From NCBI GenBank assembly GCA_017534835.1, contig JAFXVT010000065.1, positions 1-54,392 on the forward strand: 54,392 bases of DNA, in the 5' to 3' direction. Within the stretch, counting starts at the first letter, position 1. Every line of letters begins with the position of its first letter. A program made the position numbers and the translations under genes. Below the pieces are notes generated by a model. The model worked only from the letters and a program-made list of their open reading frames with translations. It had not been told where the DNA came from and made no database searches. The stretch comes from Ruminococcus sp. GTDB lineage: Bacteria > Bacillota > Clostridia > Oscillospirales > Ruminococcaceae. This document shows, one piece after another, positions 1-54,392 of this stretch.

Positions 1-1
1 C

Positions 2-2731
2 TTCTCACGGGTGTTTGACCGTGACGCATCGCATCCTTACTATGCACAGCTGCAGGAGAAGGCTGCTGCTCTGTTCACGAACAGCGGTGTGGAGATAGAC
101 TTCGGCAACGGTATGCGCAAGTACGTTGCATTTGAACGCTCAGCAAGCATGAGCAGAAACGCTGTGCTGTCATTTATCCGTGAAGACATTTTCTGGAAGG
201 TCACAGAACGCATTCGTCTCGGCATGGATATTACAAAGTGTCAGCTCAGCAAGCTGTACGCATACAATGGACTAATGCTCTCAGGCGGCATTCGTGTTGA
301 CGGAATAAACATCGACAAGCCCCACAGAGTTATCGTTGTGGATAATCAAAAACACACCGTTCACGACATAGATGTTATTACCGTTGAAGACGATGGCAGC
401 GACAATGCCGTACGCAAGTATCATCGTGTTGAGCGCAGAGAAAGTGTTGATATTCTCGGTTATGACGGCGAAGGAGTTATCTCCAAAGAGTTCGCCAAGG
501 TCATCAATAAAAAGTTAGGCGGCGAGCACACATCGTTCCAGATTCGTCTGCCGTACATCAAGGGAATGCTGCACCAAGTTGACATTCATGACTTCTTCAA
601 GAGCGCAGGAGTTACAACGCTCACCGACATCTGGGGAGTTGAACACAAGATATCGGACGTTGACATAATCCTCACCAAGAGTATGTTCAAGGGCTACGGC
701 TGGCTCAGCGAGAACAATATGAGCTGGGAGGACTACTGGAGTGCATTCCGCAAGTACAGACACGCTCTGTACATCTCTGGTGTGAGCAAAGACAGTCCGC
801 AGAAATTCACGGAGCTGAACTATCAGTTTCTCAATACACTTTCAATGACATCGGACGAGTTCCGACCGCTTGACCTGCCGCTGTCCTTCCCTGTGAATGA
901 TAACCGTCACTGGCTCACCAAGGAAACGGAGAGAGAATACCACAGGCTTTGCACTGACAGGGAGTACCGCCTGAGCTTTTTCACAGGCAGGAAGTATAGC
1001 CGAGGAAGCAAGGACTATTATCTTAAAAAGATACTGGAGAAAAATCCGAAGTTCATTGCAGAGCCTGTTTACGCTGACAGATTAAAATCACGGGCGCAGG
1101 CGGTGCTGAAGCAGTATGCTCTCGGACGCCTTATCGTTGCAGGCGACAATCGCTATCTCTCCGCGGACCTTCTCGGCTTCCTTAGAAGTTTTATTCCTGC
1201 CAAAGCGAAAAGAAATACAAGTCAGCGCAACTTCTTCAACGGTGCAATACAAAGTGAATTTGAAAAGAACGCTTTCTATGCTCCGTCAATGGCGTATTCT
1301 CACAGCGAGGAGTGTACGCTCCTGCGTAATCCGCACATTTCCCGAAACGAAGAGGTGCAGTTACAGGTCTATCCTGATGTTGAGAATATGAGGAAGTATT
1401 ATCTCAGCCACCTCACTGATGTTGTTATGGTGAACTGGGATTCGCTGACTGCTGAGCGTCTCGGCGGTGCGGACTTCGACGGCGATATGATAAAAACTAT
1501 CTCCGATCCTATCGTCAACCGCTGCGTCAGGCGCAATTCTAAGGCGGATACTCCGCTGCTGAAGATACCAAGCGCTGAACCTGTTATTCGTAACGCTGAT
1601 GACTGGAAGGATCGTTTTGAAACGGTCAGGAGCACTTTTTCTTCCCGAGTTGGACAGATATCCAACGCCGCTCTTAACAGAAGTATCATCGCATACAATG
1701 AGAACTCCGATGACGAGCTCCGTGACAAATGCCGTGAGGAAACTGAGACACTTGCTATCCTCACCGGACTTGAAATTGATTCGGCAAAGAGCGGTGTGAA
1801 GCCTGATCTGACGGAGTATCTCGGTACTAAAACTGTCGCCAAGAGCAAGTTCCTGAAATACAAAAGCCTGCTTGAAAAGAGTGAGGGTCGCCGTGCGTGG
1901 TACGAACCAACCTTTGAGGAGCAGTTTGAGAAGTTTTTCGCTGATACCGATTGGAACAAGGTGGACTCCAATGTAGAGCGTCTGCCTTACTTGGCGTATA
2001 TGCTGGGCAAAAATACGGTTCCTGTTGTTGACAAGCCTGCCGAGGATAGTGAGCTTTTCACATTTGCGGCTGATGAAAACTGGAAGGACAAGCTGAGCAG
2101 TGACAAAATGGAAAAGCTGTCCGCTCTTATTACTGACTATGAACGGTGTCTGTCACGTATCAGAGCCTGCGGTCAGCCAGTCAAGGACAGGCAGCGCAGG
2201 AACGACATTCAGCGTATTCTGTACAGCCGTGGTCAGGACCGCGAATACGACGCAGATATGCTGTATACTCTGTTTCAGGGCACACCTCCCGAGAGGATAA
2301 CTGTTATCAGGCAGGAGTTACAGGCTACAAGCTGGCATCTGACTCCGAAAGAACAGCGTGAGGTTTTTCTCGCAGAATTGATACCTGAGCTTGAACGGTA
2401 TTATCCGCTTTTCAGCGACTTCCGTTTCGGCGGTTACCGTATTCTCATTGACCTCATAGCTGACATTGACGATGAAAACAACCTGACGGACAGGAAACGT
2501 CTTATCCGTGACAGTGACACATCGGACTTCCGTCAACTTATGGAGGCTTATCTCAATAAATCTGTGAATATGTACTACCGTGACGCTGTTGCTGGCGAGT
2601 GCCGAAAGCTGATAGAAGCCATAATGAAGCCTGATGAGGCGGTCAGGTACATAGTGGCTCTGGGCAAAAGGAAAGTGCTCTTCGATCTGCTGCCGGACAG
2701 GATCGAAAAGCACGTCAGGAGGGAGAAATAA
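2..2731 (+). CDS. Single-chain RNA polymerase-like protein (two-barrel, DFDGD), 5' end cut by window
   Basis: The frame is open to the left edge; a GTG at 11 has no ribosome site before it, so the true start probably lies outside and about 906 residues are visible. Counting from that GTG, residues 488-492 read DFDGD in the context LGGADFDGDMIKTI. This is the Mg-binding signature of the beta'-type double-psi barrel of RNA polymerases, also found in single-chain relatives such as phage YonO and fungal QDE-1. Upstream, IKGML (K184) and TKSMFKG (K223, K227) are candidates for the beta-type barrel lysines. The protein is far shorter than beta plus beta' and I see no zinc ribbon. Its stop overlaps the next start (TAATG), so the two are co-translated. 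A role as a polymerase, RNA- or DNA-templated, is inference. Its place left of an attachment-site scar suggests a mobile element. Confidence 0.7.
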   Translation, partial: FSRVFDRDASHPYYAQLQEKAAALFTNSGVEIDFGNGMRKYVAFERSASMSRNAVLSFIREDIFWKVTERIRLGMDITKCQLSKLYAYNGLMLSGGIRVDGINIDKPHRVIVVDNQKHTVHDIDVITVEDDGSDNAVRKYHRVERRESVDILGYDGEGVISKEFAKVINKKLGGEHTSFQIRLPYIKGMLHQVDIHDFFKSAGVTTLTDIWGVEHKISDVDIILTKSMFKGYGWLSENNMSWEDYWSAFRKYRHALYISGVSKDSPQKFTELNYQFLNTLSMTSDEFRPLDLPLSFPVNDNRHWLTKETEREYHRLCTDREYRLSFFTGRKYSRGSKDYYLKKILEKNPKFIAEPVYADRLKSRAQAVLKQYALGRLIVAGDNRYLSADLLGFLRSFIPAKAKRNTSQRNFFNGAIQSEFEKNAFYAPSMAYSHSEECTLLRNPHISRNEEVQLQVYPDVENMRKYYLSHLTDVVMVNWDSLTAERLGGADFDGDMIKTISDPIVNRCVRRNSKADTPLLKIPSAEPVIRNADDWKDRFETVRSTFSSRVGQISNAALNRSIIAYNENSDDELRDKCREETETLAILTGLEIDSAKSGVKPDLTEYLGTKTVAKSKFLKYKSLLEKSEGRRAWYEPTFEEQFEKFFADTDWNKVDSNVERLPYLAYMLGKNTVPVVDKPAEDSELFTFAADENWKDKLSSDKMEKLSALITDYERCLSRIRACGQPVKDRQRRNDIQRILYSRGQDREYDADMLYTLFQGTPPERITVIRQELQATSWHLTPKEQREVFLAELIPELERYYPLFSDFRFGGYRILIDLIADIDDENNLTDRKRLIRDSDTSDFRQLMEAYLNKSVNMYYRDAVAGECRKLIEAIMKPDEAVRYIVALGKRKVLFDLLPDRIEKHVRREK

Positions 2732-3573
2732 TGCTGAACGAGATTGAAGAATTCCAGGCTTACACAGGAAAGCCCGTTTACAAGTGCAGCGGCAAGCGTG
2801 ACCTTTCCTTCCTCGGACGTTTCAGCTTTGAGATGATGAAGGAGTTCACAGGTCTGAGCCGTGTGCTGACTATTATCGCTCGGGGGTATATGTTCAGAAA
2901 TGGTGCTCCCGAGGTGGACTATGCACGGCAAGCTCTGTGTGCATGGTGCAGTATCCCCGACAAAAAAACTGCCGCTCCGAAGGAGGAGTGGCAGTTCAGG
3001 ACTGATTTCAGCGATTTGCATGAGGAATTCCCCGAATTGGTGGATAAGACGGGAAAAGGCTGGTTTTACAGGCACGTCCACAAGGTCGAAAAGTTCATCA
3101 CCAAGAACAGCGAAAACATGAGCAAGGCTACTCTCTCCAATGCTGAGCCGCTGAAAACAAAATTTGATGTTGCATGGAGAGATAAAGTGAAGCAATATCA
3201 GGTATCGCTCTACTCGCCCGAGACCAAAGGTGCATGGGTACTGCGGTTTGATGATGTGCTTGCGTATGCTCTGGAGCTCGGACCACTGGCGGATAAGACA
3301 GTTTCCTTCTCTGATGATGAAAAAGAGCGTATAAAGGGACTGCTGCCTGACGGTCTGCCGTATGAAGCGGCGGAAACTGTTATTGCTTACTGTATCGCCA
3401 ACAAGCCCGAAGATTCGGACTTTATTATCCTGCCAGTCTCAAACTTCGATGCTTACTTCGGGAATACTTCTTTCAGTCATAAGTGGCTCAATTTGTTCCC
3501 CGATACTCTGCTTGAACGTGACAAACAGAGCTTTGGGATGTGTAGGGTAATGCTAATGTCAAATAACCATTAA
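2731..3573 (+). CDS. Uncharacterised protein coupled to the RNA polymerase-like gene
   Basis: This 280-residue protein is not recognised. It starts with ATG inside the stop of the preceding gene (TAATG), with GGAGGG just upstream, so translation is coupled. It has no signal peptide or clear membrane segment and looks like a soluble mixed alpha/beta protein. Short features are a Trp/Cys cluster near residue 71 (CAWC) and a run of charged residues in the middle. A strong terminator follows at 3624, closing the two-gene unit. Coupling suggests it works with the polymerase-like protein, for example as an accessory subunit, but nothing in the sequence names a function. Confidence 0.6.
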   Translation: MLNEIEEFQAYTGKPVYKCSGKRDLSFLGRFSFEMMKEFTGLSRVLTIIARGYMFRNGAPEVDYARQALCAWCSIPDKKTAAPKEEWQFRTDFSDLHEEFPELVDKTGKGWFYRHVHKVEKFITKNSENMSKATLSNAEPLKTKFDVAWRDKVKQYQVSLYSPETKGAWVLRFDDVLAYALELGPLADKTVSFSDDEKERIKGLLPDGLPYEAAETVIAYCIANKPEDSDFIILPVSNFDAYFGNTSFSHKWLNLFPDTLLERDKQSFGMCRVMLMSNNH

Positions 3574-3623
3574 GTAACCCCAAGCAACAAGCAGAATCAA
3601 ATTCGATAATAACATATCAGTAT

Positions 3624-3664
3624 AAAGGAGATGTTTCATAGCAGAAGCATCTCCTTTGTTGCTT
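3624..3664 (+). terminator. Rho-independent terminator after the polymerase-like operon
   Basis: AAAGGAGATG at 3624-3633 pairs with CATCTCCTTT at 3648-3657. The stem extends inward by four more pairs (one G-U) to a 6-nt loop and is followed by a T-rich tract. Confidence 0.8.
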
Positions 3665-3687
3665 TCTTGCTTATAATCGTCTATAAT
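3659..3687 (+). promoter_or_regulatory. Candidate sigma-A promoter for the ECF sigma operon
   Basis: TTGCTT (3659-3664), a 17-bp spacer and TATAAT (3682-3687) lie right behind the terminator and about 115 nt before the sigma factor start. I saw no convincing ECF-type autoregulatory promoter nearer the gene. Confidence 0.55.
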
Positions 3688-3801
3688 AAAGTAAATTATC
3701 ATAAATCGAAAAACTTTTGAAAATCACTGCGAAAAATCAGGAGTTCGTGCGATTAATATATAGAAAGCATATATGCCACATCACAAGAAGGAGGAAATCA
3801 A

Positions 3802-4356
3802 ATGGGGAACGATGCGGATCGCTACCGCCGTTACCTTGATGGTGATGACAATGGAATAATAGAGATCATTGATATATACCATGAGGGACTGACTTTGTAC
3901 CTTAACAGTATTGTTGACAATATATGTGTTGCCGAAGAACTGATGCAGGAAACGTTTGTAAGATTGGCGGTGAAGAAGCCGAAATTCAAAGGCAAGATGT
4001 ATTTTAAGACATGGCTGTACAGTATTGCAAAGCATTGTGCGCTTGATTACTTACGGAAAAGCTCAAAAATGGCTGACTTTCCGATCGATGAAGCCTTTCA
4101 GATGTCGGATGAGGAAGACATTGAGCGACAATACCTGAAAGAGGAACAGAAAATTGCGCTGCACCGAGCTATGAGGCGGTTGAAACCGGAATATGCCCAA
4201 GTGTTGTACTTGATGTATTTTGAAAATTTTGATACTGCCGAGATTGCCAGTATCATGAAGAAGTCAAAAAGACAGGTCGGTGACCTACTATACCGAGCTA
4301 AAAAGACGTTAAAAACAGAACTCGAAAAGGAGGGCTTTGTTTATGAAGAATACTGA
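3802..4356 (+). CDS. ECF-type RNA polymerase sigma factor
   Basis: 184 residues, normal length for an ECF sigma-70. Region 2 is visible in the first 85 residues (AEELMQETFVRL, then FKTWLYSIAKHCALDYLRK), followed by a short acidic linker. Region 4 spans about residues 110-175 (LKPEYAQVLYLMYFENFDTAEIA followed by a helix-turn-helix with RAKKTLKTEL). The ribosome site AGAAGGAGG lies 7-10 nt before ATG. The next gene overlaps its end by 14 nt and encodes a membrane protein with an anti-sigma layout, so this is probably a sigma/anti-sigma pair reacting to an envelope signal. Its regulon probably includes the third gene, the secreted peptidase; this is inferred from operon structure only. Confidence 0.9.
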   Translation: MGNDADRYRRYLDGDDNGIIEIIDIYHEGLTLYLNSIVDNICVAEELMQETFVRLAVKKPKFKGKMYFKTWLYSIAKHCALDYLRKSSKMADFPIDEAFQMSDEEDIERQYLKEEQKIALHRAMRRLKPEYAQVLYLMYFENFDTAEIASIMKKSKRQVGDLLYRAKKTLKTELEKEGFVYEEY

Positions 4357-5440
4357 ACAGATCGCTGAGACCGTACTAAAAATACGGGATGCAGAGCAAG
4401 AAAAGATCATCCTTCGAAATCGCCACATTAAAAAAGTAACGGCAGGCGCTTCATCATTGCTCGTATTCTGCGCTGTCATACTTGCAGTCAGAAACCTGAA
4501 CGCTTCTCAGGGAAAAATCCCTACTATTGATAATAATCATGTGATAGATACCGAAACTTCATCTACAGGCGAAGAGAACATAAGAACCGAAAGCACTGAT
4601 GAGGAGCGCCAGCAGGAAACTAATTCCGATCCTGCTGAAATCACTTCAAATATAGCTTCAGAAGGAAGAAATACTGAAACATCAGGCAGAGAGCCAGTAG
4701 AGAATAATAGCTCCCCCACGGAACAGCAGACTGAAGACACTGGCAATGAAAACGCTATTATTCCTAAATGGAACGAGAGAACACTTCCTACGCAGTTTAT
4801 GGAATTTGACCTGAACGGTATCGGCTACAACACAAAAGATCATATTATCGAAGGCAGTTATATCGTAGGTTTTCTCGGTGCTGTTACGATGGAAGGACAA
4901 GACATCTATGAGGATAAGATCCATAGTATCAATGCAGAGGTGTTCAGCATCAACGATATTTCAAGCGAATGTGCTGTTGCTGTAAAATTCAATGGGTATG
5001 ATAACTACTATGTCTATATCAACAGAGAATATTCTCCTGCTACGCTCGGTGAATTGGTAGATTCCCTCAAATTGAATGATACGATTTCGTTCGGCGCACT
5101 GACTCCCGATGACAGAACTCTTGTTACCGATTATGATAGGGCTGTTCTCACAGAGCTTCTGGATGAGTACAGAGACTGTGCAACTCTATTTGACTACACT
5201 GGTCATAGAAAACTGTTCAGTGTTTCAGCAAATGTTGATATGCTGGGCATTAGTAACAAATCGTTTGCTGTTACTGAGGACGGCTATATTACGACAAATA
5301 TCATGGAATGGGGATACGCATTCTATATCGGTGAAGAAAAAGCAAAGGAAATAGCTGACAGGCTCGGAATCGACAATATTGAACGAGATACTACGCCGTA
5401 TACTTTTGATCCTCAAGAGGAGGTAGTTTATGAAGAATAA
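4343..5440 (+). CDS. Membrane-anchored anti-sigma-like protein
   Basis: About 365 residues. I chose ATG 4343 over the in-frame TTG 4337 because AAGGAGGG ends 8 nt before it. Residues 1-30 are a charged cytoplasmic segment. One transmembrane helix follows at about 32-51 (ASSLLVFCAVILAV). Next comes a long Ser/Thr/Glu/Asn-rich disordered linker (about 60-135), then an extracellular domain of about 220 residues that I do not recognise. This cytoplasmic-TM-outside layout and the overlap with the sigma gene fit an anti-sigma factor, although no ZAS zinc motif or clear RsgI domain is visible in the short N-terminus. It overlaps the peptidase gene by 11 nt. Confidence 0.65.
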   Translation: MKNTEQIAETVLKIRDAEQEKIILRNRHIKKVTAGASSLLVFCAVILAVRNLNASQGKIPTIDNNHVIDTETSSTGEENIRTESTDEERQQETNSDPAEITSNIASEGRNTETSGREPVENNSSPTEQQTEDTGNENAIIPKWNERTLPTQFMEFDLNGIGYNTKDHIIEGSYIVGFLGAVTMEGQDIYEDKIHSINAEVFSINDISSECAVAVKFNGYDNYYVYINREYSPATLGELVDSLKLNDTISFGALTPDDRTLVTDYDRAVLTELLDEYRDCATLFDYTGHRKLFSVSANVDMLGISNKSFAVTEDGYITTNIMEWGYAFYIGEEKAKEIADRLGIDNIERDTTPYTFDPQEEVVYEE

Positions 5441-7568
5441 GCGAATAATCAGCTCCTTTATCGCTATATGCAGTTCCGTAATGATCGGTACTGCCACACT
5501 AACTGCAAGTGCAGCCGGAGCATATGATATTGAGAAGGATATTTGGAAGTTCACAAATACATCCCATTCATTTGGTCAAAACTACAAATTCACAGATAGT
5601 GATGTTGCGCCATTTAAAAACAACCTTACAAATGTTGACAGAAGGTTAGCAAGCAACCTGATCAGCGGACAGTTTTTAGGATCGTGCTATGGTATGGCAG
5701 TGACTTCTATTCTTGCAAGCTATGGATTGATAGACTACAATGCCTATACAGAGGGTGCTGACAGCCTTTACGCTATGTCTGGCGTGGCGTCACCAGATGA
5801 TATGCCATCTGATGAAATACAATCCCTTATCAATTATTATTCCAGTCTGCAATTTACAGAAGAAGTTCGGCAGTATGTAGCGTATTCAATGCTTGAAAAA
5901 ACAGAAAAAGAGAGACTGCAACAGATAATTGATGCAGTGGAAGCAGGAAAGCCTGCGTTGGTGGGCTATTTCGGAAAAATAAACGATTCAGGCGATAGGT
6001 ATGGTCATGCAGTCGTTGCTTATAATGTAGAATACGGTCCCTTTGAAGTCAATTACACTGAAGAAGTTGAACAGCTTGCCTTACTGAAAACAGCGGAATT
6101 TGACGGAAGAATAGCTGTGTATAACTGCAATTTGGATTCTCAGGAAAGCTCTTATATTTATTTTAACAATGACGGCTCGTGGAGAACGGATAAGTGTTCT
6201 TCGGATAATGAGGGCAATATCAACTTTGTAATATCAGATATTGATTTGCTCAATAACAAGGGGTTATTAGGCGGTACTGAAAAATACAATAATGAACGTG
6301 ACTTCCTTGCGATGCTTAATATACGCTCGTTATTGCCTGAAAGAACTGTTGATAAAATCAAATTTGATAACGGCAAATGGGATACTATCAGCAGTAATGA
6401 AGATGAAATTATTGAATTACCGCCGTTTCTGGGAGACGTTCCGCAGATTTATGCAAATACATATGTACTGAAGGATGACACAAGCGGCTATATGTTATCA
6501 ACAGACGGATTGTGTACAATGAATCTGGAAATGAATTATCAGAACTGTGTGCTTATTGCTGATGTGAATGCGGCAAATCAAATTGTGTTTGAGCCGTCCG
6601 GTTATATTGAAATGAACGGCGATACTGAATACGGCTTTGAAATCGCAATGAATGATGGATATTATAATGGTAGTTGGTATAGTTTCCGCATAGATCAAGA
6701 TCACAAGACTAAGCACAGCGCTCTCATGCGAACAGACAAGGGATATATACTGAAATCGGATAATCTTAATAATACAATCATTACAACTTGTGATGGAGAA
6801 AATGTATTTAGGAGAGAGATAGATACTGAATTTGACATTGATAGTGTTTTGATATTTGAAAAAACAGACGGAAATATAGGTTTTGCTGCCGATTTAGATA
6901 ATAATGGCAGCTATGAAACAGAGTTTCACAAAACTCCTAACGGAGATGTCAGTGGTGATGGCTATCTAAGCATAAATGATGTAGTGCTTCTGCAAAAATG
7001 GCTACTTGCTGTTCCAAATACTATACTCGAAGATTGGGAAGCCGCTGATTTTACGAACGATAATCGATTGGATGTGTTTGATCTGTGCTTGATGAAAAGA
7101 GCGCTGGTGAATAAGAAAAACGAAGCACCTCCGCCCTTTGATGATGCAGAAACAACTCAATGGGATATGCTGAATATTGATTATGATGAATCTTATGATA
7201 ATATTACAGCAACAGCTTTACAGACAACATATGAAGCAGATACAGATGAAATCATTTGTGAAGTAAAGAACCATAACAAAGGTAAAGGATTCTTTTACTT
7301 TCCAATCGCATTCATCGAAAGATATGACAATGAAAAATGGGAAGAAATATATAATGCTGATCCCGCAATCCGCTATCAATATGGTGATGGCTATGTATTA
7401 TGTGGAATAGCGAATCATGAGCATGACGAAATGGAATTTAGTACATGGATTAGGGTGCAAACTAATAATATTTTCCCCAGCCTGAAAGAAGGACGTTACC
7501 GCTTCAAGATTTATACGGCTAAGAATATCTTATACGCCGAATTTGATGTAGTAGCCGCTGAACAATAA
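5430..7568 (+). CDS. Secreted papain/C39-like cysteine peptidase with internal dockerin
   Basis: 712 residues with a signal peptide (KNKRIISSFIAICSSVMIG, cleavage near ASAAGA). Residues 83-92 read LGSCYGMAVT, giving Cys86 as likely nucleophile, and GHAVVAYN places His193 as its partner, the pattern of papain-fold C39-like peptidases. A type-I dockerin lies at about 504-566 (GDVSGDGYLSINDVVLLQKW, then DFTNDNRLDVFDLCLMKR), so the protein can dock onto cohesins. The last 120 residues form a beta-rich Ig-like/BsuPI-like module ending LKEGRYRFKIYT, so the dockerin is internal, which is less usual. The gene is third in the sigma/anti-sigma operon and overlaps the previous gene. Substrate is unknown; candidates are dietary protein, surface proteins or the anti-sigma itself. 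Confidence 0.75.
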   Translation: MKNKRIISSFIAICSSVMIGTATLTASAAGAYDIEKDIWKFTNTSHSFGQNYKFTDSDVAPFKNNLTNVDRRLASNLISGQFLGSCYGMAVTSILASYGLIDYNAYTEGADSLYAMSGVASPDDMPSDEIQSLINYYSSLQFTEEVRQYVAYSMLEKTEKERLQQIIDAVEAGKPALVGYFGKINDSGDRYGHAVVAYNVEYGPFEVNYTEEVEQLALLKTAEFDGRIAVYNCNLDSQESSYIYFNNDGSWRTDKCSSDNEGNINFVISDIDLLNNKGLLGGTEKYNNERDFLAMLNIRSLLPERTVDKIKFDNGKWDTISSNEDEIIELPPFLGDVPQIYANTYVLKDDTSGYMLSTDGLCTMNLEMNYQNCVLIADVNAANQIVFEPSGYIEMNGDTEYGFEIAMNDGYYNGSWYSFRIDQDHKTKHSALMRTDKGYILKSDNLNNTIITTCDGENVFRREIDTEFDIDSVLIFEKTDGNIGFAADLDNNGSYETEFHKTPNGDVSGDGYLSINDVVLLQKWLLAVPNTILEDWEAADFTNDNRLDVFDLCLMKRALVNKKNEAPPPFDDAETTQWDMLNIDYDESYDNITATALQTTYEADTDEIICEVKNHNKGKGFFYFPIAFIERYDNEKWEEIYNADPAIRYQYGDGYVLCGIANHEHDEMEFSTWIRVQTNNIFPSLKEGRYRFKIYTAKNILYAEFDVVAAEQ

Positions 7569-7641
7569 TTGAAGCTGTATCTGATCTTCGCACTGTGATC
7601 CGATATTAGCATAAAGCCGTAATTGGGGGCAAATCAGATAT

Positions 7642-7686
7642 TACCGCATCTGTGGGCATACTGCTTGCGGATGCGGTATGTTCTTT
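7642..7686 (+). terminator. Terminator hairpin after the peptidase operon
   Basis: TACCGCATC (7642-7650) pairs with GATGCGGTA (7670-7678). The 19-nt interior can fold further (GGGCA with TGCTT), and TGTTCTTTTC follows. The T-run is modest. Confidence 0.6.
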
Positions 7687-7901
7687 TCGATTATAGTAAC
7701 TTAGTGTTTTACGAGAGTCAGAGCATATAATTATGAAATGTTGCTTCTATTTAAATCAAGAAACAGCAACCGGAGCCGATTTTGTCAGGACGAGTCAATG
7801 TGTAGTGGATATTTAGCGCCTCTAAAACATATTATAGAATAGAGTTTGAATAAAAATGCTGTAACTTCCACTATCATGACCTATCCCTCAGGTCCATATG
7901 T

Positions 7902-7941
7902 TCGCAAGGACATGCAGGTTCAAGTCCTGTTATCCGCACCA
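7902..7941 (+). tRNA. 3' fragment of a tRNA gene (attachment-site scar, likely attR)
   Basis: Only the 3' part of a tRNA is present. GCAGG-TTCAAGT-CCTGT forms a T-arm, followed by TATCCGC as the 3' acceptor strand, discriminator A and encoded CCA ending at 7941. The matching 5' acceptor strand GCGGATA and the D and anticodon arms are absent upstream, so no complete tRNA can be folded. Integrases that target tRNA 3' ends leave exactly this product at one junction, while the intact gene is rebuilt at the other. A native-looking terminator follows at 7966. The amino acid identity cannot be assigned from the fragment. This marks the probable right border of an integrated element covering the start of the window. 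Confidence 0.6.
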
Positions 7942-7965
7942 GCGCCAGGTGGGCGCACGCAGTTT

Positions 7966-7999
7966 CGCGGTTCAGTTTTTCTGAGCCGCGATTTTTTTT
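7966..7999 (+). terminator. Strong terminator behind the tRNA fragment
   Basis: CGCGGTTCAG (7966-7975), loop TTTTT, CTGAGCCGCG (7981-7990, one G-U pair), then A and eight T. This is probably the original terminator of the interrupted tRNA gene. Confidence 0.85.
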
Positions 8000-8118
8000 G
8001 TGCGTCTGTATCCCGACTTGCTATTTTCGATCATATCATTGTAGATCTTTGCGTGTCCTCTCAGCCGTATTGATGCTTCCTGCGATGCTGAGATCCTCAC
8101 TGCCGGAATCAGCAGTAG

Positions 8119-8147
8119 TTGACTTTCCACAAATTATATGATAGAAT
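8119..8147 (+). promoter_or_regulatory. Sigma-A promoter for the cohesin/scaffoldin operon
   Basis: TTGACT (8119-8124), 17 bp, TAGAAT (8142-8147). Transcription would start at about 8154, almost on top of the ATG at 8157. This bears on the uncertain start of the next gene. Confidence 0.65.
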
Positions 8148-8156
8148 AGTGATAAA

Positions 8157-11100
8157 ATGGGGAGGTATTCCCATATTTGTGAAAACGATGCTATAAAAGG
8201 AGGTTTTTCTAAGAAGATCAGGAAACTTATAGCAGCGGCTCTGTCTCTGGTTATGCTGGGGGGCGCAGTTACCTATAATGCGCCCGCATTCTGGGAGTAT
8301 TCCACTAAGGCGTACGCGGCTGACAATCCCTGCGACAAACAGGACAACAAGGAAGTCCCCTATGACGGGAGCAAATGGATCCAGCCAACAAAATGGTATG
8401 AGGATCCTATTGATCCTGATGATTACACAGGCAATGCAAAGGTGTGGTTCGATAAGGTCACGATACCCTATGATGAAGCCGCAGAAAAGGCAAAGAAGGG
8501 TGTACCGATCACCGTTAATCTGAATGTATCAGGCGCCGCAAACACAGTTGGAATGATCTGCTTCCATGCATTTCATGATACACGATTAAAGGGAGTACCG
8601 AATAATGACGGCAAATATCTGACGAGTGGTAATGCAGTGAATGAAGCTTCTAGCGAGAGTAATTTTAGATTGGCTGACGGGCAGTATATCTTTTTGGATG
8701 TAGCCGGCGACAACACACTCAAGGACGGTGTAATATTCAGCATTGACCTTGAACTTCCGGAAAATGTTAAGCCGGGAGACCTTTATCCGATCGGCCTTCA
8801 ATACTGTACAGACGGAATTAACGATGATATGTTTTATAATATAGAACATAATTATGCCGGAAGGCTGCAAATGGCGTATATTTTTACTAAGGGCATTGAG
8901 AACGGATATATCGCAGTTGACGGAACCCCTGCTTCGGCAGGTATACACTTTAATTCAGCCGGCGGTTCAGGCACTATGGACGTCGCGTCTGCTGAGGTGG
9001 GCTCTGAGTATACACTGCCGGAATGCACATTCACTCCGCCGATGGGTAAAAAATTCAAGGGCTGGGGTTGGAATGACGGCAGCATCGCCACAAATCAGCC
9101 GGGTGACAAGGTCACTGTTGAGAAAGAACAGAATTATGTATATGCGATCTGGGAATATGACTATTCACAGTGTGAGATTGAGTTTAGGTCACACGGCGGC
9201 TCAGGCTCTATGAGTAATGTGAAGGCTCAGCGCGATTCTGAATACACACTTCCTGATTGCGGCTTTACTCCGCCGGAGGGGCTGTCTTTTGTCGGCTGGA
9301 AATGGCAGTCTCTGTCGAGCACTGCGATCTATCAACCGGGTGATAAGGTCAAGTGTGAAATGTCATATAATTCGGCGTATGCGATCTGGTCGCTGGCTTC
9401 CGGCACCATTGACAATAACCTGACATGGACATATGACAGCACCACAGATGCACTGACGATCTCCGGCGAGGGCGATATGGCTGACTTTAAAGCACCGGAG
9501 GACAGACCGTGGCACAATTACCGCTACGATGTCAGTACGATCACACTCGATACGCCTTCCCTGAAACATATCGGCTCGTATGCATTTGAGAGATGCCATG
9601 CACAAGAGATCATCATTCCGGAGCAGGTGACAACAATAGGCGAACGTGCGTTTTATGGTGACATAATAAATTCAGTCATTATTCCGGAAAGCGTCACGCA
9701 GATCGGAGCCGAAGCGTTTGCTGAGTGTTCGCTGAAGACGATCGAGATCAGAAACCCGAACTGTGAGCTTGCCGACGGCTTTCTTACAAACTACAATTAC
9801 ACCGTAGAGTTCGACGGCAAGGAGACCTATTTCACAGGCACCATATACGGCTATGACGGCTCCACCGCGGAGGCTTATGCAAAGGCAAACAACATCAAAT
9901 TTGAGTCGCTGGGAGCCCCGTCCTGCGGCAAAGACCTGAAATGGGAATATGACACCGAGACTAAGACCCTTACGATCACCGGCACGGGCGATATGTTCGA
10001 CTACGAATCGCCCGATAAAACACCGTGGTATGAATACCGTGAGGAGCTCGAACACATCGTATTTCCCGAGGGTATGACCTCTGTCGGAGACTGCGCATTT
10101 ACAAACCAATATGCTGTCAAGGAGATCACGCTCCCGGAGGCAGTCACCAGGATCGGTGTCAGCGCATTCGAGAAGTGCAGTGAACTGACGGACATAACGA
10201 TCATGGATCCGGATGCACAGATCGACGATTCACAGTGGACGATCTGCAACATGATGCGACCCACCGCCGACGGCTACAGAGCAGCTTTTCGCGGCACTAT
10301 CCACGGCTATACAGGCTCAACTGCACAGGCGTATGCAGAAAAATACGGTTATTCGTTTGCGGCGCTCATGCCGAAGATCTCCTTTGACGCAAACGGCGGC
10401 ACCGGCGAAATGGCGGCTGTCGAGACAGAGCCAGGCGAATATACGCTTCCCGAATGCGGCTTCACCGCGCCGGAGAACTTCGCCTTTGCCGGCTGGAAGC
10501 TCGGCGATACGGTATACGCTCCGGGAGACAAGATCGAAGTGACCGTCGCTCTCCTGCTTGAGGCGCAGTGGAAGCGATCACATTACACTGTCAGCTTTGA
10601 TGCAAACGGCGGGACAGGCACGATGAAGACAGTCAAGGCGGAGGCGGATAAGGCGTATACGCTCCCTGAAAACAGCTTCACCGCGCCCGCAGGCAAGGGC
10701 TTCGGCGGCTGGGAGATCGACAGCAAGACCTATCAGCCCGGCACAAAGGTGACCGTCTCCGCAGATCTTACCCTGACAGCGGTTTGGATCGATTCCGTCA
10801 CTGTGACATTTGCATCGAACGGCGGCACGGGCGAGATGGAAGCCGTCGCGTGCACTGATTACGATTACACGCTGCCGGAATGCGGCTTCACCGCGCCTGC
10901 GAAAAAGCAGTTTGCGGGATGGTTTGTCGGCGGCGAGCTCAGGCAGCCCGGCGACAAGATCACCCTCACCGGCGACCTCAAGCTCTATGCGATATGGGAA
11001 GTCTCGCTGAATACCGTCAAGATCGACGAGAACGGCGCAAAGGGCAGCATCGCGGATTTCGTGATTCTCTCAGGCACATCGTTCGTGTTCCCGTCCTGCA

Positions 11101-11666
11101 CGCTCACCGCGCCGGAGGGCAAATATTTCGCAGGCTGGCAGCTCGGCGATAAGACCTATCAGACAGGTGATTCGGCTGTAATAACCAAGAATGTGACAGT
11201 CAAGGCGCTCTGGGAGACGATACAGTATACGGTCACATTTGACGCCAACGGCGGCTCCGGCGAAATGGCGGCAAAAACCGTTGCGCCGGAAACAGAATAC
11301 ACCTTTGCAAAGTGCGCGTTCACTGCCCCGGAGGGCGCAGAATTCCTCGGCTGGCAGGTCGGCGACAAGACCTATGAGGTAGGCGACACGATGGTCATCA
11401 CGGCTGATACGGTCATCACGGCACTGTGGAGTGAGCCGGCAGAAACCGTTCTCATCGGCGATGCAAACAGTGACGGCACGGTCGACGGCAAGGATGCGAT
11501 GCTCCTTGCGCGCTATGTCGCAAAATGGGACGGCATCGCGCTCGACCTCAGCGCCTGCGACCTCAACGGCGACGGTAAAGCTGACAACGCCGACGCGATG
11601 ATCCTGGCACGGTATACTGCGGGCTGGGAAGGCTACGACAAGTACATCGTAAGCAAGACGATCTGA
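8157..11666 (+). CDS. Cohesin-dockerin adaptor protein with InlB-type and BspA repeats
   Basis: 1169 residues if ATG 8157 is used. A signal peptide core (KKIRKLIAAALSLVMLGGAV) begins near residue 19. Residues about 75-245 resemble a cohesin: WFDKVTIPYDE, VPITVNLNVSG, an IDLELPENVKPGD stretch and the closing ENGYIAVDG. Then come two InlB/Flg_new-type repeats (GGSGTM...YTLPEC.FT.P...GW), two BspA-like LRR blocks (GSYAFERC, GERAF, GVSAFEKC), and five more InlB-type repeats (FDANGGTGEM). A type-I dockerin closes the protein (GDANSDGTVDGKDAMLLARY, then DLNGDGKADNADAMILARY). Having both cohesin and dockerin suggests a scaffold adaptor. The start is uncertain: the strong AAAAGGAGGT at 8195-8204 is followed by no ATG, GTG or TTG. 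The next gene follows after 12 nt. Confidence 0.8.
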   Translation: MGRYSHICENDAIKGGFSKKIRKLIAAALSLVMLGGAVTYNAPAFWEYSTKAYAADNPCDKQDNKEVPYDGSKWIQPTKWYEDPIDPDDYTGNAKVWFDKVTIPYDEAAEKAKKGVPITVNLNVSGAANTVGMICFHAFHDTRLKGVPNNDGKYLTSGNAVNEASSESNFRLADGQYIFLDVAGDNTLKDGVIFSIDLELPENVKPGDLYPIGLQYCTDGINDDMFYNIEHNYAGRLQMAYIFTKGIENGYIAVDGTPASAGIHFNSAGGSGTMDVASAEVGSEYTLPECTFTPPMGKKFKGWGWNDGSIATNQPGDKVTVEKEQNYVYAIWEYDYSQCEIEFRSHGGSGSMSNVKAQRDSEYTLPDCGFTPPEGLSFVGWKWQSLSSTAIYQPGDKVKCEMSYNSAYAIWSLASGTIDNNLTWTYDSTTDALTISGEGDMADFKAPEDRPWHNYRYDVSTITLDTPSLKHIGSYAFERCHAQEIIIPEQVTTIGERAFYGDIINSVIIPESVTQIGAEAFAECSLKTIEIRNPNCELADGFLTNYNYTVEFDGKETYFTGTIYGYDGSTAEAYAKANNIKFESLGAPSCGKDLKWEYDTETKTLTITGTGDMFDYESPDKTPWYEYREELEHIVFPEGMTSVGDCAFTNQYAVKEITLPEAVTRIGVSAFEKCSELTDITIMDPDAQIDDSQWTICNMMRPTADGYRAAFRGTIHGYTGSTAQAYAEKYGYSFAALMPKISFDANGGTGEMAAVETEPGEYTLPECGFTAPENFAFAGWKLGDTVYAPGDKIEVTVALLLEAQWKRSHYTVSFDANGGTGTMKTVKAEADKAYTLPENSFTAPAGKGFGGWEIDSKTYQPGTKVTVSADLTLTAVWIDSVTVTFASNGGTGEMEAVACTDYDYTLPECGFTAPAKKQFAGWFVGGELRQPGDKITLTGDLKLYAIWEVSLNTVKIDENGAKGSIADFVILSGTSFVFPSCTLTAPEGKYFAGWQLGDKTYQTGDSAVITKNVTVKALWETIQYTVTFDANGGSGEMAAKTVAPETEYTFAKCAFTAPEGAEFLGWQVGDKTYEVGDTMVITADTVITALWSEPAETVLIGDANSDGTVDGKDAMLLARYVAKWDGIALDLSACDLNGDGKADNADAMILARYTAGWEGYDKYIVSKTI

Positions 11667-11678
11667 CGGAGGTGCGGA

Positions 11679-13256
11679 ATGAAAAGACATATTTGTGCGC
11701 TGCTGATCGCTGCGGCGATGCTGCTGAATTTCGCCGCGGCGAGCGTATTTGCAGCTGCTGATCTTGCGATCTCCGCGGATTCTGTGACTGCGGAGCTGAA
11801 AGCCGGCGAAACTGTGAGTGTGCCGGTTCGTGCAGATACTAATGTGGGCTATGCTGCCGGTTCTGTCGATGTTGAATGGGACAGCACCGCGCTCACACTG
11901 AAAAAAGTGGTATTCACCGAGCTTGCGCCGGACAACGGCTCTGCGGCGATCGCAAATTCGGGCAGTTATCGTGTCATGTTCGGTGATTATCTTGCCGAGA
12001 GCAATATCAGCGAAACGGGCATTTTCTTCACGCTGGAATTTGAGATCTCGGCAGCAGCTATTGCCGGAGATTATGCGATCCTGCTGGAAAACGCGAATCT
12101 CTGCGACAAGGATAATCAGGCTGTGTCTGCCTCGCTGCATTCCGGCATGATCTCACTGACCGGCGATGCGCCGGAGGGGGCATTTGCCCTGTCTGCTGCA
12201 AAAACGGAGGTCACAGTCGGCGATAATGGCGAAATTCTTGTGCCGGTCACGGCGGATAGCAATCCCGGCTTTGTGTCAGGTCAGGTCGATGTGCTCTGGA
12301 ACGCGGACGCGCTGATGCTGAAAAGGGTGGAATTTACCGATCTCGCGCCGGACAACGGCTCTGCGGAAATCGTGAACGACGGCAATTATCGCGTGATGTT
12401 TGGCAGCTATACCGCTGCGAAGAATGATACCGGCACTGGTACGCTGTTCACGCTGGTTTTCATCCCGAAGACGGATCTGCTTGCCGGAGAATATGCTGTA
12501 CTGCTTGCGGATCCGTCGCTGCTGAATTACAATATCGAACAGATTCCGCTGACGGTCAGTGCCGGCAAAATTATTGTGAAGGAGCAGACCACAACGACTT
12601 CGACCACGACGTTTACTGAAACTACCACGACCACAACATCTGCTGCAAAGCCTACACAGACTGCCACATCGACCACCACGACCAAGCCGACTACAACATC
12701 GGCTACAGCTGCAACGTCAAAGAACAGCACCACCACAACGTCATCGACTACAGCTGCAACGTCAAATAACAGCACCACCACAATGTCATCGACTACAGCT
12801 GCAACGTCAAAGAGCAGCACCACCTCAACGTCATCGACTACAGCTGCAACGTCAAAGAACAGCACCACCACAACGTCATCAACTACAGCTTCAACGTCAA
12901 AGAACAGCACCATCACAACGTCATCGACAACTACAACAACTGCTACTGACGAAAATGGAACGACTACAACCACTACTTCACCAATAACTCAAACTGATTA
13001 TGATCTCGGAGATGTGAACGATGACGGCAAGATCAATGCTGTTGATGCTTCCGGTGTTCTTGCATACTACGCCTACGTATCCACAAATCAGGATGGCGGA
13101 TTTACCGAGGAGCAGAGGCTTGCTGCGGATGTAGACTTTGACGGAAAGATAAATGCAGTCGACGCATCAAATATCCTTGCGTACTATGCTTATGTTTCGA
13201 CTACAAAAGAAAAGCCCCTGTCAATGAAGGAATATATGGAACAGAAAAACAAATAG
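11679..13256 (+). CDS. Scaffoldin with two cohesins, Thr/Ser linker and dockerin
   Basis: 525 residues. A signal peptide (residues 1-26, ending VFAAAD) is followed by two homologous cohesin domains at about 27-165 and 175-305. Both contain V.VPV.AD.N.G, SVDVEW or QVDVLW, APDNGSA and YRVMFG. A Thr/Ser linker (about 308-440) includes near-identical 15-residue repeats. The dockerin (about 445-510) reads GDVNDDGKINAVDASGVLAYYAY, duplicated with small changes. Cohesins bind dockerins of other subunits, and this dockerin would attach the scaffold to another cohesin, possibly the one encoded just upstream. GGAGGTGCGG precedes ATG by about 5 nt. It is the second gene of the operon, and a strong terminator at 13296 ends it. 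Confidence 0.88.
   Translation: MKRHICALLIAAAMLLNFAAASVFAAADLAISADSVTAELKAGETVSVPVRADTNVGYAAGSVDVEWDSTALTLKKVVFTELAPDNGSAAIANSGSYRVMFGDYLAESNISETGIFFTLEFEISAAAIAGDYAILLENANLCDKDNQAVSASLHSGMISLTGDAPEGAFALSAAKTEVTVGDNGEILVPVTADSNPGFVSGQVDVLWNADALMLKRVEFTDLAPDNGSAEIVNDGNYRVMFGSYTAAKNDTGTGTLFTLVFIPKTDLLAGEYAVLLADPSLLNYNIEQIPLTVSAGKIIVKEQTTTTSTTTFTETTTTTTSAAKPTQTATSTTTTKPTTTSATAATSKNSTTTTSSTTAATSNNSTTTMSSTTAATSKSSTTSTSSTTAATSKNSTTTTSSTTASTSKNSTITTSSTTTTTATDENGTTTTTTSPITQTDYDLGDVNDDGKINAVDASGVLAYYAYVSTNQDGGFTEEQRLAADVDFDGKINAVDASNILAYYAYVSTTKEKPLSMKEYMEQKNK
12711..12930 (+). repeat. 45-bp tandem repeats coding a Thr/Ser linker
   Basis: About five copies of a 45-bp unit coding AATSKNSTTTTSSTT, with single-base differences between copies (SNN, SKS, TMSS). 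Such repeats can expand or contract and so change linker length in the scaffoldin. Confidence 0.85.
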
Positions 13257-13295
13257 TGACTTCGTATATTAGTTGGTCACGTAATACTATTCAAC

Positions 13296-13335
13296 AACAG
13301 CGTCCGGAAGCATAACACTTCCGGACGCTGTTTTG
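13296..13335. terminator. Bidirectional terminator between scaffoldin and beta-helix enzyme
   Basis: A 15-bp perfect stem joins 13296-13310 and 13318-13332 around a 7-nt loop (CATAACA), with a TTTT tail on the plus strand. It sits between two convergent genes and could stop both transcripts, more strongly on the plus side. Confidence 0.85.
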
Positions 13336-13343
13336 AGTTATCT

Positions 13344-16300
13344 TCACTTTTCAATGAGCATTTTTCTGAGCAGAACGAGGTCGAATGTGTCTATCCTGTT
13401 GTCCTTGCAGATGTCTCCGTTTCGCCAGCAGCTGAGAGTTTTGCTCTTGCTTATCAGCCACTCTTCGAGCATTACCAGATCTGCCACAGTTACCTCGCCG
13501 TCAAGGTTGACGTCGCCTGAAACGCTGTCGTTCACGAACGGGTAATTGATGCTGAACCAGTTGAGATTGAACAGATAGCCTTCGCCGCCCTTGAATACAA
13601 AATATACATCGTTCACACCGGTGGTCTTGTCTATCCTGCACTTCTGTGTAGTCCAGTTCTGCCAGCCGCCTGTTTCACTGACATCCATACTGCCGATGAG
13701 CTTTCCTTCGGGCGAGCTGAGATGTACCTCTATCGAACCGCTGCTTCCGTTAGAAGCGACGCGCAGATCTATCGATTCCGCACCTCTGCCGAAATTGACG
13801 CCCTTGAATCCGATATAGTCGCCGTTTTCAATGTAAGCGACATCCCTTCCGCCTTCGTTACAGCTCTCGATGTCGATGCCGGACTGATCGTTGAAATCCT
13901 CTGCTTCGATGACATCGCCGGCAGGTGCAAGCGTTCCTGTTACCGTTACTCTGCATTTTGCTGTGAACTGTTTATCGCTCGGTTCAAGTGTTCTTACGAT
14001 TATTTCGGCAGTACCTTCTGATAATCCGGTAACATTGCCCTTGCTGTCTACGGCAGCAACGAGCGGATCCGAAGATGTGAACAGCGCGACCTTATCAGTG
14101 GCATTATCGGGGAATATATCCGCTTTTATCTGCGATGAATCACCGGCGTTCAGTGCGAGCGATTCTTTGTCAAGTCTCAGTCCGGCAACATTCACACGTC
14201 CGCCGTTGAGCTTCCATTTTGCCTGTATCCGCTGATTGTACTCAGGCATTATAAATGTTGAGCGAGTACCGTCAGCGCTGACAGGAGTCAGGTCCATTGC
14301 GTCTATTCCGACCTGCCAGCCGTCGAATGTGTAGCCGGGTCTTGTTTTCGCGTCGATAGTGACGAGCTCGCCGGGCTTATGATACTCAACGACGGATGTT
14401 CCCATAGAATCGCCGACATTATTGAGCACGAGCACTCGCTTTTCTGCACGGGCTATCCTTACAAGGTGCATATCTCTTGCGCCGACTGCCTCAAGCTTTG
14501 TTGAGCCGGCAGGTATGAGACGGAAAACGAGCAGCTGATCGAGGTCGTAGCCTTCAAGTATCTTCACACGGACTGTCTTGCTTGTATCGCCTGAGCGGAA
14601 CGTGACCTTCGGGTCGTCAACGAAGCTGAAATCCTTATCGGGTCTTGCATCGCCGGCAACAGGAGTAACTTCAAATTCCATATTGCCCGAGGCAGGCTTG
14701 CTGAGCTTCAGTTCAAGCTCTATGACATCGCCGGGCTTTGCGGAGGAATTCAGAGCCGAGAAGCTCACATTCACATCTTCCGTGAGCCCGAGACTCTTGT
14801 TGCAGCCGACATCAGTTTTCGGATATACAGCGTATGCGCCGCGGTCCACGCCGTTGTCTCCGGAGCCTATAGCAGGACTTCCTGCCTTCAGTCTGAAATC
14901 GTAAGCAGCAGCATTTTCAAACATCGGGTCCTGAGCGAGCTCGGTTTCTGAGCCTATCTGCTTGTTGAATGCGTCCACAGTTATCGAGGGCTGCGAGGGG
15001 TCCATATAACGGACGTAGGCAGGCTTGCGTGCGGAATACCAGAGATTGCTGCGGAATATGTTTGAGCCGCCGCCTTTCAGGTCGATACCGTGCCATGCGT
15101 GGAAGCCGTTTACTGAGGTCTCCTTGACGAGAAGACCGACGGTGTCATTGCTGTTGTACATACTGTTTTCATCTTCATAGGCGATATTGTTTCTCACCTC
15201 GTTGTTCCATGAACGGTCGAGAGAGATACCGTTTTTCAGATTATATGTTACGTTGTTGACCCATCTTGCGTCCCACGTCGAGCCGGTGTCCCAGAAGGCG
15301 GAGAAGAGTCCGGATTCGATGCGCTGTGCCGGGAAATTCATAAAGTATTCCGAGCTGACAGGCATACGCTTGTTCGCATCAAGAGGCTTATTGTAGACGA
15401 TGTTCTCATATGCCCAGTTTCGCGTGCATTCCGATTCGTTGAACATAAAATATGCGGTGTTGTGCGCAACGTTTCTGACAGCAGTAAAATCGCGGACGCT
15501 TATATCGAGCCAGATAGTACCGCCGTTCACCGAGCCGCCGGAGTAGTTGAAGGCGAATGCATTATTTCTGTTGCCGTCAGCTCTTCCGCCGAGAGTGGAC
15601 GACTCTGCACCGCCTGCACCCGCATTTTTACCGATAGCGCCGATAAACGTGTTTTCGGAGATTATGCAGTTCTGCGAATGATTGTCATAGCAGAGAGTCT
15701 CGCCGTATACGTTCTCGAAGTAGTTGTTGCGGATAACATTATCGGGGCCGGCTACCGGGATCGTAACATCGGGACGGTATACGCCCTGTGCGGACCACGA
15801 CCACGGTGCGTTGTAAACACAGCCGATATTCCTGAACTTGTTGTTCAGAACGACATTTCCTCTGCCCATAATGTCAATGGTGCTGCGGGCATACTTGTAA
15901 TCCTCGAAAACGAAGCCCTCAATCCATATATAATCACGGCCGAAGAGATTGAAAACGTCGGTGAGCTGATTCTTGCGTCCGGCGATAGAGTATTCGATAC
16001 CGGCGTTGTCGTAATGCTGTACCTCTTCTTCCTTCCAGCCGGTGTCCTGAAGCCATTGAGCGCGCACCTGCGGAGTTACGGAGGAGCCGTCAAAAACGTC
16101 CTTGTGCTTGATTATGACCTTGCCGATGTCAGAGGTCTTTTCTGGACGGAAAACTATCATTGCATCGACCTTTCCGGATTCCTTCGGTCTGATGTCGTCC
16201 TCGATGTAGGTGCCGGGACGGATAAGTACAGTCGTGCCGGCTGTTGCCTCTTCAGCGGCTTTTTTTATTGAGCGGTAAGGTCTTTCAGAAGAGCCGTTTC

Positions 16301-16475
16301 CGGAGAAGTCGTTTCCGTTCTCTGCAACGTATAGCACCCGTCCGCTGATCTCAGCGGCTTCTGCGCTTATCATATCCATAAAGCCGGTATTTGCCGGCGC
16401 TGCGATACCGGCATAGCTGCACAGCAGAGCCGGTACCATTGCAAGGCTGAGAATGCCTGAGATTCGTTTCTTCAT
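13344..16475 (-). CDS. Secreted beta-helix pectate-lyase-like enzyme with CBM6 and dockerin
   Basis: 1043 residues with a signal peptide. Residues about 45-560 form a right-handed beta-helix domain. It opens with LYVAENGNDFSGNGSSERPY and IRPGTYIE, a start typical of PL9-like and other parallel beta-helix polysaccharide enzymes, and carries many NN and N-rich turns. Then come a Calx-beta-like module (about 565-680, SAKPGDVIELELKLSKP), an InlB-type repeat (PGYTFDGWQVG), a Big_2 Ig-like module (about 765-850, GNVTGLSEGTAEI) and a CBM6-like module (about 855-975, IEAEDF, ENGDYIGF). A C-terminal dockerin ends the protein (GDVNLDGEVTVADLVMLEEW, then DNRIDTFDLVLLRKM). The exact CAZy family and linkage cannot be fixed by eye. 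AAAGGA precedes ATG. It is divergent from the sensor-regulator at 16784, which probably controls it. Confidence 0.82.
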   Translation of the reverse strand: MKKRISGILSLAMVPALLCSYAGIAAPANTGFMDMISAEAAEISGRVLYVAENGNDFSGNGSSERPYRSIKKAAEEATAGTTVLIRPGTYIEDDIRPKESGKVDAMIVFRPEKTSDIGKVIIKHKDVFDGSSVTPQVRAQWLQDTGWKEEEVQHYDNAGIEYSIAGRKNQLTDVFNLFGRDYIWIEGFVFEDYKYARSTIDIMGRGNVVLNNKFRNIGCVYNAPWSWSAQGVYRPDVTIPVAGPDNVIRNNYFENVYGETLCYDNHSQNCIISENTFIGAIGKNAGAGGAESSTLGGRADGNRNNAFAFNYSGGSVNGGTIWLDISVRDFTAVRNVAHNTAYFMFNESECTRNWAYENIVYNKPLDANKRMPVSSEYFMNFPAQRIESGLFSAFWDTGSTWDARWVNNVTYNLKNGISLDRSWNNEVRNNIAYEDENSMYNSNDTVGLLVKETSVNGFHAWHGIDLKGGGSNIFRSNLWYSARKPAYVRYMDPSQPSITVDAFNKQIGSETELAQDPMFENAAAYDFRLKAGSPAIGSGDNGVDRGAYAVYPKTDVGCNKSLGLTEDVNVSFSALNSSAKPGDVIELELKLSKPASGNMEFEVTPVAGDARPDKDFSFVDDPKVTFRSGDTSKTVRVKILEGYDLDQLLVFRLIPAGSTKLEAVGARDMHLVRIARAEKRVLVLNNVGDSMGTSVVEYHKPGELVTIDAKTRPGYTFDGWQVGIDAMDLTPVSADGTRSTFIMPEYNQRIQAKWKLNGGRVNVAGLRLDKESLALNAGDSSQIKADIFPDNATDKVALFTSSDPLVAAVDSKGNVTGLSEGTAEIIVRTLEPSDKQFTAKCRVTVTGTLAPAGDVIEAEDFNDQSGIDIESCNEGGRDVAYIENGDYIGFKGVNFGRGAESIDLRVASNGSSGSIEVHLSSPEGKLIGSMDVSETGGWQNWTTQKCRIDKTTGVNDVYFVFKGGEGYLFNLNWFSINYPFVNDSVSGDVNLDGEVTVADLVMLEEWLISKSKTLSCWRNGDICKDNRIDTFDLVLLRKMLIEK

Positions 16476-16541
16476 TTTCCCAATTCCTTTCTGCGGTCAT
16501 ATTACTTGCAGTAAGTATCTGCATATTATCCACCTGTAACT

Positions 16542-16570
16542 ATTATAATCGAATCCGCTTCGATTAGCAA
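16542..16570 (-). promoter_or_regulatory. Promoter of the beta-helix enzyme with palindromic operator in the spacer
   Basis: Read on the minus strand: TTGCTA (16565-16570), a 17-bp spacer, TATAAT (16542-16547). The spacer is almost wholly the inverted repeat ATCGAA-gcgga-TTCGAT (16548-16564), extended by one further pair on each side. A protein bound there would block or modulate polymerase. The divergent LacI/AraC-type regulator is the obvious candidate, by position only. Confidence 0.65.
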
Positions 16571-16728
16571 GATTCTATTGTATCACGCTATGAGACAATT
16601 TCACATAAAAGCGCATAATGATATGTCGGATCGTGTTGTATCCTTATTCATAATATCACATATCAGTATGGCGGCATCAACGGTATCTTGGCAAAGATGT
16701 ACTGCAACGGATCACTTTTCCGTGCCTG

Positions 16729-16757
16729 TTGCCATTTATGGAATAATATGTTATAAT
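16729..16757 (+). promoter_or_regulatory. Sigma-A promoter of the sensor-regulator gene
   Basis: TTGCCA (16729-16734), 17 bp, TATAAT (16752-16757), 26 nt before the start codon. Confidence 0.75.
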
Positions 16758-16783
16758 GTGAACGGGAAGGGAGGGAGCAGCCA

Positions 16784-18541
16784 ATGAAAAAAAGGCTGAC
16801 CGTCGGAGTTGTCACAGCGGAATGCTACCGCGATTATATAGCTGAGATGATATGCGGTGTCATTGCTCAGAGCAGCTGCGCAGACTGCAATGTCATCGTG
16901 CTTGCAGCAAGAAATAATTTTCAGGAGCCCATATCACCTCATATAGAACATGAAGCTGATATTTTCAAGCTGATAGGACTTCCGGATTTCGACGGATTCA
17001 TCTATGACCAGAATGCTTTTGCCCACTTCGGGATACGGAAGAAGCTCGATTCTCTTCTCAAACGCACCGGAAAGCCGGTTATGATGCTTGACGCACGTGA
17101 ACATCCTTTTTTTGAGAATACCGTTTCCCACGACCCCGAGGCATTTGCTGTGCTCATCGAGCATATGATACAGGTCCACGGACACAAAAAGATATACTGC
17201 CTGACCGGAACCAAAGGCACTTCTCAGGCTGAGGACAGGCTGCAGGCATATTTCAGCGTTATGAAGCGTCACGGATATTATTACGATGAAACATACTATA
17301 CATACGGAGATTTCTGGCGGAATGCTCCGGCAGAATATGCGCAGCGTCTCATCAGCGGAGAGCTTGCGATGCCGGAGGCGGTAGTCTGTGCCAACGACAT
17401 TATGGCAGATTCGCTGATCGCCGCTCTCGGCAGGGCAGGGATCAACGTTCCGTCTGACATTGCAGTAACAGGCTTTGACGGCTATCTCGACGATCCGCAG
17501 AGCGATGTGAGCCTCACGACATTTCCGAAAAGCTGCTATCAGCTCGGTATCGACGCCTTCCGGCGGCTGTACACGTTTATGACCGGAAGGAACTGCCGCA
17601 GAGCACCTTCAAGGTTCGGTCAGATACAGATAGGGCGCAGCTGCGGCTGTGTTCCGGTCCAGCCTCAGACAGAAAGAAGCCGCCGTGAGAGACATCTCGT
17701 CTCAAGATACAAGGAGTGGTTCTATCACAGCGAGGTACTGTTTGAGCTTATGCATACCGGTTCGCTGTATGACTTGCTTTATCTTATCGCAAGCAGGATA
17801 TATCTTGTCTGCCATTGGAGCGATTTCCGCATATTCCTTACAGACCGTTATATGAGATCGCTGGAGCAGCATACACATCTCCCGGCTCACAAGGACTTCT
17901 GTGAGGTGCTGTGGACCGACAGGGCAGGAAAAAGCAGTGGTATAACTGATATACCGCTGAAACAGTCTGACATAATAGCCTATCTGACAAATTGTCCGGA
18001 GCACCCGAGTGCGTACTATCTCTCGCCGCTGCATATGGACGAGCGGCAATTCGGCATCGCGGCATTGTCATTCGGGAAACTGCCGTGCTGCTATCAGCCG
18101 GAATACTGCACACTTATCAGCTATCTCTGCCTTGCCTTCGAGCAGCTTGAAGAGAAAAGCAAGCTTCGGACAAACGGCACGGAGAGTATAAACAGCATCG
18201 AGAATCCTCAGCTCTACCGCCTGCTTGCACAGATACGTGAGGAAATGCAGCAGCGTCCGGAAGCCGGCTGGAGCGTGAAGGAACTGTGCGGACGCACAAA
18301 CGTCAGCCGCAGCTATCTGCAAAGAATGTACAAGCGATATTTCGGCAAGAGCATATTTGAGGAGCTGATAGACTTCCGCATTATGAAGGCGAAGGAGCTC
18401 CTCTTCAGTGAAGACCTCACTTTCACACAGGCAGCGGAGCTGTGCGGTTATTCGTCCTATGCGCATTTTGCCAAGCAGTTCAAGGAGCACGAGGGGATAA
18501 CCCTTTCGGAGTTCCGCGAAAGGCTGAAGTGCAAGCCGTAG
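16784..18541 (+). CDS. LacI-type sugar-sensor/AraC-family transcription regulator
   Basis: 585 residues. Residues 5-285 form a LacI/ribose-binding-type sensor domain without its own N-terminal helix-turn-helix: VGVVTAECYRDYIAEMICG, PEAVVCANDIMADSLIAAL, PSDIAVTGFDG. A middle region of about 180 residues has no clear family. Residues about 480-582 are an AraC DNA-binding domain with both helix-turn-helix units (WSVKELCGRTNVSRSYLQRM, then LTFTQAAELCGYSSYAHFAK). This is the layout of XylR-like one-component regulators that bind a sugar and switch nearby genes. It is divergent from the beta-helix enzyme and faces a palindrome in that gene's promoter. The ligand is probably a product of the polymer that enzyme cuts. 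GGGAGGGAGCAG precedes ATG. Confidence 0.88.
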   Translation: MKKRLTVGVVTAECYRDYIAEMICGVIAQSSCADCNVIVLAARNNFQEPISPHIEHEADIFKLIGLPDFDGFIYDQNAFAHFGIRKKLDSLLKRTGKPVMMLDAREHPFFENTVSHDPEAFAVLIEHMIQVHGHKKIYCLTGTKGTSQAEDRLQAYFSVMKRHGYYYDETYYTYGDFWRNAPAEYAQRLISGELAMPEAVVCANDIMADSLIAALGRAGINVPSDIAVTGFDGYLDDPQSDVSLTTFPKSCYQLGIDAFRRLYTFMTGRNCRRAPSRFGQIQIGRSCGCVPVQPQTERSRRERHLVSRYKEWFYHSEVLFELMHTGSLYDLLYLIASRIYLVCHWSDFRIFLTDRYMRSLEQHTHLPAHKDFCEVLWTDRAGKSSGITDIPLKQSDIIAYLTNCPEHPSAYYLSPLHMDERQFGIAALSFGKLPCCYQPEYCTLISYLCLAFEQLEEKSKLRTNGTESINSIENPQLYRLLAQIREEMQQRPEAGWSVKELCGRTNVSRSYLQRMYKRYFGKSIFEELIDFRIMKAKELLFSEDLTFTQAAELCGYSSYAHFAKQFKEHEGITLSEFRERLKCKP

Positions 18542-18600
18542 TCTGTGCGTGACCGGACATGATCTGAATCTGCCTCGCCATATCTGAGCTGCACATCGAA

Positions 18601-18626
18601 AATCCCCGTATCATCGGGGATTTTTT
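18601..18626 (+). terminator. Terminator of the sensor-regulator gene
   Basis: AATCCCCG (18601-18608), loop TATCAT, CGGGGATT (18615-18622), continuing into TTTT. Confidence 0.85.
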
Positions 18627-18682
18627 ATGCACTTTCAGCCTATGTCTGATGTCGGTACGTGAGCGAGTATAATAATTGCAAA

Positions 18683-18721
18683 AAACTCCGCCCGGGGCAT
18701 TATGGAAGCCCGGACGGAGTT
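18683..18721 (-). terminator. Terminator of a minus-strand small transcription unit
   Basis: On the minus strand AACTCCG-CCGGGC pairs with GCCCGG-CGGAGTT across a short loop and runs into six T. It lies right after the stop of the small frame ending at 18726. Confidence 0.8.
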
Positions 18722-18725
18722 GATC

Positions 18726-18968
18726 CTATTCTTCGTTGTCGGTCATGCTATCATCTCTGGAAAGTGTTCGTGGGTGAAACACCACATTTCCTGTTTCTGT
18801 ACGAATGAAATACATATCATTTTCAAACAGCTTTCCGAGGAAGCTGATGCAGCTTCTTAATACCATAGCCAACACCTTTATATATTTATTATGGCACATA
18901 TTATTACGGAAGGTCATCTGATGAACGTTCAGTTCAACATCGTTCTGCTTTCCGCATCCGCTCCGCAC
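18726..18968 (-). CDS. Small uncharacterised protein, possibly frameshifted at its 5' end
   Basis: About 80 residues from a GTG at 18968, ending in an acidic tail (SMTDNEE), with a hydrophobic stretch VLAMVLRSCISFLGKLF. No family is recognised. The GTG has no ribosome site. The best start signal on this transcript is AAAGGAG before an ATG at 19020, but that frame (28 codons) stops at 18934. Joining the two needs a shift near 18968. The unit has its own promoter (19054-19083) and terminator (18683-18721), so it is transcribed as a short independent RNA. It could be a frameshifted gene, two tiny ORFs or a non-coding RNA. Confidence 0.35.
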   Translation of the reverse strand: MRSGCGKQNDVELNVHQMTFRNNMCHNKYIKVLAMVLRSCISFLGKLFENDMYFIRTETGNVVFHPRTLSRDDSMTDNEE

Positions 18969-19020
18969 AAATGAGCACCGAGCGGAAAATGTGCTGTATG
19001 GGTCCCTTGCCTGTTACCAT
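18934..19020 (-). CDS. 28-codon ORF with strong ribosome site, overlapping the next small frame
   Basis: ATG 19020 is preceded on the minus strand by AAAGGAG at 8 nt spacing. The product would begin MVTGKGPIQHIFRSVLICAE and stop at 18934. It overlaps the 80-residue frame by 35 nt in a different frame. It is either a leader peptide, a small protein, or the 5' piece of a gene broken by a frameshift. Confidence 0.35.
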   Translation of the reverse strand: MVTGKGPIQHIFRSVLICAERMRKAERC

Positions 19021-19053
19021 TTGTACAGCTCCTTTCCTGTGTGGTATGGCTTT

Positions 19054-19083
19054 ATTATATCACCGGGAAATGAGCTTGTCCAA
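19054..19083 (-). promoter_or_regulatory. Promoter of the minus-strand small unit
   Basis: On the minus strand: TTGGAC (19078-19083), 18 bp, TATAAT (19054-19059), about 33 nt before the ATG at 19020. Confidence 0.6.
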
Positions 19084-19131
19084 TGCTAAAAAACCATTGC
19101 AGACTATAGAAAAATGCTATATCCGATACTC

Positions 19132-19160
19132 TTGCCAAGCTGATGTGTATATGGTATACT
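19132..19160 (+). promoter_or_regulatory. Candidate promoter reading antisense through the rhodanese gene to the ThiF-like gene
   Basis: TTGCCA (19132-19137), 17 bp, TATACT (19155-19160). There is no room for a promoter in the 25 bp between the divergent starts, so the ThiF-like gene needs one inside or beyond the rhodanese gene. This one would give a leader of about 345 nt antisense to it. Confidence 0.4.
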
Positions 19161-19192
19161 TACTGAATAAGTATGTTTTGCTCTTGCGGTTT

Positions 19193-19486
19193 TCATCTCA
19201 TCAGACTTACGATATATGCAGCATGACCGCCTTCGATGTTGTAAACGTCATATCCGCGGTCTTCAAGTATCTCGGCAACTTCTGCGCTGAGATCTCCTGT
19301 TCTGCACAGGACGTAAACAGGCTTCTCTTTCGGAAGCTTTGAAAGTCCGGTGGATATTTCGTCAAACGGCACATTTACCGAGCCCTTGATACTATCCCTT
19401 TCAAATTCTTCTCTGCTTCGTATATCAAGAAGAAGCACTTTTCCGGTGTCAAGGCTGTCGATTTCCGATGCATTCAATCTTTTCAT
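19193..19486 (-). CDS. Single-domain rhodanese-like protein
   Basis: 97 residues, the size of a single rhodanese domain. It shows VLLLDIRSREEFERDSIKGS, the usual DvR..eef..gHi region with the His replaced by Ser-Ile, and the active-site loop CRTGDLS with the persulfide cysteine after VYVL. It ends with YDVYNIEGGHAAY, the family's GG motif. Rhodaneses carry sulfane sulfur. Divergence by only 25 bp from a ThiF/MoeB enzyme suggests a shared role in sulfur-carrier activation. AAAGGA lies before ATG. No terminator is evident downstream. Confidence 0.88.
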   Translation of the reverse strand: MKRLNASEIDSLDTGKVLLLDIRSREEFERDSIKGSVNVPFDEISTGLSKLPKEKPVYVLCRTGDLSAEVAEILEDRGYDVYNIEGGHAAYIVSLMR

Positions 19487-19511
19487 ATCAGATTCCTTTC
19501 AGGAGGTAAAA

Positions 19512-20324
19512 ATGGCTTTAACAGATCAGCAGCTCGAACGTTATTCGAGGCATATAACACTAAAGGAAATAGGAGTAAGAGGGCAGAAAAAGCTCCTCTC
19601 CGCAAAGGTGCTCATCATAGGTGCAGGCGGTCTGGGAGCACCTGCCGCAATGTACCTTGCCGCCGCAGGTGTGGGAACTATAGGCATTGCCGACTGCGAC
19701 AACGTGGAGCTTTCAAATCTGCAAAGACAGATAATCCACACTACCGATGATATAGGCAAGCCTAAAGTGCAGTCCGCCGCCGAAACAATAAAGTCACTCG
19801 ATCCCGATGTTGAAGTTATCACATATCACGAATATGTAAACAGTAAAAACATAGCATCAATGATAGCGGGATACGACTTCATCATCGACGGCGCTGACAA
19901 CTTTCCTACCAAGTTTCTCATAAATGATGCCTGCGTACTCAGCCGCAAGCCCTTCTGTCATGCAGGTATACTTCGCTTTGAGGGGCAGCTTATGACTTAT
20001 GTTCCCGATATATCCCCATGCTATCGCTGCATATTTGAAGCTCCTCCGCCGAAGGACGCCGTACCGAGCTGCCGTGAAGCCGGTGTGATAGGTGCAATGG
20101 CAGGGGTGATAGGGGCGATGCAGGCTCTCGAAGCAGTGAAGTACATAACAGGTCAGGGTGAACTGCTTACAGGGAGTATGCTCGTATTCGACGGGCTGAA
20201 AATGGAGTGGCGGAAAGTAAGATTTCCGAAAAGGAATCCACGCTGTCCGGTATGCGGTGATACTCCGACTATAACAGAGCTTTCAGATGAGGAGCAGGTA
20301 TCCTGTTCTCTCAGACTGCCGTAA
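19512..20324 (+). CDS. ThiF/MoeB/HesA-family sulfur-carrier adenylyltransferase
   Basis: 270 residues. I start at ATG 19512 because AGGAGG is 6 nt before it, although the frame is open further upstream. It opens ERYSRHITLKEIGVRGQKKL, then the nucleotide-binding IIGAGGLGAPAAMYLAAAGVG, the D.VELSNLQRQ motif and DGADNFPTKFLIND. Two CxxC pairs (CYRC, CPVC) form the zinc site. CREAGVIG matches the region before the crossover loop. These enzymes adenylate the C-terminal Gly-Gly of ThiS- or MoaD-type carriers for thiamine, molybdopterin or other sulfur transfer. No carrier gene is in the window, so thiF and moeB cannot be told apart. Its 3' end overlaps the convergent tcdA by 14 bp. Confidence 0.9.
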   Translation: MALTDQQLERYSRHITLKEIGVRGQKKLLSAKVLIIGAGGLGAPAAMYLAAAGVGTIGIADCDNVELSNLQRQIIHTTDDIGKPKVQSAAETIKSLDPDVEVITYHEYVNSKNIASMIAGYDFIIDGADNFPTKFLINDACVLSRKPFCHAGILRFEGQLMTYVPDISPCYRCIFEAPPPKDAVPSCREAGVIGAMAGVIGAMQALEAVKYITGQGELLTGSMLVFDGLKMEWRKVRFPKRNPRCPVCGDTPTITELSDEEQVSCSLRLP

Positions 20325-21066
20325 GGTCCTTTACGACCTCTCCTGCGATTATCAGTCCGACAACAGAAGGGACAAAAGCTGTGCTTCCCGGAATGTCGCG
20401 GCGTTCCGTGCATTTATGCTTTGCCCCGGGAGGACAGATGCAATGTGTACGGCACGAGATCGACATATCCTCAATGGGACGTGTTGGCTTTTCCTCGGAA
20501 TATACGACCTTGAGCTTCCTGACCTTTCGTTTGCGGCATTCGATGCGCATTACCTTTGCAAGGGGACACATTTTCGTATCGTATATATCTGCGACACGAA
20601 ATGCCGTGGGATCGAGCTTGTTTCCGGCTCCCATACTGCTGATAATGGGGATATGAAGCTCCTGCGCCTTCATTACAAGAGCGAGCTTTGCCGTAACGGT
20701 ATCAACTGCATCGACGATATAATCATACTCTTCAAACGGAAATTCGTCTTCGTTTTCGGGAAGGAAAAAGCACTTATGTATGCGTATATCCGCATCTGGA
20801 TTTATCTCCCTCATTCGTTCAGCCATGACCTCTGCTTTGTATTTTCCTACAGTTTTTCTCGTGGCGATTATCTGGCGGTTAAGATTTGTAAGACAGACCT
20901 TATCATCGTCGATGAGGTCGAATTTATAAACACCGCTTCTTACAAGCGCCTCGCAGACATATCCGCCGACGCCGCCGATACCGAATACTGCAACTCTTGC
21001 ATTTGCAAGCTTATCCATACCCTCACTGCCTATAAGAAGCTGTGTTCTTGAAAACTGATTCAGCAT
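20311..21066 (-). CDS. tcdA: tRNA threonylcarbamoyladenosine dehydratase (TcdA/CsdL family)
   Basis: 251 residues, usual length. It starts FSRTQLLIGSEGMDKLANAR, then VFGIGGVGGYVCEALVRSG (nucleotide binding), LIDDDKVCLTNLNRQI and DYIVDAVDTVTAKLAL, with SSMGAGNKLDP and a PGSTAFVPSVVG ending. This matches TcdA, which cyclises t6A37 of ANN-decoding tRNAs to ct6A using ATP, rather than ThiF. GTAAGGAGAG precedes ATG on the minus strand. The promoter at 21116-21144 is perfect. It overlaps the convergent ThiF-like gene tail-to-tail by 14 bp, so both share transcribed 3' sequence. Confidence 0.92.
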   Translation of the reverse strand: MLNQFSRTQLLIGSEGMDKLANARVAVFGIGGVGGYVCEALVRSGVYKFDLIDDDKVCLTNLNRQIIATRKTVGKYKAEVMAERMREINPDADIRIHKCFFLPENEDEFPFEEYDYIVDAVDTVTAKLALVMKAQELHIPIISSMGAGNKLDPTAFRVADIYDTKMCPLAKVMRIECRKRKVRKLKVVYSEEKPTRPIEDMSISCRTHCICPPGAKHKCTERRDIPGSTAFVPSVVGLIIAGEVVKDLTAV

Positions 21067-21115
21067 AAAAGCTCTCCTTACTTTATTATCATATTAAATT
21101 GATAGATATAATATG

Positions 21116-21144
21116 ATTATATATCAGGCAACAGAATATGTCAA
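21116..21144 (-). promoter_or_regulatory. Consensus sigma-A promoter of tcdA
   Basis: On the minus strand: TTGACA (21139-21144), 17 bp, TATAAT (21116-21121), 50 nt before the start codon. Confidence 0.85.
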
Positions 21145-21166
21145 TATCTTATTCCTACAAAACTTA

Positions 21167-21195
21167 TTGACAAAGTAGATTAATATAGCTATAAT
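21167..21195 (+). promoter_or_regulatory. Consensus sigma-A promoter of the 14-codon leader and 69-residue protein
   Basis: TTGACA (21167-21172), 17 bp, TATAAT (21190-21195). It is back-to-back with the tcdA promoter, only 22 bp apart. Confidence 0.85.
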
Positions 21196-21232
21196 ATTCT
21201 CATACCACATAAAACTATCTGAGGTGAGATAT

Positions 21233-21277
21233 ATGAATGATTCGGTATATCAGGCAGTATGCAGCGATATGAGGTGA
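21233..21277 (+). CDS. 14-codon leader ORF before the small protein
   Basis: ATG 21233 follows TGAGGTGAGATAT and encodes MNDSVYQAVCSDMR, stopping at 21277, three bases before the next ATG. The same TGAGGTGAGATAT block recurs at the end of this ORF as ribosome site for the next gene, so the leader may be a partial duplication or a translational coupler. Confidence 0.4.
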   Translation: MNDSVYQAVCSDMR

Positions 21278-21280
21278 GAT

Positions 21281-21490
21281 ATGAGCAGTAACGATATAAA
21301 AAGGGCAGTCCTGACCGATAATGAGCTGAGATTCTTCCATAAGGGCAGGGAATTTCTGCTATACGGCTGGGAACAGTGCGACGGCTATTTTCTCAGCCTT
21401 GAATGTGACGGCGAGCTGATATGGCAGTCAACGCCCAAGTCAAGATATGAATGTATTGACGAATTCGTCAGATATTATTCTGAGTTATAG
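21281..21490 (+). CDS. Small uncharacterised acidic protein
   Basis: 69 residues, no signal peptide and no recognised family. It reads as a small beta-rich domain (LRFFHKGREFLLYGWEQCDG, FLSLECDGELIWQS). Ribosome site GAGGTGAG lies 6 nt before ATG. It has its own consensus promoter (21167) and terminator (21499), so it is a real monocistronic gene with a leader ORF. Confidence 0.65.
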   Translation: MSSNDIKRAVLTDNELRFFHKGREFLLYGWEQCDGYFLSLECDGELIWQSTPKSRYECIDEFVRYYSEL

Positions 21491-21498
21491 CTGATAAA

Positions 21499-21538
21499 AA
21501 CAGCGTCACTCGTTAAGGGTGACGCTGTTCGTTTTTTT
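21499..21538. terminator. Bidirectional terminator between convergent genes
   Basis: AACAGCGTCAC (21499-21509) pairs with GTGACGCTGTT (21519-21529), then CG and seven T on the plus strand. The AAAA before the stem gives a T-run on the minus strand for the solute-binding gene. Confidence 0.88.
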
Positions 21539-21548
21539 GGAAAAGAGT

Positions 21549-23042
21549 TTATGACTGCTCGCTTATCCATATCGAGGCGCGGTTCTGTATGAGATCGATA
21601 GTGGAGTCGATGTCCTGCTCGCCGTGGAGATAAGCGAGCACCTCGTCCTCAACGATAGAGAAGAGCTCGCGGTCCGTGCTCTGGAACTCCCAGCGGTCTA
21701 TAGAACTGATATATTCGTCGATGAAGTCGATGTCAGCCTGTTCGAGTCTGAGGTCGCTGTCCTGAGCGTACTCATCTTCCGGTATGATAGTGTTTGTGTT
21801 CTCATATGAGCCGTTGATGAAGCCTTCTGCGATGTTTGCACGGGCAGCGTTGTTAATGGGGAATCCAAGCAATAATACGTATTGTACCGAGGTCTCACCG
21901 GTCTGCGGATTCCTCGATTCTATGCGATCGGCGAAGGAATCGGTCTGGAATTGCTCGGTGTAGAGCTCGCGCAGGAACTTCCACGCAGCCTGCTGTTTTT
22001 CAGCTGAAATATTAGCACATATCGACAGTTCAAGGTGAGTCGAACAGAGATAAGCGCCGCGTCTGTCCGACGTGGGAAAACCAACAAGTGTATGGCTGCC
22101 GTCGCGAAGACGGTAGTATTCGGACTTGTGTTCGGCGTAGTTCATTTCGCTTGCGATCGCGCTTTTATAGTTGAATATCGGAGCTACCTGAACGAAGCGG
22201 ACATCGTTATAGTCGTGCTCGGATTTTTGCCCCATATTGCTGGGAAAGGCCGAGCAGAATTCGAGCATCCTGCGGAAGTCGGGGGAGTCGAAGTGTACCT
22301 CGCAGTTTACGTAATCAACGAATGCGGTCGTGTTCGTTCGCAGAACATCGTAATAAATATTTTCGGCGACATTGGTGCCGTTCACAGTCGCTCCCTCCGG
22401 CATTTTTTCCCAGCGGTCGATGAATTCGCTGACGGTCCAGTTGCGCTCTGTGCCGACGTATCCGCTTTTTCCGGTCATCGACCACGCGGCATAGTATGCC
22501 GGCATAGAATAGAGCTTTCCGTCGCGCTCGTTGAGCTCAAGAATGTGTTTGCTGAGCGTATCGGGATTGACCTCAGGGTCGTCCTTCATAAACTCATAGA
22601 GGTCGCAGAATCCGCCCCTCTGCTTGAAGATCTCGTACTTGGCAGCGTTGCCGAACGAGAACTGTCCGACCAGATCTATCGTGTCCTTGTTCAGAAGGTC
22701 CTGCGTGACCCGAAAATCTATCATTTTCAGCTCGTCGGTATCGTAGCCATTGAAGACGCCCTTTTCGTCGATGCCGAAGTCTTTGAAATCCTCCTCTTCG
22801 GCGTAATTCTTTACCTCGACACGGATACCGTTGTCCCGGGCGTTGAATTCGTCGATGAGCTTTTGCATCGGCTCCCATATACCGTGAACGCTCGCGATCG
22901 TGATGACGGTGTCATCTTTGTGCTCTTCCGGAACATCTGAGCTGTCCGGAGCGATTGTACTGTCTGAGCCGGAAACAGGACTGCTTCCGCAGCCGGTGAG
23001 CAGCGTCAGAGCTGCAAGCAGGAAAGCCGCTTTCTTTTTCAT
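21549..23042 (-). CDS. Extracellular solute-binding lipoprotein (family 1 type)
   Basis: 497 residues. The signal peptide ends in a lipobox LLTGC (Cys18), so the protein is lipid-anchored outside the membrane. After a short linker the binding domain starts TVITIASVHGIWEPMQKLID, followed by motifs usual for sugar-binding ABC components (GKLYSMPAYYAAW, WTVSEFIDRWEKM, AAWKFLREL). AGGAGGT precedes ATG. No permease or ATPase gene is adjacent. It is divergent from a membrane sensor-like protein, and two other binding proteins follow there. Substrate is unknown; an oligosaccharide is likely. Confidence 0.85.
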   Translation of the reverse strand: MKKKAAFLLAALTLLTGCGSSPVSGSDSTIAPDSSDVPEEHKDDTVITIASVHGIWEPMQKLIDEFNARDNGIRVEVKNYAEEEDFKDFGIDEKGVFNGYDTDELKMIDFRVTQDLLNKDTIDLVGQFSFGNAAKYEIFKQRGGFCDLYEFMKDDPEVNPDTLSKHILELNERDGKLYSMPAYYAAWSMTGKSGYVGTERNWTVSEFIDRWEKMPEGATVNGTNVAENIYYDVLRTNTTAFVDYVNCEVHFDSPDFRRMLEFCSAFPSNMGQKSEHDYNDVRFVQVAPIFNYKSAIASEMNYAEHKSEYYRLRDGSHTLVGFPTSDRRGAYLCSTHLELSICANISAEKQQAAWKFLRELYTEQFQTDSFADRIESRNPQTGETSVQYVLLLGFPINNAARANIAEGFINGSYENTNTIIPEDEYAQDSDLRLEQADIDFIDEYISSIDRWEFQSTDRELFSIVEDEVLAYLHGEQDIDSTIDLIQNRASIWISEQS

Positions 23043-23372
23043 AGCGATACCTCCTCAAATGAGTTTCTGTACATAATAACGAAATGAGAGCGTGATCTGT
23101 GACAGTTCCGGGCTGCACCGGATAAGGCGTTGTTCTGTGAAGAAGGATACTATATTATATAATTGTAAGCAAGCTGCGATAGTACAAATTCTCTGAAAAA
23201 AGTGCTGCTGCAATAAGTTTGTGTGTACAAAATACGCATATCGGAGCGGAAGATTGTCGGACGATATGTGTAATTCGCCATAAAATCGGGGAAATCCTTG
23301 AAATAGGTAAAACAGGTTGCTATAATAGAAAAAAACGGTACACCGTACCAAAGGGAAAAAGGGGAATAAAAA
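23043..23372. other. Divergent intergenic region, 330 bp
   Basis: It separates the minus-strand binding protein from the plus-strand sensor. It holds the plus-strand promoter at 23298-23326. I found no good minus-strand promoter; AT-rich sequence near 23150-23165 is a weak candidate. No small gene is evident. Confidence 0.5.
23298..23326 (+). promoter_or_regulatory. Sigma-A promoter of the sensor/binding-protein pair
   Basis: TTGAAA (23298-23303), 17 bp, TATAAT (23321-23326), 46 nt before the start. Confidence 0.75.
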
Positions 23373-24845
23373 ATGACAAGAGATCAGGTGCAGGCGCAGG
23401 GGCTTGTCAGGATAAAGCGAATGAGCTTCCTGATGATCATCGGCTACGCGATAATAGTTATTGTCGCAGTTCTCGGTATCACAGCCTTTGCGGTAACTAA
23501 GTACGATGAGCTGACGAAGGACAAGGTCAGCTCGATGACGTCCGCGCTCAATGTGCAGCTCAAGCTCAATCTTGACAGCTATATGAGCAGGACGGAGAAA
23601 ATGGCGACGCTCGCATATTCCGTCGACAACGCCTACAGCTACGACGCGACGGACAGCAGCAATGACGAGTATGACGCGATAAACACTGAAAAGCAGATAG
23701 CTGCCGACCTCAGCAGTCTCTGTCTTATGGAGAACTTCGTCGATTACGGCATAGTCTACGCGAACGATCACACAGTCGGCAAGGTATCGAACGGCACTAT
23801 AAAGCTGTTCGGCGAGGACCTCTACAAGGACCTCTCGGCAATGGCGGATCGCACACGCACTCACGACGGCTGGAGCACAGGCTATAAACAGGGCTATGAC
23901 CGTATCTATTACGTGAAAAGGCTCAATGACAACGCAGTTTTTGTCATCTCGTTCTACACAGCCGAGCTCGGCAGCGTATTCGAGAATCCCGAGGCAATGA
24001 GCGATATGGCGGTGAGATTGACGGACAAGGATCACAAGATCATATATTCATCGGTCGAGGACGATATTGTCGGAACAACTATCCCGGCAGATGTGCTCAG
24101 CGACGTCGAGGGCAAGGATATGGCGGTCATCACAGGTAAGGACAACCTTTCCACTGTCAATTCCACCAACGGCGACTGGTACGTGATCTGCTCGGTACCC
24201 ACCGATATTATCCTCAAAGAGGCGAAGGATATGAGGAAGTTGATATACATTGCCGCTGCTGCTGCTTCGCTCATCGCGGTCATCGCCGGCACCGTCTTCA
24301 TCAGGCGTATGGCTGACCCCATCGGCACTGTCACAGCCGGACTCTCCGACGAGATAAGCGAGGACGGCTTCGAGAAGGTGCTCGGCAGCCGCTTCTTCCG
24401 CGACAAGGCAGACAGTCTCATCACAAAGGACCCGAAGAGGGAGTACGCCGTTATCCTCACAAGACTTGACGATTTCGGCGATATGCTCACCGAGTTCGGC
24501 AGAGAGACCGTCGATGCGCAGCTGCTGCGTATGGTCAAGCAGCTAAAGGAAGCCTTCCCCGACTGTGAATGCATCGGCAGAACGTCCGACAACACCTTTG
24601 CTGTGCTGATGAAGAACGGGGGCATGACCTCAGAGGAGTTCCGCTCGCTCGTTATCAGCCGCGGCGTGAATATCTGCGACAGCTTCAGGAATCCCGTCGG
24701 TATGAACGCTCCCGGCGGAGATGATGCGACCTCGAGCGCAGGTGCAGCTATCGGAACGGGCGATTATCAGAACATCTACGACCTTGCCTACAAAGCGCTC
24801 AGGACCTCCGAAAGAAACGGCAAGAGCGGATTCACTATCGCATAA
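23373..24845 (+). CDS. Membrane sensor with Cache-like domain and degenerate GGDEF domain
   Basis: 490 residues. One TM helix (about 20-42), an extracellular region of about 240 residues with a double-Cache feel (YGIVYANDHTVGKV, DGWSTGYKQGYDRIYYVKRL, DKDHKIIYSS), a second TM (about 288-310, LIYIAAAAASLIAVIAG), then a C-terminal domain from about 345. That domain has the GGDEF fold pattern (YAVILTRLDDFGDM, GRTSDNTFAVLM) but the signature reads SDNTF, so cyclic-di-GMP synthesis is unlikely. It probably acts as a receptor or output adaptor. The next gene, a solute-binding lipoprotein, starts 13 nt after its stop, so the two are co-expressed and the binding protein may present ligand to this sensor. 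Confidence 0.75.
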   Translation: MTRDQVQAQGLVRIKRMSFLMIIGYAIIVIVAVLGITAFAVTKYDELTKDKVSSMTSALNVQLKLNLDSYMSRTEKMATLAYSVDNAYSYDATDSSNDEYDAINTEKQIAADLSSLCLMENFVDYGIVYANDHTVGKVSNGTIKLFGEDLYKDLSAMADRTRTHDGWSTGYKQGYDRIYYVKRLNDNAVFVISFYTAELGSVFENPEAMSDMAVRLTDKDHKIIYSSVEDDIVGTTIPADVLSDVEGKDMAVITGKDNLSTVNSTNGDWYVICSVPTDIILKEAKDMRKLIYIAAAAASLIAVIAGTVFIRRMADPIGTVTAGLSDEISEDGFEKVLGSRFFRDKADSLITKDPKREYAVILTRLDDFGDMLTEFGRETVDAQLLRMVKQLKEAFPDCECIGRTSDNTFAVLMKNGGMTSEEFRSLVISRGVNICDSFRNPVGMNAPGGDDATSSAGAAIGTGDYQNIYDLAYKALRTSERNGKSGFTIA

Positions 24846-24858
24846 GGAGGCAGGGAAA

Positions 24859-26112
24859 ATGGGAATATTCAGAAAAACAGCAGCAGTTCTTTGCTGCACG
24901 GCACTTATCGCAGCGACCGGCTGCGGAAACAGCTCCAAAGTAAAGGAGCAGAAGGGACAGGTCGAGATCTCCTTTTCGTGGTGGGGGAACGACGCGCGAA
25001 ACAAGTACACCCTCGAAGCGGTTGACAAATTCGAGCGCCTGCACCCGGAAATAAAGGTGAATTGCAGCTATTCCGAGTGGTCCGGCTACGAGAAGCGCAA
25101 CAGGGTCTGGATGACCTCGGACACCGAATGTGACGTAATGCAGATAAACTACGGCTGGCTGACCGATTATTACAACGAGGGCAAGGGCTATTACAAGCTC
25201 AGGGAGCTCTCTTCCACGCTCGACCTTTCGGGCTATGATGAGGATGTGCTCCGCTACGGGACGAAGGACGGCATACTTTACGCGCTGCCGATAGCGATGA
25301 ACGCCGAGACCGTCTACATCAACAAGACTATCTATGACCAGTTCGACGCGAAGGTGCCCGGAACGTGGGACGACCTGTTCGATGCGGCTGAAAAAATGAG
25401 ACCTGCCGGGATCTATCCGCTGAGCGCTTCGAGCAAGTCGATGTGGCTGTATCTCATCGCCTATGCCGAGCAGAAGCAGGACAAGCAGATCCTCGGTGAG
25501 GACGGCAATTTCAACTTCGGTGCCGAGGATTTCGCGGTAATGATTGATTTCTATGCGCAGCTCATCGACAAGAAGGTGATGCCGCTCGTTGACCACTATG
25601 AGCGTATCAGGCTCGAGAACGAGGAATACGCAGGTGCGATAGCGTGGGTGAGCGACGCGAAGAGCTATTTCGGCACGGCTGTCGAGAACGGCAGAGAGAT
25701 CGTTATTGCCGATTATACGGTGAATGTGAACGACCGTCCGGGCGAGGGCTGGTACGCAAAGCCGGCTACGATGTACGCGGTGAGCAGGAACACGGAGCAC
25801 CCGAACGAAGCAGGCATGCTGCTCGATTTTCTCGTGAACAGCAGGGAAATGGCGGAGCTGCAGGGCATAGAAAAGGGCATACCGCTGAGCAGACCGGCAG
25901 TTGAGGTGCTCGGTGAGAAGGGACAGCTCACGGGTCTTCAGTACGATGCCTCGCAGAAAATGGAGGGCTGTGCGCTCTCAGAGCTCTCGCCTGTGCTCGA
26001 AAATGAGAGGATAATAGACGATTTCTTCTCTGCCTGCAACGATTACATCTACGAAAAGGCGGAGCTCGACGAAGCTGCTGAGAGCTTCGCGGACAAGCTC
26101 GCCGAGAAGTGA
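24859..26112 (+). CDS. Extracellular solute-binding lipoprotein (family 1 type)
   Basis: 417 residues from ATG 24859, chosen because GGAGG lies 9 nt before it and the signal peptide starts there. The lipobox is AATGC. The binding domain begins VEISFSWWGNDARNKYTLEAVDKFERLHPEIKV abbreviated here to its first motif ISFSWWGND, and contains YALPIAMNAETVYINK and PGTWDDLFDAAEKM, typical of sugar-binding components of ABC importers. No transporter membrane genes adjoin it. It is in one operon with the Cache/GGDEF-like sensor and is the second of three binding proteins in this cluster. Confidence 0.87.
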   Translation: MGIFRKTAAVLCCTALIAATGCGNSSKVKEQKGQVEISFSWWGNDARNKYTLEAVDKFERLHPEIKVNCSYSEWSGYEKRNRVWMTSDTECDVMQINYGWLTDYYNEGKGYYKLRELSSTLDLSGYDEDVLRYGTKDGILYALPIAMNAETVYINKTIYDQFDAKVPGTWDDLFDAAEKMRPAGIYPLSASSKSMWLYLIAYAEQKQDKQILGEDGNFNFGAEDFAVMIDFYAQLIDKKVMPLVDHYERIRLENEEYAGAIAWVSDAKSYFGTAVENGREIVIADYTVNVNDRPGEGWYAKPATMYAVSRNTEHPNEAGMLLDFLVNSREMAELQGIEKGIPLSRPAVEVLGEKGQLTGLQYDASQKMEGCALSELSPVLENERIIDDFFSACNDYIYEKAELDEAAESFADKLAEK

Positions 26113-26617
26113 TGATCTCCGCAGGTGCAATATAGTACAAAGAAAAGCAGCGGCAGTGCGTAAGAGTGCTCAGAGAGTGGCAGGTGCGCTGAGCTGCACT
26201 TTATGAAAAAGCAGGATACCGTGCCCTGAAATACGGGCTCGGTATTTCTCTGCTGCGGGACCTTGAGATGGGTCAGCATTTTGCTATATTTTTGCAGGAA
26301 TATACTATTTGTAGAGACAAAATTATTTGATTTTTTAATACTATAATCACCAGTACATAAACTGTCCGATTGACCAATTTTAACACAAAAAAATCAGCAA
26401 ATTTGCAAAGAAATATTTCAAATTTAATTATTGTAATTTGAAAAAAAGTGTGGTAAAATGTATTTATGTGTAAAGCTCATAAGGGTAATGCGAATGAGCA
26501 GCACGTTTTTCCCGGATTATCAGCAGCGTCCGTATCGTGATACCGGGGGAGCGTATCGGTTTCTTGGGGTACATTTGGGGTACACGGAAACAATTTGTTA
26601 TAAGGAGGTTCATTTTC
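26113..26617 (+). other. 505-bp intergenic region with hairpin, promoter and structured leader
   Basis: Contents: a compound hairpin at 26211-26253 (GCAG, ATACCG and GCCC pairing with GGGC, CGGTAT and CTGC) without a T-run; an AT-rich stretch; the promoter at 26431-26459; and a leader of about 150 nt. The leader holds the palindrome GTATCGTGATAC (26532-26543) and two copies of TTGGGGTACA (26564-26573, 26575-26584) spaced 11 bp, one helix turn. These could be binding sites or an RNA element; no known riboswitch was recognised. Confidence 0.45.
26431..26459 (+). promoter_or_regulatory. Candidate promoter of the second sensor operon
   Basis: TTGTAA (26431-26436), 17 bp, TAAAAT (26454-26459), in AT-rich sequence 159 nt before the start. 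Confidence 0.6.
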
Positions 26618-28015
26618 ATGAACAAAATGAAGAGAAAAGGCATTCTCAAGAGAATTGCTCTGTGTTCTGTAGCGCTGACGATGCTCGCCTCTGCAACAGC
26701 CTGCGGCAAGCCTGAGAGTGCCGGCGGCAAGATCGCTGTCATCGCCAAGAATGAGAAGGTCTCGTTCTGGGATGAGGTCAAAAAAGGCGCTGAGGACAGC
26801 TGTGAAGAGCTTGGCTACGAGCTCCTCTACTACACAGCTACGAACGATAACGACTACGCAAGCCAGATCGAGGCTGTGAACAAAGCTCTCGACGCAGGCG
26901 CAAAGGCTATCGTTATCGCACCGAATGACCCGAACGAGCTCAATTCGGTATTTGATAAAGCTACGAAGCGCGGCGTGAAGATACTCAACATCAACTCGCG
27001 CTCCAACTACGACGGCATCGTTTCGTACGTTGGTTCGAGCGACTTCGACGGCGGCGCTGTTGCCGCAAGAAACGCTGCGAACATCTACTTCAGCAGCATT
27101 TCCGAGGACGAAGAGAACATCGGCAAGATCGCGATGATAGGACATACCGCTGCAACAGCTGATCTCCGTCTGACCGGTTTCAGAGCGACGATCTCACCCA
27201 CGCTCGGCAAGTTCATCGGCGAGCGTCAGGCTGCAAAGGCTCAGGCTGCTGCTGCAAAGGCACAGGAAGAGGCTGCTGCCGGAGCTGCACAGGGCGGCTC
27301 AAAGGGCGGCACTTCCTCAGGCGGCGGTTCACCTGTTGAGATAGCTGCGAATGCGGCTGCAACTCAGGCTGCACAGGGCGGAGCTCCCGAGGCTGCTATC
27401 CTCAATGCTGCTCTTGGCGCTGCACGTTCCGCAGCTGCCGGAACAGGCGCATCCGAGGCTGATATACAGGCTGCTGCACAGGCTGCTGTCGCTGCTGTTA
27501 CAGGCGGCGCTCCTGCTGAGACAGAAGCTCCCGAGGATACGACCGAGACAGAAGCTGCCGATGAACAGACTCAGGGCGGACCTCCCGCAGGCGGCGCAGA
27601 TATGATCGCTGACTTCTTCATCGAGGGCGAGCGCTGCGGTACTCAGGAGGCTGCTTACGAAGAGGCTAAGAAGCTCATCGAAGCAAATCCCGATATAAGA
27701 GTTATGTACACAACGAACACGAATACGACTCTCGGTGCATGTAAGGCAGTCGAAGAGCTTGAACTCGCTGACCAGATCACTCTTGTCGGCTTCAACTCAG
27801 ACGAGGAGGAGCTCAAGTACATCAAGTCGGGCATCCTCGACGGAACTATCATCCAGAACCCTTACACTATCGGCTACATCGGAACAAGATACGCAATACA
27901 GGCTGCACAGGGACAGGGCGTTACAGGCTCGCTCGATACCGGTGTTACATGGATCTCGGCAAAGAACATCAACGATGACGATATCCAGCTCCTGCTGTAT
28001 CCTGAAAAAGCATAA
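26618..28015 (+). CDS. Ribose-type periplasmic sugar-binding lipoprotein with a large low-complexity insertion
   Basis: 465 residues from ATG 26618 (TAAGGAGG 9 nt upstream). The lipobox SATAC places the lipid cysteine near residue 30. The fold is RbsB/Peripla_BP_4: KIAVIAKNEKVSFWDEVKKG, YASQIEAVNKALDAGAKAIV, then ANPDIRVMYTTNTNTTLGA and QITLVGFNSDEEEL. Between the two halves, at about residues 203-327, lies a 125-residue stretch almost wholly Ala, Gln, Gly, Glu, Ser and Thr. It interrupts the usual link between the helix of RLTGFRA and the next strand. It is probably a disordered or helical extension exposed on the surface. No permease genes are present. A second GGDEF-like membrane protein follows 14 nt later. 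Confidence 0.82.
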   Translation: MNKMKRKGILKRIALCSVALTMLASATACGKPESAGGKIAVIAKNEKVSFWDEVKKGAEDSCEELGYELLYYTATNDNDYASQIEAVNKALDAGAKAIVIAPNDPNELNSVFDKATKRGVKILNINSRSNYDGIVSYVGSSDFDGGAVAARNAANIYFSSISEDEENIGKIAMIGHTAATADLRLTGFRATISPTLGKFIGERQAAKAQAAAAKAQEEAAAGAAQGGSKGGTSSGGGSPVEIAANAAATQAAQGGAPEAAILNAALGAARSAAAGTGASEADIQAAAQAAVAAVTGGAPAETEAPEDTTETEAADEQTQGGPPAGGADMIADFFIEGERCGTQEAAYEEAKKLIEANPDIRVMYTTNTNTTLGACKAVEELELADQITLVGFNSDEEELKYIKSGILDGTIIQNPYTIGYIGTRYAIQAAQGQGVTGSLDTGVTWISAKNINDDDIQLLLYPEKA

Positions 28016-28029
28016 GGAGGGTCAAACTA

Positions 28030-29247
28030 ATGGCAAAAGCTACAACCAAGAAAAGTACGGCTGCTTACAGACTTGCGGCGATCCTGCTCGCGCTGGTATC
28101 GGCAGTGAATATGTTCCTCGTTTTCTACGTATTCAGCAACATCACAAATATCGGCAGACAGACCTCAACAACGATGAACACCATCAACTCTGTAAACGGT
28201 GAGCTCCAGAGCATCAACCAGCGAGTTCTTACCATCATCGCCGGCATCGGTACTCCTCAGAGTCAGGCTGCTGTCGCAGACAGTATCGAGAGCTCGTTCC
28301 AGTCTATCGACAAGAAGCTCGATACCTTCGAGAATTACGAAGGACTCACTGACGCTACAGTAAAGCGCTGCCGCCACGCAAGAGTTTTCCTTGAGGCTTA
28401 CCGCGCTCGTCTTTCCACACTCCGTGATCAGATGGAGAGCGAAGAGGGACTTCCGGATTCAGTAAGTCTTTCCGACATCTACACTCAGGACATCTATCCC
28501 CTTGAAACTACTGCTACCGAGATGCTTATCGCTACTATCTCGATCAACGCAGCGAACACAGCAAAGACTCAGGCTCAGTCGGCACGAGTATTCGTTATCT
28601 CCGAGATCGTAATGGGAGCTATCCTTATCCTCGGTGAGCTCGCTATCTTCCTCTTCGCAAGAAGAGCAAAGAAGGCAAATATGGAGATCGAGGAGCGTGA
28701 GAAGAACCTTCAGGAGGTCGATGCAAAGCTCAAGTCTACAAGACAGAAGGCATCAGACCTTGCCCTTACGAACCTCCTTACAGGTATGAAGAACCGCTAT
28801 GCGCTCGATAACGACATCAGCGGACGCCTCGAATCCGACCGCTTCAACATCGCCGTATTCGATATGGATAACTTCCGTATCATCAACGATACCTACGGCT
28901 ATGAGTTCGGCGACGAGTACCTCGCAGCTGTTGCTGAGAAGCTCAAGGAAGAGTTCAGCGACATTGCCGAGATCTACAACATCACCGGCAACGAGTTCTG
29001 CTTCGTATTCAACAAGGAGTACACCGAGAGCCAGTCAATGGCGTTCGTTCAGAAGATACACTCTGTAATGAGCAGCCCGTTCACTGTCCTCAACCTCACA
29101 GTTCAGCTCACTGTCTCCGGTGCAGCATATCACTATCTCCCCGGCGACTGCCTCAACGTGAACTCGCTTCTTGTCAAGCTTGATACAACGATGAGAAATG
29201 CTAAGATGAACGGCGGTAATATGGTAAATACCGTTATGAATATGTAA
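28030..29247 (+). CDS. Membrane receptor with degenerate GGDEF domain
   Basis: 405 residues. TM1 about 15-36, an extracellular helical segment of about 145 residues resembling a four-helix-bundle sensor, TM2 about 190-212, a coiled-coil linker (about 215-245), then a GGDEF-type domain. The substrate/metal region DMDNFRIINDTYGYEFGDEY is well preserved but the signature reads TGNEF instead of GGDEF, with Asn for the catalytic Asp. Activity is doubtful; GTP or c-di-GMP binding is possible. AAGGAGGG precedes ATG. It shares an operon with the binding protein upstream and ends at a strong terminator, repeating the sensor/binding-protein pairing of 23373-26112 in reverse order. Confidence 0.8.
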   Translation: MAKATTKKSTAAYRLAAILLALVSAVNMFLVFYVFSNITNIGRQTSTTMNTINSVNGELQSINQRVLTIIAGIGTPQSQAAVADSIESSFQSIDKKLDTFENYEGLTDATVKRCRHARVFLEAYRARLSTLRDQMESEEGLPDSVSLSDIYTQDIYPLETTATEMLIATISINAANTAKTQAQSARVFVISEIVMGAILILGELAIFLFARRAKKANMEIEEREKNLQEVDAKLKSTRQKASDLALTNLLTGMKNRYALDNDISGRLESDRFNIAVFDMDNFRIINDTYGYEFGDEYLAAVAEKLKEEFSDIAEIYNITGNEFCFVFNKEYTESQSMAFVQKIHSVMSSPFTVLNLTVQLTVSGAAYHYLPGDCLNVNSLLVKLDTTMRNAKMNGGNMVNTVMNM

Positions 29248-29252
29248 AAATG

Positions 29253-29287
29253 ATGACCGTCTTACGAAATGTAGGACGGTCATTTTT
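29253..29287 (+). terminator. Terminator of the second sensor operon
   Basis: ATGACCGTC plus TTAC (29253-29265) pairs with GTAG plus GACGGTCAT (29271-29283) around GAAAT, with one G-U pair, then TTTT. Confidence 0.88.
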
Positions 29288-29434
29288 GTGCATTTCCGAG
29301 CAAAGGTAGATTAAACGATACTTAAATTATCCGACGGGTATACATTTTTGACCTATCAGAGTTGTTCTGTTTAGACGAATTGTACAAAATTGCCTGAAAG
29401 TGCCGGAAAGCGGCGATATTTAAGGATTTCACTC

Positions 29435-29463
29435 TTGACAAACTGCGATATTAGCGGTAAAAT
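29435..29463 (+). promoter_or_regulatory. Sigma-A promoter of the 185-residue protein
   Basis: TTGACA (29435-29440), 17 bp, TAAAAT (29458-29463), 74 nt before the start. Confidence 0.75.
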
Positions 29464-29537
29464 TAAAATAGTATATAATATAGTGCAATATAAAGGAAAA
29501 AATAGGGAAAAACTTTTTTGGGGAGGGCAACGAGAGA

Positions 29538-30095
29538 ATGATGAAATTTGCCGTGTACAGTTCTGATACAGGGCAGTATTGCTATCGCTACGCGGATTCG
29601 CTCCAACAGGTAAAGGGCACCGGCTACGAGGACCTTATACGTGAGGAGCAGCTTCCCGTCGTTTTCGACGACAGCGGCGGATACTTCAGATTTGACCCGA
29701 ACGACCGGCATTTCGTCGAGGTCATCGAATCAGATAAGACGTGCCCTCTTCCGCTTGACAGGATGTTCAGGCGCAATGACCCCGGCTTCCGGCTCGGGTG
29801 GATCTCTCCGGAAGGGGATACATATTCCTGCGCCTATACCAAGCACAACAAATGCGCGGAAACTATCGTCCGCACGCTCTACCGCACGGAGAAATATCCC
29901 GAGCTCACGCTCCACAGAAAGGGCTGGATAGAGGTCATTGATTCGTGGGACGCGACCGAGCAGAAGCACAGCAGATATGTTCACTCCGAGCGCGGCGAGA
30001 TAACGAGGAAGCAGGCAGACAAGCTCTTCGACCTCGGACTCTACGACAGACCGGAGGTACAGAAGCTCATCAGATCGAGCGAGGCTGGATGGTGA
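29538..30095 (+). CDS. Uncharacterised cytoplasmic protein
   Basis: 185 residues, not recognised. GGGGAGGG lies about 11 nt before the first ATG; a second ATG follows immediately. It has no signal peptide or TM. It contains FDDSGGYFRFDPNDRHFVE, GWISPEGDTYSCAYTKHNK and an ITRKQADKLFDLG helix. The repeated Trp/Tyr/His content suggests a compact alpha/beta domain. It has its own promoter and only a weak hairpin after it (GCGCC-ggaaa-GGCGC at 30117-30131). It stands between the sensor cluster and the signalling cluster and cannot be assigned to either. Confidence 0.6.
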   Translation: MMKFAVYSSDTGQYCYRYADSLQQVKGTGYEDLIREEQLPVVFDDSGGYFRFDPNDRHFVEVIESDKTCPLPLDRMFRRNDPGFRLGWISPEGDTYSCAYTKHNKCAETIVRTLYRTEKYPELTLHRKGWIEVIDSWDATEQKHSRYVHSERGEITRKQADKLFDLGLYDRPEVQKLIRSSEAGW

Positions 30096-30171
30096 GCTCT
30101 CCACACAATGACAAAAGCGCCGGAAAGGCGCATAAAGACGTATTTTCCCCCCTACATTTTCCCTTCTTATA

Positions 30172-30200
30172 TTGACTTTGTTTTTACGATGTAGTATAAT
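30172..30200 (+). promoter_or_regulatory. Sigma-A promoter of the coiled-coil/hydrogenase-like operon
   Basis: TTGACT (30172-30177), 17 bp, TATAAT (30195-30200), 95 nt before the start. Confidence 0.8.
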
Positions 30201-30295
30201 AAAGTGAGTGTATCATCGAGAAAATGACAGGCGGGGTTTTCTGTTGTCTGACGCGGTTCCCGCCGTCATAGAATTATACTGGGAGGGATTGGAGA

Positions 30296-31384
30296 ATGGC
30301 TGGCTCCGCATTTATCAGGACCGTCACATACGGCGGCTACGACAAGGCTGATGTGATACGCAGACTTGATTCTTTATACGGGCAGATTTCCGGACTTGAA
30401 AACGAACTGCGCGAAACAAAGCTCCTGCTCGAAGGAAACGAGAACGGCAGGGAGATGAAGGTAACTATCGAGACCATCCTCGCCGAGGGCAGGGCAAAGC
30501 TCACCGAGGCGCAGAAGGAGAATGAGACTCTCTCCGCTAAGCTCAGGTCGGCTGAGGACACGATAAAAAAGAACGAGAACGAGATAAAGAAGCTGACTGC
30601 TTCGCTCGAAGAGGCGAATGCAAAGCTTGAGGAAGCTAATGCAAAGCTCGCGGCAGGCTCCGGAGACGAAAAGGCTGACCTGAGCACGGTGTTCATCGAG
30701 GCGAAAAAGTCGGCGGATATGATAGAAAAGGCTGCGAAGGAAAATGCGGAAAAGCTGCGTAACTCAGCTGATGAGGCGGCTAAGCAGTCAGTCGCGTTTG
30801 CGAACGATGAGGCTGAAAAGGTCATCAACGACGCCGAGCGCAAGGCTGCTGAGATAGTCGCGGACGCTAAGAATTCGGCTGGCAAAATGGAAGCGGCTTA
30901 CAACAATATGCGCGCGTCGATTCATTCCGAGATGACCTCGCTCGGTGTGCAGCTCAACAATTTCAAGGAGGCACTGACCAGGTTCGAGGAGAACGGCATC
31001 GGCAACCTCTACAAGTGCGAGGAGCTCCTCGCAAAGACCGAAGAGACCCTTACAGCAGGCGGAGTTCCCGAATTCTCGAAGCCCGAGAAGGTGTCGCCCG
31101 ATTACCCCGAGCGCCCGAAGAGAAAGGCTGACCCCGACGAGATAGACGCGAAAAAGCGTAAGAGCGGACTCGAAAAGCTCAGACAGATGGCTGAGTCCAT
31201 AACTGCTCCGAAGGAGAAGGCGGAGGAGACTCAGGCAGAGAAGAAGCCCGAGCCAGCAAAGGCAGCCGGGAATGATGACAAAAACAGCGGACCGGACGGC
31301 AGTTCCGCGGAAAAAGGCAGCAAGAGCGGCAAGACAGACCTCTCTGCACTCGCCGAAAAGGCTAAAGCGCTGAAGAATAAGTAA
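30296..31384 (+). CDS. DivIVA-like coiled-coil protein
   Basis: 362 residues. The start FIRTVTYGGYDKADVIRRLD resembles the DivIVA N-terminal membrane-curvature motif (GYD..EVD.FL). A long coiled coil follows (about 25-230, with EEANAKLEEANAKL heptads and Ala/Lys/Glu-rich segments). The C-terminal 130 residues are Lys/Pro/Glu-rich and disordered. Such proteins organise septum or pole machinery. It lacks the full DivIVA consensus, so the link is moderate. The iron-sulfur hydrogenase-like gene starts 37 nt after its stop with no terminator between, so they are probably one transcript. GGGAGGGATTGG precedes ATG. Confidence 0.6.
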   Translation: MAGSAFIRTVTYGGYDKADVIRRLDSLYGQISGLENELRETKLLLEGNENGREMKVTIETILAEGRAKLTEAQKENETLSAKLRSAEDTIKKNENEIKKLTASLEEANAKLEEANAKLAAGSGDEKADLSTVFIEAKKSADMIEKAAKENAEKLRNSADEAAKQSVAFANDEAEKVINDAERKAAEIVADAKNSAGKMEAAYNNMRASIHSEMTSLGVQLNNFKEALTRFEENGIGNLYKCEELLAKTEETLTAGGVPEFSKPEKVSPDYPERPKRKADPDEIDAKKRKSGLEKLRQMAESITAPKEKAEETQAEKKPEPAKAAGNDDKNSGPDGSSAEKGSKSGKTDLSALAEKAKALKNK

Positions 31385-31420
31385 TATCCTTACCAATTTA
31401 TTATACAAGGAGTATCGTGA

Positions 31421-33097
31421 ATGAATGAACTTATCATTGTAAAGCCTGAAAAATGTACAGGCTGTAATTCGTGCATAAGAAGCTGTCCAGCGCCCGAAGC
31501 CAATACTGTCAGGAAACTCGACGGCGGCAAGCTCATCGTATCTGTAAATCCCGATAAATGTATCGCTTGCGGCGAATGTGTCCGCATCTGCAACCACGGC
31601 GCAAGAGACTATCTCGACGACACCGAGGAATGTATGTCCCACCTCATCAAGGAGAAGCTCATAATCATCGCTTCTCCGGCTATCAAGGCTGCTCTGCCGA
31701 CAAAGTGGAAGGGCGTGCTCGACTGGTTCAGAGATCAGGGCTGCACGATCTATGACGGTTCGTTCGGCGCGGACATCTGCACATGGGCTCATGCAAGAGC
31801 TATCGAGCAGGGGACTATCGAGAATATCGTAACTCAGTCCTGCTCGTCGATCGTCAAGTATATCGAGACCTACCAGCCCCAGATGCTGCACAATCTTTCG
31901 CCTATACACAGCCCCGCATCGTGCTCGGCTATCTACATAAGGAAGTACCTCAGACGCAACAATCCCATTGCTTATCTTTCGACCTGTATCGCCAAGAAGA
32001 TCGAATTCAACGATACCGGGCTCATCGACTACAACATCACGATCGACAAGATGATGGGATATTTCGAGAGAAACGGCATCAGTATCCCCGTTGATACCGG
32101 CGACAGCTGGGAGTATAAATTCGATGACACTCAGGGTCAGATGGGAAGCGTCTATTCGCGTCCCGGCGGAATGAGAGACAATCTCTGGCTGCATGACCCG
32201 GATATAAATATCACGACCTCAAAGGGCGTTCAGAGCGTTTACAACGAGCTGAATATGTACTCGAAAATGCCCGAGGCTAAGCACCCGCAGGTGTTCGACG
32301 TCCTCTCGTGCGATTTCGGCTGCAACATCGGACCGGCTGCGCAGACGAACCAGACCGTCTTTGACGTTATGGACGTGATGCGCAAGGTCGAGAACGACGC
32401 AAAGAACCGCCGCAAATCGGGATTTATGGGCAGGAGAGACGACAAGCTCTTCAAGCGCTTCGATGAGGAGCTGCGCCCGTCCGATTTCCTTCGCAACTAC
32501 AAGCCGTCAGTGCCCTCGCCTATGCCGTCCGCGCAGCAGCTTGAGCCCGTGTTCAAGAAGCTCGGCAAGACGACAAAGGAGGAGAAGGAATTCAACTGCC
32601 ACGCCTGCGGATTCGATTCGTGCAGGGATATGGCTATCGCTATCGCGCGCGGACTGAATACGCCGGATAACTGTATCATCCACGCGAAATCCGTGCTGCT
32701 TTCCAAGCACTCGAACGTTTCGATACACAACGAAAAGCTTGAGGAGATCTCGGAGGAATGTCTCGGGCTCTCCGCTCAGCTCAAGGAGGACATCGCCGCT
32801 ATCACGAGCAGTATGAGCTCGATCGACGAATCCACCTCCGCTACGAAGGAGCGTGCGGCAGTCGTGAAGGACCTGCTCGAAAACGTTGTTTCCTTCTGCT
32901 CGGACAACCCGACAATGGACGAGGAGAGCGTTGAACAGCTCATCGGTATCCTCAATATGACGATAGACGCATTCAGCGGACTCGATGACAACGTGAACAC
33001 CACGAACGAGAGCTCAGAGGCGATAAACGGCTCACTGACGAAGATAACCTCGCTCGTTGAGAAGATGAACGAAACGCTCGGAAAGTCAAAAGAATAA
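31421..33097 (+). CDS. FeFe-hydrogenase-like iron-sulfur protein, probable sensory type
   Basis: 558 residues. The N-terminus has two [4Fe-4S] ferredoxin motifs (CTGCNSCIRSCP, CIACGECVRIC). About 80-330 resembles the FeFe-hydrogenase H-domain. The TSCCP motif is altered to QSCSS, the second motif is STCIAKK (usual PCxxKK) and the third is SCDFGC (usual CPGGC), so several cluster cysteines remain but the active site is modified. About 395-435 has a further FeS module (CHACGFDSC, then C near 431). The last 120 residues are a helical, chemoreceptor-like coiled coil (DIAAITSSMSSIDES). H-cluster proteins of the sensory class lack efficient catalysis and sit near phosphatases and kinases, and here a kinase/PP2C set lies just downstream. 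AAGGAG precedes ATG. Confidence 0.78.
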   Translation: MNELIIVKPEKCTGCNSCIRSCPAPEANTVRKLDGGKLIVSVNPDKCIACGECVRICNHGARDYLDDTEECMSHLIKEKLIIIASPAIKAALPTKWKGVLDWFRDQGCTIYDGSFGADICTWAHARAIEQGTIENIVTQSCSSIVKYIETYQPQMLHNLSPIHSPASCSAIYIRKYLRRNNPIAYLSTCIAKKIEFNDTGLIDYNITIDKMMGYFERNGISIPVDTGDSWEYKFDDTQGQMGSVYSRPGGMRDNLWLHDPDINITTSKGVQSVYNELNMYSKMPEAKHPQVFDVLSCDFGCNIGPAAQTNQTVFDVMDVMRKVENDAKNRRKSGFMGRRDDKLFKRFDEELRPSDFLRNYKPSVPSPMPSAQQLEPVFKKLGKTTKEEKEFNCHACGFDSCRDMAIAIARGLNTPDNCIIHAKSVLLSKHSNVSIHNEKLEEISEECLGLSAQLKEDIAAITSSMSSIDESTSATKERAAVVKDLLENVVSFCSDNPTMDEESVEQLIGILNMTIDAFSGLDDNVNTTNESSEAINGSLTKITSLVEKMNETLGKSKE

Positions 33098-33234
33098 AAT
33101 GAGTTGCACTATGGCGATATAACATTTAAGCAATTCTCACATTATAAATTATTCTGCAACATAACACAGAGCACGAAGTATTTGCTTTTGTGCAATTTGT
33201 ATAAAAGCGGGACTTATGTTCGTCGTTCTGTTCC

Positions 33235-33263
33235 TTGACAAGTCACCTTGTAAGTGATATAAT
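33235..33263 (+). promoter_or_regulatory. Consensus promoter of the kinase/vWA/phosphatase operon with TCAC/GTGA dyad
   Basis: TTGACA (33235-33240), 17 bp, TATAAT (33258-33263). The spacer carries an imperfect dyad, TCAC-cttgtaa-GTGA (33243-33257), a possible operator. The leader is about 105 nt. Confidence 0.75.
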
Positions 33264-33375
33264 TAAACAGTAAGTAATGTGCGTATCTATACTATAATTA
33301 ATATAACACAATCCCGCTTGGCTCGCAGCAGAAATGCTGCCCCTCATTGCTGAGCGCTAAATCAGGAGGGAAACT

Positions 33376-34410
33376 ATGCAGTGCGAAAAATGCGGTTCTG
33401 AACTCAAACCCAAATATGTCGCCTGCCCCGGATGCGGAGCGCCTGTTCCGCAGACGATAGAGGGCTTCGAGAACACTATCGACTTCCAGCATCAGATGAG
33501 AGCGATAGTCGTAGACAACGGCCCGAGGGCGGTAATGAACAAGAAACAGTTTATGGGTCTGCTCTATGACCACATTCCCGACTACGACAAGGAACGCCGT
33601 CTGCTCCAGAATATGTACAATATGGGCGTTTTCAGGATGCTGCTCGCTGATGACAACCGCGAGATAGCCATTATGAAGGCGAAGAGCTATATGATCGGCG
33701 ACCTTTTCATCGCAGAAAATGCAGCGGAATTCGTTCTTGCCTGCTTCACATATCTGCTTGGCTGGCCGTATGAGTCACCGATGAGGATAGTTTCCGATGA
33801 CAACGAGCCTGAGCCCGAGCCCGAGAAGAAGTCCTCGCGGCTGAGCATCGACACAAAGATATTCCGCCCGATAGACGCCGTGAGATACCGCCTCAGAAGC
33901 AACATCGAGATAGCCGAGGGCTATACCAAGATAGAGAGCTTCTGCTTCGACGGATACGGCTCGCTGAGAACGGTGAAGCTCCCCTCGACCCTGCTTGCGA
34001 TAGGCGAATACGCCTTCTCATCGTGCAAGCGTCTGAGAGGTCTTGAACTGCCGGATTCACTGAAGGTGATAAAGCAGGGCGCGTTCTGCCAGTGTGCTAA
34101 GCTCGCGATGGTGAAGATACCGACAGGAATCCTCGAAATAGAGGACAGCACGTTCTCGTTCTGTACGAGCCTTGAAACGATAGACATCCCCGATACCGTC
34201 AGCAGTATCGGCGCAGAGGCTTTCTCAGGCTGCGAAAAGCTCAGAAAGCTCTATCTTCCCGACAGCGTCAAGTTCATTGATACCAACGCCTTCTCGTACT
34301 GCACAAACCTCACTATCCATTGCTTTGAAAACTCTTATGTACATAAATTCTGTCTTTCCAACCGTATCAATTTCAGACTTGTAACTACCGCAGGGATTGA
34401 AGAGGATTAA
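33376..34410 (+). CDS. Zinc-ribbon protein with BspA-type leucine-rich repeats
   Basis: 344 residues, no signal peptide, so cytoplasmic. A zinc ribbon opens it (CEKCG at 3-7, CPGCG at 17-21). A helical segment of about 110 residues follows (KKQFMGLLYDHIPDYDKERR) with no clear family. An acidic Pro-Glu linker leads to BspA/LRR_5 repeats at about 190-330 (ESFCFDGYGSL, IGEYAFSSCKRLRGLELPDS, IGAEAFSGCEKL). BspA repeats are usually secreted, so a cytoplasmic version beside a kinase and phosphatase suggests a binding platform for signalling partners. GGAGGG precedes ATG and the gene starts the operon promoted at 33235. Confidence 0.7.
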   Translation: MQCEKCGSELKPKYVACPGCGAPVPQTIEGFENTIDFQHQMRAIVVDNGPRAVMNKKQFMGLLYDHIPDYDKERRLLQNMYNMGVFRMLLADDNREIAIMKAKSYMIGDLFIAENAAEFVLACFTYLLGWPYESPMRIVSDDNEPEPEPEKKSSRLSIDTKIFRPIDAVRYRLRSNIEIAEGYTKIESFCFDGYGSLRTVKLPSTLLAIGEYAFSSCKRLRGLELPDSLKVIKQGAFCQCAKLAMVKIPTGILEIEDSTFSFCTSLETIDIPDTVSSIGAEAFSGCEKLRKLYLPDSVKFIDTNAFSYCTNLTIHCFENSYVHKFCLSNRINFRLVTTAGIEED

Positions 34411-34414
34411 TACT

Positions 34415-34456
34415 ATGACAGAACATACCACTAACGGAAAGGATGTAATCATATGA
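34415..34456 (+). CDS. 13-codon ORF coupled to the kinase start
   Basis: ATG 34415 to TGA 34456 encodes MTEHTTNGKDVII and overlaps the kinase start by four bases (ATGA). Both ORFs begin ATGACAGA. It has no clear ribosome site of its own. It may only carry ribosomes from the preceding gene to the kinase. Confidence 0.25.
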   Translation: MTEHTTNGKDVII

Positions 34457-35796
34457 CAGAGCTTGAAATTGGTCAGGAAGTCGAACTCGAATTCGGCGGA
34501 AAGGCACAGGTTTTAAGTGTTATCGGAAGCGGTGGACAGGGTACCGTCTACCTTGTACGTTTCAACGGTCAGAAATGGGCGCTGAAATGGTACGATATAG
34601 ATAAGATGAAAAAGCCCAAGGAGTTTATCAAGAACCTCCGCAGCAATATCGCGGACGGACCTCCGGATAATAAATTCCTCTGGCCGAAATACCTCACAAA
34701 GGAAGCTGAGGACGGAACATTCGGCTATATAATGGACCTCAAGCCCGAGGGATTCGACTCGTTCGTAGATATCCTCAATACCTACAAGCTCGAGGTCGAC
34801 CCACTCACAGGACGCGCTGTCAAGAAGGACGTCAAGTTCAGCAGCCTCACAGCGATGATAACCGCTGTCATCAATATCGTCAACTCCTTCCGCCTCCTCC
34901 ACAGAGCCGGAAAGAGCTATCAGGACCTTAACGACGGAGGCTTCTTCATCAACGTCAACACCGGTGCCGTCCTCGTCTGCGACTGTGATAACATCGCCCC
35001 GGACGGAAGCAACTTCGGTATCGGCGGTAAGCCCGGATATATGGCGCCCGAGGTCGTAAGAGGCATCGCTCAGCCGAATGTACAGACCGATAAGTATTCG
35101 CTCGCGGTCGTACTGTTCAAGCTCCTCTTCCGCGGTGACCCGATGGAGGGCGAGAAGGTCGTGAGAGATGTATGCCTCACAGAGTCCTCCGAGCTCAGAC
35201 ACTACGGTCAGAACGCCGTCTTCGTGTATGACCCGAAGGACGCTTCAAACCGCCCTGTAAGAGGTATCCACGACAACGTTATCAAGTTCTGGAGGATATA
35301 TCCGGACTACATAAAGGACGCATTCATACGCTCGTTCACGACAGGTATCACCGACCCGACAAAGCGTATAATCGAGAACGAATGGCAGAAGCTCTTCATC
35401 AGGCTGCGCAGCGAGATAATCATGTGCGGCTGCGGAAGAACGAACTTCGCTTCGATGTTCGTCCAGCCGACAGAAAAGACCTTCAAGTGCCCGAAGTGCG
35501 GTATGGAGTTCGCAACGCTCGGCTTCAGCAACAGAAGCTACAGAATGCCGCTCTACCTCGGCTGCAAGTTCTACGAATGCGAGATGATCCCCGAATCCGA
35601 GGAGTTTATGAAGGTCGCCGGCGAGCTCGTCGAGAACAAGCTCAAGCCCGGTGTGCTCGGAATAAAGAATTGCTCAGACAGAAAATGGCGTGCAAAAATG
35701 CCCGACGGCGTTTTTTACGATATAGCTCCGGGAAAAGGCTTCCCGGTATGGCAGGGTCTCGAGATCGACTTTGGCGAGATCAAAGCCCAGATCTAA
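34453..35796 (+). CDS. Ser/Thr protein kinase with C-terminal zinc ribbon (TerY-P-type)
   Basis: 447 residues. The glycine loop is GSGGQGTVY (25-33), the ATP-anchoring lysine K45 (ALKWY), the catalytic-loop aspartate D158 in YQDLNDGGFFIN, and the metal motif D177-C-D179 replaces DFG (VCDCDN), followed by GYMAPEVV. The kinase fold is therefore complete but variant. At about 325-348 a zinc ribbon has CGCG and CPKC. A C-terminal domain of about 80 residues follows. Kinases fused to a zinc ribbon, next to a vWA protein and a PP2C phosphatase, form the TerY-P triad described in bacterial stress signalling. It is cytoplasmic with no TM. GGAAAGGATG is the ribosome site. Confidence 0.85.
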   Translation: MTELEIGQEVELEFGGKAQVLSVIGSGGQGTVYLVRFNGQKWALKWYDIDKMKKPKEFIKNLRSNIADGPPDNKFLWPKYLTKEAEDGTFGYIMDLKPEGFDSFVDILNTYKLEVDPLTGRAVKKDVKFSSLTAMITAVINIVNSFRLLHRAGKSYQDLNDGGFFINVNTGAVLVCDCDNIAPDGSNFGIGGKPGYMAPEVVRGIAQPNVQTDKYSLAVVLFKLLFRGDPMEGEKVVRDVCLTESSELRHYGQNAVFVYDPKDASNRPVRGIHDNVIKFWRIYPDYIKDAFIRSFTTGITDPTKRIIENEWQKLFIRLRSEIIMCGCGRTNFASMFVQPTEKTFKCPKCGMEFATLGFSNRSYRMPLYLGCKFYECEMIPESEEFMKVAGELVENKLKPGVLGIKNCSDRKWRAKMPDGVFYDIAPGKGFPVWQGLEIDFGEIKAQI

Positions 35797-35823
35797 TTTC
35801 AGCTTACTGAAAGGATGTATTTT

Positions 35824-36669
35824 ATGAATAATGATAATCTTGTCGAGCAGGGTATGAATACAGCTGCGGACATAAATAACAACTACAGTTCTGCTCCGGC
35901 AGGCGACGATCTCCTCGATTTCGACGACGATCCCCTCAGCGCTACAGGCGTTTCAAGAAAGAGCCTCGTTATCTTCTTCCTCATCGACACATCAGGAAGT
36001 ATGAAGGGCAAGAAAATGGGCGAGCTCAACACAGTTATGGAAGAGCTCATCCCCGAGATACGCAAGGTTGGCGAGGCTGACACCGAAGTAAAGGTCGCAG
36101 TCCTCACGTTCTCGACCGACGTAAGATGGATGTATTCCGCTCCTATCCCGATAGAGGAGTTCGAGTGGGCAAGACTCCGCGCAAGCGGCGTTACGAGCCT
36201 CGGTGCTGCACTGAAGGAGCTCAACGCAAGAATGTCGCGCAACGGCTTCCTCAACTCACCCTCACTCTCATTCGCTCCCGTTATCTTCCTTATGACCGAC
36301 GGCTATCCCTCGGACGATTACAAGGCAGGTCTCAAGGAGCTTCAGGCAAACAGCTGGTACAAGTTCGGACTCAAGGCTGCTCTCGGTATCGGAAGCGAAG
36401 CCAACGACAACGTTCTTGCTGAATTCACAGGCTCGGCTGACACAGTCGTTCACGCTTATTCCGGCGGTCAGCTCGCACAGATGATAAAGATAATCGCTGT
36501 TACCTCGTCACAGATCGGAAGCAAGAGTATGACTCTCTCCGACGATACGAGCCACGAGCTCGGCGAGGAGGACGTTTTTGCCGCAAAGCAGAAGCTCCTC
36601 GGACAGCAGATACAGGATCTCGTAGGCAAGGCAGAAGCAGACGATGTTCCTTTCGACACAGGTTGGTAA
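35824..36669 (+). CDS. vWA-domain protein (TerY-like)
   Basis: About 281 residues from ATG 35824; the upstream in-frame ATG 35815 overlaps the ribosome site GAAAGGA, so the second ATG is preferred. After an acidic N-terminus (about 1-45) the vWA domain shows an intact metal-ion site: DTSGS, the threonine in SGVTSLG and MTDGYPSD. It lies between the kinase and the phosphatase, 27 nt and 47 nt away. TerY-like vWA proteins are the third partner of the kinase/phosphatase triad and may bind metal or partner proteins. The C-terminal 60 residues are polar. Confidence 0.87.
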   Translation: MNNDNLVEQGMNTAADINNNYSSAPAGDDLLDFDDDPLSATGVSRKSLVIFFLIDTSGSMKGKKMGELNTVMEELIPEIRKVGEADTEVKVAVLTFSTDVRWMYSAPIPIEEFEWARLRASGVTSLGAALKELNARMSRNGFLNSPSLSFAPVIFLMTDGYPSDDYKAGLKELQANSWYKFGLKAALGIGSEANDNVLAEFTGSADTVVHAYSGGQLAQMIKIIAVTSSQIGSKSMTLSDDTSHELGEEDVFAAKQKLLGQQIQDLVGKAEADDVPFDTGW

Positions 36670-36716
36670 TAGCTGCCTGCTGCCGATAAAAAATACTGGA
36701 AGGAGTCCGGAATTCA

Positions 36717-37631
36717 ATGTTCAATGGTTTCAGTCACTCGGTCAAGGGTGCAAGTCATGAAAAAACAGGTCTTGTTTGTCAGGACAGCTCTGCATATAAG
36801 GTCTGTGACGATTATGCGATATGCGTTGTAGCCGACGGCCACGGAAGCAAGAAGCATTTCCGCAGCAATCTGGGCTCGAAATTCGCCGTAGAGGCGACTA
36901 TCTCGACGATAGACAGATTCTATGCGGACAAAGCGGGCTTCGAGGAGAATCTGCCGAAGAATTACAGGCTCATCATCAAGAATATCCAGAAGCAGATAAT
37001 CTCTGACTGGAACAAGCTCGTTGAAGAGCATCTGAGCCAGAATCCCGTTACAGACGAGGAGAAGAGCAAGTTCACAGAAGAGGAATTTGCCGCAATACAG
37101 CCGGAATCCTACTATGGCACGACACTTATCGTCGGAGTCGCCGGAAAGAATTTCACATTCGGCGTACAGATCGGCGACGGAACTCTTGTTGCCCTCTTCG
37201 ACGACGGAAAGGCTGTTATGCCGATGGAGTACAACGAGGCTGCTCCTGCGAACGTTACTGCTTCGATGTGTAACTCGAATGCTGCCGGTATGTTCAGCGC
37301 ATTCTACCGCGACAAGCAGAAGCTCATCGCGATGTTCACATCAACTGACGGACTCTATACCTCTTTCGGAAGCGAATTCGACTTCCTCGATTACCACACC
37401 ATAATCACAAGCAAGCTCAACGATTTTGAAAATCTGAAGAAGATCATCGTGAATAACCTCACAAAGCGCGCTCATTTCGGAACAGAGGACGATATTTCGC
37501 TCTCGTGTGTCTACGATGAGGAGCTCTTCGCTCAGAAGCACGACCTCATCGTTTCGGAAGTTGAAGCCAACAAGCAGCGTGCGGCTGAAAGAAAGGCTGA
37601 AAGGCTGAAGAAGCACGTTGAAACCGAATGA
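36717..37631 (+). CDS. PP2C-type Ser/Thr protein phosphatase
   Basis: 304 residues. Metal-binding motifs are present: QDSSAY (first Asp), VADGHGS, the STDGLY motif and GTEDDISL near the end, all as in PP2C/PPM phosphatases. A helical insert at about 85-125 separates the halves. The last 30 residues are Lys/Arg/Glu-rich. It would reverse phosphorylation by the kinase encoded two genes upstream, with the vWA protein between. GGAAGGAG lies upstream of ATG. It is cytoplasmic. Confidence 0.88.
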   Translation: MFNGFSHSVKGASHEKTGLVCQDSSAYKVCDDYAICVVADGHGSKKHFRSNLGSKFAVEATISTIDRFYADKAGFEENLPKNYRLIIKNIQKQIISDWNKLVEEHLSQNPVTDEEKSKFTEEEFAAIQPESYYGTTLIVGVAGKNFTFGVQIGDGTLVALFDDGKAVMPMEYNEAAPANVTASMCNSNAAGMFSAFYRDKQKLIAMFTSTDGLYTSFGSEFDFLDYHTIITSKLNDFENLKKIIVNNLTKRAHFGTEDDISLSCVYDEELFAQKHDLIVSEVEANKQRAAERKAERLKKHVETE

Positions 37632-37656
37632 TCTTTAGAAAGGAAAATGGTTGTTT

Positions 37657-38961
37657 ATGGAAATAAATGCACTTTATGAGACTGCGAAATACTTCGCCGG
37701 TATGATAAAGCAGAGCTATCCTCACCTTGAGGCTGACTCCGACGCCTGTCTCGCGCTCATTGTTGCTGATTCGGGCGACGTTTACACAGGTGTTACAGGT
37801 ATCACTATCAATGAGGGCAACCCCGTTTCACTTCCGGCAGAGGAGATAGCAGCGATGACTCTTATCACCGCGGGAAAAGTAGCACGTCAGATGGTGATAA
37901 TCACTATCGAGGACTACAGCTTCTGCGAGCCGTCCGAGGCAACGCTCAGGATGCTCGTGAATTCAACTCCCGAGAACGGAAGCTGTCAGGTCGTTTTATC
38001 GCTCGATGAAGCGGTCGCTTCTGCAAGCCTTATCCCGAATTCGGCTGAGGACTTTATGAGCGGCTACGACGATGATCTCTCCGCTCCCGAGCAGCCGGCA
38101 CCGGCAGCAGGTGCGCCCTCAGAGGCAGCTCCGGAGGCAGCAGCTCCGGCAATGGACGGCGTTGACACATCCTCGCTTGCAGCTCCGGCGGAGTTCGTAA
38201 GCGGCTTCGACATAGACGAAACAAATCCCTTCGCGACCTCCGGCGGTGCGAGCTCAGAGGTAAAGTCGTTCTACGACCAGCCCTCCGACGCTCAGCAGCA
38301 GGGTGTGAGCGGCTTCAACAATCCCTATGCGGCAGGTCCGAACGGCGAGAATATGCCTCAGGGCTATCCGCAGCCGGGAATGTACCCTCAGGGCGGCTAT
38401 CCGCAGCAGGGCTTCCCTCAGCAGGAGGGCTATCCTCAGCAGGGCTATCCTCAGCCCGGCTATCCGCAGCAGGGCTACCCTCAGCAGGGCTATCCCCAGC
38501 AGGGCTACCCTCAGCAGGGCTATCCTCAGCAGGGCTATCCCCAGCAGGGCTACGCTCCTCACGGCGGCTTCCAGCAGGGCTACCCTCAGCAGGGCTATCC
38601 GCAGCAGGGCTACCCCCAGCAGGGCGGCTATCCGCAGGCAGCTCCCTTCGGCGGCGGAGCAGCTCACGGCTCGGTATATCAGCCTAACGGCTTCCCGCAG
38701 GCAGCTCCTTACGGTACAGGCGGTCACAGCTCCGCTTACCAGCACGGCTCGGTATACGGCGGAAACGGCGATCAGGCTCGCAGTGTGATGCTCTCAAACG
38801 GAGACGGCGGAGCTTTCAAGAAGCGCCTTTCAAGCTTCCTTGATGACGACGACACCGGCGCAGGCGGCGGCGAGAACCTTTCAAAGGAAGAAATGCTCAA
38901 GCAGGCAAAGCAGCGTAAAAAGGTCGCAAAGGCTAACGTAGGCTTCAAGAACAAGTTCTGA
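37657..38961 (+). CDS. Degenerate cytidine-deaminase-like domain with YPQQG-repeat tail
   Basis: About 434 residues from ATG 37657 (AAAGGAAAA upstream). Residues 1-130 follow the cytidine-deaminase pattern: [20 protein letters not shown], then [14 protein letters not shown] where an active enzyme has C/H-AE, and [11 protein letters not shown] where it has PCGxCRQ. Several zinc ligands are missing, so I predict an inactive, ligand-binding fold. Residues about 130-235 are Ala/Pro/Ser-rich. About 240-330 holds some 15 YPQQG-type pentapeptides, a prion-like sequence prone to phase separation. The C-terminus is basic and helical ([17 protein letters not shown]). It closes the kinase/phosphatase operon and may be a substrate or scaffold. 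Confidence 0.6.
38390..38640 (+). repeat. 15-bp tandem repeats coding YPQQG
   Basis: About 15 units of the type GGCTATCCGCAGCAG, with synonymous C/T and G/A changes and a few variant units (AHG, FQQ, YPQP). Synonymous variation shows the peptide, not only the DNA, is kept. Confidence 0.9.
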
Positions 38962-39080
38962 TGACAGTTCGCTGAATGGTCCGGCAGGTGAGCAAAGCGA
39001 AGGTGCGGGTGCAAAGTATTATAATTAACAAGTTTGTTGTTTATTAAAAAACTAAAGTTGTTTAATTTTTGTGTTTTGTC

Positions 39081-39109
39081 TTGCAAATTCCGCGATATTA
39101 TGCTACAAT
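39081..39109 (+). promoter_or_regulatory. Promoter of the two-TM protein
   Basis: TTGCAA (39081-39086), 17 bp, TACAAT (39104-39109), 93 nt before the start. Confidence 0.6.
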
Positions 39110-39202
39110 ATAAAGGCATAGAAAAATTGTTGGCTCTTACTGCTGACTTTATCCGAATAAACCGAGTTAGTTAAATTCAAAAAAGTCAAGGAAGGTATAG
39201 AT

Positions 39203-39739
39203 ATGACTCATTTGCTCAATATAGATGAAGCTGTAGACCGTAAATTTCTTATCATCAAGAATATGAAGGGTCAGGCTGAAACTGGTACGATAATTCACGT
39301 TATGGACGCCGGAAAGAATTCCGATGGAAGCCTCGGCGTGGTATACCGTGTTGCTCGTTTCAATGAAAAATTCCACGATTATCAGGATTATACTGCCAAG
39401 TTTGAAAGCCTCGCTGCATTCTGCAAATGGGCTCAGCCGGACAATTTCATTGCCCGTAACTATGAAATGCTTTCGATAGGCGATATACAGCACTATATCA
39501 AGATCAAGAACAGAAGCTTCGGCTCGTTCTGCCTGCCGCTCATACTTATCGCGGCTGTACTGATATGGGCTCTTCTCATCATCGCTCTCGGCGTAGGTAT
39601 CCCGTCCGTCGTGATCGGCGTTCTGCTCACACTTGTGATCACAGCAGGTGTTCTTCTCCTGATGAAGAATCAGAAGAAGAAGGAAAAGGTACGCCTTTAC
39701 CGGAAGATAAGCTCGAACTGGGGCATCGTTCTCAAATAA
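39203..39739 (+). CDS. Small membrane protein with two TM helices
   Basis: 178 residues, not recognised. The first 105 residues look soluble (VDRKFLIIKNMKGQAETGT). Two hydrophobic helices follow at about 108-128 and 132-152, then a basic tail (KNQKKKEKVRLYRK) that should be cytoplasmic, so both ends lie inside. AAGGAAGG precedes ATG at about 10 nt. The gene has its own promoter and terminator and lies after the kinase/phosphatase operon; no functional link is evident. Confidence 0.65.
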   Translation: MTHLLNIDEAVDRKFLIIKNMKGQAETGTIIHVMDAGKNSDGSLGVVYRVARFNEKFHDYQDYTAKFESLAAFCKWAQPDNFIARNYEMLSIGDIQHYIKIKNRSFGSFCLPLILIAAVLIWALLIIALGVGIPSVVIGVLLTLVITAGVLLLMKNQKKKEKVRLYRKISSNWGIVLK

Positions 39740-39769
39740 CGGCTCCCGGTCGGCGAAATACGAAGAAAA

Positions 39770-39808
39770 AAGTCGTAAGGTACACAGTGACCTTACGACT
39801 TAATTTTT
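39770..39808. terminator. Bidirectional terminator between the two-TM protein and the patatin
   Basis: AAGTCGTAAGGT (39770-39781) pairs with ACCTTACGACTT (39790-39801), then AATTTTTT on the plus side and a T-run (from AAAAAA) on the minus side. Confidence 0.88.
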
Positions 39809-40656
39809 TACTTCATAAATTCGAGCAGAGCAGGCAGAGCCTCGCGTGCGGCAGCCCTTCCGGCGCGGTAAACGACGAGGAGCTTGTCCTGATCGTGCTC
39901 TACGTGACCGATAGGGAGCGCTTCCGGCGGAGCGATAACGAATGTCCTTCCGGCTTTTTCAGAGGCTGAGATGAAGCGGAGCTCCTCGTTGTACATATGC
40001 GGACGCTCGGCGTAGGCGCGCGCGAGCCCGGGATATTTCCTGCCGTATCTGAGCTTTATCAGCGAAGCGGAGCGGCTCGGCTTTTTGACATAGCCGCGCG
40101 GCTGAGTGAGGATAACGACGTTGCGGTCATAGCCGGTGCTCTCCATAAAGCGGAGGGGGATAGAGTCCGAAATACCGCCGTCGAGGAGGTCTCTTCCGCC
40201 TATGGTGACGATGCGCGAAACGAGCGGCATCGAAGCCGAAGCGCGGATCCATTCGAGGTCGTCGCCGCGTGCAGTCCGGCAGTTGTGATAGACAGCCCTG
40301 CCGGTGTGTATGTCAGTTGCGACGACGTAGAAGGTCATCGGGTTCGATTCATAGGTCTCGTTGTCGAAAAGGTCGAGCTTTTCGGGGATAGTGTAGTAGC
40401 AGAACTTCGCGCCGAACATATCTCCGGTGCGGAAGAGCGAATCCCAGCTGCAATAGCGCTTATCGCGGCAGAATCGCAGATTATAGCGGATAGCTCTGCC
40501 GTTCTGACCGGATTTATAGTTGCATCCGAAGCAGGCTCCGGCGGAAACTCCGACAGCTCCGTCGAAGGTGATGCCGTTTTCCATAAGGACGTCAGTGACG
40601 CCGGCGGTGAACAGACCGCGCATCGCGCCGCCCTCCATAACAAGACCGTATTTCAT
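39808..40656 (-). CDS. Patatin-like phospholipase
   Basis: 282 residues. It opens YGLVMEGGAMRGLF (oxyanion G-G-x-R-G), has the nucleophile elbow GVSAGA (Ser39) and the second dyad residue in LLDGGISDSIPL (DGG), together with ASASMPL before it. This is the Ser-Asp dyad of patatin/YjjU-type lipid acyl hydrolases. It has no signal peptide, so it acts inside on membrane lipid or a storage lipid. It follows the multi-TM gene by 21 nt on the minus strand and is probably co-transcribed from 42509. GGAGGATAAA precedes ATG. Confidence 0.88.
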   Translation of the reverse strand: MKYGLVMEGGAMRGLFTAGVTDVLMENGITFDGAVGVSAGACFGCNYKSGQNGRAIRYNLRFCRDKRYCSWDSLFRTGDMFGAKFCYYTIPEKLDLFDNETYESNPMTFYVVATDIHTGRAVYHNCRTARGDDLEWIRASASMPLVSRIVTIGGRDLLDGGISDSIPLRFMESTGYDRNVVILTQPRGYVKKPSRSASLIKLRYGRKYPGLARAYAERPHMYNEELRFISASEKAGRTFVIAPPEALPIGHVEHDQDKLLVVYRAGRAAAREALPALLEFMK

Positions 40657-40677
40657 TTTATCCTCCTGTAACTGGCT

Positions 40678-42432
40678 TTATTCAGCCTTTTCGCTCTCGG
40701 CGAGAGCATCGTACTGTCCGGGACACTTCGCAACGTAGAGCCCGTCTACCTCGTATATTTTAAGATTTTTTGCTTTTGCGGGAATGTATTTTTCCTCGAT
40801 GAACACGTACAGAGCAGTCGGGTCGGCGCGGCCCTCCTGGATAGCATCGAGACTATCGGCGCACTGGTAGATTATCGCCTCCATCGGCGGACGCGCAACG
40901 TGGAAGTGATAGAGCTTGAGGTCGTGCTTGAGCGCGAAAACAGCGAATGCATAGCACTGCTCCGGTGACTGTAAGTATTCGAGCGCGATGAACTTGTCGC
41001 AGCCCTCAGTGAGAAGGTCCCAGCGCGGGTCGCTGAGAGGGGAGACATATTCGTGTTTTTCGCGGTACCAGCGCCGCGAGCGGAAGGTCACGCTCAGGTC
41101 AGCCGTCTGCACGGCGATGCACAGAGCGAGCGCGGCTATCATCAGCTTTTTGCCCTTTATCCGCGACAGACCGTACAGCACAGCCGTAAAGATGAGGTAG
41201 TCGCAGACCCACGCGAATCGTCCTGTTGCGCGGAATGAGGACATTATATTCGTTATTTTTTCCGGATAGCTTATCTCGTAGAGGGTCGTGTGTCCGAGCA
41301 CGCATTTGGGACTGAGTGCGAACAGGAATGCGGCAGCAAATACGAATGCTACAGCCGCAGTCCACACCTTGCGCGAGGTGAATGCGCGGCGGATATTGCC
41401 GAAAAATCCGCCCTCACAGCGTATCGCGCTGACGATGAGGGTGACGATGCACAGCACGATACCGAGCATCACGCCGAGCCCGAGATAAGCATAGCCCTCG
41501 ACCTGACCCTCGTTGTAGGCGAGCGACGGGAGAAGGATGCTTCCGCCGGCAGGATAGCCGACCATACCGTTGCCCTCGTCGATGTGCGGATTTATGAATG
41601 TGTTCAGGTTCGAGGAGTACACGCCGAGCCCTTCAGCGGAGGACGGCGCAGTTGTGGCGAATCCGCCGATAAGCCACATCATCAGCATCGACAGAAGTAT
41701 AGTTGACGAAAGACAGAACAGCGGACGGCTCGGATTTTTGTGTCTGACGATGTCGGTCACGAATGCGCCGAGCAGGAAGAAGCAGACCATTACCAGCAGA
41801 TAGCTGTGCGTGCCGACCGCGAGCATACCGAGAAGTCCCCATAATAAGGGCGGAATGAGCTCTCTCTGCCAGCGCTTCTTGTAGCGTTTGTCCTGATAGA
41901 CCCACAAAATGAGCCCGAGCAGGATTATGTAGTGGAAGGCGAGAGCCTCGTGTCCGTAAAGCCTGTGGAATATCGCCGGACACATCACGTATAACGTGCT
42001 TCCGAGCGTGCAGAACAGCGGATTTTTATTGAATCTGTGTATCAGCAGCGAGGCACACGCGCCGTCGAGAATGAACGCGCAAAGCCCCATCATGCCGAAA
42101 TACTGGAAGGTCTCCGGCAGTATCGGCGAGAGCAGCTTGAAGAATATCGCAAGCAGCGGTACCGAATCGGTGTACATCACGGAAATGTCTATCTTTCCGA
42201 GCAGACCGTCGATCATTCCGATCGGGAAATGCCAGTCAGAGCGCCGGAAATACATCCAGCCGATGTAGTGCTGGGTCATATCGCCGCCCTGCAAGAGCCA
42301 GTCATCGTAGGTCGGGTCGAGGATACGGACGCCGTATATCGCAAGGAAGATAGCTCCGCCGAGCAGTCCCGACGCGAGCATTATGAACCACAGCCGCCGG
42401 TAGAACGGCTGTGCTTCCGTACTGTTTGTCAT
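40678..42432 (-). CDS. Multi-pass membrane protein, DUF6311/GT-C-like
   Basis: 584 residues with about ten TM helices. After TM1 it reads DPTYDDWLLQGGDMTQHYIGWMY shortened here to QGGDMTQHYIGW, followed by FRRSDWHFPIG, a signature I associate with DUF6311 proteins of GT-C-like topology, with an acidic loop facing outside. The large C-terminal loop (about 445-584) carries YREKHEYVSPL and YIPAKAKNLKIYEVDGLYVAK. The likely role is transfer of a lipid-linked sugar outside the cell, but no activity is proven. The gene has a perfect promoter at 42481-42509 and is followed by a patatin in the same operon. Confidence 0.7.
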   Translation of the reverse strand: MTNSTEAQPFYRRLWFIMLASGLLGGAIFLAIYGVRILDPTYDDWLLQGGDMTQHYIGWMYFRRSDWHFPIGMIDGLLGKIDISVMYTDSVPLLAIFFKLLSPILPETFQYFGMMGLCAFILDGACASLLIHRFNKNPLFCTLGSTLYVMCPAIFHRLYGHEALAFHYIILLGLILWVYQDKRYKKRWQRELIPPLLWGLLGMLAVGTHSYLLVMVCFFLLGAFVTDIVRHKNPSRPLFCLSSTILLSMLMMWLIGGFATTAPSSAEGLGVYSSNLNTFINPHIDEGNGMVGYPAGGSILLPSLAYNEGQVEGYAYLGLGVMLGIVLCIVTLIVSAIRCEGGFFGNIRRAFTSRKVWTAAVAFVFAAAFLFALSPKCVLGHTTLYEISYPEKITNIMSSFRATGRFAWVCDYLIFTAVLYGLSRIKGKKLMIAALALCIAVQTADLSVTFRSRRWYREKHEYVSPLSDPRWDLLTEGCDKFIALEYLQSPEQCYAFAVFALKHDLKLYHFHVARPPMEAIIYQCADSLDAIQEGRADPTALYVFIEEKYIPAKAKNLKIYEVDGLYVAKCPGQYDALAESEKAE

Positions 42433-42480
42433 TTATTTTCACCCTTATTGTTGGATTTCTGCACTAAAGCAGCTCCAAAC

Positions 42481-42509
42481 ATTATACCACACTCCACCGC
42501 CAAAGTCAA
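42481..42509 (-). promoter_or_regulatory. Sigma-A promoter of the multi-TM/patatin operon
   Basis: On the minus strand: TTGACT (42504-42509), 17 bp, TATAAT (42481-42486), about 50 nt before the start. Confidence 0.8.
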
Positions 42510-42641
42510 CATTATACTGTTCGTTTTCCCCTTCATTTCCGTATCTGTCACAGATCCTCTGCTCTGACTCGCCGGCGCGGTGTCCGCGCAGCCTGTGTCG
42601 CGGCAAAGCTCCACAAAGCGGAGGTCTATCGCCGCGCGCCC

Positions 42642-42670
42642 TTGCTGTTCGTCAAATAATATGATATAAG
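42642..42670 (+). promoter_or_regulatory. Promoter-like box in repeat unit 1
   Basis: TTGCTG (42642-42647), 17 bp, TATAAG (42665-42670). It is a copy of the probable functional promoter at 42829 and may add a second start for the same operon. Confidence 0.45.
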
Positions 42671-42828
42671 CGGCGTGTCGCCGCAGCCTGTGTCGCGGCA
42701 AAGCTCCACAAAGCGGAAGTATATCGCCGCGCATCCTTGCTATTCCAGACATAATATGATGCGGCGTGTCGCCGCAGCCTGTATCGCGGCTGAGTTCTCC
42801 CGGAACGGAAGTATTTCGCCGCGTGCCC

Positions 42829-42857
42829 TTGCTGTTCGTCAAATAATATGATATAAT
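42829..42857 (+). promoter_or_regulatory. Promoter of the two-component operon
   Basis: TTGCTG (42829-42834), 17 bp, TATAAT (42852-42857), 30 nt before the TTG start. It is the end of the third repeat unit. Confidence 0.75.
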
Positions 42858-42887
42858 ATAGAAAATACCAAAGGGGAGGTCAGTGCG

Positions 42888-44498
42888 TTGCTTCATACCG
42901 CAAAGACGGAACGGGATTACTTTGCAGCTTTTGTCATAGCCATTGCTTTCGCGTTCACTGTAAATATCCTGTCTCAGTTTTCATGGTTCCCGATGTGTAT
43001 CCACACTCCGTCATCTATTATGTACAGCTTCATCGTCATTGCATGGGCAGCGTCTGTTGTACAGAGGATAGTCCATAAGCGTATCCGGCGGCATATAGCT
43101 GCTATCGCTGTATTTCTGCTTATGCTGTTTATCGTACGCATCTGCCGGTGGATACTGTTTACACATTCTGCTCTTGCCGACCGCTATCTGTATTACTTGT
43201 TCTATATTTCGTTTATTTCATTGCCTATGCTTTCGATGAGCGCAGCAGTGTATGTCAGCCGTGATGAAAGTACGGCTATGCCTGTACCTATGAAGGTATT
43301 CTGGGCAGCGGCAGGTGTTCTGATGTCCGGCATTCTTACAAATGACCTTCACCACTTTGTACTTTCGTACAGCAGAGCATCTGCCACAAGTGATAATATC
43401 AGCTTCCACTGGCTCTACTATGTCATATTTGTATGGGCGTTCGCTGTCACGCTCGGTTCCTTCCTTCTGCTGATAAAAAAGTGCAAGCTGTCGCAGTGCC
43501 GCAGGAAATGGTATATCCCGATAATTCCGTCGGCTGCTGCTTTTGTTCTTGTTGTGATCTACTATATCTGCGGCGGAAATTCACCGCATATGCTTGGCAT
43601 CAGTCTTTACAACATACAGGAGATATACCTTATTTTGTATATGGGACTCTGGGAAGGCTGTATCAGGATAGGGCTGATACCGTCAAACACGGGATACAAC
43701 AGGCTTTTTGAGATAACTCATATCAATGCGGAAATGGAAAGCGCTGACGGAGAAACGGTATACCGTTCCGGAGCTCACACCGATACCGTGGGGAATACTG
43801 ACTTCATACGCAAGACCTATACTATCAGGGGCGGAAGCGTGACATGGAGCGAGGACATCTCCGCTCTGGAAAGGCTCAACAGCGACATTGCGGACGTGAC
43901 GGAGCAGATGGCAGGCGAAAATGATCTTATCGAGGAAGAAAACCGCTTCCTTGCTGAAAAGGCAAAATATGAAACGCAGAACAGGCTATATGACAAGATC
44001 GCACGCCATACGCATCCGCAGCTTGTTAAGATAGACGGGATAATGAACGGAAGCGGCGGACTTGAGCAGAAAATGAAGCGCTGTCTGCTGTTAGGCACAT
44101 ACGTCAAGCGCTGCTCAAACCTTATGCTTGCCTCCGACCGCAGCCGCACGATGTCAACGGACGAGCTGTATTTCTCGGTCAGGGAAAGCATTGAACAGGC
44201 AGGGGCGCTCGGTATCGTCTGTGAGCTGGTAAACGGGGAGGCAAAGGAAATATCGTCGGGAATGCTCATCGCAGCATATGATGTGTTTGAAGCTGTCATT
44301 GAGTCTGTGACAGATACCGCAAGTGCAATTTCCGTGAAGATAGTTCCCGATGAGAATACTCTGCTCTCGATAGAAACAGACAGCGAAGTCCGCACCGACA
44401 GCCTCAGTATCCGCCATACGGGACTGGAACTCACATCATACACCGAGGACGATATACAGCATATTACTCTTGCCATAGGAGGTGCAGCAAATGGATAG
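42888..44498 (+). CDS. Seven-TM sensor protein resembling a degenerate histidine kinase
   Basis: 536 residues, TTG start with GGGGAGG 8 nt before it. Seven or so TM helices fill residues about 10-260. A coiled segment and a domain with histidine-kinase layout follow: YDKIARHTHPQLVKIDGIM where the phospho-acceptor helix would be. The expected ATPase N, G1 and G2 motifs are not clear (AYDVFEAVIESVTDTA lacks the usual Asn, and no DxGxG is seen). I therefore call it a pseudo-kinase or receptor. It overlaps the true histidine kinase gene by 8 nt and a NarL-type regulator follows, so it probably supplies the input for that pair. Confidence 0.7.
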   Translation: MLHTAKTERDYFAAFVIAIAFAFTVNILSQFSWFPMCIHTPSSIMYSFIVIAWAASVVQRIVHKRIRRHIAAIAVFLLMLFIVRICRWILFTHSALADRYLYYLFYISFISLPMLSMSAAVYVSRDESTAMPVPMKVFWAAAGVLMSGILTNDLHHFVLSYSRASATSDNISFHWLYYVIFVWAFAVTLGSFLLLIKKCKLSQCRRKWYIPIIPSAAAFVLVVIYYICGGNSPHMLGISLYNIQEIYLILYMGLWEGCIRIGLIPSNTGYNRLFEITHINAEMESADGETVYRSGAHTDTVGNTDFIRKTYTIRGGSVTWSEDISALERLNSDIADVTEQMAGENDLIEEENRFLAEKAKYETQNRLYDKIARHTHPQLVKIDGIMNGSGGLEQKMKRCLLLGTYVKRCSNLMLASDRSRTMSTDELYFSVRESIEQAGALGIVCELVNGEAKEISSGMLIAAYDVFEAVIESVTDTASAISVKIVPDENTLLSIETDSEVRTDSLSIRHTGLELTSYTEDDIQHITLAIGGAANG

Positions 44499-45747
44499 CA
44501 TCATGCAGAGCATTTTAGGCGGACTTACGCTGTGGCTGATGATCTGTTGCTGTGCATTCTTCCTGACGATAATCATTCATCTGCTGCTGGACGGAAATGT
44601 TCGCCGTATCGTGCTTTCTTTTGCAGAGATGCTCGTCACGCTGCTGCTGGTACAAGTATTGATCGACCATATCGAATATCATAACAGAGCGTTTATAGAA
44701 AAGCCCGTTGTTATTTTGCTGATCGCCCTTGTTTTGACGGGGATCGCCATTATGGAGATAATAAGCTGTATCCGGACAAGAAAACGCAGTCTGACGCTGA
44801 TGTCCGTCAAGGAATGTATGGACGAGCTGCCTGTCGGGATATGCTTCTATTGGGACGGCGGACTGACAAAGCTGACAAACCGGAAAATGAACAGCATTGC
44901 CTGCAAGCTTACGGGCAGCAGCGTTATGGACGCAGAGAAATTTCAGAGATCCGTTTTCTCAGGCAGGGGATCACCCGTTGTCTGCCTGGAAGACGGCTCG
45001 GCTTACAGCTTTGCTCACCGCGAAGATAAGCTTGACGGCAGAACGATACACGAGCTGCTTGCCTTCGATGTCACGCAGGAGTACCAACTGACAGAGGAGC
45101 TGCGTGAAAAGCAGAAAAAGGTGCAGAAGATAAACCGGCGGCTGAAGGCGCTCAACTCCTCGATACAGTACATCATTATGGACAAGGAGACATTGCATAT
45201 CAAGATGCACATTCACGACAGCTTCGGCGAAATGCTGCTGATGACCAAGCATTTCCTCGCCGCACCCGAAAATACGGACACAAAGGAAATGCTCTCGCTG
45301 TGGCGGAGAAATATCGCTCTGCTGAAGGATGAAGAGCGGGAAAGCTGGCAGGAGCCGTGCTTTTTCAGTCTGACACACGCAGAGAGTCTCGGTATCCGGA
45401 TCGAGCTGAGCGGCGAACTCCCTGAAGATGAAACGCTCAGCTCTGTTGTTGACTCAGCGATAACCGTCCACGTCACCAATGTCCTGCGTCATGCTGAGAG
45501 CGATATTGCGTATATAACGGTAGAAAAAACGGCGGACGGCTATGTTATGCGCTTCACCAACAACGGCACCCCGCCCTGCGCGCCTGTGAAAGAAACGGGC
45601 GGACTCGCCAATCTCAGGCGCATGACAGAGAAAACGGGCGGTACGATGACAATAAACAGCTCTCCGCAGTTTGAAATGATACTTCATCTGCCGGAGAAAG
45701 CACAGGAGGAATACGAAAATGGCATACAGGATAGTGATAGCCGATGA
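44491..45747 (+). CDS. Membrane histidine kinase (NarX/HisKA_3-like)
   Basis: About 418 residues from ATG 44491 (TAGGAGG 7 nt upstream). Three TM helices occupy about 10-100, then a PAS-like or linker region. The dimerisation helix contains IHDSFGEMLL, matching the H-[DE]-x-x-G phospho-acceptor of NarL-partner kinases. The ATPase domain has an N-box (HVTNVLRHAES), FTNNGTPP (G1 with Asn for Asp) and GGLANLRRM (G2), so it is probably active. It overlaps the upstream pseudo-kinase by 8 nt and the response regulator by 29 nt, so all three are one operon. Confidence 0.85.
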   Translation: MDSIMQSILGGLTLWLMICCCAFFLTIIIHLLLDGNVRRIVLSFAEMLVTLLLVQVLIDHIEYHNRAFIEKPVVILLIALVLTGIAIMEIISCIRTRKRSLTLMSVKECMDELPVGICFYWDGGLTKLTNRKMNSIACKLTGSSVMDAEKFQRSVFSGRGSPVVCLEDGSAYSFAHREDKLDGRTIHELLAFDVTQEYQLTEELREKQKKVQKINRRLKALNSSIQYIIMDKETLHIKMHIHDSFGEMLLMTKHFLAAPENTDTKEMLSLWRRNIALLKDEERESWQEPCFFSLTHAESLGIRIELSGELPEDETLSSVVDSAITVHVTNVLRHAESDIAYITVEKTADGYVMRFTNNGTPPCAPVKETGGLANLRRMTEKTGGTMTINSSPQFEMILHLPEKAQEEYENGIQDSDSR

Positions 45748-46351
45748 CCAGAAAATGGTGCGGCAGATGTTCGAGACGGCAGTAAAAAGCTCGCCGGACT
45801 ACGAGCTCGCAGGAATGGCACAGACAGCGGATGAAGCTGTCCGGATATGCTGTGAACAGGATATAGATCTCGTGCTGCTGGACGTTGTGATGGGTATCGG
45901 AATGGACGGTCTTGATGCGGCAAGGCAGATAAAGCAGGAGCGTCCCGAAGTGAAGATACTGCTTGTTACCTCTATGCCGGAGGTTACCTACATCGACAGG
46001 GCAAAGGAGATAGGCGTTGAGAGCTTCTGGCACAAGGAGGTGCAGGAACAGCCGCTTCTTGAGATAATGAACAGGACTATGGCAGGCGAATCCATCTATC
46101 CCACAACAATGCCTGTGATACAGTTCGGGCGTATCGTCAGCACGGAGCTGACAGACATCGAAATGGATGTGCTGCGCGAGCTGATGACGGGAGCCTCCAA
46201 CAAGGAGATAGGCGAACGGCTGTATATGTCGGAAAGCACGGTAAAGCGGCACATCGCAGAGATGCTCGCGAAAACGGGCTTCAAGAGCCGCTTGCAGCTT
46301 GCGATCGAGGCAAGAGGCGGCGGACTTGTCATCAATCACGGTGAAGTATAA
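45719..46351 (+). CDS. NarL/LuxR-family response regulator
   Basis: 210 residues. The receiver domain has the acidic pair (IADDQKMV), phospho-acceptor Asp in LVLLDVVMG, the Thr/Ser in LLVTSMPE and Lys in FWHKEV. The LuxR helix-turn-helix is at about 145-205 (LTDIEMDVLRELMTGASNKEIGERL, key motif ASNKEI, then SESTVKRHIAEMLAKTG). The kinase that phosphorylates it is encoded just upstream with overlap. GGAGGAATAC precedes ATG. Target genes are unknown. Confidence 0.93.
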   Translation: MAYRIVIADDQKMVRQMFETAVKSSPDYELAGMAQTADEAVRICCEQDIDLVLLDVVMGIGMDGLDAARQIKQERPEVKILLVTSMPEVTYIDRAKEIGVESFWHKEVQEQPLLEIMNRTMAGESIYPTTMPVIQFGRIVSTELTDIEMDVLRELMTGASNKEIGERLYMSESTVKRHIAEMLAKTGFKSRLQLAIEARGGGLVINHGEV

Positions 46352-46385
46352 TAACTGAGGGGAGTCCCCTTCGGGCAGTTACGCA

Positions 46386-46712
46386 GACTGCCGGCTATGA
46401 AACGCAAGTTTATAACTGCTTTACTCTTACAGAAGCTTTACACGTGTTTATTGAGGAAAACCCTTTTGAAAAAGGGTTGTTCCTCAAACTCCTTTCCTAA
46501 AACTTTTAACTCCGTTTTTCCCCTCCTATGGGGTCACGCTGACAGATTCAATATCCTGTCTGATTTTGCTGACGTGACCCCATAGGAGGGGAAAAACAAA
46601 GCTGGAAGTCTTTGGAAGGGGGCTCGGGGGAGAACCTTTCTTCAGAAAGGTTTCACCCGATAAATGCGTATAAAACTTCTATATGAGTATCACAGTTAGC
46701 CGGCAGCCTGTT
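46386..46712. repeat. Large palindromic (MITE-like) intergenic element
   Basis: Two imperfect inverted arms of about 150 bp face each other. The outer ends share CTGCCGGCTA. Next come AAACTTCTG-like and AACCCTTTTGAAAAAGGGTT versus AACCTTTCTTCAGAAAGGTT sub-palindromes. The core is a perfect 25-bp inverted repeat (46513-46537 and 46573-46597, beginning GTTTTTCCCCTCCTATGGGG) around a loop of about 35 bp. It has no ORF. The form is that of a miniature transposable element or a dispersed structured repeat. Transcribed, it would fold into one long hairpin after the response regulator. Confidence 0.75.
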
Positions 46713-46822
46713 TTTTTTATACGTAGAAAAGCAGTGTCAGCCCCTTTGTGAGCTTTGTACATATTTGTTGATAAATATTTGGCGCAAAGATGACCTTCTT
46801 GGGTCAACTTTGGCTTCCGTTA

Positions 46823-46851
46823 TTGCCTCGCGGACGGTCTTGCTGTAAAAT
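46823..46851 (+). promoter_or_regulatory. Promoter of the small-protein operon
   Basis: TTGCCT (46823-46828), 17 bp, TAAAAT (46846-46851), 45 nt before the start. Confidence 0.5.
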
Positions 46852-46896
46852 AAAAGATATACTAATATTATTATACCCTGTAAGGAGGAACAGACT

Positions 46897-47460
46897 ATGG
46901 GACTATTTGACAAGCTGAAACAGACGACCGAAAGTATCGCGCGCGATGCCGTAAAGGCAGCCGGAAACAAGACAGTTCAGGTACAGTTCGCAAAACTGCC
47001 GGATACCCTTGATGAGTTCAGGGCTTTGCCTCAGGCGCAGCTTGCAACGCCGTTCGATACGGCAGCACTCACTGTGCTTGCACTGTGCTTCTATCCGCAG
47101 AACGCAGAGCTTTCACTTCAGATGCTCAACTTTCTCAAGGGACCTCAGCCGCTTTCCGGGCACGACAAGCAGTTCTTACGCGACCGTTTCATGGGCAAGG
47201 ACTATGTTCCGCGCTCGTACTTCGTCGGAGCTGTGCCGCAGAACGACTACACTCCCGCTGAGCCGTACACGATAAAGGTCAGCGAGAACCCGTATTCGTA
47301 TCAGGAGCAGGGATACGCCAAGATGTTCATACAGTCCGGCGGAGCTGATTCTCCGAGGTATGTTCAGCTCAGGCAGGCAAAGGACGGCAAATGGTACCTC
47401 TGGGAGCAGTTCCTGCTTTCAGATATAAGACAGCCCGAGAGCGCAGATCCGTGGGCATAA
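46897..47460 (+). CDS. DUF6935-like conserved protein
   Basis: 187 residues, no signal peptide. It starts GLFDKLKQTTESIARDAVK, has LDEFRALPQAQLATPFDTAALTVL, LNFLKGPQPLSGHDKQFLRDRF and FVGAVPQNDYTPAEPYT, and ends RQPESADPWA. I associate this with DUF6935, whose function is unknown. AAGGAGG precedes ATG. Two related small proteins follow at 11 nt and 36 nt, so the three form an operon that leads into the giant surface protein. Confidence 0.7.
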   Translation: MGLFDKLKQTTESIARDAVKAAGNKTVQVQFAKLPDTLDEFRALPQAQLATPFDTAALTVLALCFYPQNAELSLQMLNFLKGPQPLSGHDKQFLRDRFMGKDYVPRSYFVGAVPQNDYTPAEPYTIKVSENPYSYQEQGYAKMFIQSGGADSPRYVQLRQAKDGKWYLWEQFLLSDIRQPESADPWA

Positions 47461-47471
47461 GGAGGAAAAAT

Positions 47472-47846
47472 ATGAGTATTGTTGGAAAATGGAAGATAAC
47501 GGACGCAAATGTCTTTGATATGAGCTTCAAGCAGACCTGGCGAAAGGTCGCGGACGTCCTCGCAGATGAAAATGTCCACCCAATGCAGAAGGGCATGGCT
47601 CGCACTGTCTACGTGTTCGGGGAGGACGGCAAGGCACTCATGCTCATTCCCAAGGGTATCGCTCCTGCCGGCGAGGCTGAGAGCTACGATGATGACTACG
47701 ATCTGATGAAGGCGTCTGAATGGAAGGAAGAGGGCGGAAAGCTTTACATCGCCGCATCCGAGAACTGCAATACCGAATGGAACGAGATAGTTCCCGACGG
47801 AGACGGCTTCATACTCTTCGATATGCACAGGGTCGAAAAAGCCTGA
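47472..47846 (+). CDS. Small lipocalin-like conserved protein (copy 1)
   Basis: 124 residues from ATG 47472 (GGAGG 7 nt upstream). It starts IVGKWKITDANVFD, has a Trp-rich first strand (QTWRKVADVLADEN), an EDGKALML strand and ends with a beta hairpin (GFILFDMHRVEKA). The GKW start and beta pattern resemble lipocalin-like or calycin domains. It is a paralogue of the next gene (shared GKW.I..., W...AD.LADEN, EDGK). It has no signal peptide, so it is cytoplasmic. Ligand unknown. Confidence 0.65.
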   Translation: MSIVGKWKITDANVFDMSFKQTWRKVADVLADENVHPMQKGMARTVYVFGEDGKALMLIPKGIAPAGEAESYDDDYDLMKASEWKEEGGKLYIAASENCNTEWNEIVPDGDGFILFDMHRVEKA

Positions 47847-47882
47847 ACCGGCATGAGCCGTCAGGATAAAGGAGGAATTATT

Positions 47883-48308
47883 ATGGAAATCATCGGAAAA
47901 TGGAACATTGCAGAGACACAGGTATTCAACAGCAAGACATTAAAGCTTGACTGGCGGAGCGCGGCTGACATTCTCGCAGACGAGAATGCCGAGGACTACG
48001 TAAAGGAGTCGCTCGCATACAGCTACATCTTCACCGAGGACGGCAAGGTGCTCGTTGTAATGCCGATACCTGCTGACGTTCCGAAGGAGGAGATAGAAGC
48101 CGAAGCGGCTTCGGGTGAGCTCACTCTCTATGACGGATCCACGATGATACTCGAAGAGAAGGCGTGGAAGGAAGAGGACGGCAAGTTCTTCTTAGACAGC
48201 GAAGCAAAGGGCGAGGTGCTCGGCGAGGAGGTTTCTTCCTGGGTGGAGATAACGGAGACCGCCGATGGGATCGAGCTTATGACTTATCGTCTGACCAGGG
48301 AACAGTGA
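47883..48308 (+). CDS. Small lipocalin-like conserved protein (copy 2)
   Basis: 141 residues from ATG 47883, preferred over ATG 47853 because AAAGGAGG lies 8 nt before it. It begins IIGKWNIAETQVFN and shares WRSAADILADEN and EDGKVLVVMP with the previous gene, so the two are tandem duplicates that have diverged. The middle is acidic. It is cytoplasmic and of unknown function. The start of the giant surface protein follows after 17 nt. Confidence 0.65.
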   Translation: MEIIGKWNIAETQVFNSKTLKLDWRSAADILADENAEDYVKESLAYSYIFTEDGKVLVVMPIPADVPKEEIEAEAASGELTLYDGSTMILEEKAWKEEDGKFFLDSEAKGEVLGEEVSSWVEITETADGIELMTYRLTREQ

Positions 48309-48325
48309 CAAGGAGGAGAGAGACT

Positions 48326-51300
48326 ATGAATAAACTGAAACGCCGTATCTTAGCAGGTACGGCAGCAGCGGCAATGCTGCTGTGGAACTTCGCAGACCTG
48401 CCGCAGGGCGCTCTCGGGAGCGCTGTGCTCTCAGCGAAGGCTGCCATTGTCAGCGCGCCTGTTCTGACCGGAACGGCAAAGACTGCTGAGCCGAGTATGA
48501 CACCGTTTGAAAAAGACACTTTCATAAAAACTCTTTGGAAATATTTCACAGTTTACGAGTCAGAAACGGTGGAAAAGTATAATTCGGGAACATTGGTCAT
48601 AAGCAATCACAGTTACGAGATCAGATGGTATAAAGGTGAGAACGGAGAGCCTTTCATTCCGTACCCTGTCACGACCATACGAACCGAAAACGGCGTGACC
48701 TATGTTGATAATTACGAAGTTGTGAGCATAAGAAATGCTTTTGCAGGCAACAAGAAAATCAAAAAGCTGATGCTCCCTGCTTCGGTCGAAAAGATAAGCG
48801 ATAAAGACTTCAAGGACTGCGAGAATCTCACTTCTGTCAGCTTTGACAGGCGCAGCCTTATCATCAATCAGGATAACGAAGCTGAGAGTAAATTCTACAT
48901 CAAAGATCCTGCGCTCAGCTCTATCGGAACAAATGCCTTCAAGGGCTGTAATAAGCTCGAAAGCTTTGAATTTGGCGTTCTGAGCAATCTCAGAAGCATA
49001 GGCTTGTCAGCTTTCAGCGGCTGTGAAGCGCTCAGAAGCGTTGAATTCGACTACGATAACACCGGCATTGATCTTTCAAGAGATGCATTCTCAGAGTGCA
49101 AGGCTCTTAAGAGTGTCGTTTTCCCTAAGAGCATTGACCACATCTCAGTAAACTGCTTCAGATATTGTGATGCTCTTGAAACTGTCGATTTCGGAAAGGT
49201 CAGAGCAATATATGATCAGGCATTCAGGGATTGTACGAGCCTTAAGCTGAACGCTCTGCCCGAGGTCGAGGAGCTCAGATACGGTGCGTTCTATAACTGC
49301 CCGAAAGCTGAGTTTACTGAGCTTCCTTCGACCCTGAAGAAAATCGATTCTTCAGCTTTCAGCGGCTCGGGAATAAAGGGGAGTATAACTATCCCTGCGG
49401 GCACAGAGTTTGAACCGATGGCATTTGTAAACTGCCCGAACCTCAAATGTCTTGAGCTCGAGGATATGACAGGTGGTTTTGTCTCGCTGAACGGTATAGT
49501 ATACAGGAAATTCAGCGATGACAATTTCACCGTTGCAGTATGCCCTCAGGGTATCGACAGTATTTACGCAGGCAATATCCCTGCAATACTGGGTGCAAAG
49601 CATATAGAGCCCTTTGCATTCAGCGGAACAGTTCTCAATACTCCGGTCATCGACGGCAAATATATAAAGAAGATAGATTCGTCTGCGTTCGAGGGAGCAA
49701 AGATAAAGAAGCTCACCATCACGAATTCTTCTGACGACGGCGTGTCTATAGAATTCTCCAGCTGCGTATTCAGGGACGCTGAGATAGATGAGCTCGTGAT
49801 AGATACAGACATCACCTCTTATTATGACGGAGCCGGTGAGATATTCAAGAACGCTCATATCGGCACCGTTACTATCACAGATAAAGTGACCAAGATACCC
49901 AATGGTCTCTTCGGCTATAATTCGTCATCTACATTTAGGGATGACGAAGAGATAGCGGCAGGTTACCCGACTATCGACAAGCTCATATTCAATGCGGGCA
50001 AGGTGACCGACGGAGTTTCCCCCGGCACTTTCCCGGGCGTAGTATCGGCTGAATTCGGCGATAATATCACTGAGATACCCGGACGTATGTTTGATACGCC
50101 CATAGGCAGCTCAAAGCTCACGAGCGTGACTATCCCCGAAGGCGTCAGGATAATAAACTGGGGCGCATTCTATGGCTGTGAAGGGCTGACTGAGATAGAG
50201 CTCCCCGACTCGCTCGAGTATATATCCGGCGAGGCGTTCCGCGGCACTAACATCAAGAGCGTATATGTTCCTGGAAACGTGACACACATCAGTATGTTCG
50301 CATTCCTCGATATGCCGCAGCTCAAGTGGGTAGCTCTGCCGAACGGACTGCAAAATGTATATCTTGGAGACACCGGAATCGGCTTTAAGTCAACAGGCAG
50401 TGAGAGCTACAATATCGCCCCCTCTGACAATAAGGTCATTGTTTACGGTGATTCCATTGCCGAGAATTATGTAACAAAATACAGCGGCAATGATGAATTC
50501 GTTGCTGTGCCTGACCTTACCTTTGTATCTTACCGTTTTGAGGGTGAAGCCACTACCAAGGATATGCTGTCAGCATTCAACTGGACAGGCGAACCTCTTA
50601 CTCCGATACTGTCAGAGGTTAATGACACGATCACTCCTGCACAGGCTGCAAAGTACAAACTGACCTACGGAAACAATGTCGACCTCGGCGTATGCGATGT
50701 TACAGTATCGACAAGAGACCCGCTCAGCGGCGTTGGCATCGGTGATACAGCATTCATCATTTTTGACGGCGATTGCCGTGAAAACGGACATCACCTCTGG
50801 TATGACTGGGAGGTCTCTCCGACTGATTGTACAGTAGAAACGCGCATTTGCGGCGGCTGCTACAAGGAGGAAACGAGGGCGCTTCCAAACGCTGTACACA
50901 CCTGGGATATGGAAAATCCCTTAAAAGGCAGTAAGTTTCCTAATTGTACAGAAGGAGGACGTCTTCATATCAAATGCTCAGTGTGCGGAAAGGAAACATA
51001 TGCAAACGTTCCCGCAACAGGTCACACATGGAAAGTCAAGGCAAACGGCGAATATCTCTTTCATACAGAATTGCCTGATTTCGGCAAAGACGGCTACACC
51101 TGCCGAAAGTGCAAGGATTGCGGCGCAGAGGACGAGCATTTCAATATCGTTCCCGGATATACTCTCGTTCCCGAGAATGTACAGATAACTGATATCACCT
51201 CAGACGGCGCTGCTGTCACCTTCGACACCTTTAACGGTGAATTGGTAGACCTTATAATTGAAGAAGCAGAGACTTCAAAATTGGCGGACAGCGAATGGGT

Positions 51301-54300
51301 ATTCCCGGATGAACCCAGATTTACAACCAAAAAGCTGAAAGCGGGTACAGAATACAAGCTGACAATGACGGTATGGGATAGTCATGGAAATGTCAGCCCG
51401 GAGTATTATACTGCCAAATTTGTTACTCCTCTGCCTGCAATAGAAAATTTCACTATCTCCGAGGACGATATTAAAGCAACGAGCGTGAAGCTCAGCTGGG
51501 ATACGCCTGCCGGTGTTGATTCCGTTGACGTATTCGGTCTTCTCGGCGATGCACCCGTTGATAACCTCGCTGAACTGAGTGAGAAGGTCGACGATTCAAC
51601 TCTCATGACACGTATCCACCCTGCATTCGGCGATACCGGCATGACCTTGATCAATACGACAGAAAACGAGATAACGATAGACGGACTTTATCCTGCTGAG
51701 GATTACACATTCTACGTTATGCCTCATTCTGAGCACGCTGCTCTTGAGACTGTCAGCGTTACAAATGCATACGCGACCACAAAGGTTATGAAGGTACAGA
51801 ACTTCAATGCGACCGATGTTACACCTGTTTCATTTAACACTTCATGGGACGCTATGCCCGAGGGCTATGGAGTATGCATCAGGGTATACAAGAATATCCC
51901 TGAGCTGAATGGCTATAATATCAATTCTGTTATCAATATCGCTGATGAGTATATGGATGAGTTTGAAAAAAATGTAAATTCCTATATTGAAGACGGTATG
52001 CCGGATAAATTGGCGGTTGAAAAGGCTCTTAAAGATGTCAGGGAATACTTTTCCGAAAAGTATGATGAGACATTCGCCGAAATAGCTGCGGCTTACTTTG
52101 ATTCGGGCAATATTATCCACCGGGAAGACAAACTGATAAGCGATGACGGCGAACTCAGCATGGAGGTAGAGAAACTCGAACCCGACACGCTCTATACACT
52201 CATAGTCAAGCCTTGTAAATACGACGGGGCGATATGCAATGAAAACTGCTGTTCGCAGCTCCAGGTAAGGACATTATCTGCGAAGGTAGAGAATCTGAGA
52301 GCTTCCGACATTCAGGAGAAGCAGTTCACGCTCACCTGGGACTATTTCCCCACTAAGCCTGTGAGTCATATAATGACATATAAGAATGTCCCCGACATTT
52401 CAGGTCTTGACATCGTTCCAGCAATTGCAGAAGCCACCGGGATGATGAATGAAGGTAAAACAGAAGAGGAAATAATAGCAGCTGTCACGGAAAAATACGG
52501 CGAGACGATAGGCTCAGCTATTTCAGCTATTCAGGACGCGAACAATATGATCCCCGAGAAAAACTGGGAAGTAAACGCGGAAGACCCCACACACGCTGCT
52601 CTTTCGGGTCTCGAGGCGGATACTCTCTACACAGTATTCATTGTGCCCGAATTCTATGATCAGAATGCATCATCCGATAATACGACGGTACTTCAGGTCA
52701 GGACGAAGAAAGCTGTTGAGTTCTACGGCCTCAGGGTAAACGGATTTGACGGCATACAGGTATCCTCCGACAACTGTCAGGATATCCTCGGAAACGGCAA
52801 GAAGGAGCTCGTATACGACCCGGCAGCCAAAACCCTCAGCATTAACGGGGACGTTGCTCTGGAGGGAACTCTATATAGCAAGATAGAAGGTCTTACAATT
52901 GACGTCAAGAAGGATTCAACGTTGACATGTACTAAAGATGAAGACGTCCCGCTGCTTTTTATGAGCGGTGCAACGACTATTACCGGTTCCGGAAAGCTGA
53001 AAATTGTAAATGAATCACGAATATGCATAGCATACATAAAAGACCTTACAATAAAAAATGCAAGTATTGATATGAACGGTGATGTCGGTTTTTTAGCAGA
53101 CGCAGACGTGGATCTTACGATAATCAACTCGGATATAACAATAAAGGCTACAGAATTTGCTGTTTCTACAAATAAGCTGACCCTTGAGGATTGCTATGTT
53201 GCTTCTCCCGAGGGTGAGGTCATTGAAAAGGATGGTATTCTCCATGATGAAGACGGAAATGTAATAAAAGAAATAGTCATCAAGTCAGGCGAAAAGCCGA
53301 CAACGACTGATTCCACAACGACCACTTCATCAACCACCACAACAAGCACAGAATCTACCACGACAACAACTGCAACAACGACAACTTCCGGTACAGGCAA
53401 GCAGTCCACAACAACGACGACCGCTTCCACGACCGGCAGCACAACAAATACTACAGCCACTACAACTTCCGGTACAGGCGAGCAGTCTACAACAACGACG
53501 ACTGCTTCCACGACTGCAAGCACAACAAAGGCTACATCAACAACTGCTTCCGTAACAGGCGAGCAGTCCACAACAACTACTGCTTCCACGACTGCAAGCA
53601 CAACAAAAACTACATCAACAACTGCTTCCGGCACAGGCGAGCAGTCCACAACAACAACTACTGCTTCCACGACTGCAAGCACAACAAAGGCTACATCAAC
53701 AACTGCTTCCGGCACAGGCGAGCAGTCCACAACAACTACTGCTTCCACGACCGCAAGCACTACTAAGACTACATCAACAACTGCTTCCGTAACAGGCGAG
53801 CAGTCCACAACGACTACTGCTTCCACGACTGCAAGCACTACAAAGGCTACATCAACAACTGCTTCCGGCACAGGCGAGCAGTCCACAACGACTACAGCTT
53901 CCACGACCGCAAGCACTACAAAGGCTACATCAACAACTGCTTCCGGAACAGGCGAGCAGTCCACAACGACAACTGCTTCCACAACAGAAAGCACAACTAC
54001 AACAACAGTCTACACAACATCTACAAAGGAATCCACGACTGCTTCCACTGCAACGGAGACAGCTGAGGATACCACATCTGCAACAACTTCCGCAACAACA
54101 ACTGCTACAGATGAGACCACTTCAACAGAGGCTACATCTGCAACTTCAACTGCTACCGAGAGCGGTACAACAACTACAGCTTCTACAACGGAAAGCACTA
54201 CCACAACAACAGTCTACACAACATCTACCAAGGAATCCACAACAGCTTCCACTACAACGGAGACGACAGAGGATACCACAACAACAACTTCCGGCACATC

Positions 54301-54392
54301 TACGACCACGACAACAGCTGCAACAACCGAAAGCGGTACAACGACAACTGCTTCCACAACAGAAAGCACTACCACAACGACAGTCTACACAA
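48326..54392 (+). CDS. Giant secreted surface protein with BspA repeats, Fn3-like domains and Thr-rich tail (3' cut)
   Basis: The frame is open from ATG 48326 (AAGGAGGAGAG upstream) to the right edge, so at least 2022 residues. A signal peptide (KLKRRILAGTAAAAMLLWNF) precedes about 20 BspA/LRR_5 repeats at roughly 130-690 (IGTNAFKGC, IGLSAFSGC, INWGAFYGC). A region with paired Cys (CSVCGKE, CRKCKDCG) spans about 830-940. Three or four fibronectin-III-like modules follow at about 945-1480 (L.W..., EPDTLYTLIVKP). A beta-strand carbohydrate-like segment comes next (about 1480-1650). The visible end is a Thr/Ser tail with 78-81-bp repeats. Such proteins sit on the cell surface and bind host or plant polymers. 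Whether it ends in a dockerin or an anchor cannot be seen. Confidence 0.85.
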   Translation, partial: MNKLKRRILAGTAAAAMLLWNFADLPQGALGSAVLSAKAAIVSAPVLTGTAKTAEPSMTPFEKDTFIKTLWKYFTVYESETVEKYNSGTLVISNHSYEIRWYKGENGEPFIPYPVTTIRTENGVTYVDNYEVVSIRNAFAGNKKIKKLMLPASVEKISDKDFKDCENLTSVSFDRRSLIINQDNEAESKFYIKDPALSSIGTNAFKGCNKLESFEFGVLSNLRSIGLSAFSGCEALRSVEFDYDNTGIDLSRDAFSECKALKSVVFPKSIDHISVNCFRYCDALETVDFGKVRAIYDQAFRDCTSLKLNALPEVEELRYGAFYNCPKAEFTELPSTLKKIDSSAFSGSGIKGSITIPAGTEFEPMAFVNCPNLKCLELEDMTGGFVSLNGIVYRKFSDDNFTVAVCPQGIDSIYAGNIPAILGAKHIEPFAFSGTVLNTPVIDGKYIKKIDSSAFEGAKIKKLTITNSSDDGVSIEFSSCVFRDAEIDELVIDTDITSYYDGAGEIFKNAHIGTVTITDKVTKIPNGLFGYNSSSTFRDDEEIAAGYPTIDKLIFNAGKVTDGVSPGTFPGVVSAEFGDNITEIPGRMFDTPIGSSKLTSVTIPEGVRIINWGAFYGCEGLTEIELPDSLEYISGEAFRGTNIKSVYVPGNVTHISMFAFLDMPQLKWVALPNGLQNVYLGDTGIGFKSTGSESYNIAPSDNKVIVYGDSIAENYVTKYSGNDEFVAVPDLTFVSYRFEGEATTKDMLSAFNWTGEPLTPILSEVNDTITPAQAAKYKLTYGNNVDLGVCDVTVSTRDPLSGVGIGDTAFIIFDGDCRENGHHLWYDWEVSPTDCTVETRICGGCYKEETRALPNAVHTWDMENPLKGSKFPNCTEGGRLHIKCSVCGKETYANVPATGHTWKVKANGEYLFHTELPDFGKDGYTCRKCKDCGAEDEHFNIVPGYTLVPENVQITDITSDGAAVTFDTFNGELVDLIIEEAETSKLADSEWVFPDEPRFTTKKLKAGTEYKLTMTVWDSHGNVSPEYYTAKFVTPLPAIENFTISEDDIKATSVKLSWDTPAGVDSVDVFGLLGDAPVDNLAELSEKVDDSTLMTRIHPAFGDTGMTLINTTENEITIDGLYPAEDYTFYVMPHSEHAALETVSVTNAYATTKVMKVQNFNATDVTPVSFNTSWDAMPEGYGVCIRVYKNIPELNGYNINSVINIADEYMDEFEKNVNSYIEDGMPDKLAVEKALKDVREYFSEKYDETFAEIAAAYFDSGNIIHREDKLISDDGELSMEVEKLEPDTLYTLIVKPCKYDGAICNENCCSQLQVRTLSAKVENLRASDIQEKQFTLTWDYFPTKPVSHIMTYKNVPDISGLDIVPAIAEATGMMNEGKTEEEIIAAVTEKYGETIGSAISAIQDANNMIPEKNWEVNAEDPTHAALSGLEADTLYTVFIVPEFYDQNASSDNTTVLQVRTKKAVEFYGLRVNGFDGIQVSSDNCQDILGNGKKELVYDPAAKTLSINGDVALEGTLYSKIEGLTIDVKKDSTLTCTKDEDVPLLFMSGATTITGSGKLKIVNESRICIAYIKDLTIKNASIDMNGDVGFLADADVDLTIINSDITIKATEFAVSTNKLTLEDCYVASPEGEVIEKDGILHDEDGNVIKEIVIKSGEKPTTTDSTTTTSSTTTTSTESTTTTTATTTTSGTGKQSTTTTTASTTGSTTNTTATTTSGTGEQSTTTTTASTTASTTKATSTTASVTGEQSTTTTASTTASTTKTTSTTASGTGEQSTTTTTASTTASTTKATSTTASGTGEQSTTTTASTTASTTKTTSTTASVTGEQSTTTTASTTASTTKATSTTASGTGEQSTTTTASTTASTTKATSTTASGTGEQSTTTTASTTESTTTTTVYTTSTKESTTASTATETAEDTTSATTSATTTATDETTSTEATSATSTATESGTTTTASTTESTTTTTVYTTSTKESTTASTTTETTEDTTTTTSGTSTTTTTAATTESGTTTTASTTESTTTTTVYT
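53395..53965 (+). repeat. 78-81-bp tandem repeats coding the Thr/Ser tail
   Basis: About seven units of the type GTGEQSTTTTASTTASTTK, then ATSTTAS or TTSTTAS. Units differ by one or two Thr codons and by G/V at the first position. Near-identical copies suggest recent expansion. Beyond 53990 a second repeat type appears three times (TTTTVYTTSTKESTTAS). Confidence 0.88.

Follow-up and report, generated by a model that had tools for sequence, protein, structure and literature searches.

A putative group-D-type sensory [FeFe] hydrogenase encoded beside a DivIVA-like protein and a TerY-P triad in Ruminococcus

We analysed a 54,392-nucleotide stretch of Ruminococcus sp. DNA (the window; contig JAFXVT010000065.1) and interpret one of its regions as a signalling neighbourhood of two adjacent units, in which a sensor/DivIVA-like pair feeds a TerY-P switch. 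We assign this reading a probability of about 0.5. The first unit would comprise CC and HYD, perhaps with P0, and would supply a soluble group-D-type sensor with its own DivIVA-like protein. The second, comprising LRR, KIN, VWA, PP2C, and PRION, would form a TerY-P phosphorylation switch, in which the zinc-ribbon/LRR protein serves as adaptor and PRION is a disordered protein. What would be new is the wiring of a sensory hydrogenase to a TerY-P triad and a DivIVA-like protein; the type of sensor protein is already known. The genes named in an initial annotation of this DNA were all recovered at the coordinates it gave, and the neighbourhood contains the following features.

26618..28015, + strand: SBP, periplasmic sugar-type binding protein (Peripla_BP_4, E 1.3e-42); wider neighbourhood
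28030..29247, + strand: DGC, membrane protein with GGDEF domain (E 4.1e-21), motif altered to TGNEF
29538..30095, + strand: P0, 185-aa protein, no Pfam family over cut-off
30172..30200, + strand: promoter-like site upstream of the CC/HYD unit (11/12 consensus match only)
30296..31384, + strand: CC, divergent DivIVA-like coiled-coil protein (DivIVA E 0.00047, below cut-off)
31421..33097, + strand: HYD, sensory-type [FeFe] hydrogenase-like protein (two Fer4, Fe_hyd_lg_C E 8.5e-20, FeS PF04060, helical tail; group D signature)
31655..32335, + strand: H-domain of HYD, residues 79-305 (Pfam PF02906)
32591..32677, + strand: C-terminal Cx2Cx4Cx16C cluster motif of HYD, residues 391-419 (PF04060)
32675..33091, + strand: predicted helical hairpin tail of HYD, helices 419-495 and 501-557 (AF2 model)
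33235..33263, + strand: promoter-like TTGACA-17-TATAAT with TG, between HYD and LRR (12/12 consensus match)
33376..34410, + strand: LRR, zinc-ribbon/BspA-type LRR protein (LRR_5 E 5.8e-37; zinc ribbon weak, below Pfam cut-off)
34453..35796, + strand: KIN, Ser/Thr-kinase-like protein with C-terminal zinc ribbon, TerY-P kinase (Pkinase E 3.2e-11)
35815..36669, + strand: VWA, TerY-like vWA protein (Pfam VWA; DxSxS intact)
36717..37631, + strand: PP2C phosphatase (PP2C_2 E 1.8e-32; catalytic Asp motifs intact)
37651..38961, + strand: PRION, low-complexity YPQQG-repeat protein, no family
39203..39739, + strand: small protein with hydrophobic stretches, often near sensor or triad

The promoter-like sites before CC and between HYD and LRR suggest adjacent transcription units rather than one operon. 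The region holds 13 such sites against 8.9 expected from shuffles, and the site at 33235..33263 is the only 12/12 match. The HYD–LRR gap has a median length of 274 bases (18 cases).

The hydrogenase-like sensor and its DivIVA-like neighbour

Judged by its domains, motifs, and position in a tree, HYD is a soluble, putative sensory [FeFe] hydrogenase of the group D type (M2e), which agrees with the sensory-type H-cluster protein proposed in the initial annotation. We aligned HYD with 79 orthologs (80 rows; CpI residue numbering for the active-site positions). The four [4Fe-4S]H-cluster cysteines, C141, C189, C297, and C301 in HYD, occupy invariant columns and are kept in 80/80 rows. Cys299 is found in 0/80 rows, Met353 is replaced by Ser (59/80) or Thr (21/80), Met497 is Leu in 80/80, and Lys358 is retained in 52/80, a count that may partly reflect alignment shift. 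The glycine run of the third H-domain motif is also changed. The altered active-site motifs described in the initial annotation are confirmed. Because these changes correspond to the group D signature given in the available text of PMC8163306, a sensor protein of this type had already been described.

The C-terminal Cx2Cx4Cx16C motif of HYD (C393, C396, C401, and C418) belongs to PF04060, which is present in 47/48 relatives. The following tail, residues 421-558, is modelled by AF2 as a block with pLDDT 71-87 and is a predicted helical hairpin, the form in which the previously proposed receptor-like tail was upheld. A Pfam scan of the window found neither a PAS domain nor MCPsignal (PF00015), the tip motif is likewise absent from the tail, and the profile match to MCP tails is weak (probability 29). 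Relatives terminate in an MCP, an HD, or a histidine-kinase domain; from these sequences, the H-domain appears to be a portable input whose outputs vary among relatives. In a tree built by a quick method with one outgroup row, 11 group C rows form one clade (99) and HYD and its relatives another (98); the group C labels are our own, with PAS confirmed in 1/11 (L041). The genome encodes the maturases HydG (915 bits) and HydF (549 bits), both of which are also required by the catalytic HydA. CheW has no match in this genome, and an MCP-style route via CheA/CheW is therefore not evident here; CheW is present in 3/6 genomes of a 148-genome sample that carry a full-length sensor of the HYD type.

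The closest known counterpart by these features is TamHydS of group D (M2e). According to the available text on these proteins (PMC8163306, PMC13104023), TamHydS and HYD share two N-terminal clusters, the lack of Cys299, the Met353-to-Ser and Met497-to-Leu changes, the C-terminal Cx2Cx4Cx16C motif, and the absence of PAS. Unlike TamHydS as described there, HYD has an additional predicted helical hairpin of ~140 residues, a DivIVA-like partner, and a TerY-P operon. The HydDB C3 phosphatase-linked sensors and the Ruminococcus albus group C sensor resemble HYD in placing an H-domain sensor near a Ser/Thr phosphatase (PMC5037454, PMC6776011, available text). The R. albus sensor, which comes from the same bacterial group, combines PAS with a Ser/Thr phosphatase (PMC6776011, available text). 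However, L041, the one protein of this type examined, contains PAS, adjoins a SpoIIE-type gene, and groups apart from HYD in the tree, whereas the window has PP2C_2 with a kinase and a vWA protein and no PAS; a C3 identity for HYD was rejected on these grounds. The HydDB C2 chemotactic sensory [FeFe] hydrogenases carry an MCP-type output on the H-domain, as do relatives of HYD, but HYD itself differs from them in its tail and in the lack of a CheW match in its genome. An MCP chemoreceptor identity was likewise ruled out, given the missing PF00015 and tip motif.

CC lies directly before HYD in 77/80 loci. The DivIVA Pfam model matches 23/34 CC orthologs at E<=0.01; the window CC scores 20.6 bits against a cut-off of 28, and an ftsZ-linked homolog exceeds it (34.8 bits). 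A GGY-type start is a mark of DivIVA, and the N-terminal GGY of CC is conserved. CC resembles DivIVA of the ftsZ region in this feature, in its coiled coil, and in its homology to ftsZ-linked copies, its homologs adjoining ftsZ in three other loci; it differs in adjoining HYD and in a C-terminal DLAALAKQA-type motif. DivIVA-like homologs are present in 22/148 genomes, and no sensor gene was found near any of 13 sensor-distant copies examined. In this genome a single DivIVA-like copy passes a threshold of E 1e-15, and no second, ftsZ-linked one was seen at that threshold. The coiled-coil polar protein of the initial annotation can be retained as a polar-type, DivIVA-like protein, with the correction that it is an open reading frame of its own. 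P0 yields a confident AF2 model (pLDDT 93.4) with no PDB fold match (best Foldseek E 0.47). It occurs in 6/148 genomes, each with the CC-sensor pair, and in G035 it accompanies the sensor although it lies on another contig.

The TerY-P triad and its linkage to the sensor

A TerY-P triad is defined, in the available text of PMC11090510, as an adjacent TerY-like vWA protein, PP2C phosphatase, and kinase with a C-terminal zinc ribbon. Gene order and homology to the triad of Prevotella plasmid pE2-28 identify KIN, VWA, and PP2C as such a set at the sequence level, as had been proposed. Against a small target set, the matches to the Prevotella kinase, vWA, and PP2C proteins reach E 5.5e-101, 4.9e-61, and 6.3e-53, respectively. 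The triad, known also from E. coli as YegI/YegL/PphC, shares with pE2-28 the kinase-vWA-PP2C order and the kinase ribbon; in KIN a CxC..CxxC ribbon is visible in the C-terminal sequence, with no Pfam zinc model above cut-off. It differs from pE2-28 in the joined LRR and disordered proteins, in DCD for DND, and in the catalytic loop, where KIN has DLNDGGFFI instead of DLNDGNFFI, a conserved Asn-to-Gly change. KIN keeps the Lys and the catalytic Asp and is a predicted kinase only. Among the partner genes, PRION was found by tblastn in 52/87 loci, the 39203..39739 type of small protein in 25/87 (on a side that varies between loci), and an SBP-like family by clustering in 36/80; the DGC motif TGNEF is conserved at 97-100% per position (38 rows).

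We then define a close kinase as a KIN relative at >=60% identity. Among 396 genomes of the family, 32/35 sensor-type genomes hold a close kinase, and in 24 of these 32, spanning 9/10 genus codes, it lies within 10 kb of the sensor. The triad is downstream on the same strand in 16, upstream on the opposite strand in 5, downstream opposite in 2, and upstream on the same strand in 1. At least 11 arrangement changes map onto an 86-row sensor tree, 8 among the linked rows alone. Triad genes occur in 39/51 loci that extend >=7 kb in each direction, from organisms that overlap with the 396-genome sample. Apart from the cluster and the associated SBP gene, every neighbour family is confined to <=9/80 loci. 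Co-occurrence of sensor and kinase gives a Fisher p of 1e-32, a statistic that ignores shared ancestry. The sensor-triad neighbourhood is not due to chance, and the association is genuine.

The sensor type is absent from 14/46 close-kinase genomes; one of the same genus, G019, has a triad still near LRR, PP2C, PRION, and a GGDEF gene. Conversely, three sensor genomes have no close kinase, one of them (G260) 99% complete, and within one sensor clade all five members tested (L168, L169, L170, L177, and L193) lack one. Where the triad is off-locus, 13/19 genomes tested still hold a close kinase. The gene order that the initial annotation expected to be conserved is upheld as recurrent linkage, with four relative arrangements instead of one order. 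Independent occurrence of sensor and triad in most genomes, which it had named as the contrary outcome, does not describe the sensor and in part describes the triad.

Proposed signalling route and competing explanations

In the two-unit reading, the H-cluster would change state in response to H2 or to the redox state of the electron pool that supplies the iron-sulfur chain, and this change would displace both the C-terminal cluster domain and the hairpin. From the hairpin the signal would pass to the DivIVA-like scaffold, at a pole or a curved membrane, and through it to the kinase/phosphatase pair, to which the vWA and LRR proteins may serve as adaptors. We infer the H2/redox sensing, the hairpin-DivIVA contact, the signal to the kinase, the phosphorylation, and the output. 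Points against this reading are the promoter-like sites and gap between HYD and LRR, the sensor-free triads, the kinase-free sensors, the altered KIN loop, the partial retention of Lys358, CheW in 3/6 genomes, and the single DivIVA-like copy seen in this genome.

The two modules could each work alone and be neighbours through inheritance and local rearrangement, which we consider somewhat unlikely. Their own promoter-like sites fit such independence, as do the sensor-distant DivIVA-like copies, the sensor-free genomes that keep the triad order and often the GGDEF neighbour too, and the 8/32 genomes that have both, but more than 10 kb apart or on different contigs (some perhaps through contig breaks). 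Yet the two modules remain neighbours across four relative orientations amid turnover of the other flanking genes, most tested genomes with an off-locus triad keep a close kinase, and P0 stays with the sensor even across contigs. An unlikely variant on the input side is that HYD lacks the di-iron subsite and serves as an iron-sulfur redox sensor, responding to the state of ferredoxin or of oxidants instead of to H2; the initial annotation had already written of H2 or redox. The universal loss of Cys299, Ser or Thr at position 353, the patchy Lys358, and the altered glycine run would suit it, but all [4Fe-4S]H cysteines are kept, HydG and HydF are encoded (though HydA needs both too), and group D TamHydS, with Met353Ser and no Cys299, turns over H2 according to the available text of PMC8163306.

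A role of the triad as a cassette against phages or tellurite stress, with the sensor incidental, seems highly improbable. TerY-P has been linked to restriction systems and to anti-phage activity in Pseudomonas (PMC11090510, PMC10889362, available text), and KIN has weak PADLOC matches, to kinase domains of other systems. However, VWA and PP2C have no PADLOC match, in a library that may or may not contain TerY-P models, and among the annotated, commoner families the recurrent neighbours at the 80 sensor loci are sensor, DivIVA-like, SBP, and GGDEF genes.

Within the two-unit reading, we regard as possible, though tentative, a further H2-sensing class in rumen Ruminococcus: a group-D-type hydrogenase with a short hairpin replacing the MCP tip, anchored at the pole by a dedicated DivIVA-like protein and setting a TerY-P switch together with P0 and an SBP/altered-GGDEF receptor.

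Implications for sensory hydrogenases and rumen Ruminococcus

Group C and group D sensory [FeFe] hydrogenases have been studied biochemically, and the available text of these studies calls their signalling role putative or unresolved (PMC8163306, PMC13104023, PMC5037454). Papers retrieved for TerY with FeFe concern other subjects, judging from titles and abstract openings, and a search for DivIVA with FeFe hydrogenase returned no paper; in broader searches, none of the matches listed names a sensor/TerY-P link in its title or abstract opening. The recurrent link to a TerY-P switch and a DivIVA-like scaffold offers concrete candidate signalling partners for sensory hydrogenases. If the reading is true, the TerY-P triad gains an input unconnected with restriction or tellurite systems. 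Many named sensor loci come from rumen Ruminococcus, and the adjacency of sensor and switch suggests a putative H2 or redox response in these fibre-digesting bacteria. H2 feeds rumen methanogens (PMC6776011, available text), so a second means of responding to H2 or redox state, in addition to the group C sensor, would be relevant to fermentation in the rumen.

Sensory-type hydrogenase and its DivIVA-like partner

The window, contig C20 of a genome totalling 2.56 Mb, contains every one of the genes listed in the initial annotation, as confirmed by an ORF map and Pfam searches. An Rfam search gave no match at gathering cut-offs. The genes considered here are the following:

26618–28015 (+), SBP, a binding protein
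28030–29247 (+), GGDEF protein
29538–30095 (+), P0, a 185-residue protein
30296–31384 (+), CC, a DivIVA-like coiled-coil protein
31421–33097 (+), HYD, a sensory-type [FeFe] hydrogenase-like protein with a group D (M2e) signature
33376–34410, LRR protein
34453–35796, KIN, the kinase of the TerY-P triad
35815–36669, VWA, the vWA protein of the triad
36717–37631, PP2C, the phosphatase of the triad
37651–38961, prion-like protein

In HYD, two N-terminal 4Fe-4S motifs precede an H-domain, which is followed by a Cx2Cx4Cx16C motif towards the C-terminus and by a final tail. Foldseek assigns its AF2 model (pLDDT 89) to the hydrogenase fold, and the C-terminus is a predicted helical hairpin (residues 419–495 and 501–557). 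The nearest named relative (L118), from Ruminococcus flavefaciens MC2020, is 84% identical. Across 80 rows (the window's own and those of 79 orthologs), no change is seen at the four cysteines belonging to the [4Fe-4S] part of the H-cluster, Cys299 is found in none, Met353 is replaced by Ser or Thr, and Met497 by Leu (CpI numbering). This pattern agrees with the description of group D in PMC8163306. In the H-domain tree, HYD and its relatives form a clade (98) separate from that of 11 rows labelled group C (99), a label confirmed by a PAS domain and SpoIIE-type neighbour for one row of the 11, L041.

The genome encodes the maturases HydG and HydF. HYD was rejected as its catalytic hydrogenase, the canonical role falling to the only other H-domain protein (342 bits). 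Sequence comparison supports a sensory rather than catalytic role for HYD, because relatives join the same H-domain to varied output domains: MCPsignal in 12 of 48 aligned relatives, an HD domain in L038, and a histidine kinase with receiver in L034. The H-domain is of group D type both in the HD fusion (L038:7829–9847) and in the PAS/histidine-kinase/receiver/hemerythrin protein (L034:5335–9375).

A direct MCP/CheA route for HYD was also rejected: the window's genome yields no CheW match, and the usual receptor route is therefore not evident. CheW occurs in all 11 genomes holding labelled MCP-tailed relatives (53 of 148 genomes overall) but also in three of the six genomes with a full-length window-type sensor. 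Derivation of the hairpin tail from an MCP is plausible, though unproven, given the weak PF00015 match of L066, one of the 12 (E 0.006), and a nested position on the H-domain tree, where tail labels are rough (L067 has MCPsignal yet is labelled hairpin; L033, L069 and L071 were assigned by default). Alignment of the hairpin with MCP tails by hhalign covered 33 columns only, at probability 29.

CC lies immediately 5′ of HYD in 77 of 80 loci, with a median gap of 45 bases; these are the best 80 of 176 relatives and so lean to close kin. Pfam DivIVA is matched at E ≤ 0.01 by 23 of 34 CC orthologs, the window's CC falling under the cut-off. No second DivIVA-like copy passes E 1e-15 in the window's genome. 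Among 13 loci examined elsewhere in the family, CC homologs lie near ftsZ in three; others lie by a fumarase-type gene, identified by Pfam in one case and otherwise by eye. Judged on these comparisons, the sensor has a DivIVA-like protein of its own. The CC C-terminus carries a short DLAALAKQA-type motif, doubled in some relatives (L166, L168 and L191).

Upstream on the same strand, the SBP, GGDEF and P0 genes all recur in relatives. P0 matches no Pfam family above cut-off; its model is confident (pLDDT 93.4), and a fold search against the PDB returned nothing better than E 0.47. It is present in 6 of 148 genomes, five of which hold a full-length sensor, while in the sixth (G071) the contig ends 54 residues into a sensor that starts after the CC gene; one sensor genome, G090, is without P0. 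The protein is conserved and goes with the sensor even where the genes are not adjacent. The GGDEF protein is probably inactive as a cyclase, since its motif reads TGNEF, as in nearly all orthologs; relatives of this gene are also found close to the triad where a genome lacks the sensor. SBP has a long Ala/Gly/Ser-rich insert within its periplasmic-binding domain.

The TerY-P triad and its altered kinase

KIN, VWA and PP2C match, in the same order, the triad annotated on the Prevotella plasmid pE2-28, which adjoins a protein annotated TerY-C (profile E 5.5e-101, 4.9e-61 and 6.3e-53, respectively, against a small target set). The description of TerY-P followed here is that of PMC11090510. Matches to E. 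coli YegI, YegL and PphC, also from a small target set, were weak. The vWA metal-site residues and PP2C aspartates are retained.

KIN keeps the lysine and the catalytic aspartate, and its catalytic-loop region reads DLNDGGFFI...CDCD, whereas the pE2-28 kinase has N at the second-G position of DLNDGG and CDND in place of CDCD. Of five kinases in the family sample that are less closely related, four likewise have N and CDND, and the fifth (L112) has GG and CDCD. The paired change (N to G, DND to DCD) is, on this sequence evidence, a property of KIN's kinase clade, because triads without the sensor carry it too. KIN is a kinase-like protein with an altered catalytic loop and putative phosphorylation activity; its counterpart in R. 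flavefaciens MC2020 (G168) is 98% identical. The last ORF, at the downstream contig end, is a 2076-residue frame with LRR similarity.

Linkage and arrangement of sensor and triad

In a first sample of 148 genomes, a full-length close sensor lay near the triad in only three of six, which at first favoured independent modules. The view shifted to linkage once another 80 loci and a set of 396 family genomes were included. Among the 396, the window-type sensor (matches from about 690 bits up, plus G272, split over two contigs; next lower 611 bits) occurs in 35, a close kinase (at least 60% identity to KIN) in 46, and both in 32 (Fisher p 1e-32, a statistic that ignores shared descent). Three sensor genomes have no close kinase (G260, 99% complete; G362, 72%; G399, 81%), and 14 genomes have the kinase without this sensor type. 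No more than 10 kb separates sensor and kinase in 24 of the 32 genomes and in nine of ten genus codes, G346 counting only through its second sensor copy (693 bits); without G321, whose copies are lower-scoring (706 bits), the kinase is present in 31 of 34 sensor genomes and linked in 24 of 31.

At the locus level, triad genes are found in 60 of 87 loci, and in 39 of the 51 with at least 7 kb on both sides; these loci are not independent genomes (L143/L144, L128/L146, L148/L157 and L057/L058, for example, each share one) and overlap in organisms with the 396-genome sample. A check of 23 of the 27 loci without triad genes (all but L167, L172, L176 and L195) found a close kinase elsewhere in the genome for 13 of 19 tested in one comparison and for all four covered by another. 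Five tested members of one sensor clade have no close kinase in the genome. A chance neighbourhood is ruled out by the linkage counts together with a flank control, in which neighbour families beyond the cluster and the SBP gene each occur in at most 9 of 80 loci.

The triad takes four placements relative to the sensor: downstream of it, either on the same strand or convergent with it, and upstream of it, on either strand. A further arrangement has AAA, LRR and DUF2201-vWA genes in between. On the sensor tree, the arrangement must have changed at least 11 times, or 8 times when only linked rows are counted. In the variant loci L168, L170, L173, L175, L187, L188, L193 and L055:4193–8985, the sensor is accompanied by AAA ATPase-like, large LRR and DUF2201-vWA genes; the genomes of L168, L170 and L193 hold no triad kinase of the close type. 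Two candidate promoters, both consensus matches only, were found in the window:

30172–30200, before CC, 11/12 match
33235–33263, before the LRR gene, TTGACA-17-TATAAT plus TG, perfect match

Across 18 cases, the median gap between HYD and the LRR gene is 274 bases, versus 26–53 inside the triad operon. Given these separate promoter-like sites and the wide gap, the CC/HYD and LRR/triad sides are probably two neighbouring units rather than one operon.

Proposed signal path

Beyond the gene neighbourhood itself, we infer that, most likely, the H-domain would detect H2 or redox state, the hairpin would relay the change to the DivIVA-like scaffold, and the TerY-P switch would carry the signal onward. 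The main rival is that the sensor side and the triad are independent modules merely kept next to each other, a reading compatible with the observed gene order.

Group C sensory hydrogenases tied to phosphatases, as well as chemotactic ones, are known from PMC5037454 and PMC6776011, and group D biochemistry is described in PMC8163306 and PMC13104023. A literature search at the level of titles and abstract openings found no paper connecting a sensor of this kind with either a TerY-P triad or DivIVA. Sensory hydrogenases of group D, and phosphatase links of group C, are known; the link to a TerY-P triad and a DivIVA-like protein is, within that search, the part that appears new.
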